In this document: one piece after another, positions 1 through 64,000 of the stretch
Layout: every line of letters begins with the position of its first letter
Position numbering within the stretch: position 1 is the stretch's first letter
The notes under the pieces: model-generated
What the model saw: the letters and a program-made list of their open reading frames with translations, nothing else
Database searches by the model: none
Told to the model about the DNA's origin: nothing
Source: Sialis fuliginosa
Lineage: Eukaryota > Arthropoda > Insecta > Megaloptera > Sialidae
Length of the DNA stretch: 64,000 nucleotides
Reading direction: 5' to 3'
Assembly (NCBI GenBank): GCA_961205875.1
Contig: OY540809.1
Span: 28,408,267 to 28,472,266 of the forward strand
Made by a program: the position numbers and the translations under genes

Positions 1-395
1 GTGAGCCAAAACAAGAATCCAGCTACGTGTGACAAGAAAAAATTTAAATTCGCTACGCGACGTAATCATATCAACTTTCTTCTGTTGATAAAAAAAATGC
101 TTTTGGTTTATTTACCCCGCCAGAAAATATCAGCAGACATTAGTGCTGGTGTTTATGGCAAAATTTTCATGTGTAAAAATATATGTATATAAGATATTGA
201 TAATTTACATTATTAATCTGTCCCCTGGTTGTTGTTTTCTGCGCTACGTATGAATGAAGCACTAATTAGTGGCATCATTATTATATTTTTCCTTGAGTTC
301 ATTTAAATATTATAAAAGGTTATGAAGTTACATTTCGATTGGATGGAAGGAAGAATGAATCATCCTCCATCGTCGTTACAGTAAAGAGATACCGG
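1..395. other. Unassigned AT-rich DNA
   Basis: A 63-codon reading frame runs from the window edge to 192 with no recognisable motif and a lysine/isoleucine-rich composition typical of random AT-rich DNA. Nothing else was recognised. Confidence 0.4.
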
Positions 396-852
396 GACCC
401 TCGCTTAATACACCCTAAATGCATCCTTCGCATACGGGTATAGGCGTCTATAAAGGTTCCAACCATCTCCTACTGTCGAGCGGCGGTTACCGCCATCCTC
501 GATATGTGCTTTGTTAGGCTAATATTAAAATATTCCAAGGATTATACAAAAGAGTCTACTTCAACAAAAGGAAAGTGGTGAAAGTCATACCAATATAAAT
601 GTATAGTGTACAATTATTGCTGCTATTGTAGTGGTTATTAAAGATTATAATATTGTCTCGTCAAAGGATTGAATTGCCGGTAAATCATACATCCTTGCCG
701 TGTTAGTAAGGTATAATTGAACTCTCGCTAAATACTCACGAATACATTCTTCGTATTTAGAGTACAAGCGTCAAAAAAGGTTCAAGCTATATTCTGCTGT
801 TGACGACGGCGACGTTTATCCTCGATAAAGGCCTTGTTCAATTAATACTGGG
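396..852 (+). repeat. Degenerate direct duplication (copies 396-535 and 720-852)
   Basis: Two blocks about 320 bp apart align along about 130 bp: 'ctcgct(t/a)aatac', 'cttcg(c/t)at', 'aaaggttc', 'ctgttg/ctgtcg', 'atcctcgat' and 'cttgtt' recur in the same order and spacing. Both are less AT-rich than the surroundings. They may be paired remnants of an old LTR-type element, but no coding sequence lies between them. Sequence from 853 to 1174 shows nothing recognisable. Confidence 0.5.
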
Positions 853-1174
853 TTATCCCATATGGTAAATACGCTGATCATATTTGGGCTAAAGAATGGT
901 GGAAACGAGACGTAAGGTAGCATGTTAGTGGGCAGCCACTTGAAGGCACCCTTTTTTAAGGAAATACCGTACAGCATTATTGCCCTAAGAGGAGTGCTGT
1001 AATAGGTCCCTTTTCTTTTTTGGTCAGTCAAGGGCGAAATGACCCCAACCTATCTTACGCAAGGTATTCCAATTTCGTCGTCACCATATGTTGTCAGAAA
1101 AATTATCATTTATTGGGAATTATCCCCTATAGTGTGTAATTGGGCACGGTCGCCCAAAAATGAGAAACAACATC

Positions 1175-1810
1175 TGTGAGGTAAAGCAATATACGTACTC
1201 GTAAAGTAACCTGAAATAAAAACAAAGGCAACATTTGAAAAAACTTGTATTCACTGAAGATTACACGTTATTCATGTGAAATATACATTGAAATTACATT
1301 CACTAAAGAAAATACTCTGCTTCGGAATTTTAACGCTTCAGGCTTCATTGTTTCACCCTGGGAATCCCTTAACCCATGCTGTGTCCTGTGAAGTCCCTGA
1401 AAGATTTAATAAACCACATTTTAATTAGGTTAGTTTTATTTATTACTGTATATAAAGTTATTTATTTCATATATTGTATACTTACCGTTGGAGTTCTGTC
1501 TTCACAAGTATATGTCTGTATAAAAAAAAAGAGAATAAATAAATAAGATAGTTGAAAACTGCGTTGTATTAATTTGAGTAACACCGAATTAAACTCCTAC
1601 CCATTGTTTTGTACCAGGACTCTGGGCCCTCTTGTTTTACAAAGGAAATCATAGCAAGAGACTCGGTGCCCCAGCACGCTGCAATACACACATAAACGTA
1701 TAAATTGCTAATCAACGACGAGCAAGATTTATTTATCAAGTTTTTATTTTATTTTCAAATTATTTTATATAATTTAATTTTTTTCTTGTGTGCGGCATAA
1801 ATCCGCCACA
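1175..1810 (+). repeat. 5' LTR
   Basis: It begins tgtgaggtaaagcaat and ends ccgccaca. It matches 3151-3775 along its length, with an extra 12 bp near 1306. Confidence 0.85.
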
Positions 1811-1814
1811 GAAA

Positions 1815-1825
1815 TGGTAGCAGAG
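1815..1825 (+). promoter_or_regulatory. Primer binding site
   Basis: TGGTAGCAGAG starts 4 bp after the 5' LTR and is complementary to the CTCTGCTACCA 3' end of animal initiator tRNA-Met. Placement and the TGG start support a minus-strand primer site. Confidence 0.65.
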
Positions 1826-2075
1826 CCTGCGTTCGATTAAAAATCAATCAAAATTCATTTTTACTCACAACTCTCACCTTCAACGCTCAGAGATAGAGCC
1901 AAGAAGTTGTATTCAGCCCTTGGGTTGCTGAATAAATGATTTCAGTTCAAAGTACCCGTACATTATCGAATCCACAGTTTTGTCCGTGGTATACAATTTT
2001 TTTGATAACCTTTTATTACTGTTATGTTTATTTATATTAGTAAGTTAAGTACTTTATATTTATTTTACCGTCAAT

Positions 2076-3150
2076 ATGTCGCTACCTCAAAGCGAAAAAG
2101 GGCCTCCTTCAGCCCGATATCATAGTTTGACGGGTTTTTATAATTATGAATTCTTTACGCCCGAGGCAAAGGATACTAGTCAGTGTATCTAGTCAAATTC
2201 CTTCACCACCTCTAGCGACCAATCAGGCAAATGAAAAGATGGATCACTGGAAAAGGGATATATTTGATGCAATAGCTAGGTTAGAGGCGCGGCAGGAAAA
2301 ACCCCAAAAAACACTATCCGCGTTAGGGCCAATAATGCCAAACAATATAGAAGCGACCGAGCCAATGGTTCAAACAATTCCTCGTGCTAGCCAACAATTA
2401 GATAGAGCCTCAGCTGTTATAAATACACAAGATTGGTTTCAATCAGTGGCGAAGTGTAATGGGCTTTGATCCCATGAAGCTATTACTTTTCCTGGAACAG
2501 GTTGATCAGGCCCTACCGTGTATATTTCTCACTGACGTCCAAATTTGTAATATGGTTGCACGTAGATGCGAGGGACCATTGTTGAGATGGTTGTTAGACC
2601 GACTCCCCTCGATGAACTCGTGGGCGGAAGCCAAACATGCGTTGATCCACCAATACCTTAACTTTATTGACCGAGAAACCTTAATAGTTCAGCTTGTGTG
2701 TGGACGTCAACGCTTTGACGAAGATCTAGTGGAATTTATCGAAGACATATATGCTAAGGCAAGAATATTGGAATATGAATGTCCAGACTCGGTGTTGATA
2801 CATATGATGTTCAATAATACTAACACTGCATCATTCAACGCAATGCGCTTTACCGTCCCCCCGATAAATATCGAAGAGTTCAGAATTTTGGCTAGACAGA
2901 CAGCGGCGTATCAGCGTCGTTTTTCTCCGTCATTCCCTGTGCGACGGAAAACCCCATATCAATATCAAAATTGGCGTGAGGTTGACAATCGACCGCGAAC
3001 AAGAGAATATGTATTAGGCCTTAATCCTCCAAAAACGAATAATACTGGTACAAGATACGAACCAAAGTCGGAGAAACTAGTTAAGCGATGTAGCCCTACT
3101 CTTCACAGAGCGAATGACATTAACTCCGATTCACAGTTGGGAAAATTATA
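2076..3150 (+). pseudogene. Frameshifted Gag of the LTR element
   Basis: An ATG at 2076 opens a short reading frame (MSLPQSEK...) that stops early. Coding then continues in a second frame (about 2146-2469) and a third (about 2459-3151), so at least two frameshifts break the gene. The third segment carries a retrotransposon capsid-like region with 'CEGPLLRWLLDRLP' and 'SWAEAKHALIHQYL'. The 3' end runs into the deletion junction, and no zinc knuckle is visible. The copy is not functional. Confidence 0.8.
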
Positions 3151-3775
3151 AAAGCAATATTCGTACTCGTAAAGTAACCTGAAATAAAAACAAAGGCAAC
3201 ATTTGAAAAAACTTTTATTCACTGAAGATTACACGTTATTCATGTGAAATATACATTGAAATTACATTCACTCTGCTTCGGAATTTTAACGCTTCAGGCT
3301 TCCTTGTTTCACCCTGGGAATTTTTTAACCCATGCTGTGTCCTGTGAAGTCCCTGAAAGATTTAATAAACCACATTTTAATTAGGTTAGTTTTATTTATT
3401 ACTGTATATAAAGTTATTTATTTCATATATTGTATACTTACCGTTGGAGTTCTGTCTTCACAAGTATATGTCTGTATAAAGAAAAAAAAGAGAATAAATA
3501 AATAAGATAGTTGAAAACTGCGTTGTATTAATTTGAGTAACACCGAATTTAACTCTTACCCATTGTTTTGTACCAGCACTCTGGACCCTCTTGTTTTACA
3601 AAGGGAATAATAGCAAGAGACTCGGTGCCCCAGCACGCTGCAATACACCAGTATTCATAAACGTATAAATTGCTAATCAACGACGAGCAAGATTTATTTA
3701 TCAAGTTTTTATTTTATTTTCAAATTATTTTATATAATTTAATTTTTGTCTTGTGTGCGGCATAAATCCGCCACA
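3151..3775 (+). repeat. 3' LTR, first bases missing
   Basis: It starts aaagcaatattcg and ends ccgccaca. It corresponds to 1183-1810 of the 5' LTR. Confidence 0.85.
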
Positions 3776-3853
3776 GTCAAATTCCGTTCATAATAAGAAG
3801 ACCCTCATAGCAAGTGGAAGTATTTGATTAATAAATCTAAATAATCAACTTTC

Positions 3854-3998
3854 TTATTACACAGGCCGACAAAAAAATACTGTCTACTTCAATAAGTGAT
3901 TTCGGTGTTTTTTGGCGTGCTGTAACCGAATCCGTCACCCGAATCATGAAATCACCTATTTAAGTAGAAACACCAAAAATGATGTCGGTCTGTGTTAT
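3854..3998. mobile_element. Small hairpin MITE
   Basis: Terminal inverted repeats ttacacaggccgaca and tgtcggtctgtgtta enclose about 145 bp. Internal stretches (aagtgatttcggtg and caccgaaatcac-like) also pair, so the whole unit folds as a hairpin. Confidence 0.65.
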
Positions 3999-5005
3999 TA
4001 ATTCAAAATTCTATAACATGTATTGCTAATTTTGAAAGCTGAGTACTTGATTTAAAGAAGTACCGAAAATGTGCTAGAAAAATTTAACATATTTTTGTAT
4101 TTTCTAATTAATTTAACTATATTAAAATAAAGTTATTTAATCGTTAATAAAACAATAATTTACTCAACAGTTTAATAAGTCATTTTGGCTTCTGAACATT
4201 TACTACATACCTATAAACGTTTTATTATTAAAATAAAACCCAATAATAAAAAGTTTATACAATTGAACAACCGCGAAATTCTACGTTCAAAAAAAATTCC
4301 TACATAATTTGTTTTATTTTTAATAACCATATCAGCTTCGGAAGCGATGCGTAACTTTAAGTACAGATGTCACTATTTACAGGAATTTATTATCGTCAAG
4401 TAAACACTTGACGTTGTTGCAACGGTTCGACTCATGTTAACGACAATCATTCATATATATATATATTTAAAATAGAACCCAGTAAAAAACTTCGAATAGG
4501 ACATGCTGATTTATATTTAATTAGATTCCAGAAAAGCATTTCGATGTTATTTCTAAAATAGGTTAATATATGAAATCATAGTAATCAACTAGTAATTTTT
4601 TACTAAAATTCACAATCAGTGATATTCATTAGAACTTTGATTGTTTTGCTTCACCGCACCATATCTATCCAAAGTGATAAGGGAACCTATGTGATCAGTT
4701 CGCAGAGGGAAAAAATTGAAATATCATTTTTAAATACCTATTTTATATCAAATACAAATCCCCTTACCATAAAATTTGTGCTTTTTTCCTCTTGTGATTT
4801 TTCTTAAAAATTTATAATTTTCGAGTAAAAAATTATTGAATATCCAGAATTATTTTTTTGTTTTGCTCCATATCATAAAAATGGATATTTTCAGAAAAAA
4901 TGTTCCAGGTAAAAATTGCTTATTTTTCCTCGTAAATTATGAATCTGCAACAAAAAATATAAGCTTAGATTTGAAAAAGAAAAGTTAAAACTGAAAACCC
5001 ATTAA
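3999..5005. other. AT-rich DNA downstream of nord, no gene seen
   Basis: Only a short (AT)n tract near 4455 and unsupported short reading frames are present. Confidence 0.4.
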
Positions 5006-5174
5006 GAGAGTTTGATACCTACACTTTAAGAAACCGATGAGTGGAGACGATCAAGGTATGCAAAGTTAGTTTTACAGTGGGTGAAAGAGGCGAAAAAATG
5101 TTTTTTTACGCAAATAACTTCAAAATGGCAACTGCACTCATCGGTTTCTTAAAGTATAGATACCAAACTATCTC
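5006..5174. mobile_element. MITE with ~38-bp TIRs
   Basis: The arms at 5006-5043 and 5135-5174 pair over nearly their full length (core actttaagaaaccgatgagt). The inner 90 bp are unrelated. The reading frame across it has no meaning. Confidence 0.7.
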
Positions 5175-6655
5175 TGTACCAATTTTCGTTGATAAAGGAA
5201 TTATTGTGTTCAAAAAATCTATTTTTTCTGTACTAATTATACATTTATAACATTTGAATACATCCCTGTAGTGACGTAATTCCCGTGCAAACGCTGATTG
5301 GTCAAGGAGCTATTTAGACTACCTTGTCTTTAGTGGTCCTAGTCTATAGATAAATATTATTAAAATAATGTAAAATAAAAAAAAATTTGTAAAATTCTTA
5401 CAATTTATTCATTTGTATAAAAATACATTATTTATTAACCTATCACACATTTAAACATATTTTATATTTATATAATATATTTGTTAACATAACAATAATC
5501 AGTATTCAACGTTTACAAATTTTTAAATGATATACAGAAATGGCATAAATTTGATTTATTGCTCATACATAAAAATTAGAATCATACTCATCAACAATTT
5601 CTAGGGGTAGCAGTATACAAACGATAGAGTTATTATTTTGTTAAAATGATAGCTAACATCATTATCATAAATATTCTTAAAGATATACATATACATATAT
5701 AATATTATAATAAAATTGATAAAAAAATAAATAACACAATATCAACTTACACATACACATCTACACACATATGCACATTCAGTGACATGAACATGAACAT
5801 TTGTCATATTTTCATATTATATTTTTCTTAATGGTCACACAAAAATATACAATATATCCCAAACATCATTTTACAATTTCTATAATTTTTATCCCCATTA
5901 CGACTCAGTTTATTCAAGGATTATTTTAATTTTTTTAATTTTAACTGCAAATACGTTTTTTTTGCTCTACACTTTGTATATTTTCTCTCTTACAAACTAT
6001 AGTGATTTTTTTGCACTACACTTACACTTTTTTATTTTTCTTTCAACTTGCAATTTTTCAACTACACAAACTAGCTTTTACAACTGCAGTTTTGATTTTT
6101 GGAACTGCAGAAACAAGCTATAATTACACATTAAAATAACCCCTGTACATATTGTTAACTAAAAACACTTCACGAATATGTTTATAAAATTTAGAATATA
6201 CGAAACAAATTGATGATAAAGGCTGGCCCATCTTTTGGTATCTTTTTGAAGTTAATGTTATTCTAAGCTTTTTTGTTTGTTTATAGACGAGACGAAACTA
6301 GGTTTAGAGTAATCTCGTCTACACAGTATTTAAAAGATCTCAGTCTTGTTCGAATTCTCATATTTTCTTTAGGGGAGGGGGAAGAAACCGACAGATGGTC
6401 CATAAATCTCCTAAAGTTTGGGTCACAATAAGTTCATCAATTTTTAATTGGTTCAGTATTTAATTGTATTATATTAAAAAGGTTAATCATATAATCGTAT
6501 GGCTCCAAAATGCAATTTCTAGAAAAATTTAACTACAAGTCATATAACCCACTACTGAGTCGTGAGAAACATTGCGATCAGATGTTATTGTTTATATATA
6601 TCTCTGTTTAAAAATATTTCTTGCTTGATCTAATTGGTTGCTTTTAATTATTTAA
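5175..6655. other. AT-rich intergenic DNA
   Basis: No coding or repeat structure was recognised. Long runs of A/T and (TA)-rich tracts occur. Confidence 0.4.
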
Positions 6656-6661
6656 TTTATT
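6656..6661 (-). terminator. nord: Candidate nord poly(A) signal
   Basis: Reading downstream of the nord stop on the minus strand, this is the first AATAAA hexamer, about 390 nt past the stop codon. In such AT-rich DNA the hexamer is frequent, so the call is tentative. Confidence 0.3.
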
Positions 6662-7050
6662 AATTTTCATTAACATCATCCGATGCTTAATTATATCCTC
6701 AATTAACAATCTTTGTACAACATGTTAATTTTACACTTACAGTACCTACATATAAATGTTCACAACTTATCTTCGACAGTAAACCAAATTACAGCTTAAG
6801 AAACGCAGGTATTTATATAAAATACAAGATATTAATAATAAGTTAGATTTTTAACATATAAAAAAAGGTCATTATAAATAAATTATATATATCATTATAC
6901 TCGTATAAATAATAAAACAATTTCTTTTTACAGTTTACTCTTGGCTTCTAGGTGTAATACAACGTGGCTTTCATCCAGAAGACTTAATTTAACAAATACC
7001 AAATGAGTCTGTCACTTTACTAATATAATTCTATAATGAATAGCTTTACA

Positions 7051-7225
7051 TCAAGGTAGAACTTCCAAATGATAAATATTATCGCGATTACGTTGGTGGC
7101 AGTCCTTCGTCCTTGCTTGAAGGAGATTGTAAGACAATGATCGACCTCTTGGAATACTGACAACGACTTGTATTACGTAATCTTGTCCTGGCTTCAAATG
7201 TGATATCCTTTGCATTAGAACATTC
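7051..7225 (-). CDS. nord: nord exon 9: C-terminal strands and stop
   Basis: The 175-nt coding part follows acceptor atatttacgtttcag. Joined in phase to exon 8 it reads S-NVLMQRISHLKPGQDYVIQV, then VVSIPRGRSLSYNLLQARTK and DCHQRNRDNIYHLEVLP, ending in TGA (plus-strand tca 7051-7053). 'I-x-x-L-x-P-G-x-x-Y-x-x-x-V' is the FN3 tyrosine-corner signature. 'SLSYNLLQARTKDC' matches the NDNF C terminus, where human NDNF ends soon after a final 'R-x-x-C'. The insect protein carries about 18 more residues. With this exon the reconstructed protein is 631 residues, compared with 568 for human NDNF; most of the extra length is the exon 8 insertion. Drosophila nord is a secreted modulator of BMP signalling and a Hedgehog-responsive gene; that role is transferred by homology. 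Confidence 0.9.
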
Positions 7226-7251
7226 CTGAAACGTAAATATTATTTATGCCC

Positions 7252-7446
7252 GGTATTATAAAGAATTTGATTGAGTGCAAATGCAAATTAGCTATTTTAA
7301 GTCGCTGATTGTACTTATACCGCATGCGTCAAGGTTATCATATGTACGATTGTTGATGTGTGTTGTCATTTATATTTAATACCTATCAGATAGCGTTAGC
7401 TGGAAGCTAATTTGTATTTGCACTCAAGCAAATTCTTTATAATACC
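7252..7446. mobile_element. MITE in nord intron 8, next to the acceptor
   Basis: The 195-bp unit has TIRs of about 42 bp (ggtattataaagaatttga... and ...caaattctttataatacc). It ends about 24 nt upstream of the exon 9 acceptor AG, so the branch point probably lies inside it. A similar terminus occurs near 59100. Confidence 0.75.
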
Positions 7447-7482
7447 ATTAGTCATATAATCATAAACAATTACTAGTACAAA

Positions 7483-8077
7483 CAGTATTGTGCAAATTAA
7501 TGGAATCATCGGCAATTATTATGGTAAAATCGTTTATTGTTTGTAAAATAATATTTTTACAAAATTATACAACCACCATTACGCTAATTAATAGGAACAA
7601 CAAATGTCCCTCTTTGGCTTCAATAACTGCTTTTACTCGTTTTGGCATGGACTCCACTAGTTTTTGACAGTTTTCAGAGATCCTCTCATCCCGATTCCAA
7701 ACTTGAATAACCGTTTCTATCATCTTTGTTTTTGTAGTGCAGTCGATTTTGCACAGTCTAGCTTTGCAAATGGCTTATAAATTCACAATAGGGTTCAGAT
7801 CGGGTGAATTCCTGGGCCAATCTAGAACAGTTATCTCATTATTGTGGAAATATATTCTTCGACTTGTGGCAGAGAGCAGAGCCCTGTTGAAGAATTGCTC
7901 TTCCTTGGGGTTGGCACTTTTCAAGTGGTGTTCCAACATCGATTTGTATTTTTGGCTGTTCATCATACCTTCGATTGGCACCAGAGATCCAACCTCCCTG
8001 TATGAAAAACACCCCCAAAACATTATATGCAAAAAATGAAAAACATCAGAATGATTCCATTAATTTGCACAATACTG
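7483..8077 (-). mobile_element. Internally deleted Tc1-like transposon in nord intron 8
   Basis: Perfect 27-bp TIRs at 7483-7509 and 8051-8077 (cagtattgtgcaaattaatg start) enclose 541 bp. The minus strand encodes the C-terminal part of a Tc1-type DDE transposase, including DWPRNSPDLNPI, the block that holds the last catalytic-site region. The N-terminal DNA-binding part and first Asp are missing, so the element cannot move by itself. TA follows the right end; the left TA is degraded. A relative occurs at 63564-64000. The right end lies 20 bp from the exon 8 donor. Confidence 0.85.
7775..8032 (-). pseudogene. Tc1 transposase C-terminal fragment
   Basis: The readable frame includes EGMMNSQKYKSMLEHHLKSA and later VLDWPRNSPDLNPIVNL, both typical of Tc1 transposases. 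Between them the QQD...H block is out of frame, so the piece is both truncated and shifted. Confidence 0.85.
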
Positions 8078-8097
8078 TAAATATACTAATTACTTAC

Positions 8098-8618
8098 GAC
8101 GTCTTGCTACTCTCACGGCAAATCCTTGTAACTCCAGGCGCAGATTTCATGCTGCGCAATCTTTTATCCAGACCACATTGATTGACCACGGTAGCAGCAT
8201 CATCTGCGCTAGCCGGCGGCAAGACAGGCGCTATGACTTGCGCAGACTTCAGCAATGACGAGTGTTCATTCGGTACTGTGAGCGCAGCAACTACAGATTC
8301 ATCGCTAACAACGTCGTCTGAGCTGATTGATTCTATTTCGTGTACAGATTTAAATAGTGACGGGTATTCATGCGATGCTGTGAGTGCAGCAGCTAAAGGT
8401 ACTGCGCTGGCAGCGGTTGTGTTGCGCTGTAGCGTGCCGGCACGCACGTACACGCAATAACGCAGGGGTTTTGCAGTTCCTGCGGACGAAGTGGCTGCAG
8501 TCGCAGGAACCCAACCTATAGTTATCGTCTCGCACTCGGCTGGTTGTGCGTACACATGTGTTATTTTAGGTAATACAGGTAGTGGGAGGTAGGAATTTGT
8601 GTTGCTTGTTGCTATTAC
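8098..8618 (-). CDS. nord: nord exon 8: FN3-2 with a large low-complexity insertion
   Basis: The 521-nt exon lies between acceptor tttaatttacag and the strong donor gtaagt (8097-8092). Residues 401-573 begin VIATSNTNSYLPLPVLPKIT and continue ECETITIGWVPAT...PLRYCVYVRAG, the Trp and YCV strands of the second FN3 module. After LQRNTT an Ala/Ser/Val-rich insertion of about 80 residues (roughly 467-546) interrupts the module. NQCGLDKRLRSMKSAPGV, then TRICRES, resume the NDNF pattern of two cysteines before the last strands. The insertion contains two diverged copies of a 19-residue unit, AALTASHEYPSLFKSVHEI and AALTVPNEHSSLLKSAQVI. Antisense reading frames here are shadows. A Tc1-like element ends 20 bp past the donor. 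Confidence 0.92.
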
Positions 8619-9674
8619 CTGTAAATTAAATTTTATAATTACATAAACAACAAATAGAAATACATTTTTCTAATATAGATTTAATATTTATTAGTGTTAT
8701 CAATTTTCAGAATCGACTGGTAATTATTTAGCACATATGTATACATATATAGTATGAGGTAAATAAAGAACAAAAAATATAAGACTAAAATTGAAAAGTC
8801 CGATTATTAATAATAAATCGATTATCAAATTGTATGACAATGGGTTCTCTAGACTCTAATTATTCAATAAAAACTATTTTTTAAGGAGCTGTATCTTCCT
8901 CAAGAAAAATTATCGGACACAACATTCGTTGTAAATTACCCTGTATATTTATAATTTTCTTCAAGAATTCAAACAATTATGTGATTTTTTTAATCCCAAT
9001 CGTTTTATTTCATATACCGGCTGTTTTTTTAACCTGACACTTTCAAATATATCGAAAAATAGGCACTCTACGGAAAAAATGTCAATAATCAAAATTGAAT
9101 CATTCCTCGGAGGAAATATATTAATGCAAAAAAATAGTCCCCCACCTTCCTCTTTGTAGGTTGGGGCGGGGGTAACTTTTAATCTTAAATAGAAACCTCA
9201 ATTTATTATTGCAGATACGGATTTTACAGCTAATATTATGTACGATTTGACTGAAATATTTTGTTTGATTCACGATAGTTGGCGCTGTAATCGACGAAAT
9301 TCAATTTATAATACAACAAAAAGAACCGGAAAAATTAAAAAAAAAAAAATCGATCACACCGACGATCCAACCTAGTCATTCACGGTTGTCGATCCGTAGC
9401 ACAAACCACCGTGCTACAGTAAGTGATGTGTTAGTTTTCGACTTAATTAGTACATAAAGTTATGCAAATTTACAGAGGAATTTCATAAATTTTTTCTCGG
9501 TTGTTTACGAGTTTCCGGTCAAACGGCTTGGTGTGTAAGTTTGGCTATGCCACTACTACAACCCTTTTTTAACAAATTGGTGCGTCTGATATCTTGTTGT
9601 CCCCTTGTTAGTAGAAGAAATCGAAAAAATTGAATTTCGTCGATACAGCGCCATCTAGTTCAGAAAAATCGTCT

Positions 9675-10098
9675 GTGGCGTAGCGGGGGGGGGGGGGGGG
9701 GGCAAGAGGGTCTATCATGCCCCAGGCGCCACTTGTAGAAGGGCGCCAAATGGTTCTTAATCAACCTTTTGGACCGCAAAGCATAAACCCAGTTTACTAA
9801 GGACCATAGGCCAGAATATGCAACTGAAGACCTTTTTTTTTTTTGGTCGTGCCAATTTAAATTTCTAATTTTATTTAATAAATAAGGTTAAGTAAAATAA
9901 AAACTGAAGATTTATTATAAAATTATTATTATTATTTATTTTTTTTCTGATAAGGATCGCACCAAACATACTCGCGAGCCGCGGGTTGGACAAGCTTGCC
10001 CAAGACAACAATATTCTATATATTATATTACTTTATGTTTTTCGGGGGCGCAAAAAAGGTATCGTGCCCCGGGTGCCAATTATGCTTGCTACGCCACT
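9675..10098. mobile_element. Nested element with GTGGCGTAGC termini
   Basis: The ends gtggcgtagc (9675) and gctacgccac (10098) are inverted and of a type common in insect hAT-like MITEs. An 18-nt G run follows the left end at 9685-9702. Confidence 0.5.
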
Positions 10099-10150
10099 AC
10101 AAATCGTTCGTACTTTTAGCCGTAGAATCCGTATCTGCAATAAAAAACTG

Positions 10151-10384
10151 AGGTTCCTATTAAAGATTCAAAGTTACCCCCGCCCCAACCTACAAAGAGG
10201 GGGTGGGGGACTATATTTTTGCACTAATGTATTTTCCCCGAGGAATGATTCAATTTTGATTATTGATAGGTTCCTATTAAAGATTCAAAGTTACCCCCGC
10301 CCCAACCTACAAAGAGGGGGTGGGGGACTATATTTTTGCACTAATGTATTTTCCCCGAGGAATGATTCAATTTTGATTATTGAT
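10151..10384. repeat. Exact 117-bp tandem duplication
   Basis: Copies 10151-10267 and 10268-10384 are identical base for base as read here. The reading frame 9986-10558 translates the same duplicated segment twice and is not a gene. Confidence 0.9.
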
Positions 10385-10602
10385 ATTTTTTCCGTAGAGT
10401 GCCAATTTTTCGAGATATTTGAAAGTTTCAGGTTAAAAAAAAACACCCAGTATAGCAGCATTACTTTTACGACAGACAATTCAAATTATTTTTATTTCAG
10501 TTTTTTTTATTGTGTATTTTTCTATGCAAGCAGTACATTAGTACATAACAAACGTTAAAAATATGATTACTTAATATAGCTCTTAATCTTAAAAAGCATT
10601 AC

Positions 10603-10818
10603 CTGTACACCAGTGGCGTTCTGCAACCCTCCTTCAGTCCTGGAAATTTTAACTCGATAGCTGGAGCCTTTCGGTACTGGAAGCACCGTTATGGTACCGA
10701 CACCCAAGACCGGACGGCGCACCGTAGTAAATTGATTTCGCGTCACTTCCACGTCTACGCTACTGCTTTCGCCACATGGAAGAATCCAAATCAGTAACCG
10801 ATGAGCTTGTGGAAAAGC
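10603..10818 (-). CDS. nord: nord exon 7: central NDNF beta domain
   Basis: The 216-nt exon has phase 0 at both ends, with acceptor acattacag and donor gtaatg (10602-10597). It encodes 72 residues: AFPQAHRLLIWILPCGESSS, VDVEVTRNQF, VLGVGTITVLPVPKGSSYRV and KISRTEGGLQNATGVQ. The order of hydrophobic strand, Pro-Cys, 'VDVEV' strand, 'GTITVLPVPKGSSYRVKI' and a closing strand matches the domain between the two FN3 modules of NDNF, whose human copy has a Cys at the same place. NAT is a potential N-glycosylation site. The family assignment is strong; no enzymatic function is implied. Confidence 0.92.
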
Positions 10819-11419
10819 CTGTAATGTATTTGTAATGTTATTAAAAATGTATTGCCCTTGGTTATTTCTACAATGATGTAATGAAATTATCATACACTGT
10901 ATAGTGACAATCTTTCAGCAGTTTATCCCTCAGCATCGTTTTGAATTTTTTTATAGGGATTTTATTATAAATTTTTATAATAGCATTTATTACTCCTTTT
11001 TGTATGACAGTAAGATTTGTAAACATAGGTTGTGACTGATTTCTTTGTCTCGTAGGGTAATTGTGTTCTGGATTATAATCATAAAAAAGTTTATATTGAT
11101 TTTAGCAAATAAAGCACACTCGAGTATATAGAGGTCAGGTACGAGTAATCTTAAGAGTTTCAAATGTTTTGAAGCATTTTTACAACTATCTCTTGGTTTA
11201 AGATCAGATATAATTCGTATACATTTTTTTTTTGTATTTTAAATATTTTATTTGCTTTTATGGAATTCCACAAAATATCTTTTTGACACTATTTATGTTG
11301 AATAGAGTTAGTGTATCTTTAGTTAAGTTATTTGAGATAACTCTCAGAATATAACTATACTTCGATAACTTTCTACTAATATCATTGACTTTATTATTAT
11401 ATGAGTATTTTAATATTAC
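10819..11419 (-). other. nord: nord intron 6
   Basis: It is a 601-bp intron with GT/AG ends. No mobile element was recognised in it, unlike its neighbours. Confidence 0.6.
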
Positions 11420-11682
11420 CTTATGCCGAAAAACTGCTTTCCCATCGTTCTTCTGCAGGTCCGCGTAAGCCACAATGGAATCGCGTAAAGGTATAGGCCT
11501 CACTGGAGGTTTTGGCCCACTGATTGAAGTGAGTCCTAGTGGCCGTGTTATGCCAGAATGTTTGTCCACTCCATACACTCCCACACTGTAGTCGCGGCCT
11601 CGCGCCAAGCCTGTCAATGTGACTTTAGTTCGTTTTTCAAAACACGTCCACATTCCTGTTTTATCTTTATCAAGACCTCGTC
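11420..11682 (-). CDS. nord: nord exon 6: last strands of FN3-1 and linker to the second half
   Basis: The 263-nt exon lies between acceptor tttcttatag and donor gtaata (11419-11414). Residues 242-328 include MWTCFEKRTKVTLTGLARGR, DYSVGVYGVDKHSG and IVAYADLQKNDGKAVFRHK. 'L-x-L-x-G-L-x-x-G-x-x-Y-x-V-x-V-Y' is the canonical FN3 F-G region (tyrosine corner), and it corresponds to the NDNF element with 'LKPDTQYYFDVFVV'. The following hydrophobic-charged stretch leading to VFRHK matches the NDNF linker that enters the next beta domain. Translation beyond VFRHK runs into intron, so reading past the donor is artefactual. The exon ends in phase 0. Confidence 0.92.
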
Positions 11683-11750
11683 CTATAAGAAAAAATATAT
11701 GTTTTTACTTATTTTATTTATTTATTTTAATATACTTTCATAAATGTATA

Positions 11751-12484
11751 CAGGCTGTCCCGTAAATATACCGACGAACTTTCAGGAGTTGTCGAGGACA
11801 TTGAAATAATTGCTTTTTGTTAATAAATCCACGTCCGCAAACAAAGCCGTTTTAGCAGTAGAGTAAACGAAAGAACTTCGCACAAAAGCAATGAATTTTA
11901 CCTTTCAGTTGAAATTTTTTGTGGAAATGATAGTTAAAAATATGCTCATAAAAAGTTGTAATGGGCGTTACCTACGAAAATCCAGGAGGCATAGAAACAT
12001 TTTATATTTATACATGATTTTATGTTTATATTTATTTTTATCTCCTCAAGGGTCAACTTTTAGAAAAATTTGCAAAGGATAAAAGTACTTCAAATCAGTA
12101 AATGAATACAAAGAAAAAAAAATTAGAACATTTGTTGATATATATTAAGAGCTTTTCCTCCTTTGAAAATTTTTATAAAAATTGATCCTTTAAAACTTTA
12201 AATGATAAAAAAAAATAAACAGAAACATAAAATGTTTGGGTACATTTTTAGAGCAGAAATTATGGATTTTCGTAGGTTGTACCGATTACAACTTTTGATT
12301 AGCATACTTTAAACTATCACTTCTCCAAGTTACAAAAATTTTTAAACAAAAGGCAAAATCTATTGCTTTTGCTCTACTGCTGAAACGGCTCGTTTGCAGA
12401 CATGCATGGGTTTATTAACAAAAAGCGATTGTTTTAATATCCTTAACTCTTGAAAGTTTATCGGTATATTTACTGGACAACCTG
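11751..12484. mobile_element. Long-TIR mariner-like MITE in nord intron 5
   Basis: The 734-bp unit is flanked by TA (11749-11750, 12485-12486). Its termini caggctgtcccgtaaatata and tatatttactggacaacctg pair, and similarity continues inward for over 100 bp with the same order of blocks. Partial relatives are at 40860-41000 and 50913-51063. The reading frame at 11891-12082 is incidental. Confidence 0.8.
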
Positions 12485-12716
12485 TATTTGGTTAAAATAT
12501 TATAAACATGTATAATTTATAAAACTAAATTGTATTTCATTTATAATGCATTTTATTTTATCTTCTGAAGGCAATATAAACAAAATATTGCAGTTTCGCA
12601 GGAAACAAAAATACAAAACGTATAATAATTTTTACTAATTCTAATATATTTTGAGGTACACTCTTAAGTTTTAAGCGGTAGCGTTAAAGCCATTAGTCAT
12701 AAAAAATGTTATTTAC

Positions 12717-12877
12717 CTAATTTTCCTACACGTATTATAGGTACTTTGGAATTGTAATTCTTCCGACGTTGAACCTCTAATACGTTCCATTTGTCCTGTT
12801 GTGCCTCGCAGAGAGTTGTATAATTCTTATGTATACTAACCAGAACACAATACTGGGAGTAATATGGTGTCGTCTGC
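12717..12877 (-). CDS. nord: nord exon 5: YCV segment of FN3-1
   Basis: The 161-nt exon lies between acceptor tgcttttag and donor gtaaat (12716-12711). Read in the phase set by exon 4 it gives QTTPYYSQYCVLVSIHKN, then YTTLCEAQQDKWNVLEVQRR and KNYNSKVPIIRVGKL. YCVLV with a Cys about 14 residues later (TLCEA) is the hallmark of the first NDNF FN3 module. NYT is a potential glycosylation site. A different frame through the same DNA is longer (to 12968) but carries no family signal and does not fit either splice phase, so it was discarded. The phase from exon 4 (GC|G) and into exon 6 (G|GA) is exact. Confidence 0.88.
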
Positions 12878-13301
12878 CTAAAAGCATATACACATTATTC
12901 TTAATTGTATACTTAAATATATTCAAAATAATAAATAATGTAGTACCTACTATATACCAAGATATCAATAAAGAGACTCTACAACCGGGAAAAGAATTTA
13001 ATTACACATAGATAAATGTATACTCGAAAATGGTCATACAGCGATACAAAATAAACGGATTGAAAAGAAATGTCCGATCTGCAAATGGCATTAATTAAAT
13101 TTAGTCAAAAATTATCACAATCCGTGGTACTCTTAAAATTGTCATTTTTCTATTTTTTCCAATTTTTTGCGATAGCAAAAATATTGGAAGTCAATGAGCT
13201 TTTTTATTTTCAAATTCATTTTGAGTGACTGAAAATACGTAAGAAAAACATATTATGTGGGCCTATATAGTTATGGAATTGAAAACGAAGTTTTTTTAAT
13301 A

Positions 13302-13673
13302 CAGTAATCCCTACATTTACGCGGTTAATTGATTCCATGAAAAAAAATTTAAAAAAAAGCATAAATGGAGCAATAGAAAACCTTGTAAAAAATAGGAATC
13401 AGTTCCATATTCTCAAATATTTTTGGTGTGATATAATTTTTTTTAAATTTAATAAGTTTCTGATAACAAAAAGCAGTTTTTGATTAACTATCATAAAAAT
13501 ATAGCATCTTATTATCAATGCTTATCATACAAATATGCATATCCACATCATGTTTCGGGGAATACCCGAATAAGTTCGGAGAAAAAGTGACAACCGTTGT
13601 CTAGTAGATTAGTGAACATATAAAACTTTTTCAACCGCGTAAAAGTGAATCCGCGTAAATTGAGGGATTACTG
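13302..13673. mobile_element. pogo/Tigger-like MITE in nord intron 4
   Basis: TA-flanked, 372 bp. TIRs cagtaatccctacatttacg and cgtaaattgagggattactg have the CAGT(A/G)NTCCC start of pogo/Tigger elements. The interior is AT-rich and non-coding. Confidence 0.8.
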
Positions 13674-14389
13674 TATTTGGTTGGTCACCCTTGATTGATA
13701 TATGTTTGTGGAGTTAGTCGCTTCACTATTTGAACGTCATATATGTATGTGTGACCTATTTTCGTTAAGTCGTTGTTGTTTTATAAGTAATTTTATATAG
13801 CTGGCACCTGTTAATCAAACAATAACGATATAAAAAAGCGAGATATAAAAATGGTGATTGTCGGTAAGTCGGTGGGTGTTTGGTTTCCAAAGCCGAGGCG
13901 TGACACCGCATTATTACAATTATATCGACCTATTGGATTTATAACACATATACATAAGTGACGATTTCTTAACCCTTGCATCGCAAATCGACAATTGTTT
14001 AGAACCCATGATGACCAAATGTACAGTTATCTGACATATAACTATAAATTATAATTAAACATATACACAGATTTTTTTAATATTATCTATTATTATTATA
14101 GCGAAATAAAATAAAATATTTAAAGACGAATATAGAAATAAGATTTTTATTTTATTATGGAATGACCATTAATAATAAAATTATTATTAAATGACACTTT
14201 TAAATTACTCTATGTACACTTGGACCTCCTCGTTGTGTGGGGGCTTCGTTATCAGTGTATGCACAAAATGTATTTTGTAGTATAAAATTATGATCAGAAA
14301 AAAAAGGTTTAGCCCCCTCTCTATTCATCAATGATGCAGCATTCATTACCAAATATATTTTTATTTTATACATAAATTGGTTTGTTTAA

Positions 14390-15299
14390 CCTTTTAAGGA
14401 CGGAGATTTTTACGTTGAAATCGACCTTTTTATTTGCACAAAATTTGTACATAAAATCAATTAATTTCTCACGTGGCGTACTCGATCAAGTTGCCGGTCG
14501 ATATATCGACCAGTCCCGTTCGTAACAGAAAGTCCACTGTAAAAAAGTCAGTTTCGACGATTTGAGGGGGTTTTCCTACGTAATTTGATGCGCTGAATAT
14601 GAAAAAAATTGTGAAAAAAAACTTGGAGGAAAACTTGATCTTGAAAATCGCATTTCGAGGTTAAATTTATTGTTGTTGCTATTTTATGATAGCTTCAACA
14701 TTAGTAAGCCCATGTTTTGTGATGAGTTGAGTATCGAAAAAATTTTCATATGGGTCATAAATGTAACCCCCGGTTTCCAAAAAACGGGCCGCCACCTGAC
14801 GGCTGAGCGGTGAACGACGAGGCGCACAGGCGTCTTGTTATGCAGGCTTTTCACATATATCCAACGCGGAAGGTTCTTTACGATTGTGTATAGTATTCGT
14901 GTGAGTAATGTATGTATTGATGTGTTGCAGAGCAACAAATAATAATAATAATAGTAAATCCTCCAAGAGAAAGAAACAACCAAGTGCTAACCTGCTGGTA
15001 GAAACTAACGATAATTTCAATTTTCGGCCTTACATTCACCTTGGAGTCGATTTTTGTGAAACGTAATACTGTTTTTTTTTTTTCATGTTCAGTGCATCAT
15101 AAAAAATAGTTATACTAACGTTAGGCCAAAATAGCAAACAAAAAATTACTTTGAAATGCGATTTTCAAGGTAAAGGGTGCCTCCTGAATCTGTTTAACTA
15201 TTTCTTTTCGTATTCAGCGCATCAAATTACGTAAGAAAACATAAAATATTTTGTGTCTTATGGGTGGTCGATATTTCGACCACTCCCGTCCTTAAAAGG
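14390..15299. mobile_element. piggyBac-like MITE in nord intron 4
   Basis: TTAA flanks both ends (14386-14389, 15300-15303). TIRs ccttttaaggacgg and ccgtccttaaaagg extend inward into longer paired blocks (aatttgatgcgctgaata and its inverse). No transposase is present. The right end lies 59 bp from the exon 4 donor. Reading frames at 14684-15020 are incidental. Confidence 0.8.
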
Positions 15300-15358
15300 T
15301 TAATTGTACTCCACTTCACACTTTTATTTATATTTCTTAATCAATACCAAACACTTAC

Positions 15359-15635
15359 GCTTTATTCCACTTAACCACAACGACTCTATCGTTCCCCTTG
15401 TTCTTCCTGACGCGCAGCCTCTGCATCGGCAATCGCAACACCTTCGCACCACCAGGTTGCTCACTCGTGTACACGTGCGCGGCCGACACGTGTTGCGCAC
15501 GTAAATGCACAGCGTACAGACCGCGCGCAGCTACTGCTCCTGGTGCACATTCACCACTTTTGCTGCCGAAGTCACCTGCGCACCATGTTGATATTGACCG
15601 TATGGGTTCCAATGTTTCGTATAAAGTAGTGAAAC
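15359..15635 (-). CDS. nord: nord exon 4: end of N-terminal domain and first strands of FN3-1
   Basis: The 277-nt exon lies between acceptor gatattctag and the strong donor gtaagt (15358-15353). It encodes residues 96-186, from FTTLYETLEPIRSISTWC through GLYAVHLRAQHVSAAHVYTS to RVRKNKGNDRVVVVKWNKA. GLYAVHL followed by a short polar strand, then a proline-rich LRLPMQRLRV linker and VVVVKWN, reproduces the NDNF order in which 'GLYQLDL' is followed by the linker and the first Trp strand of fibronectin type III module 1. The Trp in VKWN is the usual FN3 core Trp. The exon is GC-rich compared with its introns. Long antisense reading frames over it are shadows. A piggyBac-like MITE ends 59 bp from the donor. 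Confidence 0.9.
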
Positions 15636-15708
15636 CTAGAATATCAATTTGATGAAAAATATTGTTTAGTTTAGATGAAGGCTATAGATTGAATTGATTG
15701 TTTGAATT

Positions 15709-16504
15709 GCTTCCTCGCCATATCAAAGATACGAGAAGCTTTGTGATCGTTTTAAAATTAGAAAAAAACATTCAAAATTTTTATTTGATCTTTTCATTTC
15801 AGGTCATGACAAACACTCTTCGTTCCGTGTCTGTCTGTATGTCTGTGTGTCTGTCTGCCCTCTGAATCCTTGTCATACGCGTAACTCATGAACCGCTGAA
15901 CCGATAACAATAAAACTTTGTTGGTTGGGTCTGGCATGAAGACGGTCTCATCTCAAAATTATTAAAATCGTGTGTTAGGGGGAAAGGGTGACACCCCTAA
16001 ATATTTACTTTTTGAAGATATTTCAAGAATGATATATATTACGTAAAAATATTATAGAATCTTTTTTGTAGGGCATTCAGTTTTGTATAATATAGGTCAT
16101 CACAACGTTTGTTGATATAAATCTTTGTAAGGTAATATTTTATCCTCTACAAAGATTTGTATCAATTTGCTTTAAAAAATCGTTATTTGTTTTTTTAATT
16201 TGCTATTTTCTTTGACATTTTGGCGTTTTAAATGTCATTTTGATATTTGCATAGCAGAAAAATGGAGATTTTGATTGAAAATGTCAAAAAATTAAAAATA
16301 TACAAAAAAAATAACCGGATACGAATTAAGAAAAATGTCGAGCTTATATTTTTTAATAAAATTGTATGAAAATTAAATGGTTATCCAATGGCAAGCAGTT
16401 CATCTGAATACTTTATCGGTTTTTATTTAAATTGTTCAATAATTAACTACTATGAATTTAGTAGGAGGAAGCACTGTGCATTTACTTCCCAGATGTTTTT
16501 TTTT
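15709..16504 (+). repeat. Family A repeat, copy 1
   Basis: It starts gcttcctcgc and ends gcactgtgcatttacttccc plus a T run. It carries a (TGTC)n tract and the segment 'cgcgtaactcatgaaccgct'. Other copies are at 28369, 42896 (-), 46611 (-) and 47693. The class is unknown; no coding sequence is conserved enough to classify it. Confidence 0.8.
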
Positions 16505-16581
16505 GTTCATGTTTTGGAATTATAACTATAAAATCTTATTTTAAAATTTTCATAGAACCTATAAACATAAAACAAGAATTA

Positions 16582-16681
16582 CAGTAGAGGTTCCATATTG
16601 TGAACTCCTCAAAGTCTGTACAACTGTCAATTTTAATAGAACTGATTGCGCCGGCATGGTTCACAATATGGAATGTCTATT
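16582..16681. mobile_element. Tiny hairpin MITE
   Basis: The arms cagtagaggttccatattgt and acaatatggaatgtctattg pair across 100 bp, with pogo-like CAGTAGA termini. The rest of intron 3 (16682-17880) is AT-rich with nothing recognised. Confidence 0.6.
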
Positions 16682-17880
16682 GAGCATTGCTTTTCAAAAA
16701 ATGCATTTATACTTATTAGTTCTTGAATGAGCTCTAAACTAATTAGATTAATCATAAAAGACAATCAGTTTTTCTTTGATTTACGATCGAATAAATCCAT
16801 TCAATTAAAAGGGATCAATAACATAATTCATTTATTATTGTAATAAATCGTATGAAAGCAAACACACACACAAACTCACTCAGGGATGTACTAAATAACA
16901 AAATAACTAAACTATATTCTACCTAAATAAGAATTAGTTTATAAGGACGAAAACGTATCCCACTTTTAAATTTCGAAATTGAGCTAGTAAATATCTTCGC
17001 TGGAAAGCAATTTAACTCTAACTGGCAAAAAAAATTATTTTTATTTTTCATATAATAATCTTTTCGTTATTTGACACCAATATTTTTTTTTCAAAACAGT
17101 TATTTTTTTTTTTTTAATTCTAAAAATATTTTTTCATATAATATATTAAATATATCATATAAATAGGTGTATAAGTGTATATCCCCAAATTAGAGATATG
17201 TAAAATATGTTAAACAATATCAAAATCAAAAAAAAAATTATCAGCACCCCCTACACTTGTGCTGATACCTTTTCGATAATATTTAATCTGCTACTAATTA
17301 CATTGTTTTAAATAAAGTAGTTCTAAACTTTGATAAAGCTTGAAGGGTTTTTAATCTGTAAAGTTAATGTATTCTTATTTTCTTTAGATTTACAAATTTA
17401 ATGTAATTAAAGAAAATAATCGAGTAAATTTTAAAAACTCTACTTGGACAAATTTGTTAACAACTTTGAGTGATTTTTTTCCTTTATAATTAATACAGCC
17501 CTGGGTACAAGCGGTTTACAGCCTATCAGTAATATTGCAAATAGCGGCATTGCATCGGAAAGGAAACAAAAAAATACAGTAACCAATAAACATTTGATTT
17601 ATTGCTAAATAATTCAGAAAGGTGAAAACATATTAACCGGAGCGCTCGCCAGGTATAACTCACCGCTTAAACAATTCATATCATTCTATAGAATAATAAT
17701 AATAATAAAGTCCACACGTATTCCTCAGTTAACGATGTCAATGCGTTCGAGGCTATAATTTCGTAAACAGAATACAAAATATATTTTTTTTAATTTTGAA
17801 TGTAAGCGAAGCGCATATATAACTTATTTATCGAAATTATAAAACAAAATGTAAATTTAATTTTTCTTCTATTAAAATAC

Positions 17881-17990
17881 CTTTTAACGTTTCATTTGTA
17901 GGTGAGTAAGAAACAGACCAGCGAAGACTTGAAGTACAGGAAGTCATAGTAAAACTCAAAGCTTTTTCCTCAGGTACCCAATAGTAAACT
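17881..17990 (-). CDS. nord: nord exon 3: NDNF N-terminal domain
   Basis: The 110-nt exon lies between acceptor tctctttcag (18000-17991) and donor gtattt (17880-17875). It encodes VYYWVPEEKALSFTMTSC followed by TSSLRWSVSYSPTNETLK (residues 59-94), with split codons at both ends. The pattern of an aromatic strand, two acidic residues, a hydrophobic strand and a Thr-Xaa-Cys, then a Trp-containing strand, is typical of the region just after the signal peptide in NDNF proteins. NET is a potential N-glycosylation site. The frame is invisible to a simple search for long open reading frames because the exon is so short and starts without Met. The incoming phase fits exon 2 and the outgoing phase fits exon 4 (G split as G|GT). 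Confidence 0.85.
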
Positions 17991-19705
17991 CTGAAAGAGA
18001 AAAAATGAACATTAATTATTTAATTTATTAGACATTTTTCAAATGATTTTTCTCAAACACTACGTACAATTGTGATTGGTCAAATTTTTATAATCGAAAA
18101 TTAATTAGTTTATACAATATTTCTTTAAAGCTCAATAAAACCAATGAAATAAAATAACATAAGTTACTTTTAGAAATATATACATGAATGATTACTTATG
18201 TATAATGTAGATATATGTATGTAGAATCGCATGCAGAAGTGGTCGACCAGTTATCATTCAAATTCGCTTATCACAAACTTAGTAAGCTCCTCCCGTTTGA
18301 TTATTATAATATTTAAATCATTTCTCCATGTACTAAACAAAGACAGATATTTTGAAACTCATTTGCTAGATAAAGTACTTTTCATTTATAGTACTCATAC
18401 ATATTTGTGCCATTTAATTATTATGTAATCTATTGAAAATTGTATAAGTAAATTCTGTGGCAATAAATATTTGATATTCCGAATTTTAGTATTTAAATAT
18501 GTTAAACTTGATATAAAATTAGTTAATGAAATGGACGTATATTTGTGTTTTTTTTCAAATGATGTAACTACATATATAAACACCGCCCTAAAAAAAAAGA
18601 TAGCCGATGATGTTTGTCTAATATTTTTCAATCTGTTGTAAGCGATTCTGACCATTAGGGTAGCAGGCGACTTCTGAAGCCCATAATATTATTGTAGATT
18701 AATTGTAAATCATTTCAAAATAACATATATCAAATAAACGAACACCGGTTAATTGAATTAATTTTTCAAGAATTTATAATTTTCAGAAAATAATTAATTA
18801 TTCCACATCAGATTACCTTTTTTAAGGCTAATGAACTGAATACAACAAACTTTTGGAAATAATAAATAAAATAATAATAAAATATAAATACCTAATGTGA
18901 TACACCTAAATATTTTAGAAATCAGTTGCCATAGGTCAAAATTAAAAAAAAAATCCTAATGAATATTCAAAACGGATCTAATCTAGACGATAACAGTAAA
19001 TTAGTTGTAAACAAATACTATATACCTAAATAAAACAAACAAAAATAACATACAAAAAACGGGTCCGACCTCAACAGATATAAACAGATTCCCATTCGTA
19101 TTCACTGATTGGTTGAAAATTTTATGCATTCTGTTCGGAGAAAACCACAAAACCAACTAATAAAAAAAATTGATCTTTCGTTGAAGTATTCCGCTTGACA
19201 CAAAGGGGCAACTAATTTGAAATATGTTTAAAGAAATTTGAGAACGTATTGGTACCACCTACGTTGCCAGTAACAAGATCTCTTTTATTAGAACCTACCC
19301 CAACTCTTGTCTAGTTTCCAAACTAGTCCAGAGACGGCCTAAAACCTAGACAGACTAGACACTTGTCTAGAAACCGTTTGTTAAATCAAATCTCAGTATT
19401 TCCTAAAGTGGGTTCCACGACATTCCAGATTTCTTCTGAGAAATTCAGGGGTTTAACATGATTTTTGGTGTTGATATGTATCAATAATAATATAAGGTAG
19501 TGGCACCAGTCTTGGCAAGGACCCCAGTAATGGCAAATTTTTAATTAAATGTACTGAATTAGAAATATGTGATGATATTTGATTACTACCATGAATATTA
19601 ATATATAAACATTTAACTGTTTTACAACGTGATTTGATGACAATCGGCCAATAGGTGTCAAAATGGTGGACATTTAAACTAATTATTAGTATAATTTATT
19701 TATTA

Positions 19706-20377
19706 ACTAGCGCATTGGACCCGGTGTTACCCAACATGCTCACAACACACGGTTCACCGCGAATTTTTTTTCCGGTTACATAAAATTTACACAAAATATC
19801 CAAAAATTATACACCTAAACGTAACCTATCCATTAGTGAAAACCGGAATAAAATCTATTTAGCAGTTATTGAAAAAATTACATAAAATTATATTTTCAAA
19901 CTCCTAGGAAACACCAGGTATTGTCTTTTTGTATGAAAATCAAAAATAAATAAATAAATAGGTTACCTTTCTTGGAATTGAAATATTTCTTTGTTTCAAT
20001 TTTCAATTCATATATTTCAAAAAATATAATTATTAGCATGTATCAAAAATCATATAATTATTCGACAAAATATTTGAAAGAGATGTAACCATAGTGACCT
20101 TAATTAATAAAGTACTGAAACCGTAAATTATAGAATTCTTTATTCCATGGCTACAGTGTTTTTATATAAATGACAGTTGTATGTTCTGACATCATGAAAA
20201 CGAAAGACGACTTGAAAAAGATTCTTTTTAGTCTTTTGATATTAAATCTTAGGTTTTCATAAAATATTATTAGCCACAATACTGCTCAGAAAAATTATCT
20301 AACTATTGGCGAAAACTGCATTGAAATCGGTTCAGTAATTCCCAAGTCTACAAGAATTCATTTATATATATATATAG
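19706..20377. mobile_element. 672-bp nested insertion with ATTA target duplication
   Basis: It starts actagcgcattggacccggt and ends atatatatatag. ATTA flanks both sides (19702-19705, 20378-20381). The opposite arm of the host element (about 21690-21770) preserves the unoccupied site. Its tail contains 'aatcggttcagtaatt' plus a (TA)n end, a style typical of insect non-autonomous elements. Confidence 0.75.
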
Positions 20378-21104
20378 ATTATTATATTATCATAGGAACT
20401 GCTTTACTCAGACGATTCTTTCTTTTATATCTTTTGTGTCGTAGTACTTATCATTTTGTAATCTTTAGCAAGTGTCCATCACTGCGTGCTCATTACTGGT
20501 TTTACCTTTGCCATTACTGGAGAAAAAACCAGAACAAAATAAAAGGTTATAATTTAAAAAACAAACTATATTTGCGAACTTTGGTAATTAACTAAATAAA
20601 GAGTTACTTGTTTTATTAGTAGCATGAGTTCATGAGAATTACAAAAAAATTACCTTATATAACCTACAAATAAAACAATTATTGTTTTATTAAATATCTT
20701 ATTGAAATTGGGGAGAAGAGGTCCGAAAATATAAATATGGTTGGGGTTCCTCAATTTTTGCAAAATCGTGTAAGGTTTCCGCGACAAGTTTGGCCTAGTT
20801 TCACATGACCAAGTATCGGTCTGGTGTGAATTCTATTTTTTTATAAAAATACTTATAAATAACTTTCTACATTTAAAAATTAGAAACATGTTGAAATATT
20901 AATTATTGACAATCCCCTTATACTCTCGACGAGACATATGTAAATAAATATGATGCTGTTTGAGTCTCGTCTTTCAAAAATTCAAGTGGTCTGGTCTCGG
21001 TGATTTAATTGAGTCGTTCAGAAACCAAACAACTAATTATAAGTATTCGAAATTGATGTTTTATAAACAAACAAACGCGCGGTATTCATGAAGTGAATAT
21101 TTAC

Positions 21105-21160
21105 ATCGGTCAACGTTTCGTCTCACAAATCTCATCAGTGTGTGAGAAAACAAATAGAAC
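21105..21160 (-). ncRNA. Degenerate hammerhead-like motif
   Basis: On the minus strand CTGATGA (21149 to 21143) is followed by a 12-nt spacer and GAAAC (about 21128). The core order is right for a hammerhead, but stem II pairs weakly and stem I is not convincing. A related sequence without the CTGATGA box occurs at about 41530-41600. It probably marks a repeat family whose ribozyme has decayed. Confidence 0.3.
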
Positions 21161-22911
21161 TACGCGGTTTACACCCAGAAACCAAAATTCACATATTTTA
21201 TATGCAATTAAATTGGAAATTAAAGAATGTTGTTTTTAATAAAAATGATGAGGGTTCTCTATGAAACCTTTTGGTCTCTTTATTGTCGATATTAGGATAT
21301 ATTGAACGAAAATCGACAAAATTGGCATATGCGTGCACTCATTTATCATTTATTTATTGTTCGAAATAAAACATACCTAATCTAAAAAAATTTAAATAAG
21401 TACGTCTTTAATCTAAATTTTCAAAAACCCTGAAAATATCAGGCACCAATCTTGGTCGCTTTAAGAGCAATGTATACTGTTTTTTTAGTATTGAGAATTT
21501 TCTTTTTTGTAGTTCCCTTGAACTCATTTTACTAATAAAACAAATACCTCTTTATTAAATCAATTTAATTACCAAAGTCTGAAAATATTATTTTTTTAAT
21601 TATAGCATTTTATTTTGTTTATACCCAGTGACGGGCACTTGCTAATGATTACAAAATGATAAGTATTACGACACAAAAGTTATAAAATAAAACATCGTAA
21701 AATTTAAAACAATGTAAAGCAGATGCTATGATAATATAATAATAAATAAATATATGTATTACACTAATCAATTAGATTAAAAGTCCACCATTTTAACACC
21801 CATTGACCGATTGTCATCAAATTAATCTATAGTTAAATGTCTATAGATTATGATTCAGTAATGGAAGTAATCAAATATCAACAAATGTTTCTAATTTATT
21901 ACATTTAATTAAACAAGAGTCAATCATTGGGGTGTGATCCAAGACTGGTGCCAGTACCTTATAATATGTGATGAAAAAGAAAGATATTTGAAATATAAAG
22001 TTATAATTGGAGGTATTCAAAAAGAATATTTATATTAAAAATATTATTTAAAATAAATCAATTATATTTTAACAAAGATAAATAATAAATATAATTTTAT
22101 TTTCGTTCTATTAAACATTCATTACATTCACTAGACTTTTTAACTTATAAATAATATGATTTTATCGAGAGTCGCATATTAACGAAGTTATGAATAGTTT
22201 TCGTAACATGATTTTTTCCAATGAGATTTTTGTTCGACGCACACAAAAAGTCCACCCGTATGAAAGAGGTCCCGATCCGAAATCAAAGATTGGCATGTTT
22301 GATTGATTTGTAGCAAGTTTTTTTTTATTTGTTGCAAAATATTTAACTTTCCCGACGACAGTCGCGTTTTTGTTTATTGAAACTTCGTCGAACTGCGTAC
22401 ATACAAAAATATAAATTACAAGCAGACAAAAATAAATATCCCATTCGTCATCGGCATTTGTGACTTATTAGACAAGGACATTAAACATGTAACATATATT
22501 ACGTACATAAGTATGTTCTTTTTTAATGGACACAACGTTATGCAGTACTGATGCATTACTAGTAAACGTCAAATTCTTGGTGGTTTGCAATAAAGGGTTA
22601 TAATTCAAAACAGTTTCTTATTCTTTGAGTATTTAGTCGTTTGTTGTGAAGTCGATGCATAAAACATCGTTACATTGTTGTTAAAAATATTCTCGGAATT
22701 TCTAATTAAAAATACCATTACTTTTTATAATATTTAGTTGCATTGTTAAAATTAACAGTGGAATGTTTCAAAGGATTGAAAATTTTCTAGTAGAACTTTT
22801 GTATGGAAATTTTTCTCTTTGAAATTTTTTATGAAACAAATTTGAATTTGGAAATAGACAAACAGACTAATGATATCATAAGATAAAACAAATGTATGTA
22901 CTTGAAGATAA

Positions 22912-23102
22912 CACAGCCACACACAAAAAAAAGTTAAGAACTTTTTCGGAGACCATTGTATTTTGTGGCTCTGAATCCGAATTTGAGGTCAAAATAGCAC
23001 CTTATCCGATTTATTTTGGAAATAACCTCAAAAAACCTAATTTTCATATACTCGAAAATTTGGTTCCCGAAAAAGTTCTATGCCTTTTTTATGTGGCTAT
23101 GT
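22912..23102. mobile_element. MITE with CAC(A)GCCAC-type ends
   Basis: Inverted ends share (c)atagccacat/acacagccacac, then gaactttttcgg against ccgaaaaagttc, then tggt against acca. The 191-bp unit produces an incidental 70-codon frame. Confidence 0.6.
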
Positions 23103-23689
23103 AATTTTTCTTATTTTCCCAATATCATCGTTATAGTATTAGTTTGTTTGAACTATTTTTTTTTGCAAAATGGAAATATAATTACTCATTAAAAAAATTT
23201 TTTGTGTAGGACAAATCTAATCTGTCAAAATGATGAATGCCGTTTTTCAAAATTAATGTACGTTATATTTATGTTTATAACTCTCTTATTCTTAAGCCCA
23301 AACAATTATCTCTATAAAACAAACAAACGATACAATATCAACTATCAAAACCGAAAATCATAGTTTTAGTTTCTATTTTTCAAAATTAATATTTAATTTT
23401 AATCGCTAAATCTTTAATGGATTCAAAATCACACGAAATTAAAACGAAACAGACGTAAATTTTTACAAAACGAGACTCGTTTTTGCAGATCTAGATTGTC
23501 AGTTATTATATCCGTGACGAGCTCTCGAGTCTACAAACACGGATAAAAGTTAATTATAAACAAATGTCTTGAAGAACATTAACCCGGCATCATCTCAAAA
23601 AAACAGATTTTCACATTTTATAAATATTTAAGCCATATAATTAAATATAATTAAAAAATTCAATTAATATATAGAATATTACATTTTGT

Positions 23690-24025
23690 ATAAGATAATT
23701 TTATATGCTGAAATTTTCCATTTATCCTTACATATTAAAAAACGCAACGTCTCTCTGTCTGTCTGTCCGTTAGTGCGCTTTTCACTCGGGGACCACTTAT
23801 CCGATTTACGTGTTTTGTTGTTTTTTTTTTAATTCACGTTCTTTACCCAGGTTTTAGTATATATTTTGTTACGTTAGGTAACATAAGGAATAAGCAGTGA
23901 CGATAATAGTAAATTAAGTCGGAAAAAAGTTTGCCGTTAAATATTGAACAATATTATGTAGTAAACAATTTTGTAGAGTAAAAAAATCTAAAATAAACTC
24001 AATATGCGAGTGAAGCCGCGGGCAC
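23690..24025 (+). repeat. Family B repeat, copy 1
   Basis: It contains tctctctgtctgtctgtccg, atccgatttacgtgtttt and ttgttacgttaggtaacata and ends near gcgagtgaagccgcgggc. An inverted relative at 31055-31280 continues at 32382. Confidence 0.7.
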
Positions 24026-24194
24026 AGTTAGTCATATAGAAGCGCCATCTTCTTAACTGTGCCAAAAACAAAAGTTTGCTGTATGTTAATGAAATAATTG
24101 AAACAATATAATAATATATACATTTGTAAATTAAAAATGAATTTCGCGTCTGAATGACATTTTAATTTGAAAGCGCTAATCCGCCACTGACAAC

Positions 24195-24440
24195 CAATAT
24201 AAATATTTGCTGCACTCTAACGTCTAATATTGTTTAATCTGATTGTCAGATCTTGTTTGGCTCGCGCACGGCCCGAGATTTATCTGCCTCCTAGACCTCG
24301 GCAACGTTAATTCATTCCAAGGCGCACTTGATACATATTTTGTATATAAGTCATGCCCGATGACGTCACAATAGTCAAGAAGCCTAGTGACATTCATAAG
24401 TCGATTCCAAAAATATTTCAACGTAATTATTTTCTGCTGC
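24195..24440. other. Unassigned GC-richer segment
   Basis: It is distinctly less AT-rich than its flanks and contains a perfect tgacgtca box (plus strand about 24361). A 65-codon minus-strand frame lacks any family signal, and no splice sites in nord phase were found. It could be a regulatory element in nord intron 2 or a TE remnant. Confidence 0.35.
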
Positions 24441-24850
24441 AGATAATTTGCGTACTTGAAAGATTTTTATGTTTTTATTTTTATAATGTTGTTAATTTAT
24501 GTACCTACACATATTTTAGAGGTCGCATTTAATTTATGTGCAATTTTATGATTATATCGGTTTCTATATTTGATTGTATGATATATAGGTAAAGTGTCAG
24601 TTTATTTCTATAGTTTATTATTCTAAATATTATAGTGTATAATAATATGCACGTGATTGGGTTATTATTAACAAATTCTACAGTCTTCGTTGTGATTTTC
24701 ATTGAAAGTACTAATTATAACTTACATTTTGCATCGATACTTTAGAAATCAGGGCGGAGGACATTTTGATAATGACTTTGAAAGCAAATATATGGTTAAA
24801 ATCAGAAGGTTTTTTTATCATTTTTGTTGTATTTTAGGAGACCTATATAA

Positions 24851-25545
24851 TAGAGTTGGGCATTTTAGTTCATGACCGAGAGTGCTCCTTATAGTTCAGT
24901 GGTCTTTAATGAACTAGTTCGTTCTTCTAGTTCTTTTAGTTCATAGAATTTTTTTCCGGGCTAAACGATGTCAATTTATTGATTTAGATATATTGGATTG
25001 TTAGATTTTTAATGTATAATTCAATTGTTTAATTAGTAATTTTGTATTATTATTTTTTCATCAAACTATAGAAATACATACTGCTACAATTTTTAATTCG
25101 TTATTAACTTATAAACAAGATTGATATTTTTAAATGTATTTGCAATAATTTTGTTTTAATCAAACCCTCGATATATATGAAAATTATGAAACATCTTCAA
25201 TGATATATTATTTATTGTATAGTTATTCAAGCAATATAGGTATTTCAATTTCATATAAGATCTGTGACATACCTTTTTGTTGATTGTCATAAAATAATAC
25301 AAAAATCATCCTTTTGACAGGCATATTGAATTCATGTGAACAAAAAAAATCAATAAAATATATCTTTAGTAAAATAAATTCAAAATTGGTAATAAAGTAT
25401 TGCAAACGTAAATTATTAAACAGTGTATTTGAAGTGTATCGGGAACTATTGAACTAAAAGAGCGGAGTGCATACGAACTAGTTCGTCTAGTTCTCGTGTG
25501 GGAGCGCTCTTTTGAACTAGTTCGTTCGTGAACTACACAAGTCTA
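24851..25545. mobile_element. Non-autonomous hAT element
   Basis: An exact 8-bp target duplication, ctatataa, flanks the 695-bp element (24843-24850, 25546-25553). Termini tagagttg and caagtcta are inverted with one mismatch. Near both ends lie repeated gaactagttcg blocks in both orientations, likely transposase-binding subterminal repeats. The middle is AT-rich and non-coding. Confidence 0.88.
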
Positions 25546-25665
25546 CTATATAAAGTCACCCTACTTGAGTACACTTTTCAATCTATGAAAGGGGAGTCCA
25601 AAAATCTCATATTTTCTGTTTTTGAGTAATCACTCTACGTCCGTATATTAAATTTCATCTTTATA

Positions 25666-26240
25666 CACTACCGTCCAAAAGTTTGGAAGTAAGTATATTT
25701 TTCTGTGTATCAAAACTTTATTATCAGTACGTTCGCGAAGAGACCGTTTTGAGGGTTTCGTACCTCAAAATGAAAAAACGGAACCCTTATAGGATCACTT
25801 TGTTGTCCGTCTGTCTGTTAGTTCGTCAAGACCCATTTTTCAGGAACGACTAAAGGTATCAAGTTGAAACAATATCAAATACTAAGATCTACAGCCTCAT
25901 AGTCCTGTAAAAATTCAAGTTTCTAACTTAATGCAATAAAAATATACGGCCTTTCAAAGCGTATTTTGATACTGACAGACTGACTGACTCACTGATCATC
26001 AAAACCAACTTCCCGTTAACCTAAAATCTTGAAATTTATTATTAGATATTAATTTCAACTTAATACCTCTAGCTAGTCCTCAGAAAAAGGATCTTGACGG
26101 ACAGAAGGACGGACAACAAAATGATTTTTTTTTTGCATTTTAAGGTACGGAACCCTAAACACGGTCTCTTCGAACGCACTGATAATAAAGTTTTGATACA
26201 CAGAAAAATCTACCTACTTCCAAACTTTTGGACGATAGTG
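25666..26240. mobile_element. Tc1/mariner-type foldback MITE
   Basis: TA-flanked, 575 bp. Ends cactaccgtccaaaagtttg and caaacttttggacgatagtg are of Tc1/mariner type. The inverted similarity continues about 190 bp inward (gagaccgt, cggaaccct, ttgttgtccgtctgtc and their inverses). Fragments of its inner part recur near 29285 and 42370-42850. Confidence 0.85.
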
Positions 26241-27189
26241 TAATTGAGAATTAGAGGGCTATGACACACAGACAGACAGACGGATATATGAACTAACCGA
26301 AACTATAAGGGTTCCTATTTTTCTACGGAACCCTAAAAAGTGCCAGGAATATAAAGGATATAAAATATAATACAAACAAATGAATAGGAAAAACATGTAT
26401 TCGCAAATCAACTCTTCTAAAGATATGACTGATCTCTAGTTTCGTTGATTTAATGTGTTATTACATGTCATTGTATTTGCTTATAAAAAAACTCTTTCGA
26501 GTTTAATTTGAAAATTATTAATCATTTTACTTCTTATTAATAGGAACCGTTCATATTTCTGGAATTGATTTGCACATTCATATTTATTTGACACATATTT
26601 GTATGTAACATATCCTCCTAAACTTTCTAAACTTTTTTTCATTTGTTTTAAATAGACGTGTACGCGATAAAAATAAACCTAGAATTTATGAATATAAATA
26701 TTAACATTTTTTCTCTTGTGTTAGTATGTATTGTATACAGTTTTAGACATATACTCTTTCTATTAGTTGTATTGGCTTCTTAATAGTTCTTAAAAAGTAC
26801 TTCACTACATCAAGTATTTTATACATAAATAAAAACAAAAATATTGTGGTATATTCACAAAAATAAATTTGAAATTATAATGAATCTGGCAGTCACATGT
26901 TTTTTGCACAATCGAAATTCGTTTTTATTAATATTTCATGTAATTTTTTTAACTTCTTTATCATGTTTCAAATTTAAATTTTTTGGCAATTGGAATTGTA
27001 TATATTTATACATTTTTTATCTAGACTTTATGAAAATTAAGTGGTTTTGAATTGAAAAACAATACAAACGAAATTTTATAAGCACAACATACCTATACAA
27101 CTTTTAGCCTTAAATTTTTGTATTTCTATAATTATATTATTTTAATTTCATAAATTAAATAAATTAACAATTATCAATAATTTCAAAAT

Positions 27190-27540
27190 TCTAAGTGACT
27201 AACTCATCAACACCCAACTCAAACCCCTGGACCTAAAAACGATAAATTTCAGGAGTGTACTTTTTAAGACGTGAGCATCCATTAAAAAGGGATTTTCCGA
27301 AATTCAACCCCCAAGGAAGTGGGGGAGTGTTAATTGGGGTAAATTGTTCCAAAGAGTTCACTTACTGATTCATCAACGCTTAGCTCAAAACACTAATCTC
27401 TAAAAAGAGATTTTTCGAACTTCAACCCTTAATGTTGGAGAAAGAGGTGTTAAACTTTATTTTTAATATTACTCTTAAAGGTAAAATAAAAACATATACA
27501 ACGCGAGTGAAGCCGCGAATGAGTCACTGATCATTCATAT
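27190..27540. repeat. Repeat remnant ending in gcgagtgaagccgcg
   Basis: Duplicated blocks (ctgattcatcaacgct- and actcatcaacaccc-type, cgaaattcaacccccaag and cgaacttcaacccttaat) lead to acgcgagtgaagccgcgaat, a terminus style widespread in Lepidoptera. Confidence 0.5.
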
Positions 27541-28304
27541 TTAAAATATAGTCATACACAAATAAATTCTTCCAAGTATTTTTACAATTACTAAATAGTT
27601 TCATTTTCAACACCTTTGCAACTAAAAACAAGTTTATTTTCAAATTATTTATTTTAATCATCGGTAGACAAAAAATCTGATAATGTTAATTTACTGTATA
27701 AAATTACATATTTAATAAATAGAAAAAATAATGCTTCGTCAATGTCTGTAAATGCTCTAACAGTGTCGAGTGCCGTCGTTTCGTCTCCTATTACAGTGAA
27801 CATCTTTATAAAAATAGTATATACTGAAATATAATATATGTTTAAACAAAAATTTAATTTAATTATTATTATATAATTAGTTTTCTGCTAACAAAATAAT
27901 AACATAAGTATAATATAGTTTCTACATTACTTTCAACTTTTTTATATTCAATATTACATCTATCCAAATATCTTTAAAATAGTTTTAAAAATATTTAGAT
28001 GACTTTTAAAATTGACAGAAGTTAACATCCGTTTCTGATTTAGTGAAGCTCTCTAAACATAGAAGATGCACGTCTACTCGATATAGGAACTTTAAAAATT
28101 TTATATTTTTAAGATTTACCGGTAAACACATCTTCCTCATACTCGATTCAGATACCGAGCTACCATGGGACTTTCTTATTCGTAATACTGAGAGTGAACA
28201 GTGTAGGCGATTCTAATTAATTATTTTAAAAAATTCTTTCTGGCTAAATCATGAATGTTGGAATAAATTATAGTTAATAACATACTCGACAGTTTTTATT
28301 TAAA

Positions 28305-28486
28305 ACATTTTTTTTCTTATTTCACAAATAATTCAAAATTGAGAAAATACATATTGTAAAGAATATTGCTTCCTCGCAATATCGAAGATACAGCTTCTCG
28401 TATCTTCGATATTGCGAGGAAGCAATATTCTTTACAATATGTATTTTCTCAATTTTGAATTATTTGTGAAATAAGAAAAAAAATGT
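28305..28486. repeat. Perfect palindrome, 86-bp arms, 10-bp spacer
   Basis: 28305-28390 and 28401-28486 are exact inverted copies, checked block by block, with spacer cagcttctcg. The arms contain the start of a family A repeat plus about 64 bp of its outside flank. Confidence 0.95.
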
Positions 28487-29215
28487 GATCATTTCAGATT
28501 GAGACAAAAAATGTTCTCCGATTTCAAAATTTTAAATTGATTTATCCGTTTCACGTCAAGGCAAACACTTTTCGTTCCGTGTCTGTCTGTCTGTGTGTCC
28601 GTCCGCCCGTCTGTCACCTGAATCCTTGTCACACGCGTAACTCATGAACCAGTGAACCGATATTATTGAAATTTGGTCGGATCGTTGGGTCTGGATTGAG
28701 GACGGTCCCATTTCAAAATCATTAAAATCGTGTGTAAAGGGGAGGGGTGACACCCCAAAATATTAATTGTTTCAAGATATCTCAAGAACGACACATGTTA
28801 CGTAAAAATTGTATAGAATATTTTTTGTAGAGTATTAAGTTTCCTATAATATGGTTCTACAACGTTTGTTGTAAAATATTCCCTTACAAAGATTTATCTC
28901 AATTTATTTTAAAAATTCGTGTTTTGTTTTTCAAAATTCATATTGCTTGGATATACTAAATGTCATTTTGACGTTTTAAATATCATTTTGACATTGGTCA
29001 AAAAATTAAAAATATACGAAAAAATAATCAGGTGTGTCTTGAGAAAAATTTCGAACTAATATTTTTTAGTAAAATTATATAAAAATTAAATAGTAAACCA
29101 ATTCCAGGCAATTTATCTCAACATTATCGGTTTTTATTTAAATTGTTCAATAATTAACTACTTTTGGTGAATTTGGCACAAGGAAGCACTGTGCATTTAC
29201 TTTGTAGATGTTTTT
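28369..29215 (+). repeat. Family A repeat, copy 2, disrupted by the palindrome
   Basis: Normal copies continue gaagatacgagaagct-tgtgatc. Here the right palindrome arm replaces 'gagaagct' before tgtgatcatttcag. The rest of the copy runs to the usual gcactgtgcatttac tail. Confidence 0.8.
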
Positions 29216-30479
29216 AATGGTTTGTCGTTTTTCGGTTTTTGGTTTAAAAACGCGGTGTTACGGTTCGGATATTTCAGTTTCAGAAACCCTAGCTGTGTCA
29301 TACAGACAAACAGACGGACAGCAGAACAAACTATAAGAGTTTCTAGTTTTCTATACAAAACCCTAAAAAATAAAAATTGTTAAATACGATCCTGTATATA
29401 TCATTGCTTAACAATACTCTCAAGAAACTGGATAAGATCAAAGAGACATGATGGCACAAAAAGATGCGTCGACGAACGAAAAGTGGCCACAATACCATAA
29501 GAATACGTTGTTTTGTTTGATTTTCAAATACTTTCTCAGATGCCAAATGCTATCTATATATAGACTGCATACGATCCATGCATCTAAACTTTTGTAGGAA
29601 ATTCGAATAATATATATCTTCCAGTCTCACTGATCTTTATTTTTACTTTTGCAATATATATTTAGATTCTTAACGGTAATAAATCGTAAATACATTTAGT
29701 TGTCATGTTAGAAAATGAAAAAAAACTTATTCTCAATTTCACCAACTATAGTCACCTATACAATTTATCTCAAACTGTGAAATAACTATTCATTCAGCTA
29801 ATAACTTGCAAATTATCTTTGTGAAAATATACGAAAAAAATTAATAACACAATTTAAAATTAGTAATTTTACAAAACATAGAAAATTTGATGTACCTACA
29901 TTTCTAAGTTACTAGAAATTTAAACAGTTGGCTCCAATGAAATTATTTTTTATTAAAAAATGTTGTCCTTGGACTCGAATGGTCCCTTTAGACAGCCATT
30001 ATAAGTTTAAAAAACTATTTTTTTTCATTGTTATTAACACGCGTTTTTTATCTGTTTTATTTTGTTGTTCGTGGACGTTTTTGAGTTGATTATCATATTT
30101 ACACTGTGATTTAATACCTTCTAAGGTAACCCACGTGTCATCAAAGCATCGATCAGAGATAACGTATTGGTGGCAGCATATACATATATTACTTAACTCT
30201 GGTTGTTTCTATTTTTTTATTACCAGATTTTTTTTAAGTTTAATTAATTATTTTGTAAATAATGAATATTTGTTGATGAGTAACGGGATGTGTTTTTTTT
30301 TTTTTTCAAAGTTTAGAATTATTTTTCCCCAGTGAAATTAAATAATGACAGATAATAACTATTTGTTTAATTAAACCGGGCATAATAATAAAGAATACTA
30401 TTTAAAATAGAGAAAGCTGAAAGGATCATAAGTTAACAAAAAATACGAAACTTATTCAGAAAAAAAAAAATAACTGAAA

Positions 30480-30770
30480 CTTTTATTATAAGTTAGCTGT
30501 TCCCACGGCTTCGCTCGCGTGGACTACAAAATTATTGTTTAGGATTTTTGAAAAATATAGTTGAATTAAGTACAAACACGATTAGTTATTATTGTAATAA
30601 TAACTAATCAACACTTAAATTACCTAACAAAAACGACTAAGAACAAAAAGTACAAATAATTTTTCTTCTGTTTAAATTTAAAGCGCATGTGAATCGTTCC
30701 CTCTGCCCCGCTCCGTTGCGGCACTTGTTCTTTAGTACTTATTGAAACTTATTTCCTAAGCTAAAAGACC
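30480..30770. repeat. Repeat remnant with lepidopteran-style terminus
   Basis: It starts near agctgttcccacggcttcgc, the inverse of the gcgagtgaagccgcg terminus seen elsewhere. It contains a perfect 14-bp-arm hairpin at 30580-30609 (gattagttattatt, 2-nt loop). Confidence 0.5.
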
Positions 30771-31054
30771 AAATTGGATGCTATAAAGGGCAAATTATAT
30801 CTACATTAAGTACTTATGATGATAAAATCATTTATTTCGATAAGGATTAATATTTTGCAGGTTATAAGTCTACGTAAACAGAACCCAGTCATTTTTAATT
30901 TTCTTTGTAACATATAAAAGCAGTCATTGGGGCATAAATATAAAAGTTAGATATATGGTATCGCGGACTTTATTTTAGATCTTTTGACTCTACACAATTC
31001 TTTACTACCTACATTATTTTGTCCAATATTTAACGGGTTAGGTAATGTATTGTA

Positions 31055-31280
31055 AAAGAGCGCGCCGGCGGCAAACTTTTTTCCGACTTGACTAACTATT
31101 ATCGTCACTGCTTATTACTTATGTTACCTAACGTAACAAAATATATCCTATAACCTGGCTAGAGAACATACATATCTATGAATTAAAAAATACACGTAAA
31201 TCGGATAAGTGGTTCTCGACGAGTTATAAACACACTAATGGACGAACAGACATACAGCCAAAGAGACGTTGAGCTTTATA
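31055..31280 (-). repeat. Family B repeat, copy 2, interrupted
   Basis: It is the inverse of 23740-24020 (cttattacttatgttaccta, tacacgtaaatcggataagt, gagacgtt). It is broken at 31280 by the foldback element and resumes at about 32382 with aatatattaagg. Confidence 0.7.
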
Positions 31281-32381
31281 CAGGTGGTCCGGTTTGGGAT
31301 TCAGATATTTTAAGAGCTGATTCCTTGGCTTATTGTGAGTAAAATATTGTACGGGAAGGTGTAATCTATCTTCAACACCTTCTGAGCTACAGAGAGTAGT
31401 ATTTACAAAGATTATCTCATAACTTCCAAAGTAACGTAACTAGAGTAACCAAAATGAGTCAGTTGCATAGGTAATTAACTAACGTATTTTCAGTATTAGC
31501 ATTATTGCTACCCGGTTTTTCCAGTTCAGAGTTATTGCTCATCAAAGTTAAAAAATATATTTATTTTTTTGAAAATTTTTATGAAAATGACATTTTCCCC
31601 AAAAGTACCTATAATATGTGGTATTTTTTATCATTATTTTTGTGTATTATAATTTTACCTACAAATTCACTACACAAAGTTTGAAACTGGGTCTTACTAC
31701 AGTTTTCCAGTTATAAATTTATCTAATTACATAATTCCCAAAGTGACTATTTTGCTACCTACCCTATGAAATGAAATTTTTTTTGTTTATAATTACATAA
31801 TTAATTTTGAAATAATGTAAATTAACATTAACAATAAAATTATATAATTATAGACAAAAAAAATTTATGATTCTTTTATTTAATAGGGTAGGTAGCCAAA
31901 TAGTCACTTTGGGGATTATTTAAATAAATTTATAACTGGAGAACTGTAAGACCCAGGTCCAAACTTTGTATGGTGAATTTGTAAGTAACATTATGATACA
32001 CAAAAATAATGATAAAAAATACCACATATAGGTACTTTTGAGGAAAAATGTCCTTTTCACAAAAATTTTCAAAAAAAAAACATATTTTTTGACATTGATG
32101 AGTAATAACTCTGAACTGGAAACACGACTAGCAATAACGCTAATACTGAAAAATACGTTAGTTAATTTCCTATGAAACTGATTCATTGTAGTTGCTCTAG
32201 TTAAGTTACTTTGGTTATGAGATAATCTTTGTTTGTAAGTACTACTCTGAAGGATGTTTTTAAACAGCCTGTAGCTCAAAGGGTGTTGAAGATAGACCCC
32301 ACCTTTCTGTACAATGTTTTACTCACAATGAGCCAAAGAATCAGCTCTTAAAATATATGTAGCCCAAACCGAACCACCCTG
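31281..32381. mobile_element. 1.1-kb foldback element
   Basis: Two arms of about 450-500 bp are inverted (caggtggtccggtttggg against cccaaaccgaaccaccctg, then cttggcttattgtgagtaaa and so on), separated by a short AT-rich loop. The left end follows TA. Frames such as 31920-32279 are incidental to the arms. No transposase is present. Confidence 0.85.
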
Positions 32382-33517
32382 AATATATTAAGGATTAATT
32401 GACAACCGACATTTCTTAAATGAATTAACCCTTTTTACGATGATTTATTTAGGATTCTAATCTAACTCTATAAAAACATACAATAGGTATGATATGAAAG
32501 ACAATGAATTTAAACTTCGAATAAGACTTTTGAAATGTACATATGTAAGTAAATTAATTATATGCATATGTAGTAACTCTTTTTTGGCTTATTTACATAA
32601 ATCTGTCTTGTGAAATGAAACCTATTTACTATAATTAGCTACTTTTTAATCATAAAGTTATTTGGGTCATATATTTATTTAATCTATTATTGTATATCAA
32701 TCTTCCAAATTTTAATAACCATATTAACCTAGGAAATAAAGGAAAAATCTATGTCAAGATAGTAATGTTTGATCAACCCCATCTTTCATGTTTTAGAATG
32801 ACAATAAAATGCATTACAAACAATTTATTTTTTTAGTCATGAAAAATTCCAGTTTAATTAGTTCTAAATTTTGCTCTTTTAAAGTAATAAAATTTTTATA
32901 TCGGAGAACAATTTTTTTACTTATTTTAAAACGACCACAAAACTCGAGGTAGCAATAATACCTTAGGTATGTTCCAAAATTAGAAAAAAATACTAACAAT
33001 AGAATTTTATCTGAACTGAATCTAAAAAGAAATATTATTTTTAATTAAATAAAAATAGAACACAATAATCTGGACATTGATGTAAACATGAATTATTAAA
33101 GAATTGATCTCACACTATTAATACAGTTATAAATATTCTCAAGGTCTGTGTAAAAGAGTCACACAACATAAAACAAAACATCTTTATAAGCACGCGGCGG
33201 AATCGCGGACTTCCAAATAGGATTGTTTTTTTTTTCTTCTTTATTTTACGGCGCTTAACAAGTAGGTCTTTAAAGCAAGACTGAAAGAACAAACTGTATT
33301 TTCATAGTATGTATGTATGTATATTAAGGAGGAACTGCTTTTAAATTACAATACACTTAAATTATAATCAGGGAAACCAACCGCAATATATAGCAATTCG
33401 ATTTTTGGTTTATAATTCAAGAAAATCATGTTGGTATTTGAAATAAACAATTTTATTTAACTTTTAAAAATAGTCCCAAAATTCATAATAACGGAAACAA
33501 CTCAAAAAGGTAATATA

Positions 33518-35018
33518 CAGGATGATTCAGCACTGTCGTGCCAAAATAGAACAGTATATTGGGAAAAATATTTTAAGCAAAAAACATTACATGAACTTTT
33601 GTCTGGAAATTTTTCGTGAGGGAGCTACGATACTATATTTTAAGAACCCATTGTGCTACACAGAGAGAAAAATCATGATAATTTTTTTACAGAAAATCTT
33701 ATAAAATGAATTTTATTTAAATCGGATAACTTTTGAAATATATTGGTCGCCATATTGGATCCGCCATTTTGAATTTTTAAATTTTTATAAAAAATTTGAA
33801 ATCAGTGTCGCAATAGAACCTTATAAAATGAATTTTATTTAAATCGGATAACTTTTGAAATATACATATTAGTCGCCATATTAGTTCCCCCATTTTGAAT
33901 TTTTGAATTTTTATTAAAAATTTGAAATCAGCGTCCCAAAAAACCCTTATAAAATGAATTTTAATTAAATCGGATAACTTCTGGACTTTTGGCCGTAGAA
34001 CAGGGTCTCCCGGCCCATAGTGCGTCGTCGAATAATATCAAAGATACACGAAGATACACGACCGTCTCCGACCTTTACTTCTTTGTTTATGTTGATAGTA
34101 AAATTTGCTTTGTTTCATAACTTTCTATTAGAATTTATCGAAAACCATAAATCTGAGATCTAGACATGATACGTATGATTTTTAGAAAATCGTTTTACAA
34201 ACAAAATAAGCTCATACAAACATCTCCACGATTAACAGTTCATAAGATATTACTTTTTTAGTTTTTGTGTTCTCAATATAATTGGTATCTTGTCTTTTTC
34301 TTTCTTTCTGCTTTTACCAGATAGTTTTGAAAAAATTATAAAACAGCATGGTAAAATATATTAGACCGCCTAAGATTTTACAACTTAAATAGTAATTTTT
34401 TTAAGAAAAACCATTAAAAAATACAAATTTGTCGAGATTGGAACTTTTTACTGTGCTGTGTTTTACAAATTTCTCTGGGCTGTATTTAAAAAAATAATAT
34501 TGTTTCCTTTAAATTTTATATTAAGAATTTAATTTTTCTTATTTTACCGTATAAAATTGACCATATTCGCGAACACATCGTTTACAGTAATTTTTCTAAG
34601 ATTTTTCTCTCCGTGTACAGTTATGAAATTTTCTACAGGGCGTAGTATTATTAAGTGTTATCTTTTTCCTGTATCAACCAATAGTAATTTACACCAGGGC
34701 TGTATGGGGCCGGAGGGCCCATTGATTTTTATCTAGTATTTTTTTGTTCTTTAAATTATTCCTGAGTTGAGCACTTATATACGATTGTATGACAAAAAAT
34801 ATACAAAAATCGCTCATTTATCATAGAATAAACCATTTACAAAAAATTACAAAAGAAAACATGCAGAATTTTACTTAATACGAATGCTTCAAATTACACA
34901 AAATAAATTAATATTCTTGTTCTATGAAAAAAATAACATGTTCAAATAATGTTTGTTGCTTAAAATATTTTTCTCAATTTACTGTTCAAGTTTGGCACGA
35001 CAGTACTGAATCACCGAT
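33518..35018. mobile_element. 1.5-kb TIR element with internal tandem repeats
   Basis: Ends gatgattcagcactgtcgtg and cacgacagtactgaatcacc are inverted, followed inward by paired gaacagta/tactgttc and ttttaagcaaa/gttgcttaaaa. The interior holds a 2.3-unit tandem repeat but no transposase. Confidence 0.75.
33698..33990 (+). repeat. ~124-bp tandem repeat, 2.3 units
   Basis: Units start ttataaaatgaattttattt near 33699, 33821 and 33945 and contain ggtcgccatattgg and ccattttgaatttt. Units differ by a few per cent. Confidence 0.85.
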
Positions 35019-35104
35019 TATACTGAAATACAGGGTGTATTGTTCGGCGATACGAATATTTTGAAGGAAGGTAGTGAGTTATTTGGAAGTGATTTAAACA
35101 AATA

Positions 35105-37350
35105 TACATATAGTCCAAGTAAATTAGATATTTTAGAAGAACAAATTCATAAAGTTTTGATACTTTGTCCACGAACTCTTAGTAGGGTTTGAAATAAGAG
35201 CTCGAAAAGTTCCCACCTAAATCGTGGATGGAACATCCCCTTTCACGTAAAAAACTACCCCCGGAATGAAATTTATTCCAGTTTTTCCCATTTTTCATCC
35301 GAACCGCCGTTCGGAGAAAAAAATATTACAGGAATTAAAGATTCTATATAAAATTCTACGTAAAAAATGTCATGTGCACTATTCGGTTAATTCCCAGCTT
35401 ACTCTCGCAATCGTTGCTCAAAGTGAAGGGTAGTTTTGGGAACGCAGCGAAAAATCGGCGTAACAATAGTTTTCAACATACATATTTCCAAAACGGCTGA
35501 TTTTACGTAAAAAATGATTATGATAAAAATTATGGAACTTTATCTTCTCTATGAGATCCATGCACCACGAATTTTTTTCAAACGTTTTTCATAGATTTTT
35601 TTTGCTCATTTTCACAAACGTACATTTCATATTTTGAGCTCTTTTCCATACAACCCATTGAGTACAGCTTTTAACAAACTTTAATTTAGTGGTTTACTCT
35701 CGTATGTCTATTCCACTAAGTTTTGTATATTTTTATTGATTTTATGTTGGCTTCTTGGATTAATTCCTCTTCGGTTGACGAATTTAGACAACCTTCTCTA
35801 TGGTAGTTGAAATACATGGTTAAGCAGCGCAAACCAATTTTAATACAGCCGGATCGTTTCCAGCAACCCACTTGACAGTTCTGGTTTAAAATTTTGAAGA
35901 TGTAAGGTAGACATTGTGCCTCTGTAGTGAAAATAAATGATAAAATGTTGTTTGTTTTCATTTTAACCCCATTTTGTAGCGCCTATGATAACTGTCTGTC
36001 AAGATTTAGTTTGGTAAAATACCCAATAGGAATGTTGTTGATAAACTGCATATATTGATGAGATAAAATTATGGCATGTTTCTATTGGACAACCAACTTA
36101 TGAAACGAACTAATTTTTTGTGGATTTAAATATATTTCCTTTCGTGAAACTTTCTATAATATTTTTCTTCCGAACCGTCATTCGAAGAAAAAAATATAGT
36201 AAGAATTAAATATTCTATATAAAATTCTACGTAAAAAATGTGATATGCTCTATTCGGTTAATCCCCAGCCTACTCTCGCAATTGAAGCTCAAAGTGAAGG
36301 GAAGTTTTGAGAACGAAGCGAAAAATCTGCATAACATGATTTTTCACCGTAAATATTTTCGTAACGGTGAACTTAACGTAAAAAAATATTATTATGAAAA
36401 TTATAGGACTGAATCTCTTCTATGAGATTCATGTGCTACGATTTTTATTTCAAACGTTTTTCATTGATTTTTTGGCCTTTTTTCACAAATGTACATTGTA
36501 CACTCCATTTTTTTTTTACAAAATATAATACAATTTAAACAAACGATGCGTCCTTTTGAGATATTTTGAAAAAATACCGATTTTGAGGTACTACCTCCTT
36601 ACCTTCCACACGATTTTGATGATTTTTATATGGGATCATCTACTAGTCAGAACCAACAAAGAAAGTTTCATTAAAATCGGTCCAGTGGTTCTTGAGTTAA
36701 GTGTGCGACAAAAATTCAGGGGACAGGCACACATACACATACGCACACACATAGACAACATATTTTACCATATTTTGATGATAATTTTTACTAAAAAATC
36801 TTCTCCATGTAAAATAATAGAATGCGCGTTTGTGAAAAATGGGCAAAAAAATCAATGAAAAACGTTTGAAAAAAATTTGTGGTGCATGGATCTCATAGAG
36901 AAGATAAAGTTCCATAATTTTTATCATAATCATTTTTTATGTAAAATCAGCCGTTTTGGAAATATGTATGTTGAAAACTATTGTTATGCCGATTTTTCGC
37001 TTCGTTCCCAAAACTACCCTTCACTTTGAGCAACGATTGCGAGAGTAGGCTGGGAATTAACCGAATAGTGCACATAACATATTTTACGTAGAATTTTATG
37101 CAGAATCTTTAATTCCTGTAATATTTTTTTCTCCGAACAGCGGTTCGGATGAAAAATGGGAAAAACTGAAATAAATTTCATTCCGGGGGTAGTTTTTTAC
37201 GTGAAAGGGGATGTTCCATCCACGATTTAGGTGGGAACTTTTCGGGCTCTTATTCCGAACCTTACTGAGAGTTCGTGGACAAAGTATCAAAACTTTATAA
37301 TTTTTTTCTTCTATTTGGCGAATTTTAATCTAAATACCGTGGACTAATAT
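35105..37350. mobile_element. Long-TIR element with a third internal arm copy
   Basis: The left arm (about 35105-35605) and right arm (about 36845-37350) are inverted copies, with landmarks tttgtccacgaactct, ggatggaacatcccctttca, actattcggttaattcccag and tctatgagatccatgcacca. A more diverged third copy lies between them in plus orientation (36115-36480). The centre also holds a degenerate cysteine-rich frame (35716-35961, -). Confidence 0.8.
35716..35961 (-). pseudogene. Degenerate cysteine-rich fragment
   Basis: The 81-codon frame contains CQVGCWKRSGCIKIGLRC followed by YHREGCLNSS. The spacing recalls the CXC-type 'C-x-K-x-G-L-x-C...GC-x-N' motif found at the ends of some insect transposon-associated proteins, with expected cysteines replaced. 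It is probably a remnant of the element's own protein. The resemblance is from memory and weak. Confidence 0.3.
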
Positions 37351-38269
37351 ATATACAAAGTGCAACAGTTTTTTTTTATATCGGCCATTTTAGTAAATTT
37401 TTGAAAAAACCCAGATTTATACATGTTAATCGCAAAAGTTCAAAAGTTAAAGAGCCTATATTTTTTAAACATGATTTTTATATTACTTAAATGTTTATGC
37501 TACACTATCAGATCAAAATAAAATTTATGAATAGCATTTAAAAACTTATAAAACTTTGATATAATTATTTCTTTAAAAAATCATTTTATAAAATCTAGTA
37601 CACTTACAGATGTTCAGATGGTTTTAAAAACTGCTCTATTTTATACCCTTTCGAAAAACCTTCCATAATACCTACATGAATTGACTATTTTTGTTAAAAA
37701 AACTTACAATTATCTCAGAATAAGTAAGATTTTTAAATTTTTCCAGTAAGTCGATCGTAGTATGCTATTCTAAATAATGTTTTGGGCAATTATTTTACTT
37801 ACGTTAAACTTCGTTTTGTTTTTTTATCAAATCATTATTGGTAACAAATAATTATAATATTGATTCATCACATATGTTTTAAAACTTTTATCTATGAAAT
37901 AATAGCAGGAAAAAATGCTTTTAATTAATATGTACATTATAATACAGGGTGGTCCAACGAAAACGAAACAGCCGCGCTTTTGGTCAGTTAATAAAACAAA
38001 ATTTTGGAATGAAGTACTTATTGTTAGTAATAATACAAATAAATTCTAGATATAACATGATTATAGATCTCAAAATATATCGAATTATATTTTTGTTTAA
38101 TTTTAATTAAATTATGTTTGATAGGTACACACCCACTGTCCTTTTCAATGCGACTAGTGGTATGAAACGAACAAAAATGACTTTTTAAAAACATGTAATT
38201 TAAGTTTTTCTATTATTTTTGTGGTAAAAAAAAGAGAGTTTAAGAATTAATGATTAGAGATATGTATAA

Positions 38270-38720
38270 CGTAGTTGTTTTTTATCACGAGTGTATGCCA
38301 TAAGGGTTCCGAAGTACGTACTACGTGGACTGTTTGGAGCCACTTATGGGTGTTTTTTGAGTTAGAAGAAAATATAAAAAAGTGTCATGTTCTACTAATT
38401 GAGATCTACATTTTGACACCCCACTTTCCTAGATATAAAAATTCTATGACGCCCCTCCATATTATTCCAAAATTTAAAATTATATTGACTTTAGTATTTG
38501 TCGTTGGTAGTTCCACCCAACCCTTAATACCAAATTTTTTCAAATTTTTTGAGCCAGTAGTTACAAAGTTAGAAGGGGTGCGGACAATATAAAACAGTGC
38601 TTTTAGCCCCCCATTTTTGAGTTAGAAAAAAATAGGGTCAAATTCTACTGATTGAGATCTACATTTTGATACCCCACACGTCTTGGTATTAATAGGGTTT
38701 CTTCGGAACCCTAATAAAAA
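38270..38720 (+). repeat. Family E repeat, copy 1
   Basis: It contains agggttccgaagtacgtact, two related blocks with attgagatctacattttg, and ends cttcggaaccctaat. Inverted copy at 53040-53800; a fragment lies inside 58621-59070. The frame at 38275-38592 is incidental. A separate element start, cagggtggtccaacgaaaac, lies at about 37954 without a visible partner. Confidence 0.7.
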
Positions 38721-39265
38721 ACGTCTTCAATCTCAAGTGTATCTCCCTTATATAAGTATTCAAAATATAATTTCTGTTGAACAAAAACTACATCCAATTT
38801 ACTAATATCTCTACCTTTAAATCCAATTGATATACTTATTTATTTTTATTGACTTTTTGTTTTAAAAATATGTTAATTCGATTTAACATAATTACAGTGT
38901 ATATATAAATAAATTAATTAATGTAAATATTTACATTACATTAATCATGCAGCTGAGTGAAATGCCACAAATAAAAACTGATTACTTTAAACGGGCGGTT
39001 TTGTTTTTATTTGCCACAATTAGCTCCTCGTGATGTTTTGATTGATTGATAAATTAAACTCTATTTATTGAGGGAATAAGGAAACCATATGTTGAAATAA
39101 GTAACATCACTTTTATTATAGTGAACCTGAAATAAATTGATGAAAATCACGTTAGTTTAAATAATTTATAAATGTATATATATGTAGTTGGGTTCATCGT
39201 CTTGTAATAACATTTTTTAATACTCAATTAGTAATAGAAATTTAATTTGTAGAGTCTTATATGTA

Positions 39266-39890
39266 GGGTCAACTGGGGTAAAAGTGAACAAAATACAAAT
39301 CTTTCATGTTTTTTTGACAGTTAACGATACAAATTCACACTTTAATTTTTTCTTCTAGATGCGCTTATGAATAACCATTTTAAATATTTACGTCATTTGA
39401 GCTGTACGATACAACACGGACTTTAAAAATAAAAAAAGTGTGTTTCATTTTTAACCTCTAATTTGGTAAAAAGTGTAACAGGTAAAGGGAAAAAGTGAAA
39501 CAGGTAAAGGAAAAAAGTAAAACACGCCTATCTAATGGAAAATATTTCTCGAAAAATTAAAAGAAAAGCTACAAAGGCAACTTTGATTTATCTTCTTTGT
39601 AGTATATCAATGTGAAATTGTAAGTTTAATTAATATCTGAGCTTTACAGAAAGTTATGTTCAAAGAATTAAAATTTAATTCACACGTTATGACATCGACT
39701 AACAGGGATGACAAAACGAGGGGTGACACATCACTTATTAGGCGATTCATATTTTCAGGTCGATTTAACAAACCTTTAATAATGATGTCAGTTTTTATAA
39801 TTCTCCTATAAACAAATTAGTTTTTTAGTTGCAAGCTTCTTTCACTTTTACCTCATTTTTTTGGTGTTTCATATTTACCCCGCTCGACCC
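39266..39890. mobile_element. MITE with GGGTCAACTGGGGTAAA-type ends
   Basis: TA-flanked. Ends gggtcaactggggtaaaagt and tatttaccccgctcgaccc are inverted. The interior contains a short repeat of 'aaagtgaaacaggtaaagg'. Confidence 0.75.
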
Positions 39891-39898
39891 TATAGGGC

Positions 39899-39940
39899 AG
39901 TGGTGCTCAACCTTTGAGTTAGCTCGAGCCAATTTAGAAT
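39899..39940 (+). mobile_element. hAT-like 5' terminus
   Basis: cagtggtgctcaacctttga has the CAGTGGT-CTCAACC start typical of hAT elements. No matching right end was found. Confidence 0.4.
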
Positions 39941-40859
39941 TTAAAAATTTTAAGCGAATATGTGTATGCATATGTATATATTTTGAATTTAACATTTCAA
40001 TTTTTGATGTATATAATGCACTATACAATACAATTTTGTAATATGTTAAAGAAAATACGTAATTTCATAAATTCAAATACAAATTAAATAAAACACAAAC
40101 ATATTTTAACATTTTCGTTATGGTATCCAGCAGAATTTTTTTGTTTAATGTTATATCTTAATGTTTCTAATGGCATTAAAAACATTAACGTGTCAATGTT
40201 TTTATGTCATTTTAGAAATTCGCTTATTTTTAGACAATTTATAAACACCGTCAAGTTGGACTAATTTTATTTATATAGATATGTATTATACAAAATATAA
40301 ATGTTTGGTTAACAAAAATATTATTAAGAATGTCTAACTTTTATGAGAATATGAGAACCCTAAGTAACTTGTTACCCAAGGGGATATTAAACTAGAAATA
40401 TATTAGTCAGTGTTAAATCTAAAACTGATTACTCCGGAAACATAACAATTCCGGGAATACATTTTTGAAGAAAACCATGTTCCTGTCAGGAGGGAGTGGA
40501 TTTCTACCATATAAATATATTGATATATAAAATTATTGTATTTCATCAGGGTGGGGGATATTCTTAGTTGTATTTTATTATGACCATATAAGGTTATAAT
40601 TAATATAATATACATCATACGTCTATATAGGGTTATTAAGGACTGGCGTGCAGAACTTAAACAGTAAATAAAATAAAATATTTTAAGTAAAAAAACTTTT
40701 ATGAATAAGTGTTTGAAATTTTTTCAGGAGGAAACTACAGCTTTTACATAAAATTATGTATAACACATAAAATTTTTGTGTACCCCCTGGAGCAGCAATT
40801 ATAGGTTTTCATAGATAGCGCCCATTACAAATTTTTGAACTAACTTTTCCTCAACTTAC

Positions 40860-41000
40860 TAAAAGACAAAATTCATTGCTTTTGTACAGAGTCCTTTCTT
40901 TTGCTCTACTAATAAAACGGCTGGTTTTGCGGACATGAGTTATTAACAAAAAACGATTGTTTTAATATCTCCTAAAACTTCTGAAAGTTTATCTAAAAAA
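40860..41000. repeat. Remnant of the 11751-12484 family
   Basis: It shares ttttgctctactaataaaac, cggctggttttgcggacatg and ttattaacaaaaaacgattg with the right arm of the intron 5 element. Confidence 0.6.
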
Positions 41001-41863
41001 AAGTATCTAAGTACTGAAAGCATAAAAAAACATAGTTTAGCAAATTTACAACTTTAAATATCTCAAACAATTATCAGTGTTTATTTATTTAACCATTTAA
41101 ATAAGAGCAGCAAATATTTAACACCGGTGTAACAAATAAATACAAAATTAGCTACAGTAATTATCTGCTTTGTACAATGAAGTCAAGTTATCAAAGGTTA
41201 AGCAAGGTCAATTCACTAATTCTATCCATTTTGTATATATGATTATCTACTTATTTTTGCCATCTCTTCATATTTTATCAAAAGTATGGAAAAAGTTACT
41301 AAACGTACTGATTTTTTTCAGTTGAGTATAATATACCTACTCATTCTAAAGGTATATGTACTAATTTTAAGAAAAACAAATCTAAGTATATATAAAAATC
41401 AATATGAAACTGATTTTATTTATATTTTATATTCTCATCCTTCGACTCTAGAAAATTGTTATTATTTTGCCTTCAGAAAATCCAATAACTTTACTTATAA
41501 ATCCTAAGTGATCTTGAGATAAATCTTTGCTTCTGGATGTAAACCACGACGTGCTTGATCGTTTTCTTGGTCAATGTTTCGTCACACATTGTAGTGGACA
41601 TATTAAGGGCTCTTACATCCATAAGCCATGATACATTTTTCACCAGAACAATAAAATTGTTTACAATTTATTGATAAAAATATAAACACTTGGAAATCAG
41701 TTTTTTTGAATTTTTTTTAATAATTACTTACTTACTTATTACATTTATTGGACCAACAATAAGAGTTTGTTTTTTAAGTTTCGTATTTCTCAAACTACGA
41801 GTATAATATACATATTACCATGTACTACTGGAAAAACGGAGAAACTGTGGTTTCTTAGTCAAT

Positions 41864-41979
41864 TAAACTAAAAATATATACATTAACTACAGTTAGGCTC
41901 CTGATGAGTACTTTTGGAAGTCGAAACACGTGTCGAGTGACATTGTTTTATTGTGGTTAAGGTGTATATTTTTAGTTTA
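41864..41979. repeat. Outer inverted repeat around the hammerhead
   Basis: taaactaaaaatata at 41864-41878 pairs with tatatttttagttta at 41965-41979, and gttaa blocks inside it also pair. It either extends hammerhead stem I or is the TIR of a small element. Confidence 0.7.
41889..41946 (+). ncRNA. Hammerhead ribozyme, type I
   Basis: All conserved core blocks occur in order: CTGATGA (41901-41907), stem II (41908-41922: G-C, then ACTT with AAGT around a TTGG loop, one bulged base), GAAA (41923-41926), a short stem III (ACAC/GTGT) and C41934 as the cleavage-site base, in GTC. Stem I pairs ggctc/gagt next to the core. After a 3-nt internal loop it continues as acagt against acattgt-type pairs, the layout used for loop contacts. 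The very short stem III resembles hammerheads of Penelope-like and other retroelements, which are thought to act as dimers. No retroelement coding sequence is nearby. Confidence 0.75.
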
Positions 41980-42364
41980 CTATGTGTATATGTGAATCCA
42001 AATGCATAAGTCATTTATATTTTATTTATTATTAAAATCCTCCAAAGTATTTATTAATGATCCGATATAGGTCAATCGTGAACGTAAAACCACAGAACGT
42101 GCGCGTGGTCGAGCGTGGCCGCCACGCGTGCTTGTGCGTGGCCTAAACATATAGTAAAACATTACCTAACACATATACATATCAAAAATATATTTTACTG
42201 AAGACAGGGTTAATTTTTTTTTATTACTATTAACATCTGTGTAATATTGATGAATTCGAATGCATATTTTTATATTTTATGGAAAGATGATACAATGACT
42301 GTTAAGGTTGATTTTAACAAACATTATAACAATTAATTAATTTAAAATACAATTTTATTTCTTT

Positions 42365-42850
42365 CCAAGGTTCCATATCTCAAGATGAAAAAAACGAAAC
42401 CCTTATTATACAAACAGACAACAATGTTATCCTATGGGGGCTGCACAACATACGGCCCGCCACGACCCACTTTGTGGCCCGTGAAGCCTTTGGTGAAAAT
42501 TCATAATATTATAAATTAAAAATAATATTCCCTAGCTTATTGACTTATAATATTACGAAAGGTATATATATATACAGAAAAATAATATAAATATTTATTT
42601 CATTTTTAAATAATTAAATATTATTATTATTTTCTTAATAGCTTTCCCCCTGTTCTATTTTCTTTCGGCCCGCACAAGTTTTTCATAAAGTATTACGGTC
42701 GCCTTACATTGTGAGTTATGCAGGCCTGCTATAAAGGATAACTTTGTTGTCCGTTTGTTTATCCGTCAAGACCCTTCTTCTCAGGAACTCGAGGTATCAA
42801 GTTGAAATTAATATCAAAACCTATAGGTTATACTTCTTGTTAACCTAGAT
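42365..42850. mobile_element. Fragment of the 25666-type repeat split by a hAT-like insertion
   Basis: Outer parts (gaaacccttat; ggataactttgttgtccg, cgtcaagaccc, aggtatcaagttgaa) match the inside of 25666-26240. Between about 42436 and 42729 sits a unit beginning gggggctgcacaacatacgg and ending gtgagttatgcaggcctg, with cggcccgc repeats, in hAT style. No clean 8-bp duplication was found. Confidence 0.5.
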
Positions 42851-42895
42851 TCTTGAAATTTAGCACGAAAAAAAGTTTCATAACACAAGTAAAGG

Positions 42896-43505
42896 AAAAA
42901 ACATCTGCACAGTGATTCCTCGTGCTAAATTCACCAAAGGTAGTTAATTGTTGAACAATTTAAATAAAAACCGCGTTGAGATAAATTGCCTGGCATTGGT
43001 TAGACATTTGATTTTTATACAATTTTACTAAAAAATATTAGTTCAAAATTTTTCTTAAGACGCACCTGATTATTTTTTCCTATATTTTTAATTTTTTGAC
43101 AAATTCAATCTAAATCTAAATTTATGTAAATGCCAAAATGACATTTAATATATCAAAGTAAATATCAATTAAAAAAAGAAAACAAATGACGATTTTTTAA
43201 AGCAAATTGAGATAAATCTTTGTAAGTGAATATACAATAAATATTTTGGAATGTCACCCCTCCCCCTTAGACACGATTTTTAAATGGGGCCGTCTTCAAG
43301 CCAGACCCAACCATCCAACCAAGTTTCAATAATATTGGTTCAGTGATTCATGAGTTATGCGTGTGACAAGGATTCAGGGGACAGACAGACAGACACGGAA
43401 CGAAAAGTGTTTGTCTTGACCTGAAACGGAAAGATCAATTTAAAATTTTGAAATCGAAGAACAATTTTTTGTCTCAAAAAAGCTTCTTTGATATTGAGAG
43501 GAAGC
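42896..43505 (-). repeat. Family A repeat, copy 3
   Basis: Inverse orientation, from acatctgcacagtgattcct to ttgagaggaagc. It is shorter than the other copies. Confidence 0.75.
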
Positions 43506-43964
43506 AAAATCCGAAAATTATTAATTTCTGATTCTATGTGAAATTATACATATGTATTATTATCATAGAGTGTTTATCATCTAGGAAGCCCACATCATTG
43601 CATTTATAATAAAACTGTTAATATTTGAATGCAAGAGATAAGAATATACAAAATAGACAATATTTGTTTATAATTTACTGAAACTGGATTCGGTTAATAT
43701 TATTGTTTTAAGTATACCTTATATCGACATATATTTTTATATTCTTTCGTAATGGAATCACGCATACTATGCGCATACTTAAAATGATTGATACCATAAA
43801 TATTATAAATATGGAAATAAGATAGATTTAGTTTGACTAGATAGAGTTGTTTTTTGAATCACAAATTAGATTCTCTGTAATTTTATCTGTGTTTAAGGTA
43901 TTTGACTTTAAAATATGTAAAGCAATTCATGATGTTTGTGGCTTGTGATTTTATTATTTTTAGT

Positions 43965-44210
43965 GTTCCGTATTGAAATTTAAAAAAAAAATACTGTTTG
44001 GTTTGTCACATCTATCTAGCAAATCTAGCTACTTAACCGCTTGACCTAGAAAGCTGAGATTTCGCATAATTAATGGTGGACCAATACTATACCTGAATTA
44101 TAAAAATAAAGTGTTTAGTTTTTGGCGCATTTCGAGGAGGGTCAATAGATTACCAAATTTTATTAAATTTCGGCGAGTGAGGTATCAACTGGAAGCTGAC
44201 AATTTATGGA
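43965..44210 (+). repeat. Family D repeat, copy 1
   Basis: It shares gaccaatactata-type, ttggcgc and ctttctaggtca/tgacctagaaag blocks, inverted, with 54160-54415. Confidence 0.6.
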
Positions 44211-45179
44211 ATTTAATTATGTAAACTTTTTTATTTTGTTATTTAATTATATACCTATTCTACGTTATACGAGAGATCGTAAGAGTATGTTGTTGGATGT
44301 TATAACCAAATCGGTTCGTTACTTACTGAGATTAGCGTTTAGTAACAAACAAACCTTCAAACTTTTCCTCTAAAATATTACGCACATTCACTATATACCA
44401 CGAGAAGCAAGAACAGGTCTACAACCAGTCGAAAAACAGTGCTGTTTTATAAAAAAAAAATATTAATGTGACAGAAATATATTTTAGGAATGTATTAACA
44501 TCCCATTAGGAAGTTAAGTAGGACTCCTATAAGTTCTAAGCTACGGGACCGTAAATTCTAGGAATTAGAAGATATAGGATACCCCTTCTACCACAATATC
44601 AATCTAATGAAATGAGACGGAAATAGCTTTCTCTATCTGGTCTTCTGGTGGTAGAATTGAAAACTTATATGACAGTTCGTCATTTGTAATGTATGGCGTC
44701 TTCGAAAGAAGATATGTAGTGACTAATTTGAGTTTTATTTGAATAGTAATGCAAGTATTTGATTACATATTGTTTTTTTCGTCTGTTTAATAACGTTGTA
44801 CGTATATTTCCATTTATATAATTGTGAAACCATTTTAATAATTATTTTATCACCGTTTGCGCATGCTCAGTACTACACAGCGTACTGGACATGTAGAGCC
44901 AACGCAATGATAGACGGTAAGGAGTGAGTGAAACAACTTCTCCACCGATGTAGGAACTCGAACTTAAATGGTTCGAACTTACAGGATTCCAACTTTATTG
45001 CAATCGGTCCGAAAATCAAAATCGGAAATTTCAACATATTTGTATATTTGAAGGTCACTATAGTATATTTACACTCTTTTCACAAAGATGTATGTGTGTG
45101 TGTATGTACGTACGTACGTAGTTCGTGTCATTTTTTACGTGCACGAAATCTCGAAAATAAAAATTGATATTGACTTCGT

Positions 45180-45850
45180 TGGGGTACCAATCGAAGCATC
45201 TTGACGTGAATATGATCTGAAAGAAAGGATTTTTCGATATTCAACCCCTAAGGGGGTAAAAAGGGGTGTAAAGTTGTTGTTTTTTTTTTGGTCGGATTTA
45301 CTTGAAATTTAGCATAAATGTTCTACAATACAAATAATGAAAAATGTATTTCAGTATTTTTTTATACGTGTCTAAACAGCCACAGAAGGGGTGAAAGGCA
45401 AAAACCACCCTCAAAATTTGAATTTTAAATACTAATAAATAAGTCTATAATTCATGTTGCCTTGGAAACAAATACAATTAAATTTAAATTGTCAGACTAT
45501 ATAGTTACGTTTTATAAAACAAATGCAATTTAATTCTAATAATAATTGTTAAATTAGTTATTCTAAAAATGTCTGTTATATTATTGACATTAGGATTATG
45601 TTTTAATTAAAATCTAATTTGCCTGTACTAATTAGAAAATTAATATTCATAACACAAAACTGAGTTTTATTTCTGAACAATTCCATTAAAATTTTTCATA
45701 TACATATTAAAAAAATATTCACATAAATTATATGGAAACAATAAATAAATCAGTATTCAAGTATTTATAATCATACCGTATTGGGAAGTTGATTTTGTGG
45801 ACCTAAAAGGTCTCACCCCAACCGAAGGCATGTTTTATTTTCAAATAATT
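45180..45850 (+). repeat. Family F repeat, copy 1
   Basis: It contains tcaacccctaagggggtaaa, aaatgttctacaatacaaat, acatattaaaaaaatattca and ggacctaaaaggtctcaccc. The inverse copy is at 49000-49510, and a small piece is near 58430. Confidence 0.7.
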
Positions 45851-46066
45851 ATTATAAAATTAGTCCGTCCCTGCATCTACAATATTTTAATATAGTAGTA
45901 AAAATTAAACAAAGAGTTTAGCATTTTTATTTAACGTATAAACATTAATATATGTATTTTAGACGTGTTAATTCGTACATGACGACGTGTTTACTGTATA
46001 CGTCACAAACAAACACAGTAAAAACTGCAAACATTGTGAACTAAACACAGCTCCCTACATTGTACA

Positions 46067-46088
46067 CACACACACACACACACACACA
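46067..46088 (+). repeat. (CA)n microsatellite
   Basis: An uninterrupted CA tract. The surrounding 45850-46610 is otherwise AT-rich and unassigned. Confidence 0.9.
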
Positions 46089-46610
46089 GGGTACTAATGA
46101 ACGTGGTGAAATGAGAGAGTTTGTTGAAATTTCTTTGTCTGTTGAATCATCGACAGAAAACGGAAGAGCTTTAAAATGTTTATTTTCGGCGTGATTAATT
46201 TCTACTTAATTGATAGCATTATTTTTAGCTTTCCTGGTGATTCTTCAATGATTCATAGTTTCTAGTTAGGTAGGTTAATTATTGCCGGGATCGTACAGGA
46301 ATAATACATAATATATGTATTAAGTATAGCGTTACTAAACAGTTTGTCTCGCTCTTAAATCATCAAAATTTAAAAAATTAAAAAACATTTATTTATAGTA
46401 ATAAATTACGTAATGCGTTATTCTTCAAGCAAGCAGATTACAGTTTTGATAGTTTTTAGAATTTGTGTTTATTTTGATGGGACTTTAACTGTTCAAAAAT
46501 TATAAGACTGTATAATTTATTAGTTTACCCAAATGATAATAGAATTTGGGAAAACCCGTATTAAATATAATTTATAATTCATATTTTAATAAAAATATAT
46601 AAAAATAGCA

Positions 46611-47438
46611 AAAAAAAACATCTGCCAAGTAAATGCACAGTGCTTCCTCGTGCTAAATTCACTAAAACCGATAGTGTTCAGATAAATTGCCTGGTATTGG
46701 TTAACCATTTAATTTTTATACAAATTTTACTAAAAAATCTTAGTTCGAATTTTTTCTTAAAACGCACCTGAATATTTTTTCATATATTTTTAATTTTTTG
46801 ACAATTTCAATCTAAATCTAAATTTATGCAAATGTCAAAATGACATTTAAAACGTCAAAGTGACATTTAAAACGCCAAAGTGACATTTAAAACGTCAAAT
46901 TGACACTTAATATATCCAATCAAATATCAATTTAGAAAAACAAAACACGAATTTTTAAAATTAATTTAGATAAATCTTTGTAAGGGAATATTTTACAACA
47001 AACGTAGTATTCCCATATTATAGGAAATTCAATTCTCTACAAAAAATATTCTATAAAATTTTCTCGTAACATGTGTCGTTCTTGAGATATCTTGAAAAAA
47101 TAAATATTTTGGGGTGTCACCCCTCCCCCTTACACACGATTTTGATGATTTTGAAATGGGACCGTCCTCAAACCAAACCCAACCATCCGACCAAGTTTCA
47201 ATAATATCGGTTCAGTGGTTCATGAGTTATGCGTGTGACAAGGATTCAGGGGACAGACGGACGGACGGACACACGGACACACGGACACACGGACAGACAG
47301 ACAGACACGGAACGAAAAGTGTTTGTCTTGACGTGAAACGGATAAATAAATTTAAAATTTTGAAATTGGAGAACTTTTTTTTTGTCTCAATCTGAAACGA
47401 TCACATAGCTTCTCGTATCTTCGATATTGCGAGGAAGC
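46611..47438 (-). repeat. Family A repeat, copy 4
   Basis: Full-length inverse copy. It contains 3-4 tandem units of gtcaaagtgacatttaaaac at about 46850-46915 and an expanded (ACGG/ACAC)n tract. A 93-codon frame (47114-47395) resembles one in copy 2 but is probably incidental. Confidence 0.85.
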
Positions 47439-47692
47439 AAATATCATATTTATATTGAATAAGTCAAAGAAATATTACAATTGATTTTTTCCAACAAAAA
47501 GAAAAAAAGGTTTGATTTCGAAATAAACGTGAGTGAAGCCGTAGTGAATTCTAGTAGAAAATACAGGATGCTCTGTAAAAACTAGTCATTGAAGTCATAT
47601 CTCTGAAGTAGGCCACCAAAAAATTGAAAATAGTCAATCTGTGGAAAATAATTAACCATTTTTTAATTAAACATTTTTTTTTTGTTATTTTA

Positions 47693-48467
47693 CCTCCTCG
47701 CAATATCGAAGATACGAGAAGCTTTGTGATTTTAGAATGAGACAAAAAAATTGTTCACCGATTTAAAAATTTTAATTTGATCTTTCCGTGTCAGTCAAGA
47801 AAAACACTTTTCGTTCCGTGTGTGTCTATATGTCCGTTCGTCTATCTATCTTTGTGTGTTTGTGTGTCTCCGCTCCCTGAATCCTTTTCATACGCATAAC
47901 TCATGAACCACTGAACAGATATTAATGAAACTTGGTTGGATGGTTGAGTCTGGCTTGAGGACGGTTTTATTTCAAAAACATCAAAATCGTAAATTTTATT
48001 TTTTCAATATATCTCAAGAACAATACAGTTACGTAAAAATTGTATAGGATCTTTTTTGAAGAGCATTCAATTTCATATAATATAGGTCACCACAATGTTT
48101 TTTGTAAAATTTTCCCTTACAAAGATTTATCTCAATATGCTTTAAAATTCGTGTTTTGTTTTTTTTGAAATTGATATTTACTTTGACATATTAAATGTCA
48201 TTTTGACGTTTGAATAAATTTACATTTAGATATAAATTGAAATTGTCAAAAAATTAAAAATATGTATATGAAAAAATAATCAATTAAGAAAAATTTCGAA
48301 CTAATATTTTTTAGTAAAATTGTATAAAAATTAAATAGTTAACCATACAATACTCGGCAATTTATCTAAACACTTTATCGGTTTTTATTTAAATTGTTCA
48401 ATAATTAACTACCTTTGGTGAATTTAGCACGATGAATCACTGTGCATTTACTTAACAGATGTTTTTT
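47693..48467 (+). repeat. Family A repeat, copy 5
   Basis: Full-length plus-strand copy, 255 bp from copy 4 with the heads facing each other. Confidence 0.85.
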
Positions 48468-48573
48468 ATACTTATACCTATAATTCGGTACATTTTTATA
48501 AATTTTTTAGTACCTGAGCTCGGATCTGGTAATTTTCACCAGTTTAGTATTGGTCTGGGCGTTAAGGGGTTAA

Positions 48574-48800
48574 GGAAACACGACATATCAATATCCCCAC
48601 CTTAAAAGCAGTAACCGACATCTATGTATACCGAAATTTCACACCAAGTTTGAGCAAAGGAAAGCCGATCCGCGCTGAAATCGCCTCTGTTATGATTTAC
48701 AGTGGCTCTACTAGGAGAGGCGCAGCTATAAATCTCCGTACCACAAATCGTGTGGGGCCAACCGATAGACACGCCCCCGCACACAAAATACGTGATAATT
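48574..48800. other. GC-rich island, possible promoter
   Basis: It is bounded on the left by ggcgttaaggggttaa, a piggyBac-like end at 48552-48567. It contains gacacgccccc (GC-box type), and on the plus strand ctataaat at about 48726. A 60-codon minus frame has no family signal. It could be an internal nord promoter, an enhancer or an old insertion. Confidence 0.35.
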
Positions 48801-48999
48801 CAAAACGAGCGTGATTCGCGTTCGTGTTACATTTTAATTATGCGAAACATTATGTGGTGTGAATGGTTTTTATCTCTCCGAGTTTGAACGGTTTAATGAA
48901 AGTGGATATTTATTAAGTTTGAATTTTGGAAAATTGGTTATTTTGTATGTAAATAAGTAGTTTTTATCTGTTATTGATATATCTATTTAACGATATAAC

Positions 49000-49510
49000 A
49001 AAATGTTACGTTCCCCCTAATGGGACACCAATAAATTCTACTTTAACAAGCCGTGGCTTGGGATGAGACCCTTTAGGTCCACACAATCAACTTCCCAACA
49101 TGGTATGACTATAAATACTTGAATACTGATTATTTATTGTTTCCATATAGTTTATGTGAATATTTTTTTTAACATGTATACATAAACAATTTTAATAGAA
49201 TTTGCCAGAATTTGTCACCGTATATTAGTTTTCTATTATTCCTAATGTCAATAATATAATACACATTTTTAGAATAACTACTCTGAAAATTTGAATTAAA
49301 TTGCGTTTGTTTCCAAGTCAACATGAATTTATTTAAAATTCAAATTTTGAAGGTGATTTTCACCCCTTCAATGGCTGTTTAGGCACGTATAAAAAAATAC
49401 TGAAATACATGTTTCATTATTTGTATTGTAGAATAGTTATGCTAAGTTTCAAGTAAATCCGACCAAAAAAATATTTACACCCCCTTTTACTCCCGTAATA
49501 AAAGCATGTT
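49000..49510 (-). repeat. Family F repeat, copy 2
   Basis: Inverse of 45240-45850, sharing catgaatttatttaaaattc, gggatgagaccctttaggtc and acacccccttttactccc. Confidence 0.7.
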
Positions 49511-50546
49511 AAAAGGAACGTCCTTTTCAAGCTATTTAACAAAATAGCTTTAAATAAACATGAAAATGTAAATAAATAATAAATGTACAAAAAAACGTTT
49601 TCTGTTTGTAACTACTCGAAAGTACAACAAAGCTTTGAAAATAACATTTATTTTATAGTTTAGTATTAGCTTAGGTATACAACGTAGAATTTCTTACTGG
49701 TGTAGAAATTGTAAAAATGTTGTTAGAACATAGCAAGATATATATTTCCAGAAAACTCCCTAACAAAATATATCTCGAAACACCATCATCCAAGGGCCCA
49801 AAGTTTTGATATACAAGGATTTTGTAAACATACTATAGCTAATTAACGGAATGTTCGATCAACCACGTCTTTCGCAATTTAGACAGAGAATTAAATTATC
49901 TACAACAATTTTAACAAATAAATGATTTTATAAATTTTAAAATGACGACTAAAAAAATGTCACTTTAAAAAGCGAAATTTTTAATTCATTTTCCTTCTAT
50001 TTTTTTCTTTTATTTCCAGAGCTATAGTACAAATTAAAATTTAAAGCCAATGTATCGAATATGAATATGAATATGAATTAGTTATAGACCTGCCTAGTTA
50101 AGTACCTTCAAAAACTCTAATAATAAAAATATATATTTTTAATTAACTAATTCGTCTCTCAATACTGTATTTTAAACATTGTATCAATACTTATTTTTAA
50201 ACATTAAAAATTCGCTATTCCAACACGGGTATTGATAAAAAAAATCGATTGGATCGTGGTTAAAAAGTTTGGGAATATATATTATTTTTTGTCAAAGTGA
50301 TTTGAATTTATAATACGAAATAATATTACTAGAAAATATTCTGAAGTTTTCATAGTGCCTACTATTTTTACAATTTAAATTATTTTTTGCCATAGACAGA
50401 AAATTTTTGGATTCCACTTAAAATATTATAATAAATTTATATTTGTTTATGTATATAATTCAATTACACAAAAAATTAACATTTGTTGTGTATTTATAAA
50501 AATGCATATCTGATGAGAAAAACTAAAAAAATTGAATAAAACTTAC

Positions 50547-50711
50547 GTTTTTGTTTTATTCGGCAAAAAACGAACAATGATCTGCTTATTCTCCAATAAC
50601 CAATTGTCTGGATTGTTGAAGGACTCATCTATACAACTGCCTAATGATAACAAAACCAGCGCTAGAAAATACCTCACCAAAGAACGGCTGTTAATATTCT
50701 GTACTGAAGAC
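50547..50711 (-). CDS. nord: nord exon 2: signal peptide and start of the NDNF N-terminal domain
   Basis: The 165-nt exon lies between acceptor tatttacag (50720-50712) and donor gtaagt (50546-50541). It encodes residues 4-57 and two bases of residue 58. SRSLVRYFLALVLLSLGSC has the basic flank, hydrophobic core and small-residue exit of a signal peptide. After it comes IIVRFLPNKTK, which continues into exon 3 as T-VYYWVPEEKALSFTMTSC. That join resembles the human NDNF segment in which an aromatic beta strand precedes the first conserved cysteine. NKT is a potential N-glycosylation site, as expected for a secreted protein. The exon is isolated: 4.4 kb from exon 1 and 32.6 kb from exon 3. The assignment rests on matching phase (2 to 2), the sense of the joined sequence and clean splice sites. 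Confidence 0.8.
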
Positions 50712-50912
50712 CTGTAAATACAAAGATTTTATTATAAACTATTCTAATATTGTAGAGACATGAGTTAAGTAAACAAATCGTCTAGAATTCTAGAAAATGA
50801 GAACAACCGATACCGAGGAATTTAAACTGCAAAAAGTGCAAAACATTCTAAAACTACCTAATTGAAAATCATTCATCATTTTAAGTCATACATATCGAAT
50901 TTTTGCCAAATA

Positions 50913-51063
50913 TACAAAATGTCCCATAAAAATATCGACAATCTTTCAGAAGTTATCGAGGATATTAAAACAATCGCTTTTTCTTAATAAACCCATATCC
51001 GCAAACGAACCGTTTTAACAGTAGAGTAAAAGAAAGGACCGTGCTCAAAAGTAATAACTATTT
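50913..51063 (+). repeat. Truncated left end of the 11751-12484 family
   Basis: It shares caatctttcagaagttatcg, attaaaacaatcgctttttc and the gcaaacgaaccgttttaaca block. Confidence 0.65.
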
Positions 51064-51338
51064 GTACTTTTTTCTTTTATTTATTTTATTTTCATAAATT
51101 AATGTACTTAATGATATAACATATCTGTCTGTTTGTTCTGACAACACGAAAAATACTGAACAGATTTTAATGAAACTTTTAATGTTAGAAAGCTTAAAAC
51201 TATAAAATTAGTTTAGGCTATATGAAAATTGAGGTACCTACGTATTAAGTAAAAATGTATACACCTAAGTCAGAACGCTTTCATTTTTTAAATAATCACA
51301 AACGAAACAAAGTGGGAATTTCTAGTCTACAACTTTAA

Positions 51339-51825
51339 CCCTTAACTGGTATCATGGGGTTCATGTTTTGATGTTTTTCTAAAAATCTTAGCATCATGTG
51401 CATCTGTCATTTCAAATAATCTCAGTACGTCGCAACTCGCGGCGGGTACCGGACATTTAACACCTAATAAGGGCCGATCGGCCCCCACAATATTTTTTTA
51501 TTGTTAATTAGAGGCATAAAAACTTTTTTTTTGCTTAATTACTCCATATTAAATAAGAAAACAAATATTTTTGTTAAAAACCTTTCCTAAAGTTAATTTT
51601 TTCAGTTTCTACAGGTATTTAAAAATATCGAAAAAAATTGTAACTTTATTGGGATCTCTCGTAATTTAGTAAAATAATGGTAATAAAAGCTAGTTGATTA
51701 AGTGTATTATTTACCATTTATTACCATTATTTAAACTAGCTTGCCAAAAGCTAATCTTCAGTAGGGGCCGCAAATACCCCACGATACCAGTTACGTATGT
51801 AAAATTTACGATACCATTTAAGGGT
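51339..51825. mobile_element. piggyBac-like MITE in nord intron 1 region
   Basis: TTAA at 51335-51338 and about 51826-51829. The inverted ends cccttaactggtatcatggg and gataccatttaaggg are imperfect, and a second inverted gatacc block sits at 51783. Inner gggccgatcggcccc is palindromic. Confidence 0.55.
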
Positions 51826-51930
51826 TTAAATTATAATTACAAAATCTTTCCTACTCTCTGCTTAGAGCTAATTTATGATAATAAATTAATAATAAATAAA
51901 GACTTTGCAAATAATCCAACTATATATTAA

Positions 51931-52010
51931 AAGTATATTCTTATATTAAGAAAATGTTGTTTTCGTTATTTATAAAACAAGGATTGTCTTAGCCCAAATC
52001 ACTTGTTTCT
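51931..52010 (+). repeat. Direct repeat partner of 57457-57535
   Basis: agtatattcttatattaaga, aatgttgttttcgttat and ataaaacaaggatt recur at 57457-57535 with few changes. Confidence 0.6.
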
Positions 52011-52402
52011 CCTGTTTATTTAGGTACCCCTTCATGAAATTTAATTAGCCAATTATAAATGCAATTAACGAAAAAGTAATTATCTGGTATCAGTTTCTTA
52101 ATCTAACAATAAATACTGCAAATATCTATGTAAATATATATTAGTGCACATTTGCACAACCACCGTCATGTTTTGCACACATATATAAACAATAAATCTA
52201 TTTTTTACTTATAGTATTTCAGCACGGGCGGCGTTCATCAACCTGAGATGATCCTGTTAACGTAAATTTGCTTAATCAGCTAAATTTGGCACCTGGGCAC
52301 GATGATTCAACGGTAAAACAAAGCCATCCTCAATAAATGTCCTACCGCTTAACAAATCGAACCAACTGCAGTCACAATGAAACACACACATACACACACA
52401 AA

Positions 52403-52962
52403 CAGGCGCGTATACAAGGGGGGGTCAAGGGATCATGACCCCCCTCCCCCCAATAATTAATAAAATACACTAGTTATTATGAAGAAAGTTATAATTATAT
52501 AGGTAGTTAAATAAATTTTCAACTACAAAATCATTTGAATAAAAAATTTATATTTTGATAATTAGCTCCTTGACACGTAGAAATGAATATTGGCATATTC
52601 TTTTTAATATGCCTAATTAGTAATTATTTTATATGAGTTATAGGAAATTAATTTGACTTCATTTCTAGTTGTCATATTGTGCATTTCTTCTACTACTGTT
52701 TATTGCAAAATTCGGATTTGTAAAATAAACAATTAAAAAATTTGCAGTCAAGAAAATGTTTGTTATCTAATATCTCTAAAACGACAGCTCTAAATAAATT
52801 TTCATTTATAGTTTATTAATCAGCGAATTTTTCTGTATACTGTTCTGGATTTTTTTTTTACAAAAACTAAACAATACAACATATATGCTGCTATTAGAAA
52901 GTTAAATTTGTATTTTTTTTTTGTATGACACCCTCCGAGAAGTTAGGTTGTATACGCGCCTG
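52403..52962. mobile_element. Non-autonomous hAT-like element in a CA-rich tract
   Basis: An 8-bp duplication, cacacaaa, flanks the 560-bp unit. TIRs caggcgcgtatacaa and ttgtatacgcgcctg are exact. A G-rich/C-rich block follows the left end. A related left end, caggcgcgtatagaaaaggg, stands at 55517. Confidence 0.8.
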
Positions 52963-53039
52963 CACACAAACACACACACATACATGCACTCGCATATGCA
53001 CTGTCTTATTGTTAGACATATATGTATATTTGTAAACAT

Positions 53040-53800
53040 ACTAATTTTTAGGGTTCCGAAGACGCTCTATTAATCTCATTATATCGTCTGTCAGTCCGAT
53101 CTTTTCAGTCAAAGCAAAATATCTAGTAAACTATAGAAGCCAGTAACATGTAAAATTATACCTTCTATGTAGTAAAAATGTACGAATTTTTTGAAAATAT
53201 AATTTTTCAGGGGAGGGGGGTGCTAACTAAAGTTAGACAAAAAAAATTATTCCAAGGCATGTGACACGTCAAAATGTCTAACCAAACCAGTGAAATTCGA
53301 CACTCTTTCTTTTTTCTTCTAAATCAATAATGGCGCCTACAGGGGGCTTGAAAGCAAAACCAAAAAATAATTGTATACCAAGGTGTGTGGGATATCAAAA
53401 TGTAGATCTCTATAAGTAGAATTAGACCTTATTTTTATTTTTTTTCTATCTCAAAAATGGCGCCTGCAGGGAGCTCCAAGCAGAATCTTATTTTGCCCCA
53501 CTCCCCTCTAACTGGGTAATTACTGGCTCAAAAAATCTGAAAAAAATTGGTAACAAGGCTTTGGTGGAACTACCAACAACAAATACTAAAGTTACCAATA
53601 TCAAATAAGGAAGGGCGTCATAGAATTTTTTTTTTATTTTCATATCTAGGCATGTGGGGTGTCAAAATATAGATCTAAATTAATAAAATATGACCCTATT
53701 TTTATATTTTTTTCTAACACAAAAATGCACCTGTAAGTGGCTCCAAACAGTCCACGTAGTATGTACTTCGGAACCCTTATGGAATACACCCGTGTATATT
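53040..53800 (-). repeat. Family E repeat, copy 2
   Basis: Inverse and longer than copy 1. Blocks aatggcgcctacagggggct and aatggcgcctgcagggagct show internal duplication; it ends with tacttcggaacccttatgg. Confidence 0.7.
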
Positions 53801-54159
53801 TTGACCGATTTTTTTATGTTTCTATATTTGCATTTGCATTATGTTGTATTTTAATTTACAATAAGTTAATTTTTAAGATAATGTACATATATAAATACAA
53901 ATATGGATTGTTGCTCAAAAAAAAATGTCAAATGCGAATCGAACTTTGTGTACTAGTATTCCATACCGTATAGTTTTTAATTTATTTACATACTTATGTT
54001 AATTTAATTTAATTTTAGCTGAGTTACGAACCACTCATATTTAATAGTTCAGAAAAAAAAATGTAAAGTACTGACTGATAATTTTCTTGTGTTCTCGACA
54101 TCATTGATAATATAATTATAACAACACAATACATAGTTTAATTCCTTGAACTATCAGCT

Positions 54160-54415
54160 TTCATTAGATACCCCCTTCCCCGAGACAGAATTTAAAAAAA
54201 ATTGGTAATCCATTTGTCACTCTTAAAAAGCGCCAAAAACTAAAATTTTATTTTTATAACACAGATCTATTATTGGTCTACAATTTACTTTAATTAGGTA
54301 TGCCAAATTTTAACTTTCTAGGTCATACGGTTCAGTATCTAGACGCCTGTTACAGACAGACAGACAGCGTTTTTTTCTGTTTTCCGATTTCGATACGGAA
54401 CATTAAAAATTTTAA
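54160..54415 (-). repeat. Family D repeat, copy 2
   Basis: Inverse of 43965-44210, ending with gatacggaacattaaaa. Confidence 0.6.
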
Positions 54416-55102
54416 TGTTTAAATACAAAATGTTTCCTCTCATTGCAGACCCTGTCCACAAGTTTTAAGATATGTATTACTGGATTGCATTGTATTCTTT
54501 TTTATTTGTATATACGTTTACGATATTTCGAAATGTTAATTTAATATTTTTTTAGAAAATTTATAATGTTTTGATCACCCATTTTAAAAATAAGTGCTAC
54601 AAAATTTAATCACTATTTTTTTATTTTTAATAATCGATACTGTTCAATATAAAAGATAAGTTACATTTTCATGTTATAATGGGAATATGTGTTATATTGG
54701 GATATACATATAATCTTAAAATTATTATGAGCCATTTAATCTGACGTCTTTCTAAAATTGTCATCATAACAAACGTGGAAGTATATTACTTTATTACTTT
54801 GATAAAAAAACATGATTTTCAACTTTTTTTATTTATATATTCTGTTAAAAAAATTGATAACAAGGAGATATAAATATAGATTATATGATAATAATAGTAT
54901 GAATGCATCATGAATCCTGGTGTACATTTTTCATTAATTATAATTACTTCATAAGATCAATACAGAAAATTAATTTTTCATAAATCTTGACTTTTGTACA
55001 CAACTTTTTAAAAGGATTAATTATTCTTAATGTAGATAATAATATATATAACAAAATTGTTCGAGTTAACAATATTTTAAATATCAAACTAATGTTACTT
55101 AC

Positions 55103-55380
55103 ATCTTCATTGGAATATTAAATATTTTATTTGATATTCACCACATTTTATCTTAATTTTAATTTAATTTAATTTTAAACATATGTCTTCCAATTTTATA
55201 ATAGTTACATTTTTATACATTCTACGAAACCACATAAAATATAATATTTTTCTGTTGATCAAAAGAAAACATGGATACTTAATCAAAAAAGATCACTGCA
55301 ATACACAATAACACATGGAAAATTTAAATTTCCCGCGGTTAGTAATCACTTCCAACGATACCGGCCGCGCACTTGTAACT
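55103..55380 (-). CDS. nord: nord exon 1: 5' leader and first 8 coding bases
   Basis: Only 55110-55103 is coding: ATG AAG AT, followed by the strong donor GTAAGT (plus-strand acttac at 55097-55102). Spliced to exon 2, which begins G TCT TCA, it reads Met-Lys-Met-Ser-Ser and opens the frame that carries the signal peptide. Exon 2 itself has no Met before its hydrophobic core, so an upstream start is required, and this donor supplies it in the right phase. The leader boundary at 55380 comes from the initiator motif and is uncertain; several short upstream reading frames lie in it. The coding part is well supported by phase and donor quality. Another 5' exon has not been excluded. Confidence 0.6.
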
Positions 55381-55500
55381 GAATGATCGAGTGAGCAGGC
55401 AGCAAAGTGACGTTAGCTCATATCTGAGTGCATCTAAGCTCACGTCTATACTGCGCAGACGCCGGTCTATATTGTCTCAATTAGAATGGATCTCACGACA
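55349..55500 (-). promoter_or_regulatory. nord: Candidate nord promoter in a GC-rich island
   Basis: This stretch is conspicuously richer in G+C and CpG than its surroundings. On the minus strand a perfect arthropod initiator, TCAGTT, lies at 55382-55377, which would put the start site at 55380. GGAAG sits 28-32 nt downstream (55353-55349), a 4-of-5 fit to the downstream promoter element RGWYV. No TATA box is placed about 30 nt upstream. The position is about 270 nt upstream of the start codon at 55110. The leader it implies contains several upstream ATGs and an AG acceptor-like site, so it may be spliced or the true start may lie elsewhere. The link to nord is inferred from distance and strand only. 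Confidence 0.4.
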
Positions 55501-55778
55501 GTTTTTAATAGAAAACAGGCGCGTATAGAAAAGGGGATGATGAGAAAGTAAAATCTACCCCTTTAAATGAATGCTGAATTTTCCTTTAATTCTAGGAATA
55601 GACCCCTATACCGCATACCCTCTGTTAGCGAAAAAGACATATCAAAACATATCAACACTTTTTTGATAGAAATCTTTACAAATATAAATGATGGTCCGTC
55701 ACTGTTTTTATTATAGCGAGATAAAACTGATAAAAAAATGTGTACGTTTATTTAGTTATATGAAAGTTAAATGAATAT

Positions 55779-55818
55779 ATGTTGGAACACCTTCATAATA
55801 ATGAAGGTGTTCCAACAT
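55779..55818. repeat. Perfect 18-bp-arm hairpin
   Basis: atgttggaacaccttcat, a 4-nt loop (aata), and atgaaggtgttccaacat. Confidence 0.95.
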
Positions 55819-55904
55819 TTCGCCACATTCTACAATGATTGAGGAGCTTAATTTTTTTTTTCTTTGTAAAAGTTGATACAAAGTATAGTTAGGCCCAGTT
55901 AGGG

Positions 55905-56152
55905 GTCGTCCATAAAATACGTACGCAAAAAGGGGGGGAGGGGGGGTTAATTATCTAACGTGATGATATTTGACGAGGGGAGATAGATTTATTTTGCAGT
56001 CGCGATATAAAGGACGTTGCTTTTAATGTTCAATTTTGACAATTTTCATCGTTCATAAAAATAAAATCATTAATGTGATTCAGCATGACAAAGTGGGAGA
56101 AAAGGGTCAAAAATGCGTGAATTTTTCGTGGCAAATTTTATGAATCATCCCT
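55905..56152. mobile_element. MITE with GGTCGTCCATAAAAT-type ends
   Basis: aggggtcgtccataaaatac pairs imperfectly with attttatgaatcatccct. G-rich blocks lie inside. This terminus style is widespread in arthropods. Confidence 0.6.
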
Positions 56153-58620
56153 TATATGATATTATTAAATATTGAGCAATATTATAGATAATCGAATAAT
56201 GTAGAGTTTTGCATTCTCAAAAAAGCGATTATATCTACATTATTTTTAATTTCTATGAAAAAAAATTTTCATAAAAATCGAGTATATTAAAAATTAGACA
56301 GATAACTTTTGAAACAGTTTGTAAATCCCAAAAAGCTTAACAACTGTCAAAATCTACCATAATTTTGAAAAAAAAAACGAAACTTACCGAAAACTACACA
56401 AAAGCCATTCTCAGGTATTCACTTTTTGCTCTCGACGGTTAAAAATAAAAATACTACAAACTTTATGCGGTAAAGGGTCAACCCGTCATGAATCAATTTC
56501 TAGTTTTAGACATACATCAAATTTATTGATAAAACGTGATACTTAAGGATGCTCAAGTACCCTTTTCCACCCCCTCCCTCGTCCCCACTTTCACATTCCA
56601 ACCTGATCTACCGGCAATTACACCCATTATACAATAAGTACAAAAAAGGTGAAAGAGTATAACGAACTGTAAAACATTTAATATGATTATGCACTCGAAA
56701 ATGGTTGGGTTAAGTTCGCAGTGTTGTAGTTCCAACAAACCGCAGGGTACGAAATAAATCATTCAGAAGCCAAAAAGTCTAACGAACCTCTAATTCGGAT
56801 AGTTCAACTTTATTCTAAGCAACATAAAAGCAGAAATTTTATTAATATAATGAATCAATAAATATATACTTATATAGTCGATAAAAACAACGTTTTGTCA
56901 GCTCAGTTAATTAATAATGGAGTATGTCACATGACACAAATATATGAATATATTAACATCATAATACAAATCGATAATCTTAGATCGAAACTCAATAACT
57001 GACATATTGATCATTTTCTGATAAACACTTATTTCGATTTAGTGTTATTTTGTTTGATGTACATAGATTAAAATAAATGGTAGTTTAATGATTAATGATT
57101 AAAATTATGATGTGATCACCTAAAGCCATAAAAGAATTAAACTTCCCTCAAAGCAATCAAAATTGGCAACATTAAAAAAACAATACAAAACAAATTTTGA
57201 CATTATCTGAAAATATGACTGTTACAGTCTTCCAGTTCGTAAAAAAATGTACATTCATATCAATGGAAGAATTTATTAACTTGTTTACATTTTAGTCAAT
57301 AGATACTACACGCCCTTATAATTTAAAACACCCTATATTTTAAACACTATTACTATTTGTATTATTAAAATTGTTTTATATATAACAAACACAATATTTT
57401 CTTGTTTTTTCCGACAATATTGCTTTAAAGAGAAACAATAATATAGTTGGATTTAGAGTATATTCTTATATTAAGAAAATATTGTTTTCGTTATAGTACA
57501 TAAAACAAGAATTTCTTGTCCCAAGTCAATTTTTTTACCTCTGTATAGCCTACAACTGTCAACAAGTATAAGTAAATTCATCTTAATCCTCCTCTGTAGG
57601 AACGTATCACCTGTATATCATAATATACCCTCAATTTTTGAATTCAACCCTGATATTACTTTACCATGTATTTATCAAAAATAATCATAAGTTGCGCAAA
57701 TAATGTATGTAGTATACTATATAATGAATACAACATTGTATTATATTTTCATTTGTATTTTTTGTGCCCTGCAGTACATAGCCCCATCAGTATTCATCAG
57801 TTCTGCCAGCTTATAGATAATGAATGGGCATTATCAACATTTTAAATAATAATAAAAATATTGTGTAAAAATGTATTTTATGATAATAGTTGAAGAAACA
57901 AGAACAACCCCTAAATTGATTTGAACGTCGAGTAATCGAAAGTTTATAATAAAATAAAATCAATACTCGGTGTTCTTATAAATAAATTGAAAATGATGTA
58001 AAATTAGGCACTTTTTCATTTATCATTGATAACATCTTAGACAAGGAAAGATAAAGGACAAATAACACATTACCTAGCGTTGTTACGATATCGCTCCACA
58101 AGTCATTGGCGTATCATTCAGATTTTAAAATAAATATCAATAGTTTTGAATTATAAAATTAATGAATAATAAATGTGTTATATTATCATTAAAAGTATTT
58201 CAGTGATAATTGATTAACAGAGAAACATCTATTTGGAACAATCATCTCTCATAATTTAAAGTATATTTGCATATTATAAATATTCAATTGACGCCTCTGG
58301 GATAATATGCATGGAAATAATAATTGTGACATTTAAGAAAAGATGGCCGCCATAAAATTTTAGTAACAATTTTATATACGGACTAGTATTGGTTGTTATG
58401 TATCCATAGTATTTCCTAATCTAAGGATCAGTTATTCTAAAAATGTGTATTATATTATCGATATTAGGACTCTCTTAATCATAATATGATTGAGCGAGTT
58501 TTGCTCAAAACTGACATTACCATATGAAATATTGCCAAAAATTCTTTCAAAATCCGTTGACATCTCGATCTTTTTTAAATGGAACGAACGAGTTTTGGAA
58601 CCTCCTCCACACATAACTCA
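56153..58620. other. AT-rich DNA, no gene seen
   Basis: Only short unsupported frames, the 57457-57535 direct-repeat partner and a family F crumb near 58430. Confidence 0.4.
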
Positions 58621-59070
58621 TAATAGAGTGAGGGCTGGCTGCAAAAAAACTAGTAACAAGGTAAAATGTTTTTTTTAAATATTAGTACCCATAACGACCA
58701 TGAGAAAAATCATTTTATGCCTGGGTAGAACTTGTTAATTTTTCGGGGGGGGGGGGGGGGCTAAAGAGCTAATGCTAGGTGAAAAAAAGAAAAATTTTAT
58801 ACCGGCATGTGGCATGTTAAAATGTATAACCAAAGCAGCGGAAACTGGCCCTCTTTCTTAATTTGCTCTAAATCAAAAATGACGCCTACAGGGGGCTTTA
58901 AAGCAAATTAAAAAAAAATACATTTTTTTACCTAGCTTTAGCTCCTTAGCACCATCAACAAGTTTCGTCCAGGCATAAAATGATTTTTCTCATGGTCACT
59001 AACATTTAAAAAAACATTTTACCCTGTTACTCGATAGGCTAGTTTTTTGCAGCCAGCTCTTGATCTATAA
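58621..59070. mobile_element. TIR element carrying a family E fragment
   Basis: Arms agggctggctgcaaaaaaac and gttttttgcagccagctctt are inverted and continue through ttttatgcc/ggcataaaa blocks. Between them lie a 16-nt G run (58745-58760) and about 120 bp resembling family E (atgacgcctacagggggctt). Confidence 0.7.
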
Positions 59071-59966
59071 AAATATTTCAATTTGGTTTGGCCGCTAACA
59101 AATTCTTTATAATAGCGGGAATAAATGTTTTAAATATTATTTAATAGAAATTCCAAATGTGTTGTTATTTTTTGGCACGTTGATTGCTGATAATAGTGGG
59201 CTACGAAATTATGTAAATTGATTGGATAAAAAATACAAAATAAACTTAATCGGTATTGTCTATACGTGCAGTTAGCAATCTAAAATACGCGTATCACAAT
59301 AAGACACGCGAAAATGTTGATAAATAGTGGCATATTTCTAAAACTTTGCATTTTTAAACCAGTTTCAATATTGCTATTGATTAAATATGTATGTATCTTA
59401 AAGAATGGCTATTTTACAAAACTCTATTTATTGTTGATTGTATTCGCATAAGCAATTTTCTGAATTAGCAACGATTTTACAAATCAATGAGTCATGGTAT
59501 AGTTCCTTTTTTTACATTTGATGTATAATTAACCGCTGCGGCATCATTACAATTAAAAAAAGTTGCTGATATAAATATTCTTAATCCATTCCGCATTGTT
59601 GATTTTTAAATGAAACTTTTAATAATTAAGAAATGATTAAATAGGAAGAAATGTCTTATTCAAATTTTGTGAATTTTTTCAGTGAACCGAAGATTAAAAA
59701 TATTATATTAATTTATAATAATGTTAAGGAACCAATTTATTTAGATTTGATTATAAAAATAATTAACAAAAAAAAAAAATTAAGTAATTCAGTTTCTTTT
59801 TTAGTGTTCTGTAATTTACTTACAATAAGGCATATAAAGATAGTATTCTTTACGTGAACTCTACTTATAAAAATATTGATTTTTATCTCGTTTTTTACTT
59901 AAATTTGGTAACTATAGGTATGGTTAATTTTTTTTTTAATAAAAATAAAAGAGTTATACATAATTG

Positions 59967-60395
59967 CACTAAAAATTTGATAGTATGTACTTTGTACACT
60001 CGAACATAAATTTTAATATTTACTTTGCACTAAATTTTAACTCGGATTGAAGAATATGCCGGTATGACGTCACAATTGTCAAAAATCACGTGTACAGTGT
60101 ACATATAATATAATATATTCAGAATAAAGTTAATACTCTAATAATATACACGTTTTTATACACGTTAATATACACAATTATTTTTGGTCGGGGAAATTTA
60201 TTGGGGCGAAAGGAACTTGGTTAGTTTTGGTTATGTTAAAATATAGAATATTACAAAAATTACAATAAATATATCAAAAATATGTAAAAAATAATCATCA
60301 AAAAATCATATTAAAAACATCAGAGGGATCTTTCAGTGCAAAGTATTAAAATTTATATTCGAGTGTACAAAGTGCATGCTATCAAATTTTTAGTG
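59967..60395. mobile_element. MITE with ~50-bp TIRs
   Basis: cactaaaaatttgatagtat and atgctatcaaatttttagtg pair, and pairing continues through tttgtacactcgaa/ttcgagtgtacaaa. A tgacgtcaca box lies inside. The interior is non-coding. Confidence 0.8.
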
Positions 60396-60854
60396 AAATG
60401 ATTTTTAAAAAGTGTATTTAAATACAAGCCTAAATAAAATAAAAAATATGTAAATGTAGCTCAGCAAACCAAAAATTATTTTCATAATAAAAGAAATATT
60501 AAAGCGCAGTAAATTAAGACAAGTGACAGGTGCAAATCATAGCAGACCAACCCCTCGGGTAATGCAATGATAATTTTTTATATGTGTCGGAAAAAAGTAA
60601 CAATTATATACCTATATTTAACGCTACATCTAATTATATTAAATGAAGTTCTCATGGTGAATATCAGAAGTGATATAATGAAGAAGTTTATAAGAAGTGA
60701 AGTATATACACTACATACATATATGTAATAATTTATTGAGTAGGTAGGTAATATTTCGCAAAGTAACCAGGGACTACTAAAGTGATTTATGCCTGCTATT
60801 ATACAATATAATGAATTTGTTTTCACAAGTAAAAGTTAACCAAATTCATTCTGT

Positions 60855-61402
60855 AGGGTACAAAATAGGCATGATGCCTAATTTTTAAAAACTATTTTAT
60901 GATGATCTTACGTGTCTCTTATTTCCAAAAAAATTCTTATTTCTGCAGAAAATAAAGGTTTAATCACTAAAATTGACCCTTTTAAAACTAATTTTGAATT
61001 TGACGCCAAAACGCTGGCAGGTGTCATGGCGCATTTTTGTAAACACTCCTTGTAACTATAATAAATCCTTGTTCCATCGTTAATGATTCTCGGTTTTACT
61101 TTTGGTAACACAAAACTGTGCAAATTGATAATTTAAACCACAAAATAATTTATAAACAGTGCAGATATTAATGAAACAAAAATGACGTTTACGTAACCGT
61201 GACGTCATCCACTCTGACTGATGTTTTATCAAACATGGCGGATTGCTGTATTTTGCGTTTTTATTTTAACAAAAATCATATTAATCTCGCTTTTAATATA
61301 AAAATAAATACATTTTTTAGAATCTTTTTAACTTATTTCATTATTTAAAATCACAATTTCAGTAATACTTTGTTACTGGCATCATGCCTATTGTCTTATA
61401 CC
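60855..61402. mobile_element. TIR element with ggcatgatgcc ends
   Basis: acaaaataggcatgatgcc and ggcatcatgcctattgt pair near the ends. The left copy itself contains palindromic aggcatgatgcct. The minus frame 60908-61123 shows no known motif. Confidence 0.6.
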
Positions 61403-61466
61403 ATCTATGATTGAGTTTTGTAGAAGATACTAAATTGCTAAAATGCTGTCAATCGTATTGGAAATA

Positions 61467-61545
61467 CAGTAGAATTCCATTTATCCGAATTCCAGTCAAC
61501 CGGATCGCCAAATATCCGGATCGATCCAGAGATAAAAAAAATGTT
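61467..61545 (+). mobile_element. pogo/Tigger terminal remnant
   Basis: TA then cagtagaattccatttatcc gaattccagtcaaccggat: the repeated 'tatccgaattcc'-style ends of Tigger-like elements. No right end found. Confidence 0.55.
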
Positions 61546-61811
61546 AACTGGGCGTAATTTTTATTAAATTACCTTTCATACCCATGTAGGATATTACAAA
61601 GAGGCCACGGTTGGCCCATGTTTGCGCCAATGCAACACGGAGCAAAAATACAAATGATAACTTCGTTCAAGACTCGGTCAATGCTTGTCGACCAAGGCTT
61701 GTCGTACCAAGGCTGGCCCAGATTTGGCCCAATCTCAAACAGTAACCCAATATAAGGCCAAGCTTAGTCTTATCGTCAAGGCTGGTATTTCCTACATGGA
61801 TATACACTATA

Positions 61812-62185
61812 CAGGGTGTCCTAAATAAGCGTGAAATGCATGGGGATTTCCTATACGGTAAAGATACAGATTCGGTTATAAGGAAGGGCTGAGTATTTCT
61901 ACATCAAAAAATATTAATAATTGAATGTGGTTTAGGCGGTATACCCAAAAATCTGAAAATTCGGAAATTCTTTAAATAGCTATAACTTTTTTGTTAAAGT
62001 AGATAGGTACTTTTTGTTTGCGGTTTCATAAAGCACTTCACAAAATCACACATACAATTATTAATATTTTTTGATGTAGTAATACTCACCCCTTCCTTAC
62101 AAATAATTCATCTTATTTAACCAAATCTGTATCTCTTACCGTTTAGGAAATCCCCATGCATTCCACGCTTATCTTGGACATCCTG
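61812..62185. mobile_element. mariner-like MITE, 374 bp
   Basis: TA-flanked on both sides. TIRs cagggtgtcctaaataagcg and cgcttatcttggacatcctg extend inward through ggggatttcct/aggaaatcccc and beyond. Confidence 0.85.
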
Positions 62186-62564
62186 TATACATTATGCACA
62201 TACAATAATATACATATATACAATATACATATTACAATATACATTAATCATATTTTTTTCATTCATATCCATACTAATATTATAAAAAACAGACGTACTT
62301 ATGTTACCTTTTTACGACTAAACCGCTGAATCAATCTTAATGAAATTTGGCAGGGATATAGCTTGTATCCTGAGGAAGGACAGGCTAAATATACATATTT
62401 TATTTGTTTAATACACAATACCAGCCAAAGTTGGCTATGGTTATTAACAATAACATATTAAATTAACTTATAAAAAATTTGATTAGTAATTAATTGTATT
62501 CATAAAAATATTTCAGTTCTTCTTAAATCTTATTGTTGATTGTCATAGCCATCTTTGGATCATA

Positions 62565-63031
62565 CAGGGTATTAAATAAATAAAAAATACTTTTTGATCA
62601 TTTTTTGAGAAATTTTGAAAAGTAAGTGCATCAAGTTGCATATCATTGAAAAGGTAATAAAATCTTTTGTTCAAAAATTACAAAATTTCATATTGCTCCT
62701 ATTTAAGAAAACATAAGTTAGTCTCATATCTCAAAAACTACGAGATTTCTGAAAATTAAAAAAATATTTCTAAATAGACAATACTAAACCCTACAGCATT
62801 TATTTGAAATATTTTTTAAAATTTCAAGTCGCTTAAGAAATATTCACGATGGAAAAATTCGGACTAAAATGGTTTTTGACTAATATCTAGTAGGGTATGA
62901 AATTTTTGTGAAATGTTAATACACCATTGAACTGTCCCCTCTTAAAGGTAACTTTTCTCTCATTTAACCGAATCTCTATCTCTTATAGTTTCCGAGATCC
63001 CCATACTGTACCCTGGTATTTAGACACCCTG
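62565..63031. mobile_element. mariner-like MITE, 467 bp
   Basis: TA-flanked. Ends cagggtattaaataaa and ggtatttagacaccctg are inverted but more diverged. Its right part (ctatctcttatagtttccga) resembles the right arm of the 374-bp neighbour. Confidence 0.7.
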
Positions 63032-63239
63032 TATAAGATTTGTTATATTTCATTGAAAAAAAAATTATGGAAAAAATTAACGCGACCAACCAAATCTTCT
63101 CTTGGCCTTGGTTTTAGTCTTGTCTCAATCACGTGTATGAGACGAGACCGGCTTCAATTTTCACGTGACAAGACTATCAGTTATAAAGTTTGAAATTGAG
63201 ACGAGACAAGATTTATCTCAATATCGTCTCGTCTGTTAT

Positions 63240-63520
63240 TGATCGCATTGGCTTCCGGAAACAAAACACACACTGCAATGGCTGATGTAGAATGTGTGCA
63301 CGTTGTGTGCCCCCAGTTGTTTATACGCCGGACACGGTCGTGTTTTACACAAAACCGTAAACCCGCGACAAGTCACTGCCGCGAACCTGCTCCTTGTTAT
63401 TGATTGACACCTGTCAAACAAACCCTGTTGTACTGACGTGCAACCACCTGCCACAGTCCACTGACAACGGTGCATTTCACTTATTAGATTTGTACAGTAA
63501 CATATGAGTCGTCCTAGTGG
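63240..63520. other. GC-rich island with no assignable gene
   Basis: It contains CpG-bearing, unrepeated-looking sequence. A 108-codon minus frame (63236-63562) is cysteine-rich but has no recognisable family or splice context. It may be the promoter or first exon of a neighbouring gene, or an upstream nord regulatory region. Confidence 0.35.
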
Positions 63521-63563
63521 CCAGCTAATAAAATTTTTGCAGCCTTTTTGGCATTTTTTCAAT

Positions 63564-64000
63564 TAATGGAATCATAGGCAATTATTATGGTAAAACCGTT
63601 TATTGCTTGTAAAAGAATATTTTTTTTAATTATACAACTACCATTACACTTATTAATAGGAAATATGCCCCCTTTGGCTTCAATAACTACTTTTACTCGT
63701 TTTGGCATGGACTCTACTAGTTTTTGACAGTTTTCAGAGATTCTCTCATCCCTGAATGACCGCTTCTATCATCTTTGTTTTTGTAGTGCAGTCGATTTTG
63801 CACAGTCTAGCTTTGCAAATGGCCTATAAATTCACAATAGGGTTCAGATCGGGTGAATTCCCGGGTTAATCTACAATAGAACCGGAAATATTTCAACATT
63901 TCCTTAGACTTGTGGCAGGGAGCATAGTCCTGTTGAAGAATTGCTCCTCCTTGGAGTTGATACTTTTCAAGTTCTTTGTTCAAATGGTGTTCCAACATCG
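63564..64000 (-). mobile_element. Second Tc1-like element, cut by the window edge
   Basis: It matches 7497-7980 closely at the nucleotide level (ggcttcaataactact, ttttgacagttttcagagat, gcagtcgattttgcacagtc). On the minus strand a readable frame (63998-63807) shows QQDYAPCH, the second catalytic Asp block. The DWP...SPDLNP block lies in another frame and carries a stop, so the transposase is broken. Confidence 0.85.

Follow-up and report, generated by a model that had tools for sequence, protein, structure and literature searches.

The 64,000-nt stretch of Sialis fuliginosa DNA analyzed here (the window) raises the question of how a hammerhead-like motif came to lie within an inverted repeat, and whether the two make up a small element of their own, as a preliminary description had proposed. 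The answer was sought in the window copy, its relatives across the genome and the layout of the insertions that carry them.

Hammerhead motif and inverted repeat in the window

Direct reading of the window confirmed that CTGATGA (41901–41907), stem II, GAAA (41923–41926) and stem III follow one another in the right order (Table 1). Stem I pairs GCTC with GAGT over 4 bp and is followed by an asymmetric 3/11-nt internal loop. Stem II consists of ACTT/AAGT plus G41908–C41922 around a bulged U41909; its closing pair, aligned in register with relatives, is mutated to T.C. Stem III is formed by the palindrome ACACGTGT (41926–41933), amounts to 2 bp in the monomer and precedes a putative cut after C41934.

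A descriptor of the three stems (I, II and III) matched once in the window against 0.0196 matches expected per window (151 matches in 988 Mb of first-order random sequence); because it was shaped after the match had been seen, the window motif alone is suggestive, not decisive. The preliminary description had let its reading hang on the Rfam hammerhead models, and at the gathering threshold these gave no match in the window, Hammerhead_1 reaching 19.1 bits against a cut-off of 34. Rfam listed no hammerhead, at E up to 5, for the Penelope-like element (PLE) loci L061–L065 described below either, and it thus says little on PLE-type variants. In a permissive Rfam search, two miRNA families outscored Hammerhead_1 on the window hairpin; they were rejected, as their scores reflect the long hairpin. 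Folding of the 116-nt window RNA gave an MFE of −41.9 against −28.6 kcal/mol for the hammerhead state, so that another fold is favored by 13 kcal/mol.

Table 1. Features of the window insertion (positions in the window; a dot marks features without strand)
Feature	Position	Strand	Basis
Hammerhead motif: stem I 41897–41900/41935–41938, C3–A9 41901–41907, GAA 41923–41925	41897–41938	+	
Stem II (closing pair mutated); stem III of the motif	41908–41922; 41926–41933	+	direct reading, folding, Rfam model, alignment
Left copy of 28-nt inverted repeat (arm overlap)	41864–41891	.	inverted-repeat comparison
Right copy of 28-nt inverted repeat	41952–41979	.	inverted-repeat comparison
Antisense arm, reverse complement of PLE RNA ~+141 to +74	41823–41891	−	blastn against the L061 copy
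Inverted PLE tail (~+141 to +105) with stem-loop, AC-rich loop	41823–41862	−	
Sense arm, PLE RNA ~+12 to +101, with ribozyme	41892–41979	+	97% against the L061 copy
Left target-site duplication TTACCATGT, imperfect	41815–41823	.	
Right target-site duplication TTACTATGT, imperfect	41977–41985	.	

The outer inverted repeat is also present, with its outermost 15 bp perfect as first described, and was found to extend to 28 nt at 89% complementarity. Judged by sequence comparison, the window insertion is two head-to-head copies of the 5′ region of a PLE RNA that overlap by these 28 bp; one starts at an outer site and includes the tail, the other starts ~36 nt further in. The antisense arm, whose ends were set with a longer reference, is 91% identical to the L061 copy over the matched part, and the sense arm stops near the inner start site. 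The optional 30–40 bp tail at one end of a PLE, as the term is used in the portions of PMC3846280 and PMC11167929 drawn on here, is present in the window copy and includes the AC-rich stem-loop (GAAACCACAGTTTC on the minus strand, 41841–41854). The target-site duplication (TSD) of this copy, 9 bp with one mismatch and a score of 5, falls under the cut applied to the family and is weak. Within the window, blastn found no second copy; beyond the self match and the inverted arms it returned only short matches with E of at least 0.002.

The uncharacterized element with terminal inverted repeats of the preliminary description thus gives way to a PLE insertion in which the outer repeat is the overlap of opposite copies and varies in length among copies. 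The extent first assigned, 41864–41979, was too small, the insertion starting near 41823 with the inverted tail. Rather than a separate new element, the inverted repeat that encloses the ribozyme seems to be a mark left by the way the element inserts. The window copy has no ORF and probably no function. A self-cleaving RNA at this copy, also proposed at first, is doubtful, as the closing pair of stem II is lost.

The preliminary description placed the ribozyme in a putative nord intron; nord-like exons lie at 8.1–11.7 kb on the minus strand (Pfam NDNF, E 0.002; NDNF_C, E 0.0021; both below the cut-off); a nord transcript would carry the ribozyme, located on the plus strand, in antisense. The region is rich in foldback repeats, holding 236 inverted-repeat pairs (20 nt or longer, within 1.5 kb) over positions 1–64000; the 25 pairs listed include one of 87 nt at 100% (28305–28391/28400–28486) and one of 502 nt at 94% (35134–35635/36812–37313). 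A perfect two-copy 117-bp tandem occupies 10151–10385 and has inverted partners at 9024–9249. Two overlapping open frames at 2131–3151 look gag-like by eye, with no Pfam match at E up to 0.001.

A dispersed family in the genome

A search for the ribozyme pattern with at most 3 mismatches returned 1,891 places (941 + 950) on 20 contigs of the 392-Mb genome, against 0 and 0 places for the reversed control. Among the ~100 places listed first, eight close opposite-strand pairs were seen by eye, all minus-then-plus, i.e., head to head. When window positions 41840–42000 were used as the query and the best 40 of 1,096 candidates were scored, the 39 main matches besides the window all ended at query positions 135–141, corresponding to 41974–41980. 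Alignment of the window with 29 copies revealed a well-conserved ribozyme and right arm and a left arm of varying extent, most of the 30 beginning at ~41823. By regular expression, the core is kept in 53 of 59 loci.

Penelope-like parent elements

Some of the 30 loci fetched with the copy at L017 run upstream past a TATA-like box into a GIY-YIG-like frame. By eye, this box lies ~31 nt before TCAGT, which we take to be the arthropod initiator. The copy at L055 sits in the insertion at L061, the wider locus of L055, which encodes a 462-aa ORF with reverse transcriptase (RT) and GIY-YIG followed by the hammerhead-bearing leader; its 568-nt inverted arms are 100% complementary and include the leader with the ribozyme. 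The RT matched RVT_1 at E 1.2e-12. The GIY-YIG match (E 0.0039) is below the Pfam cut-off, lies at the expected C-terminal place and shows the GIY and YIG motifs by eye. An RT joined to GIY-YIG, as in an autonomous parent, is thus found at L061, and the window copy itself lacks any such ORF.

The parents fall into several families, whose letters A to E were assigned in this analysis, C1 and C2 being set apart without mutual comparison. In a protein search that scored 92 of 1,152 candidates, PLE frames of family A showed ~84–100% identity over the best stretches, family B (815 aa) ~52–54% and families C to E 33–38%; some decayed frame matches fall between these bands. The pLTRs are the 568-nt inverted repeats at L061 (family A) and 827-nt identical direct repeats at L063 (family B), a tandem with hammerheads at both sides of its 815-aa frame. 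At L062 (family A), an 854-aa frame stops 55 nt before the hammerhead core. The CTGANGA core was present in nine of ten further PLE 3′ flanks, five of the nine belonging to family B; no hammerhead core was found in the flank at L093, the flank at L094 is missing the bases of stem III, and that at L089 makes a poor match to stems I and III. By this kinship, the window motif derives from a PLE of the same genome, and the insertion is, to all appearance, old and dead.

More broadly, the genome contains PLEs of several families, represented by L062–L065, L086–L092, L094 and L095, and some of their frames are open over 815–1006 aa; at these loci a hammerhead-like core lies near or overlaps the end of the ORF.

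Conservation and covariation of the hammerhead

Nine hammerheads of six types located beside PLE frames were aligned (A twice, with the window; B twice; C1; C2; D twice; E). The only invariant columns are C3, U4, G5, A6, G8, A9, G12, A13, A14, A15.1 and C15.2 in standard hammerhead numbering. Stem II is paired in 90.5% of cells, and five of its six pairs have changed on both sides, a number that was also reached by 83 of 500 shuffles. Its covariation score over seven distinct rows is 1.056 against 0.306 ± 0.087 for shuffled alignments, of which 0 of 500 reached the observed value, and sliding the helix gave no more than 0.198; the alignment was not fitted to the structure, but the helix was placed by looking at the alignment.

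Stem I reads GCTC/GAGT in family A, AGACT/AGTCT in B and GTAC/GTAC in D; it has three pairs in C2, is interrupted in C1 and is poor in E. Families A and B share the palindrome ACACGTGT in stem III; C1, C2 and D have ACGT there. One extra base separates A9 from stem II in all nine sequences. The preliminary description had taken the palindromic stem III as a hint of a dimeric form. Cofolding of two family B sequences agreed with this, giving a full dimeric hammerhead with an 8-bp intermolecular stem III, whereas cofolding of family A, the window's own, did not yield the dimeric hammerhead.

A chance look-alike in an ordinary hairpin would be compatible with the Rfam result at gathering, with an MFE structure that is another fold and with the ~122 descriptor matches expected per 400 Mb on both strands. 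It would not, however, make the core bases the only invariant columns of nine PLE hammerheads or let stem II covary above all 500 shuffles, and we regard it as very improbable. The decisive evidence for a hammerhead is comparative, namely the genomic places and the alignment in which only core columns are invariant. The first notion of a hammerhead-derived motif in a small repeated unit was borne out, ribozyme activity being presumed.

Layout of the insertions

Loci were mapped on the natural L061 copy, with +1 at the start of AGTCTGG and the cut after ~+56. Among 141 matched segments, 62 end at +98 to +113, 70 at +126 or beyond and 9 elsewhere; with the reference reaching to +142, 69 of 73 outer ends fall at +138 to +142, 20 of them at the reference's own end. 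Seventy-seven copies were classified, 57 as two-armed and 20 as one-armed, and every two-armed copy is head to head. Their arms are tail/inner in 54 of 57, tail/other in 1, inner/inner in 2 (L024, which is clear, and L068, which is cut by the locus end) and tail/tail in 0.

Thirty of the 77 copies, the window included, had been found with the window's own layout and form a biased subset (29 tail/inner, 1 inner/inner); without them, tail/inner accounts for 25 of 27 two-armed copies (1 tail/other, 1 unresolved), in addition to the 20 one-armed copies. A query ending in the tail supplied 28 copies, comprising 10 tail/inner, 1 tail/other and 17 one-armed with tail. Another 19 regions came from contig C1, where the listed exact matches were worked through by position and seven listed places were left out, four of these met before; 3 are one-armed, 1 is unresolved and 15 are tail/inner when the longer reference is used with a lower limit on arm length, compared with 13 under the shorter one. 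Left out of the tallies were L055, with no match to the reference in the positions kept, L031, a repeat of L017, and L085, an array.

Junction gaps range from −8 to +20. Of 53 simple junctions, 21 show overlaps of 1–3 bases, counted without a chance control; joining at microhomologies would leave such overlaps. A TSD score of at least 10 was reached in 48 of 75 loci (24 of them with 12 bp) against 3 of 443 shuffled pairings; by class, this holds for 42 of 56 two-armed and 6 of 19 one-armed copies. Detected TSDs are 10–15 bp long, most often 12 bp.

The longest arm ends at −2 to +5 in 48 of the 77 copies (further upstream in 10, short in 19), i.e., just past a TATA/Inr-like start that precedes the ribozyme by 20 nt. 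Ends of this kind would be expected of synthesis that continues to the RNA 5′ end. A segment beginning at +57, the 5′ end of the cleavage product, was seen once in 141, against 56 at −1 to +5; as the loci were selected for the ribozyme, the +57 count mainly tests second arms.

These features bear on the idea of a hammerhead captured by a short DNA transposon with inverted repeats (MITE). The inverted repeat at the ends and the 236 foldback pairs of the window would suit such an element, yet the left arm varies in length by copy, the ends are asymmetric with one tail, the TSDs vary between 10 and 15 bp, and longer copies run into the PLE ORF. Neither fixed terminal repeats nor a fixed TSD length was found, and the MITE reading, dropped for the variable arms, is very improbable.

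Proposed mechanism of insertion

We consider it probable that the window holds an old, non-coding PLE insertion made by strong-stop reverse transcription with two-ended priming. On this reading, the 5′ leader of the PLE RNA would begin with AGTCTGG and carry a minimal, dimer-type hammerhead 20 nt further on. Reverse transcription by the PLE enzyme would be initiated within the RNA, at either of two fixed sites a short way past the ribozyme: an inner site at ~+104 and an outer site at ~+138 or slightly beyond, after the AC-rich stem-loop. Synthesis would then run back to the RNA 5′ end and leave short 'strong-stop' insertions that lack an ORF. Two-armed copies would form when both strands of the cut target prime, the outer site being used for one and the inner site for the other; the two cDNAs, joined head to head, would leave an inverted repeat with one tail and a ~12-bp target duplication. 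The sequences themselves show the relation to PLEs, the ends and head-to-head order of the arms, the single tail, the duplications and a hammerhead that is conserved and covaries; the transcription start, the two-ended priming and an active, dimeric ribozyme are presumed.

Several observations count against this explanation. The window copy lacks an ORF, its TSD is weak and its stem II carries a mutation. Single-strand folding of the window RNA does not favor the hammerhead, and cofolding of family A does not yield it; L024 is a clear inner/inner copy; GIY-YIG stays below the Pfam cut-off; the flanks of L093, L094 and L089 deviate; and the in vitro results in the cited portion of PMC11167929 show no start-site difference between strands.

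Within the same PLE family, the inverted repeat might instead arise by snap-back, a single cDNA folding back and copying itself. Such self-priming is proposed for PLE inverted repeats in the part of PMC3846280 considered, and the arms of L061 are complementary without exception over 568 nt. Snap-back synthesis should continue as far as the first cDNA's 5′ end and hence predicts tail/tail copies, seen in 0 of 57 against 54 of 57 tail/inner, and it would need extra trimming at the inner start site. Because no tail/tail copies were seen, it was ranked lower and appears rather unlikely.

Building on two-ended priming, we hypothesize that each half of an enzyme dimer has its own fixed start site on its own RNA template, one at the outer and the other at the inner end of the tail, and that the cDNAs come together head to head. 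The PLE tail would in that case reflect an asymmetry inherent in the dimer, and the usual template would be a leader left uncleaved rather than RNA cut by the hammerhead. The odds of this extension seem evenly balanced.

L085 101–804 (G000:C1:39236200–39236903) contains approximately four 176-bp units, the last partial, each joining the PLE leader with an intact hammerhead to ~94 bp of other sequence. Its transcript could be cut into unit-length RNAs in a retrozyme-like manner. A metazoan retrozyme, in which tandem hammerhead units move via RNA circles, could account for this array with its one hammerhead per unit; the window copy and the 77 classified copies, however, are dispersed and one-armed or head-to-head, the array is the only whole-unit match among the best 40 of 1,424 candidates, and the leader is shared with an ORF-bearing PLE. 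A retrozyme origin is therefore highly unlikely. Metazoan retrozymes, as presented in the consulted part of PMC7229834, share with the window copy the form of small non-coding units with type I hammerheads; they are tandem repeats with circular RNAs, in contrast to its dispersed inverted insertion.

Relation to known systems

Small PLE-associated hammerhead variants have reportedly been found to cleave as dimers. By title, these variants (Lunse et al. 2017) share the PLE association with ours, which have a reduced palindromic stem III; the extra unpaired base between A9 and stem II in all nine aligned sequences may be a difference.

The closest comparison is PAc, a PLE of Anolis, in the portions of PMC11167929 available to us. 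There, both target strands are cut and extended, and reverse transcription starts internally, most often at an AC-rich stem-loop 111–118 bp into the ORF, the hammerhead cut lying 26 bp in; the tail seen in genomic copies corresponds to the stretch that separates two start sites. Hammerhead mutants leave insertion unaffected, and the hammerhead does not cleave in the absence of protein. The Sialis elements resemble this Penelope/Poseidon-type element in an ORF with RT and C-terminal GIY-YIG, a minimal hammerhead near the junction of leader and ORF, two internal start sites with the tail between them, and an AC-rich stem-loop. The distance from hammerhead cut to outer end is ~82–86 nt here, maybe slightly more as the reference ended at +142, against 85–92 nt derived from the PAc numbers. 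Unlike in PAc, the longest arm extends no further upstream than −2 in 67 of the 77 copies, and the choice of inner and outer site is coupled in two-armed copies.

In Adineta vaga, according to the part of PMC3846280 cited, Penelope has inverted pLTRs, one of which bears a 31-bp tail, and its TSDs measure 8–10 bp. The copies described there are few and mostly retain all or part of the ORF, whereas leader-only copies dominate the present sample and detected TSDs are most often 12 bp.

The kind of element is already known. In the listed titles and abstract beginnings of the literature on hammerheads in Lepidoptera or inverted-repeat transposons, no description of this element was found, and a term search of the main text of PMC8848866, on a butterfly with many Penelope copies, gave no mention of hammerhead or ribozyme. 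Within the accessible text of the open-licence literature searched, we found no description of the leader-only strong-stop form in such numbers, nor of the near-strict tail/inner coupling.

Many animal genomes contain thousands of minimal hammerheads, mostly dispersed and some in PLE pLTRs, as stated in the consulted part of PMC7761336. The window locus offers one concrete origin for such dispersed hammerheads, namely leader-only PLE insertions. Natural insertion products are numerous in the family as a whole, and from them one can measure the fixed start sites, the layout with a single tail, the junction of the head-to-head arms and the absence of a 5′-end peak at the ribozyme cut. The mechanism of PLE insertion thereby becomes testable by comparison alone.
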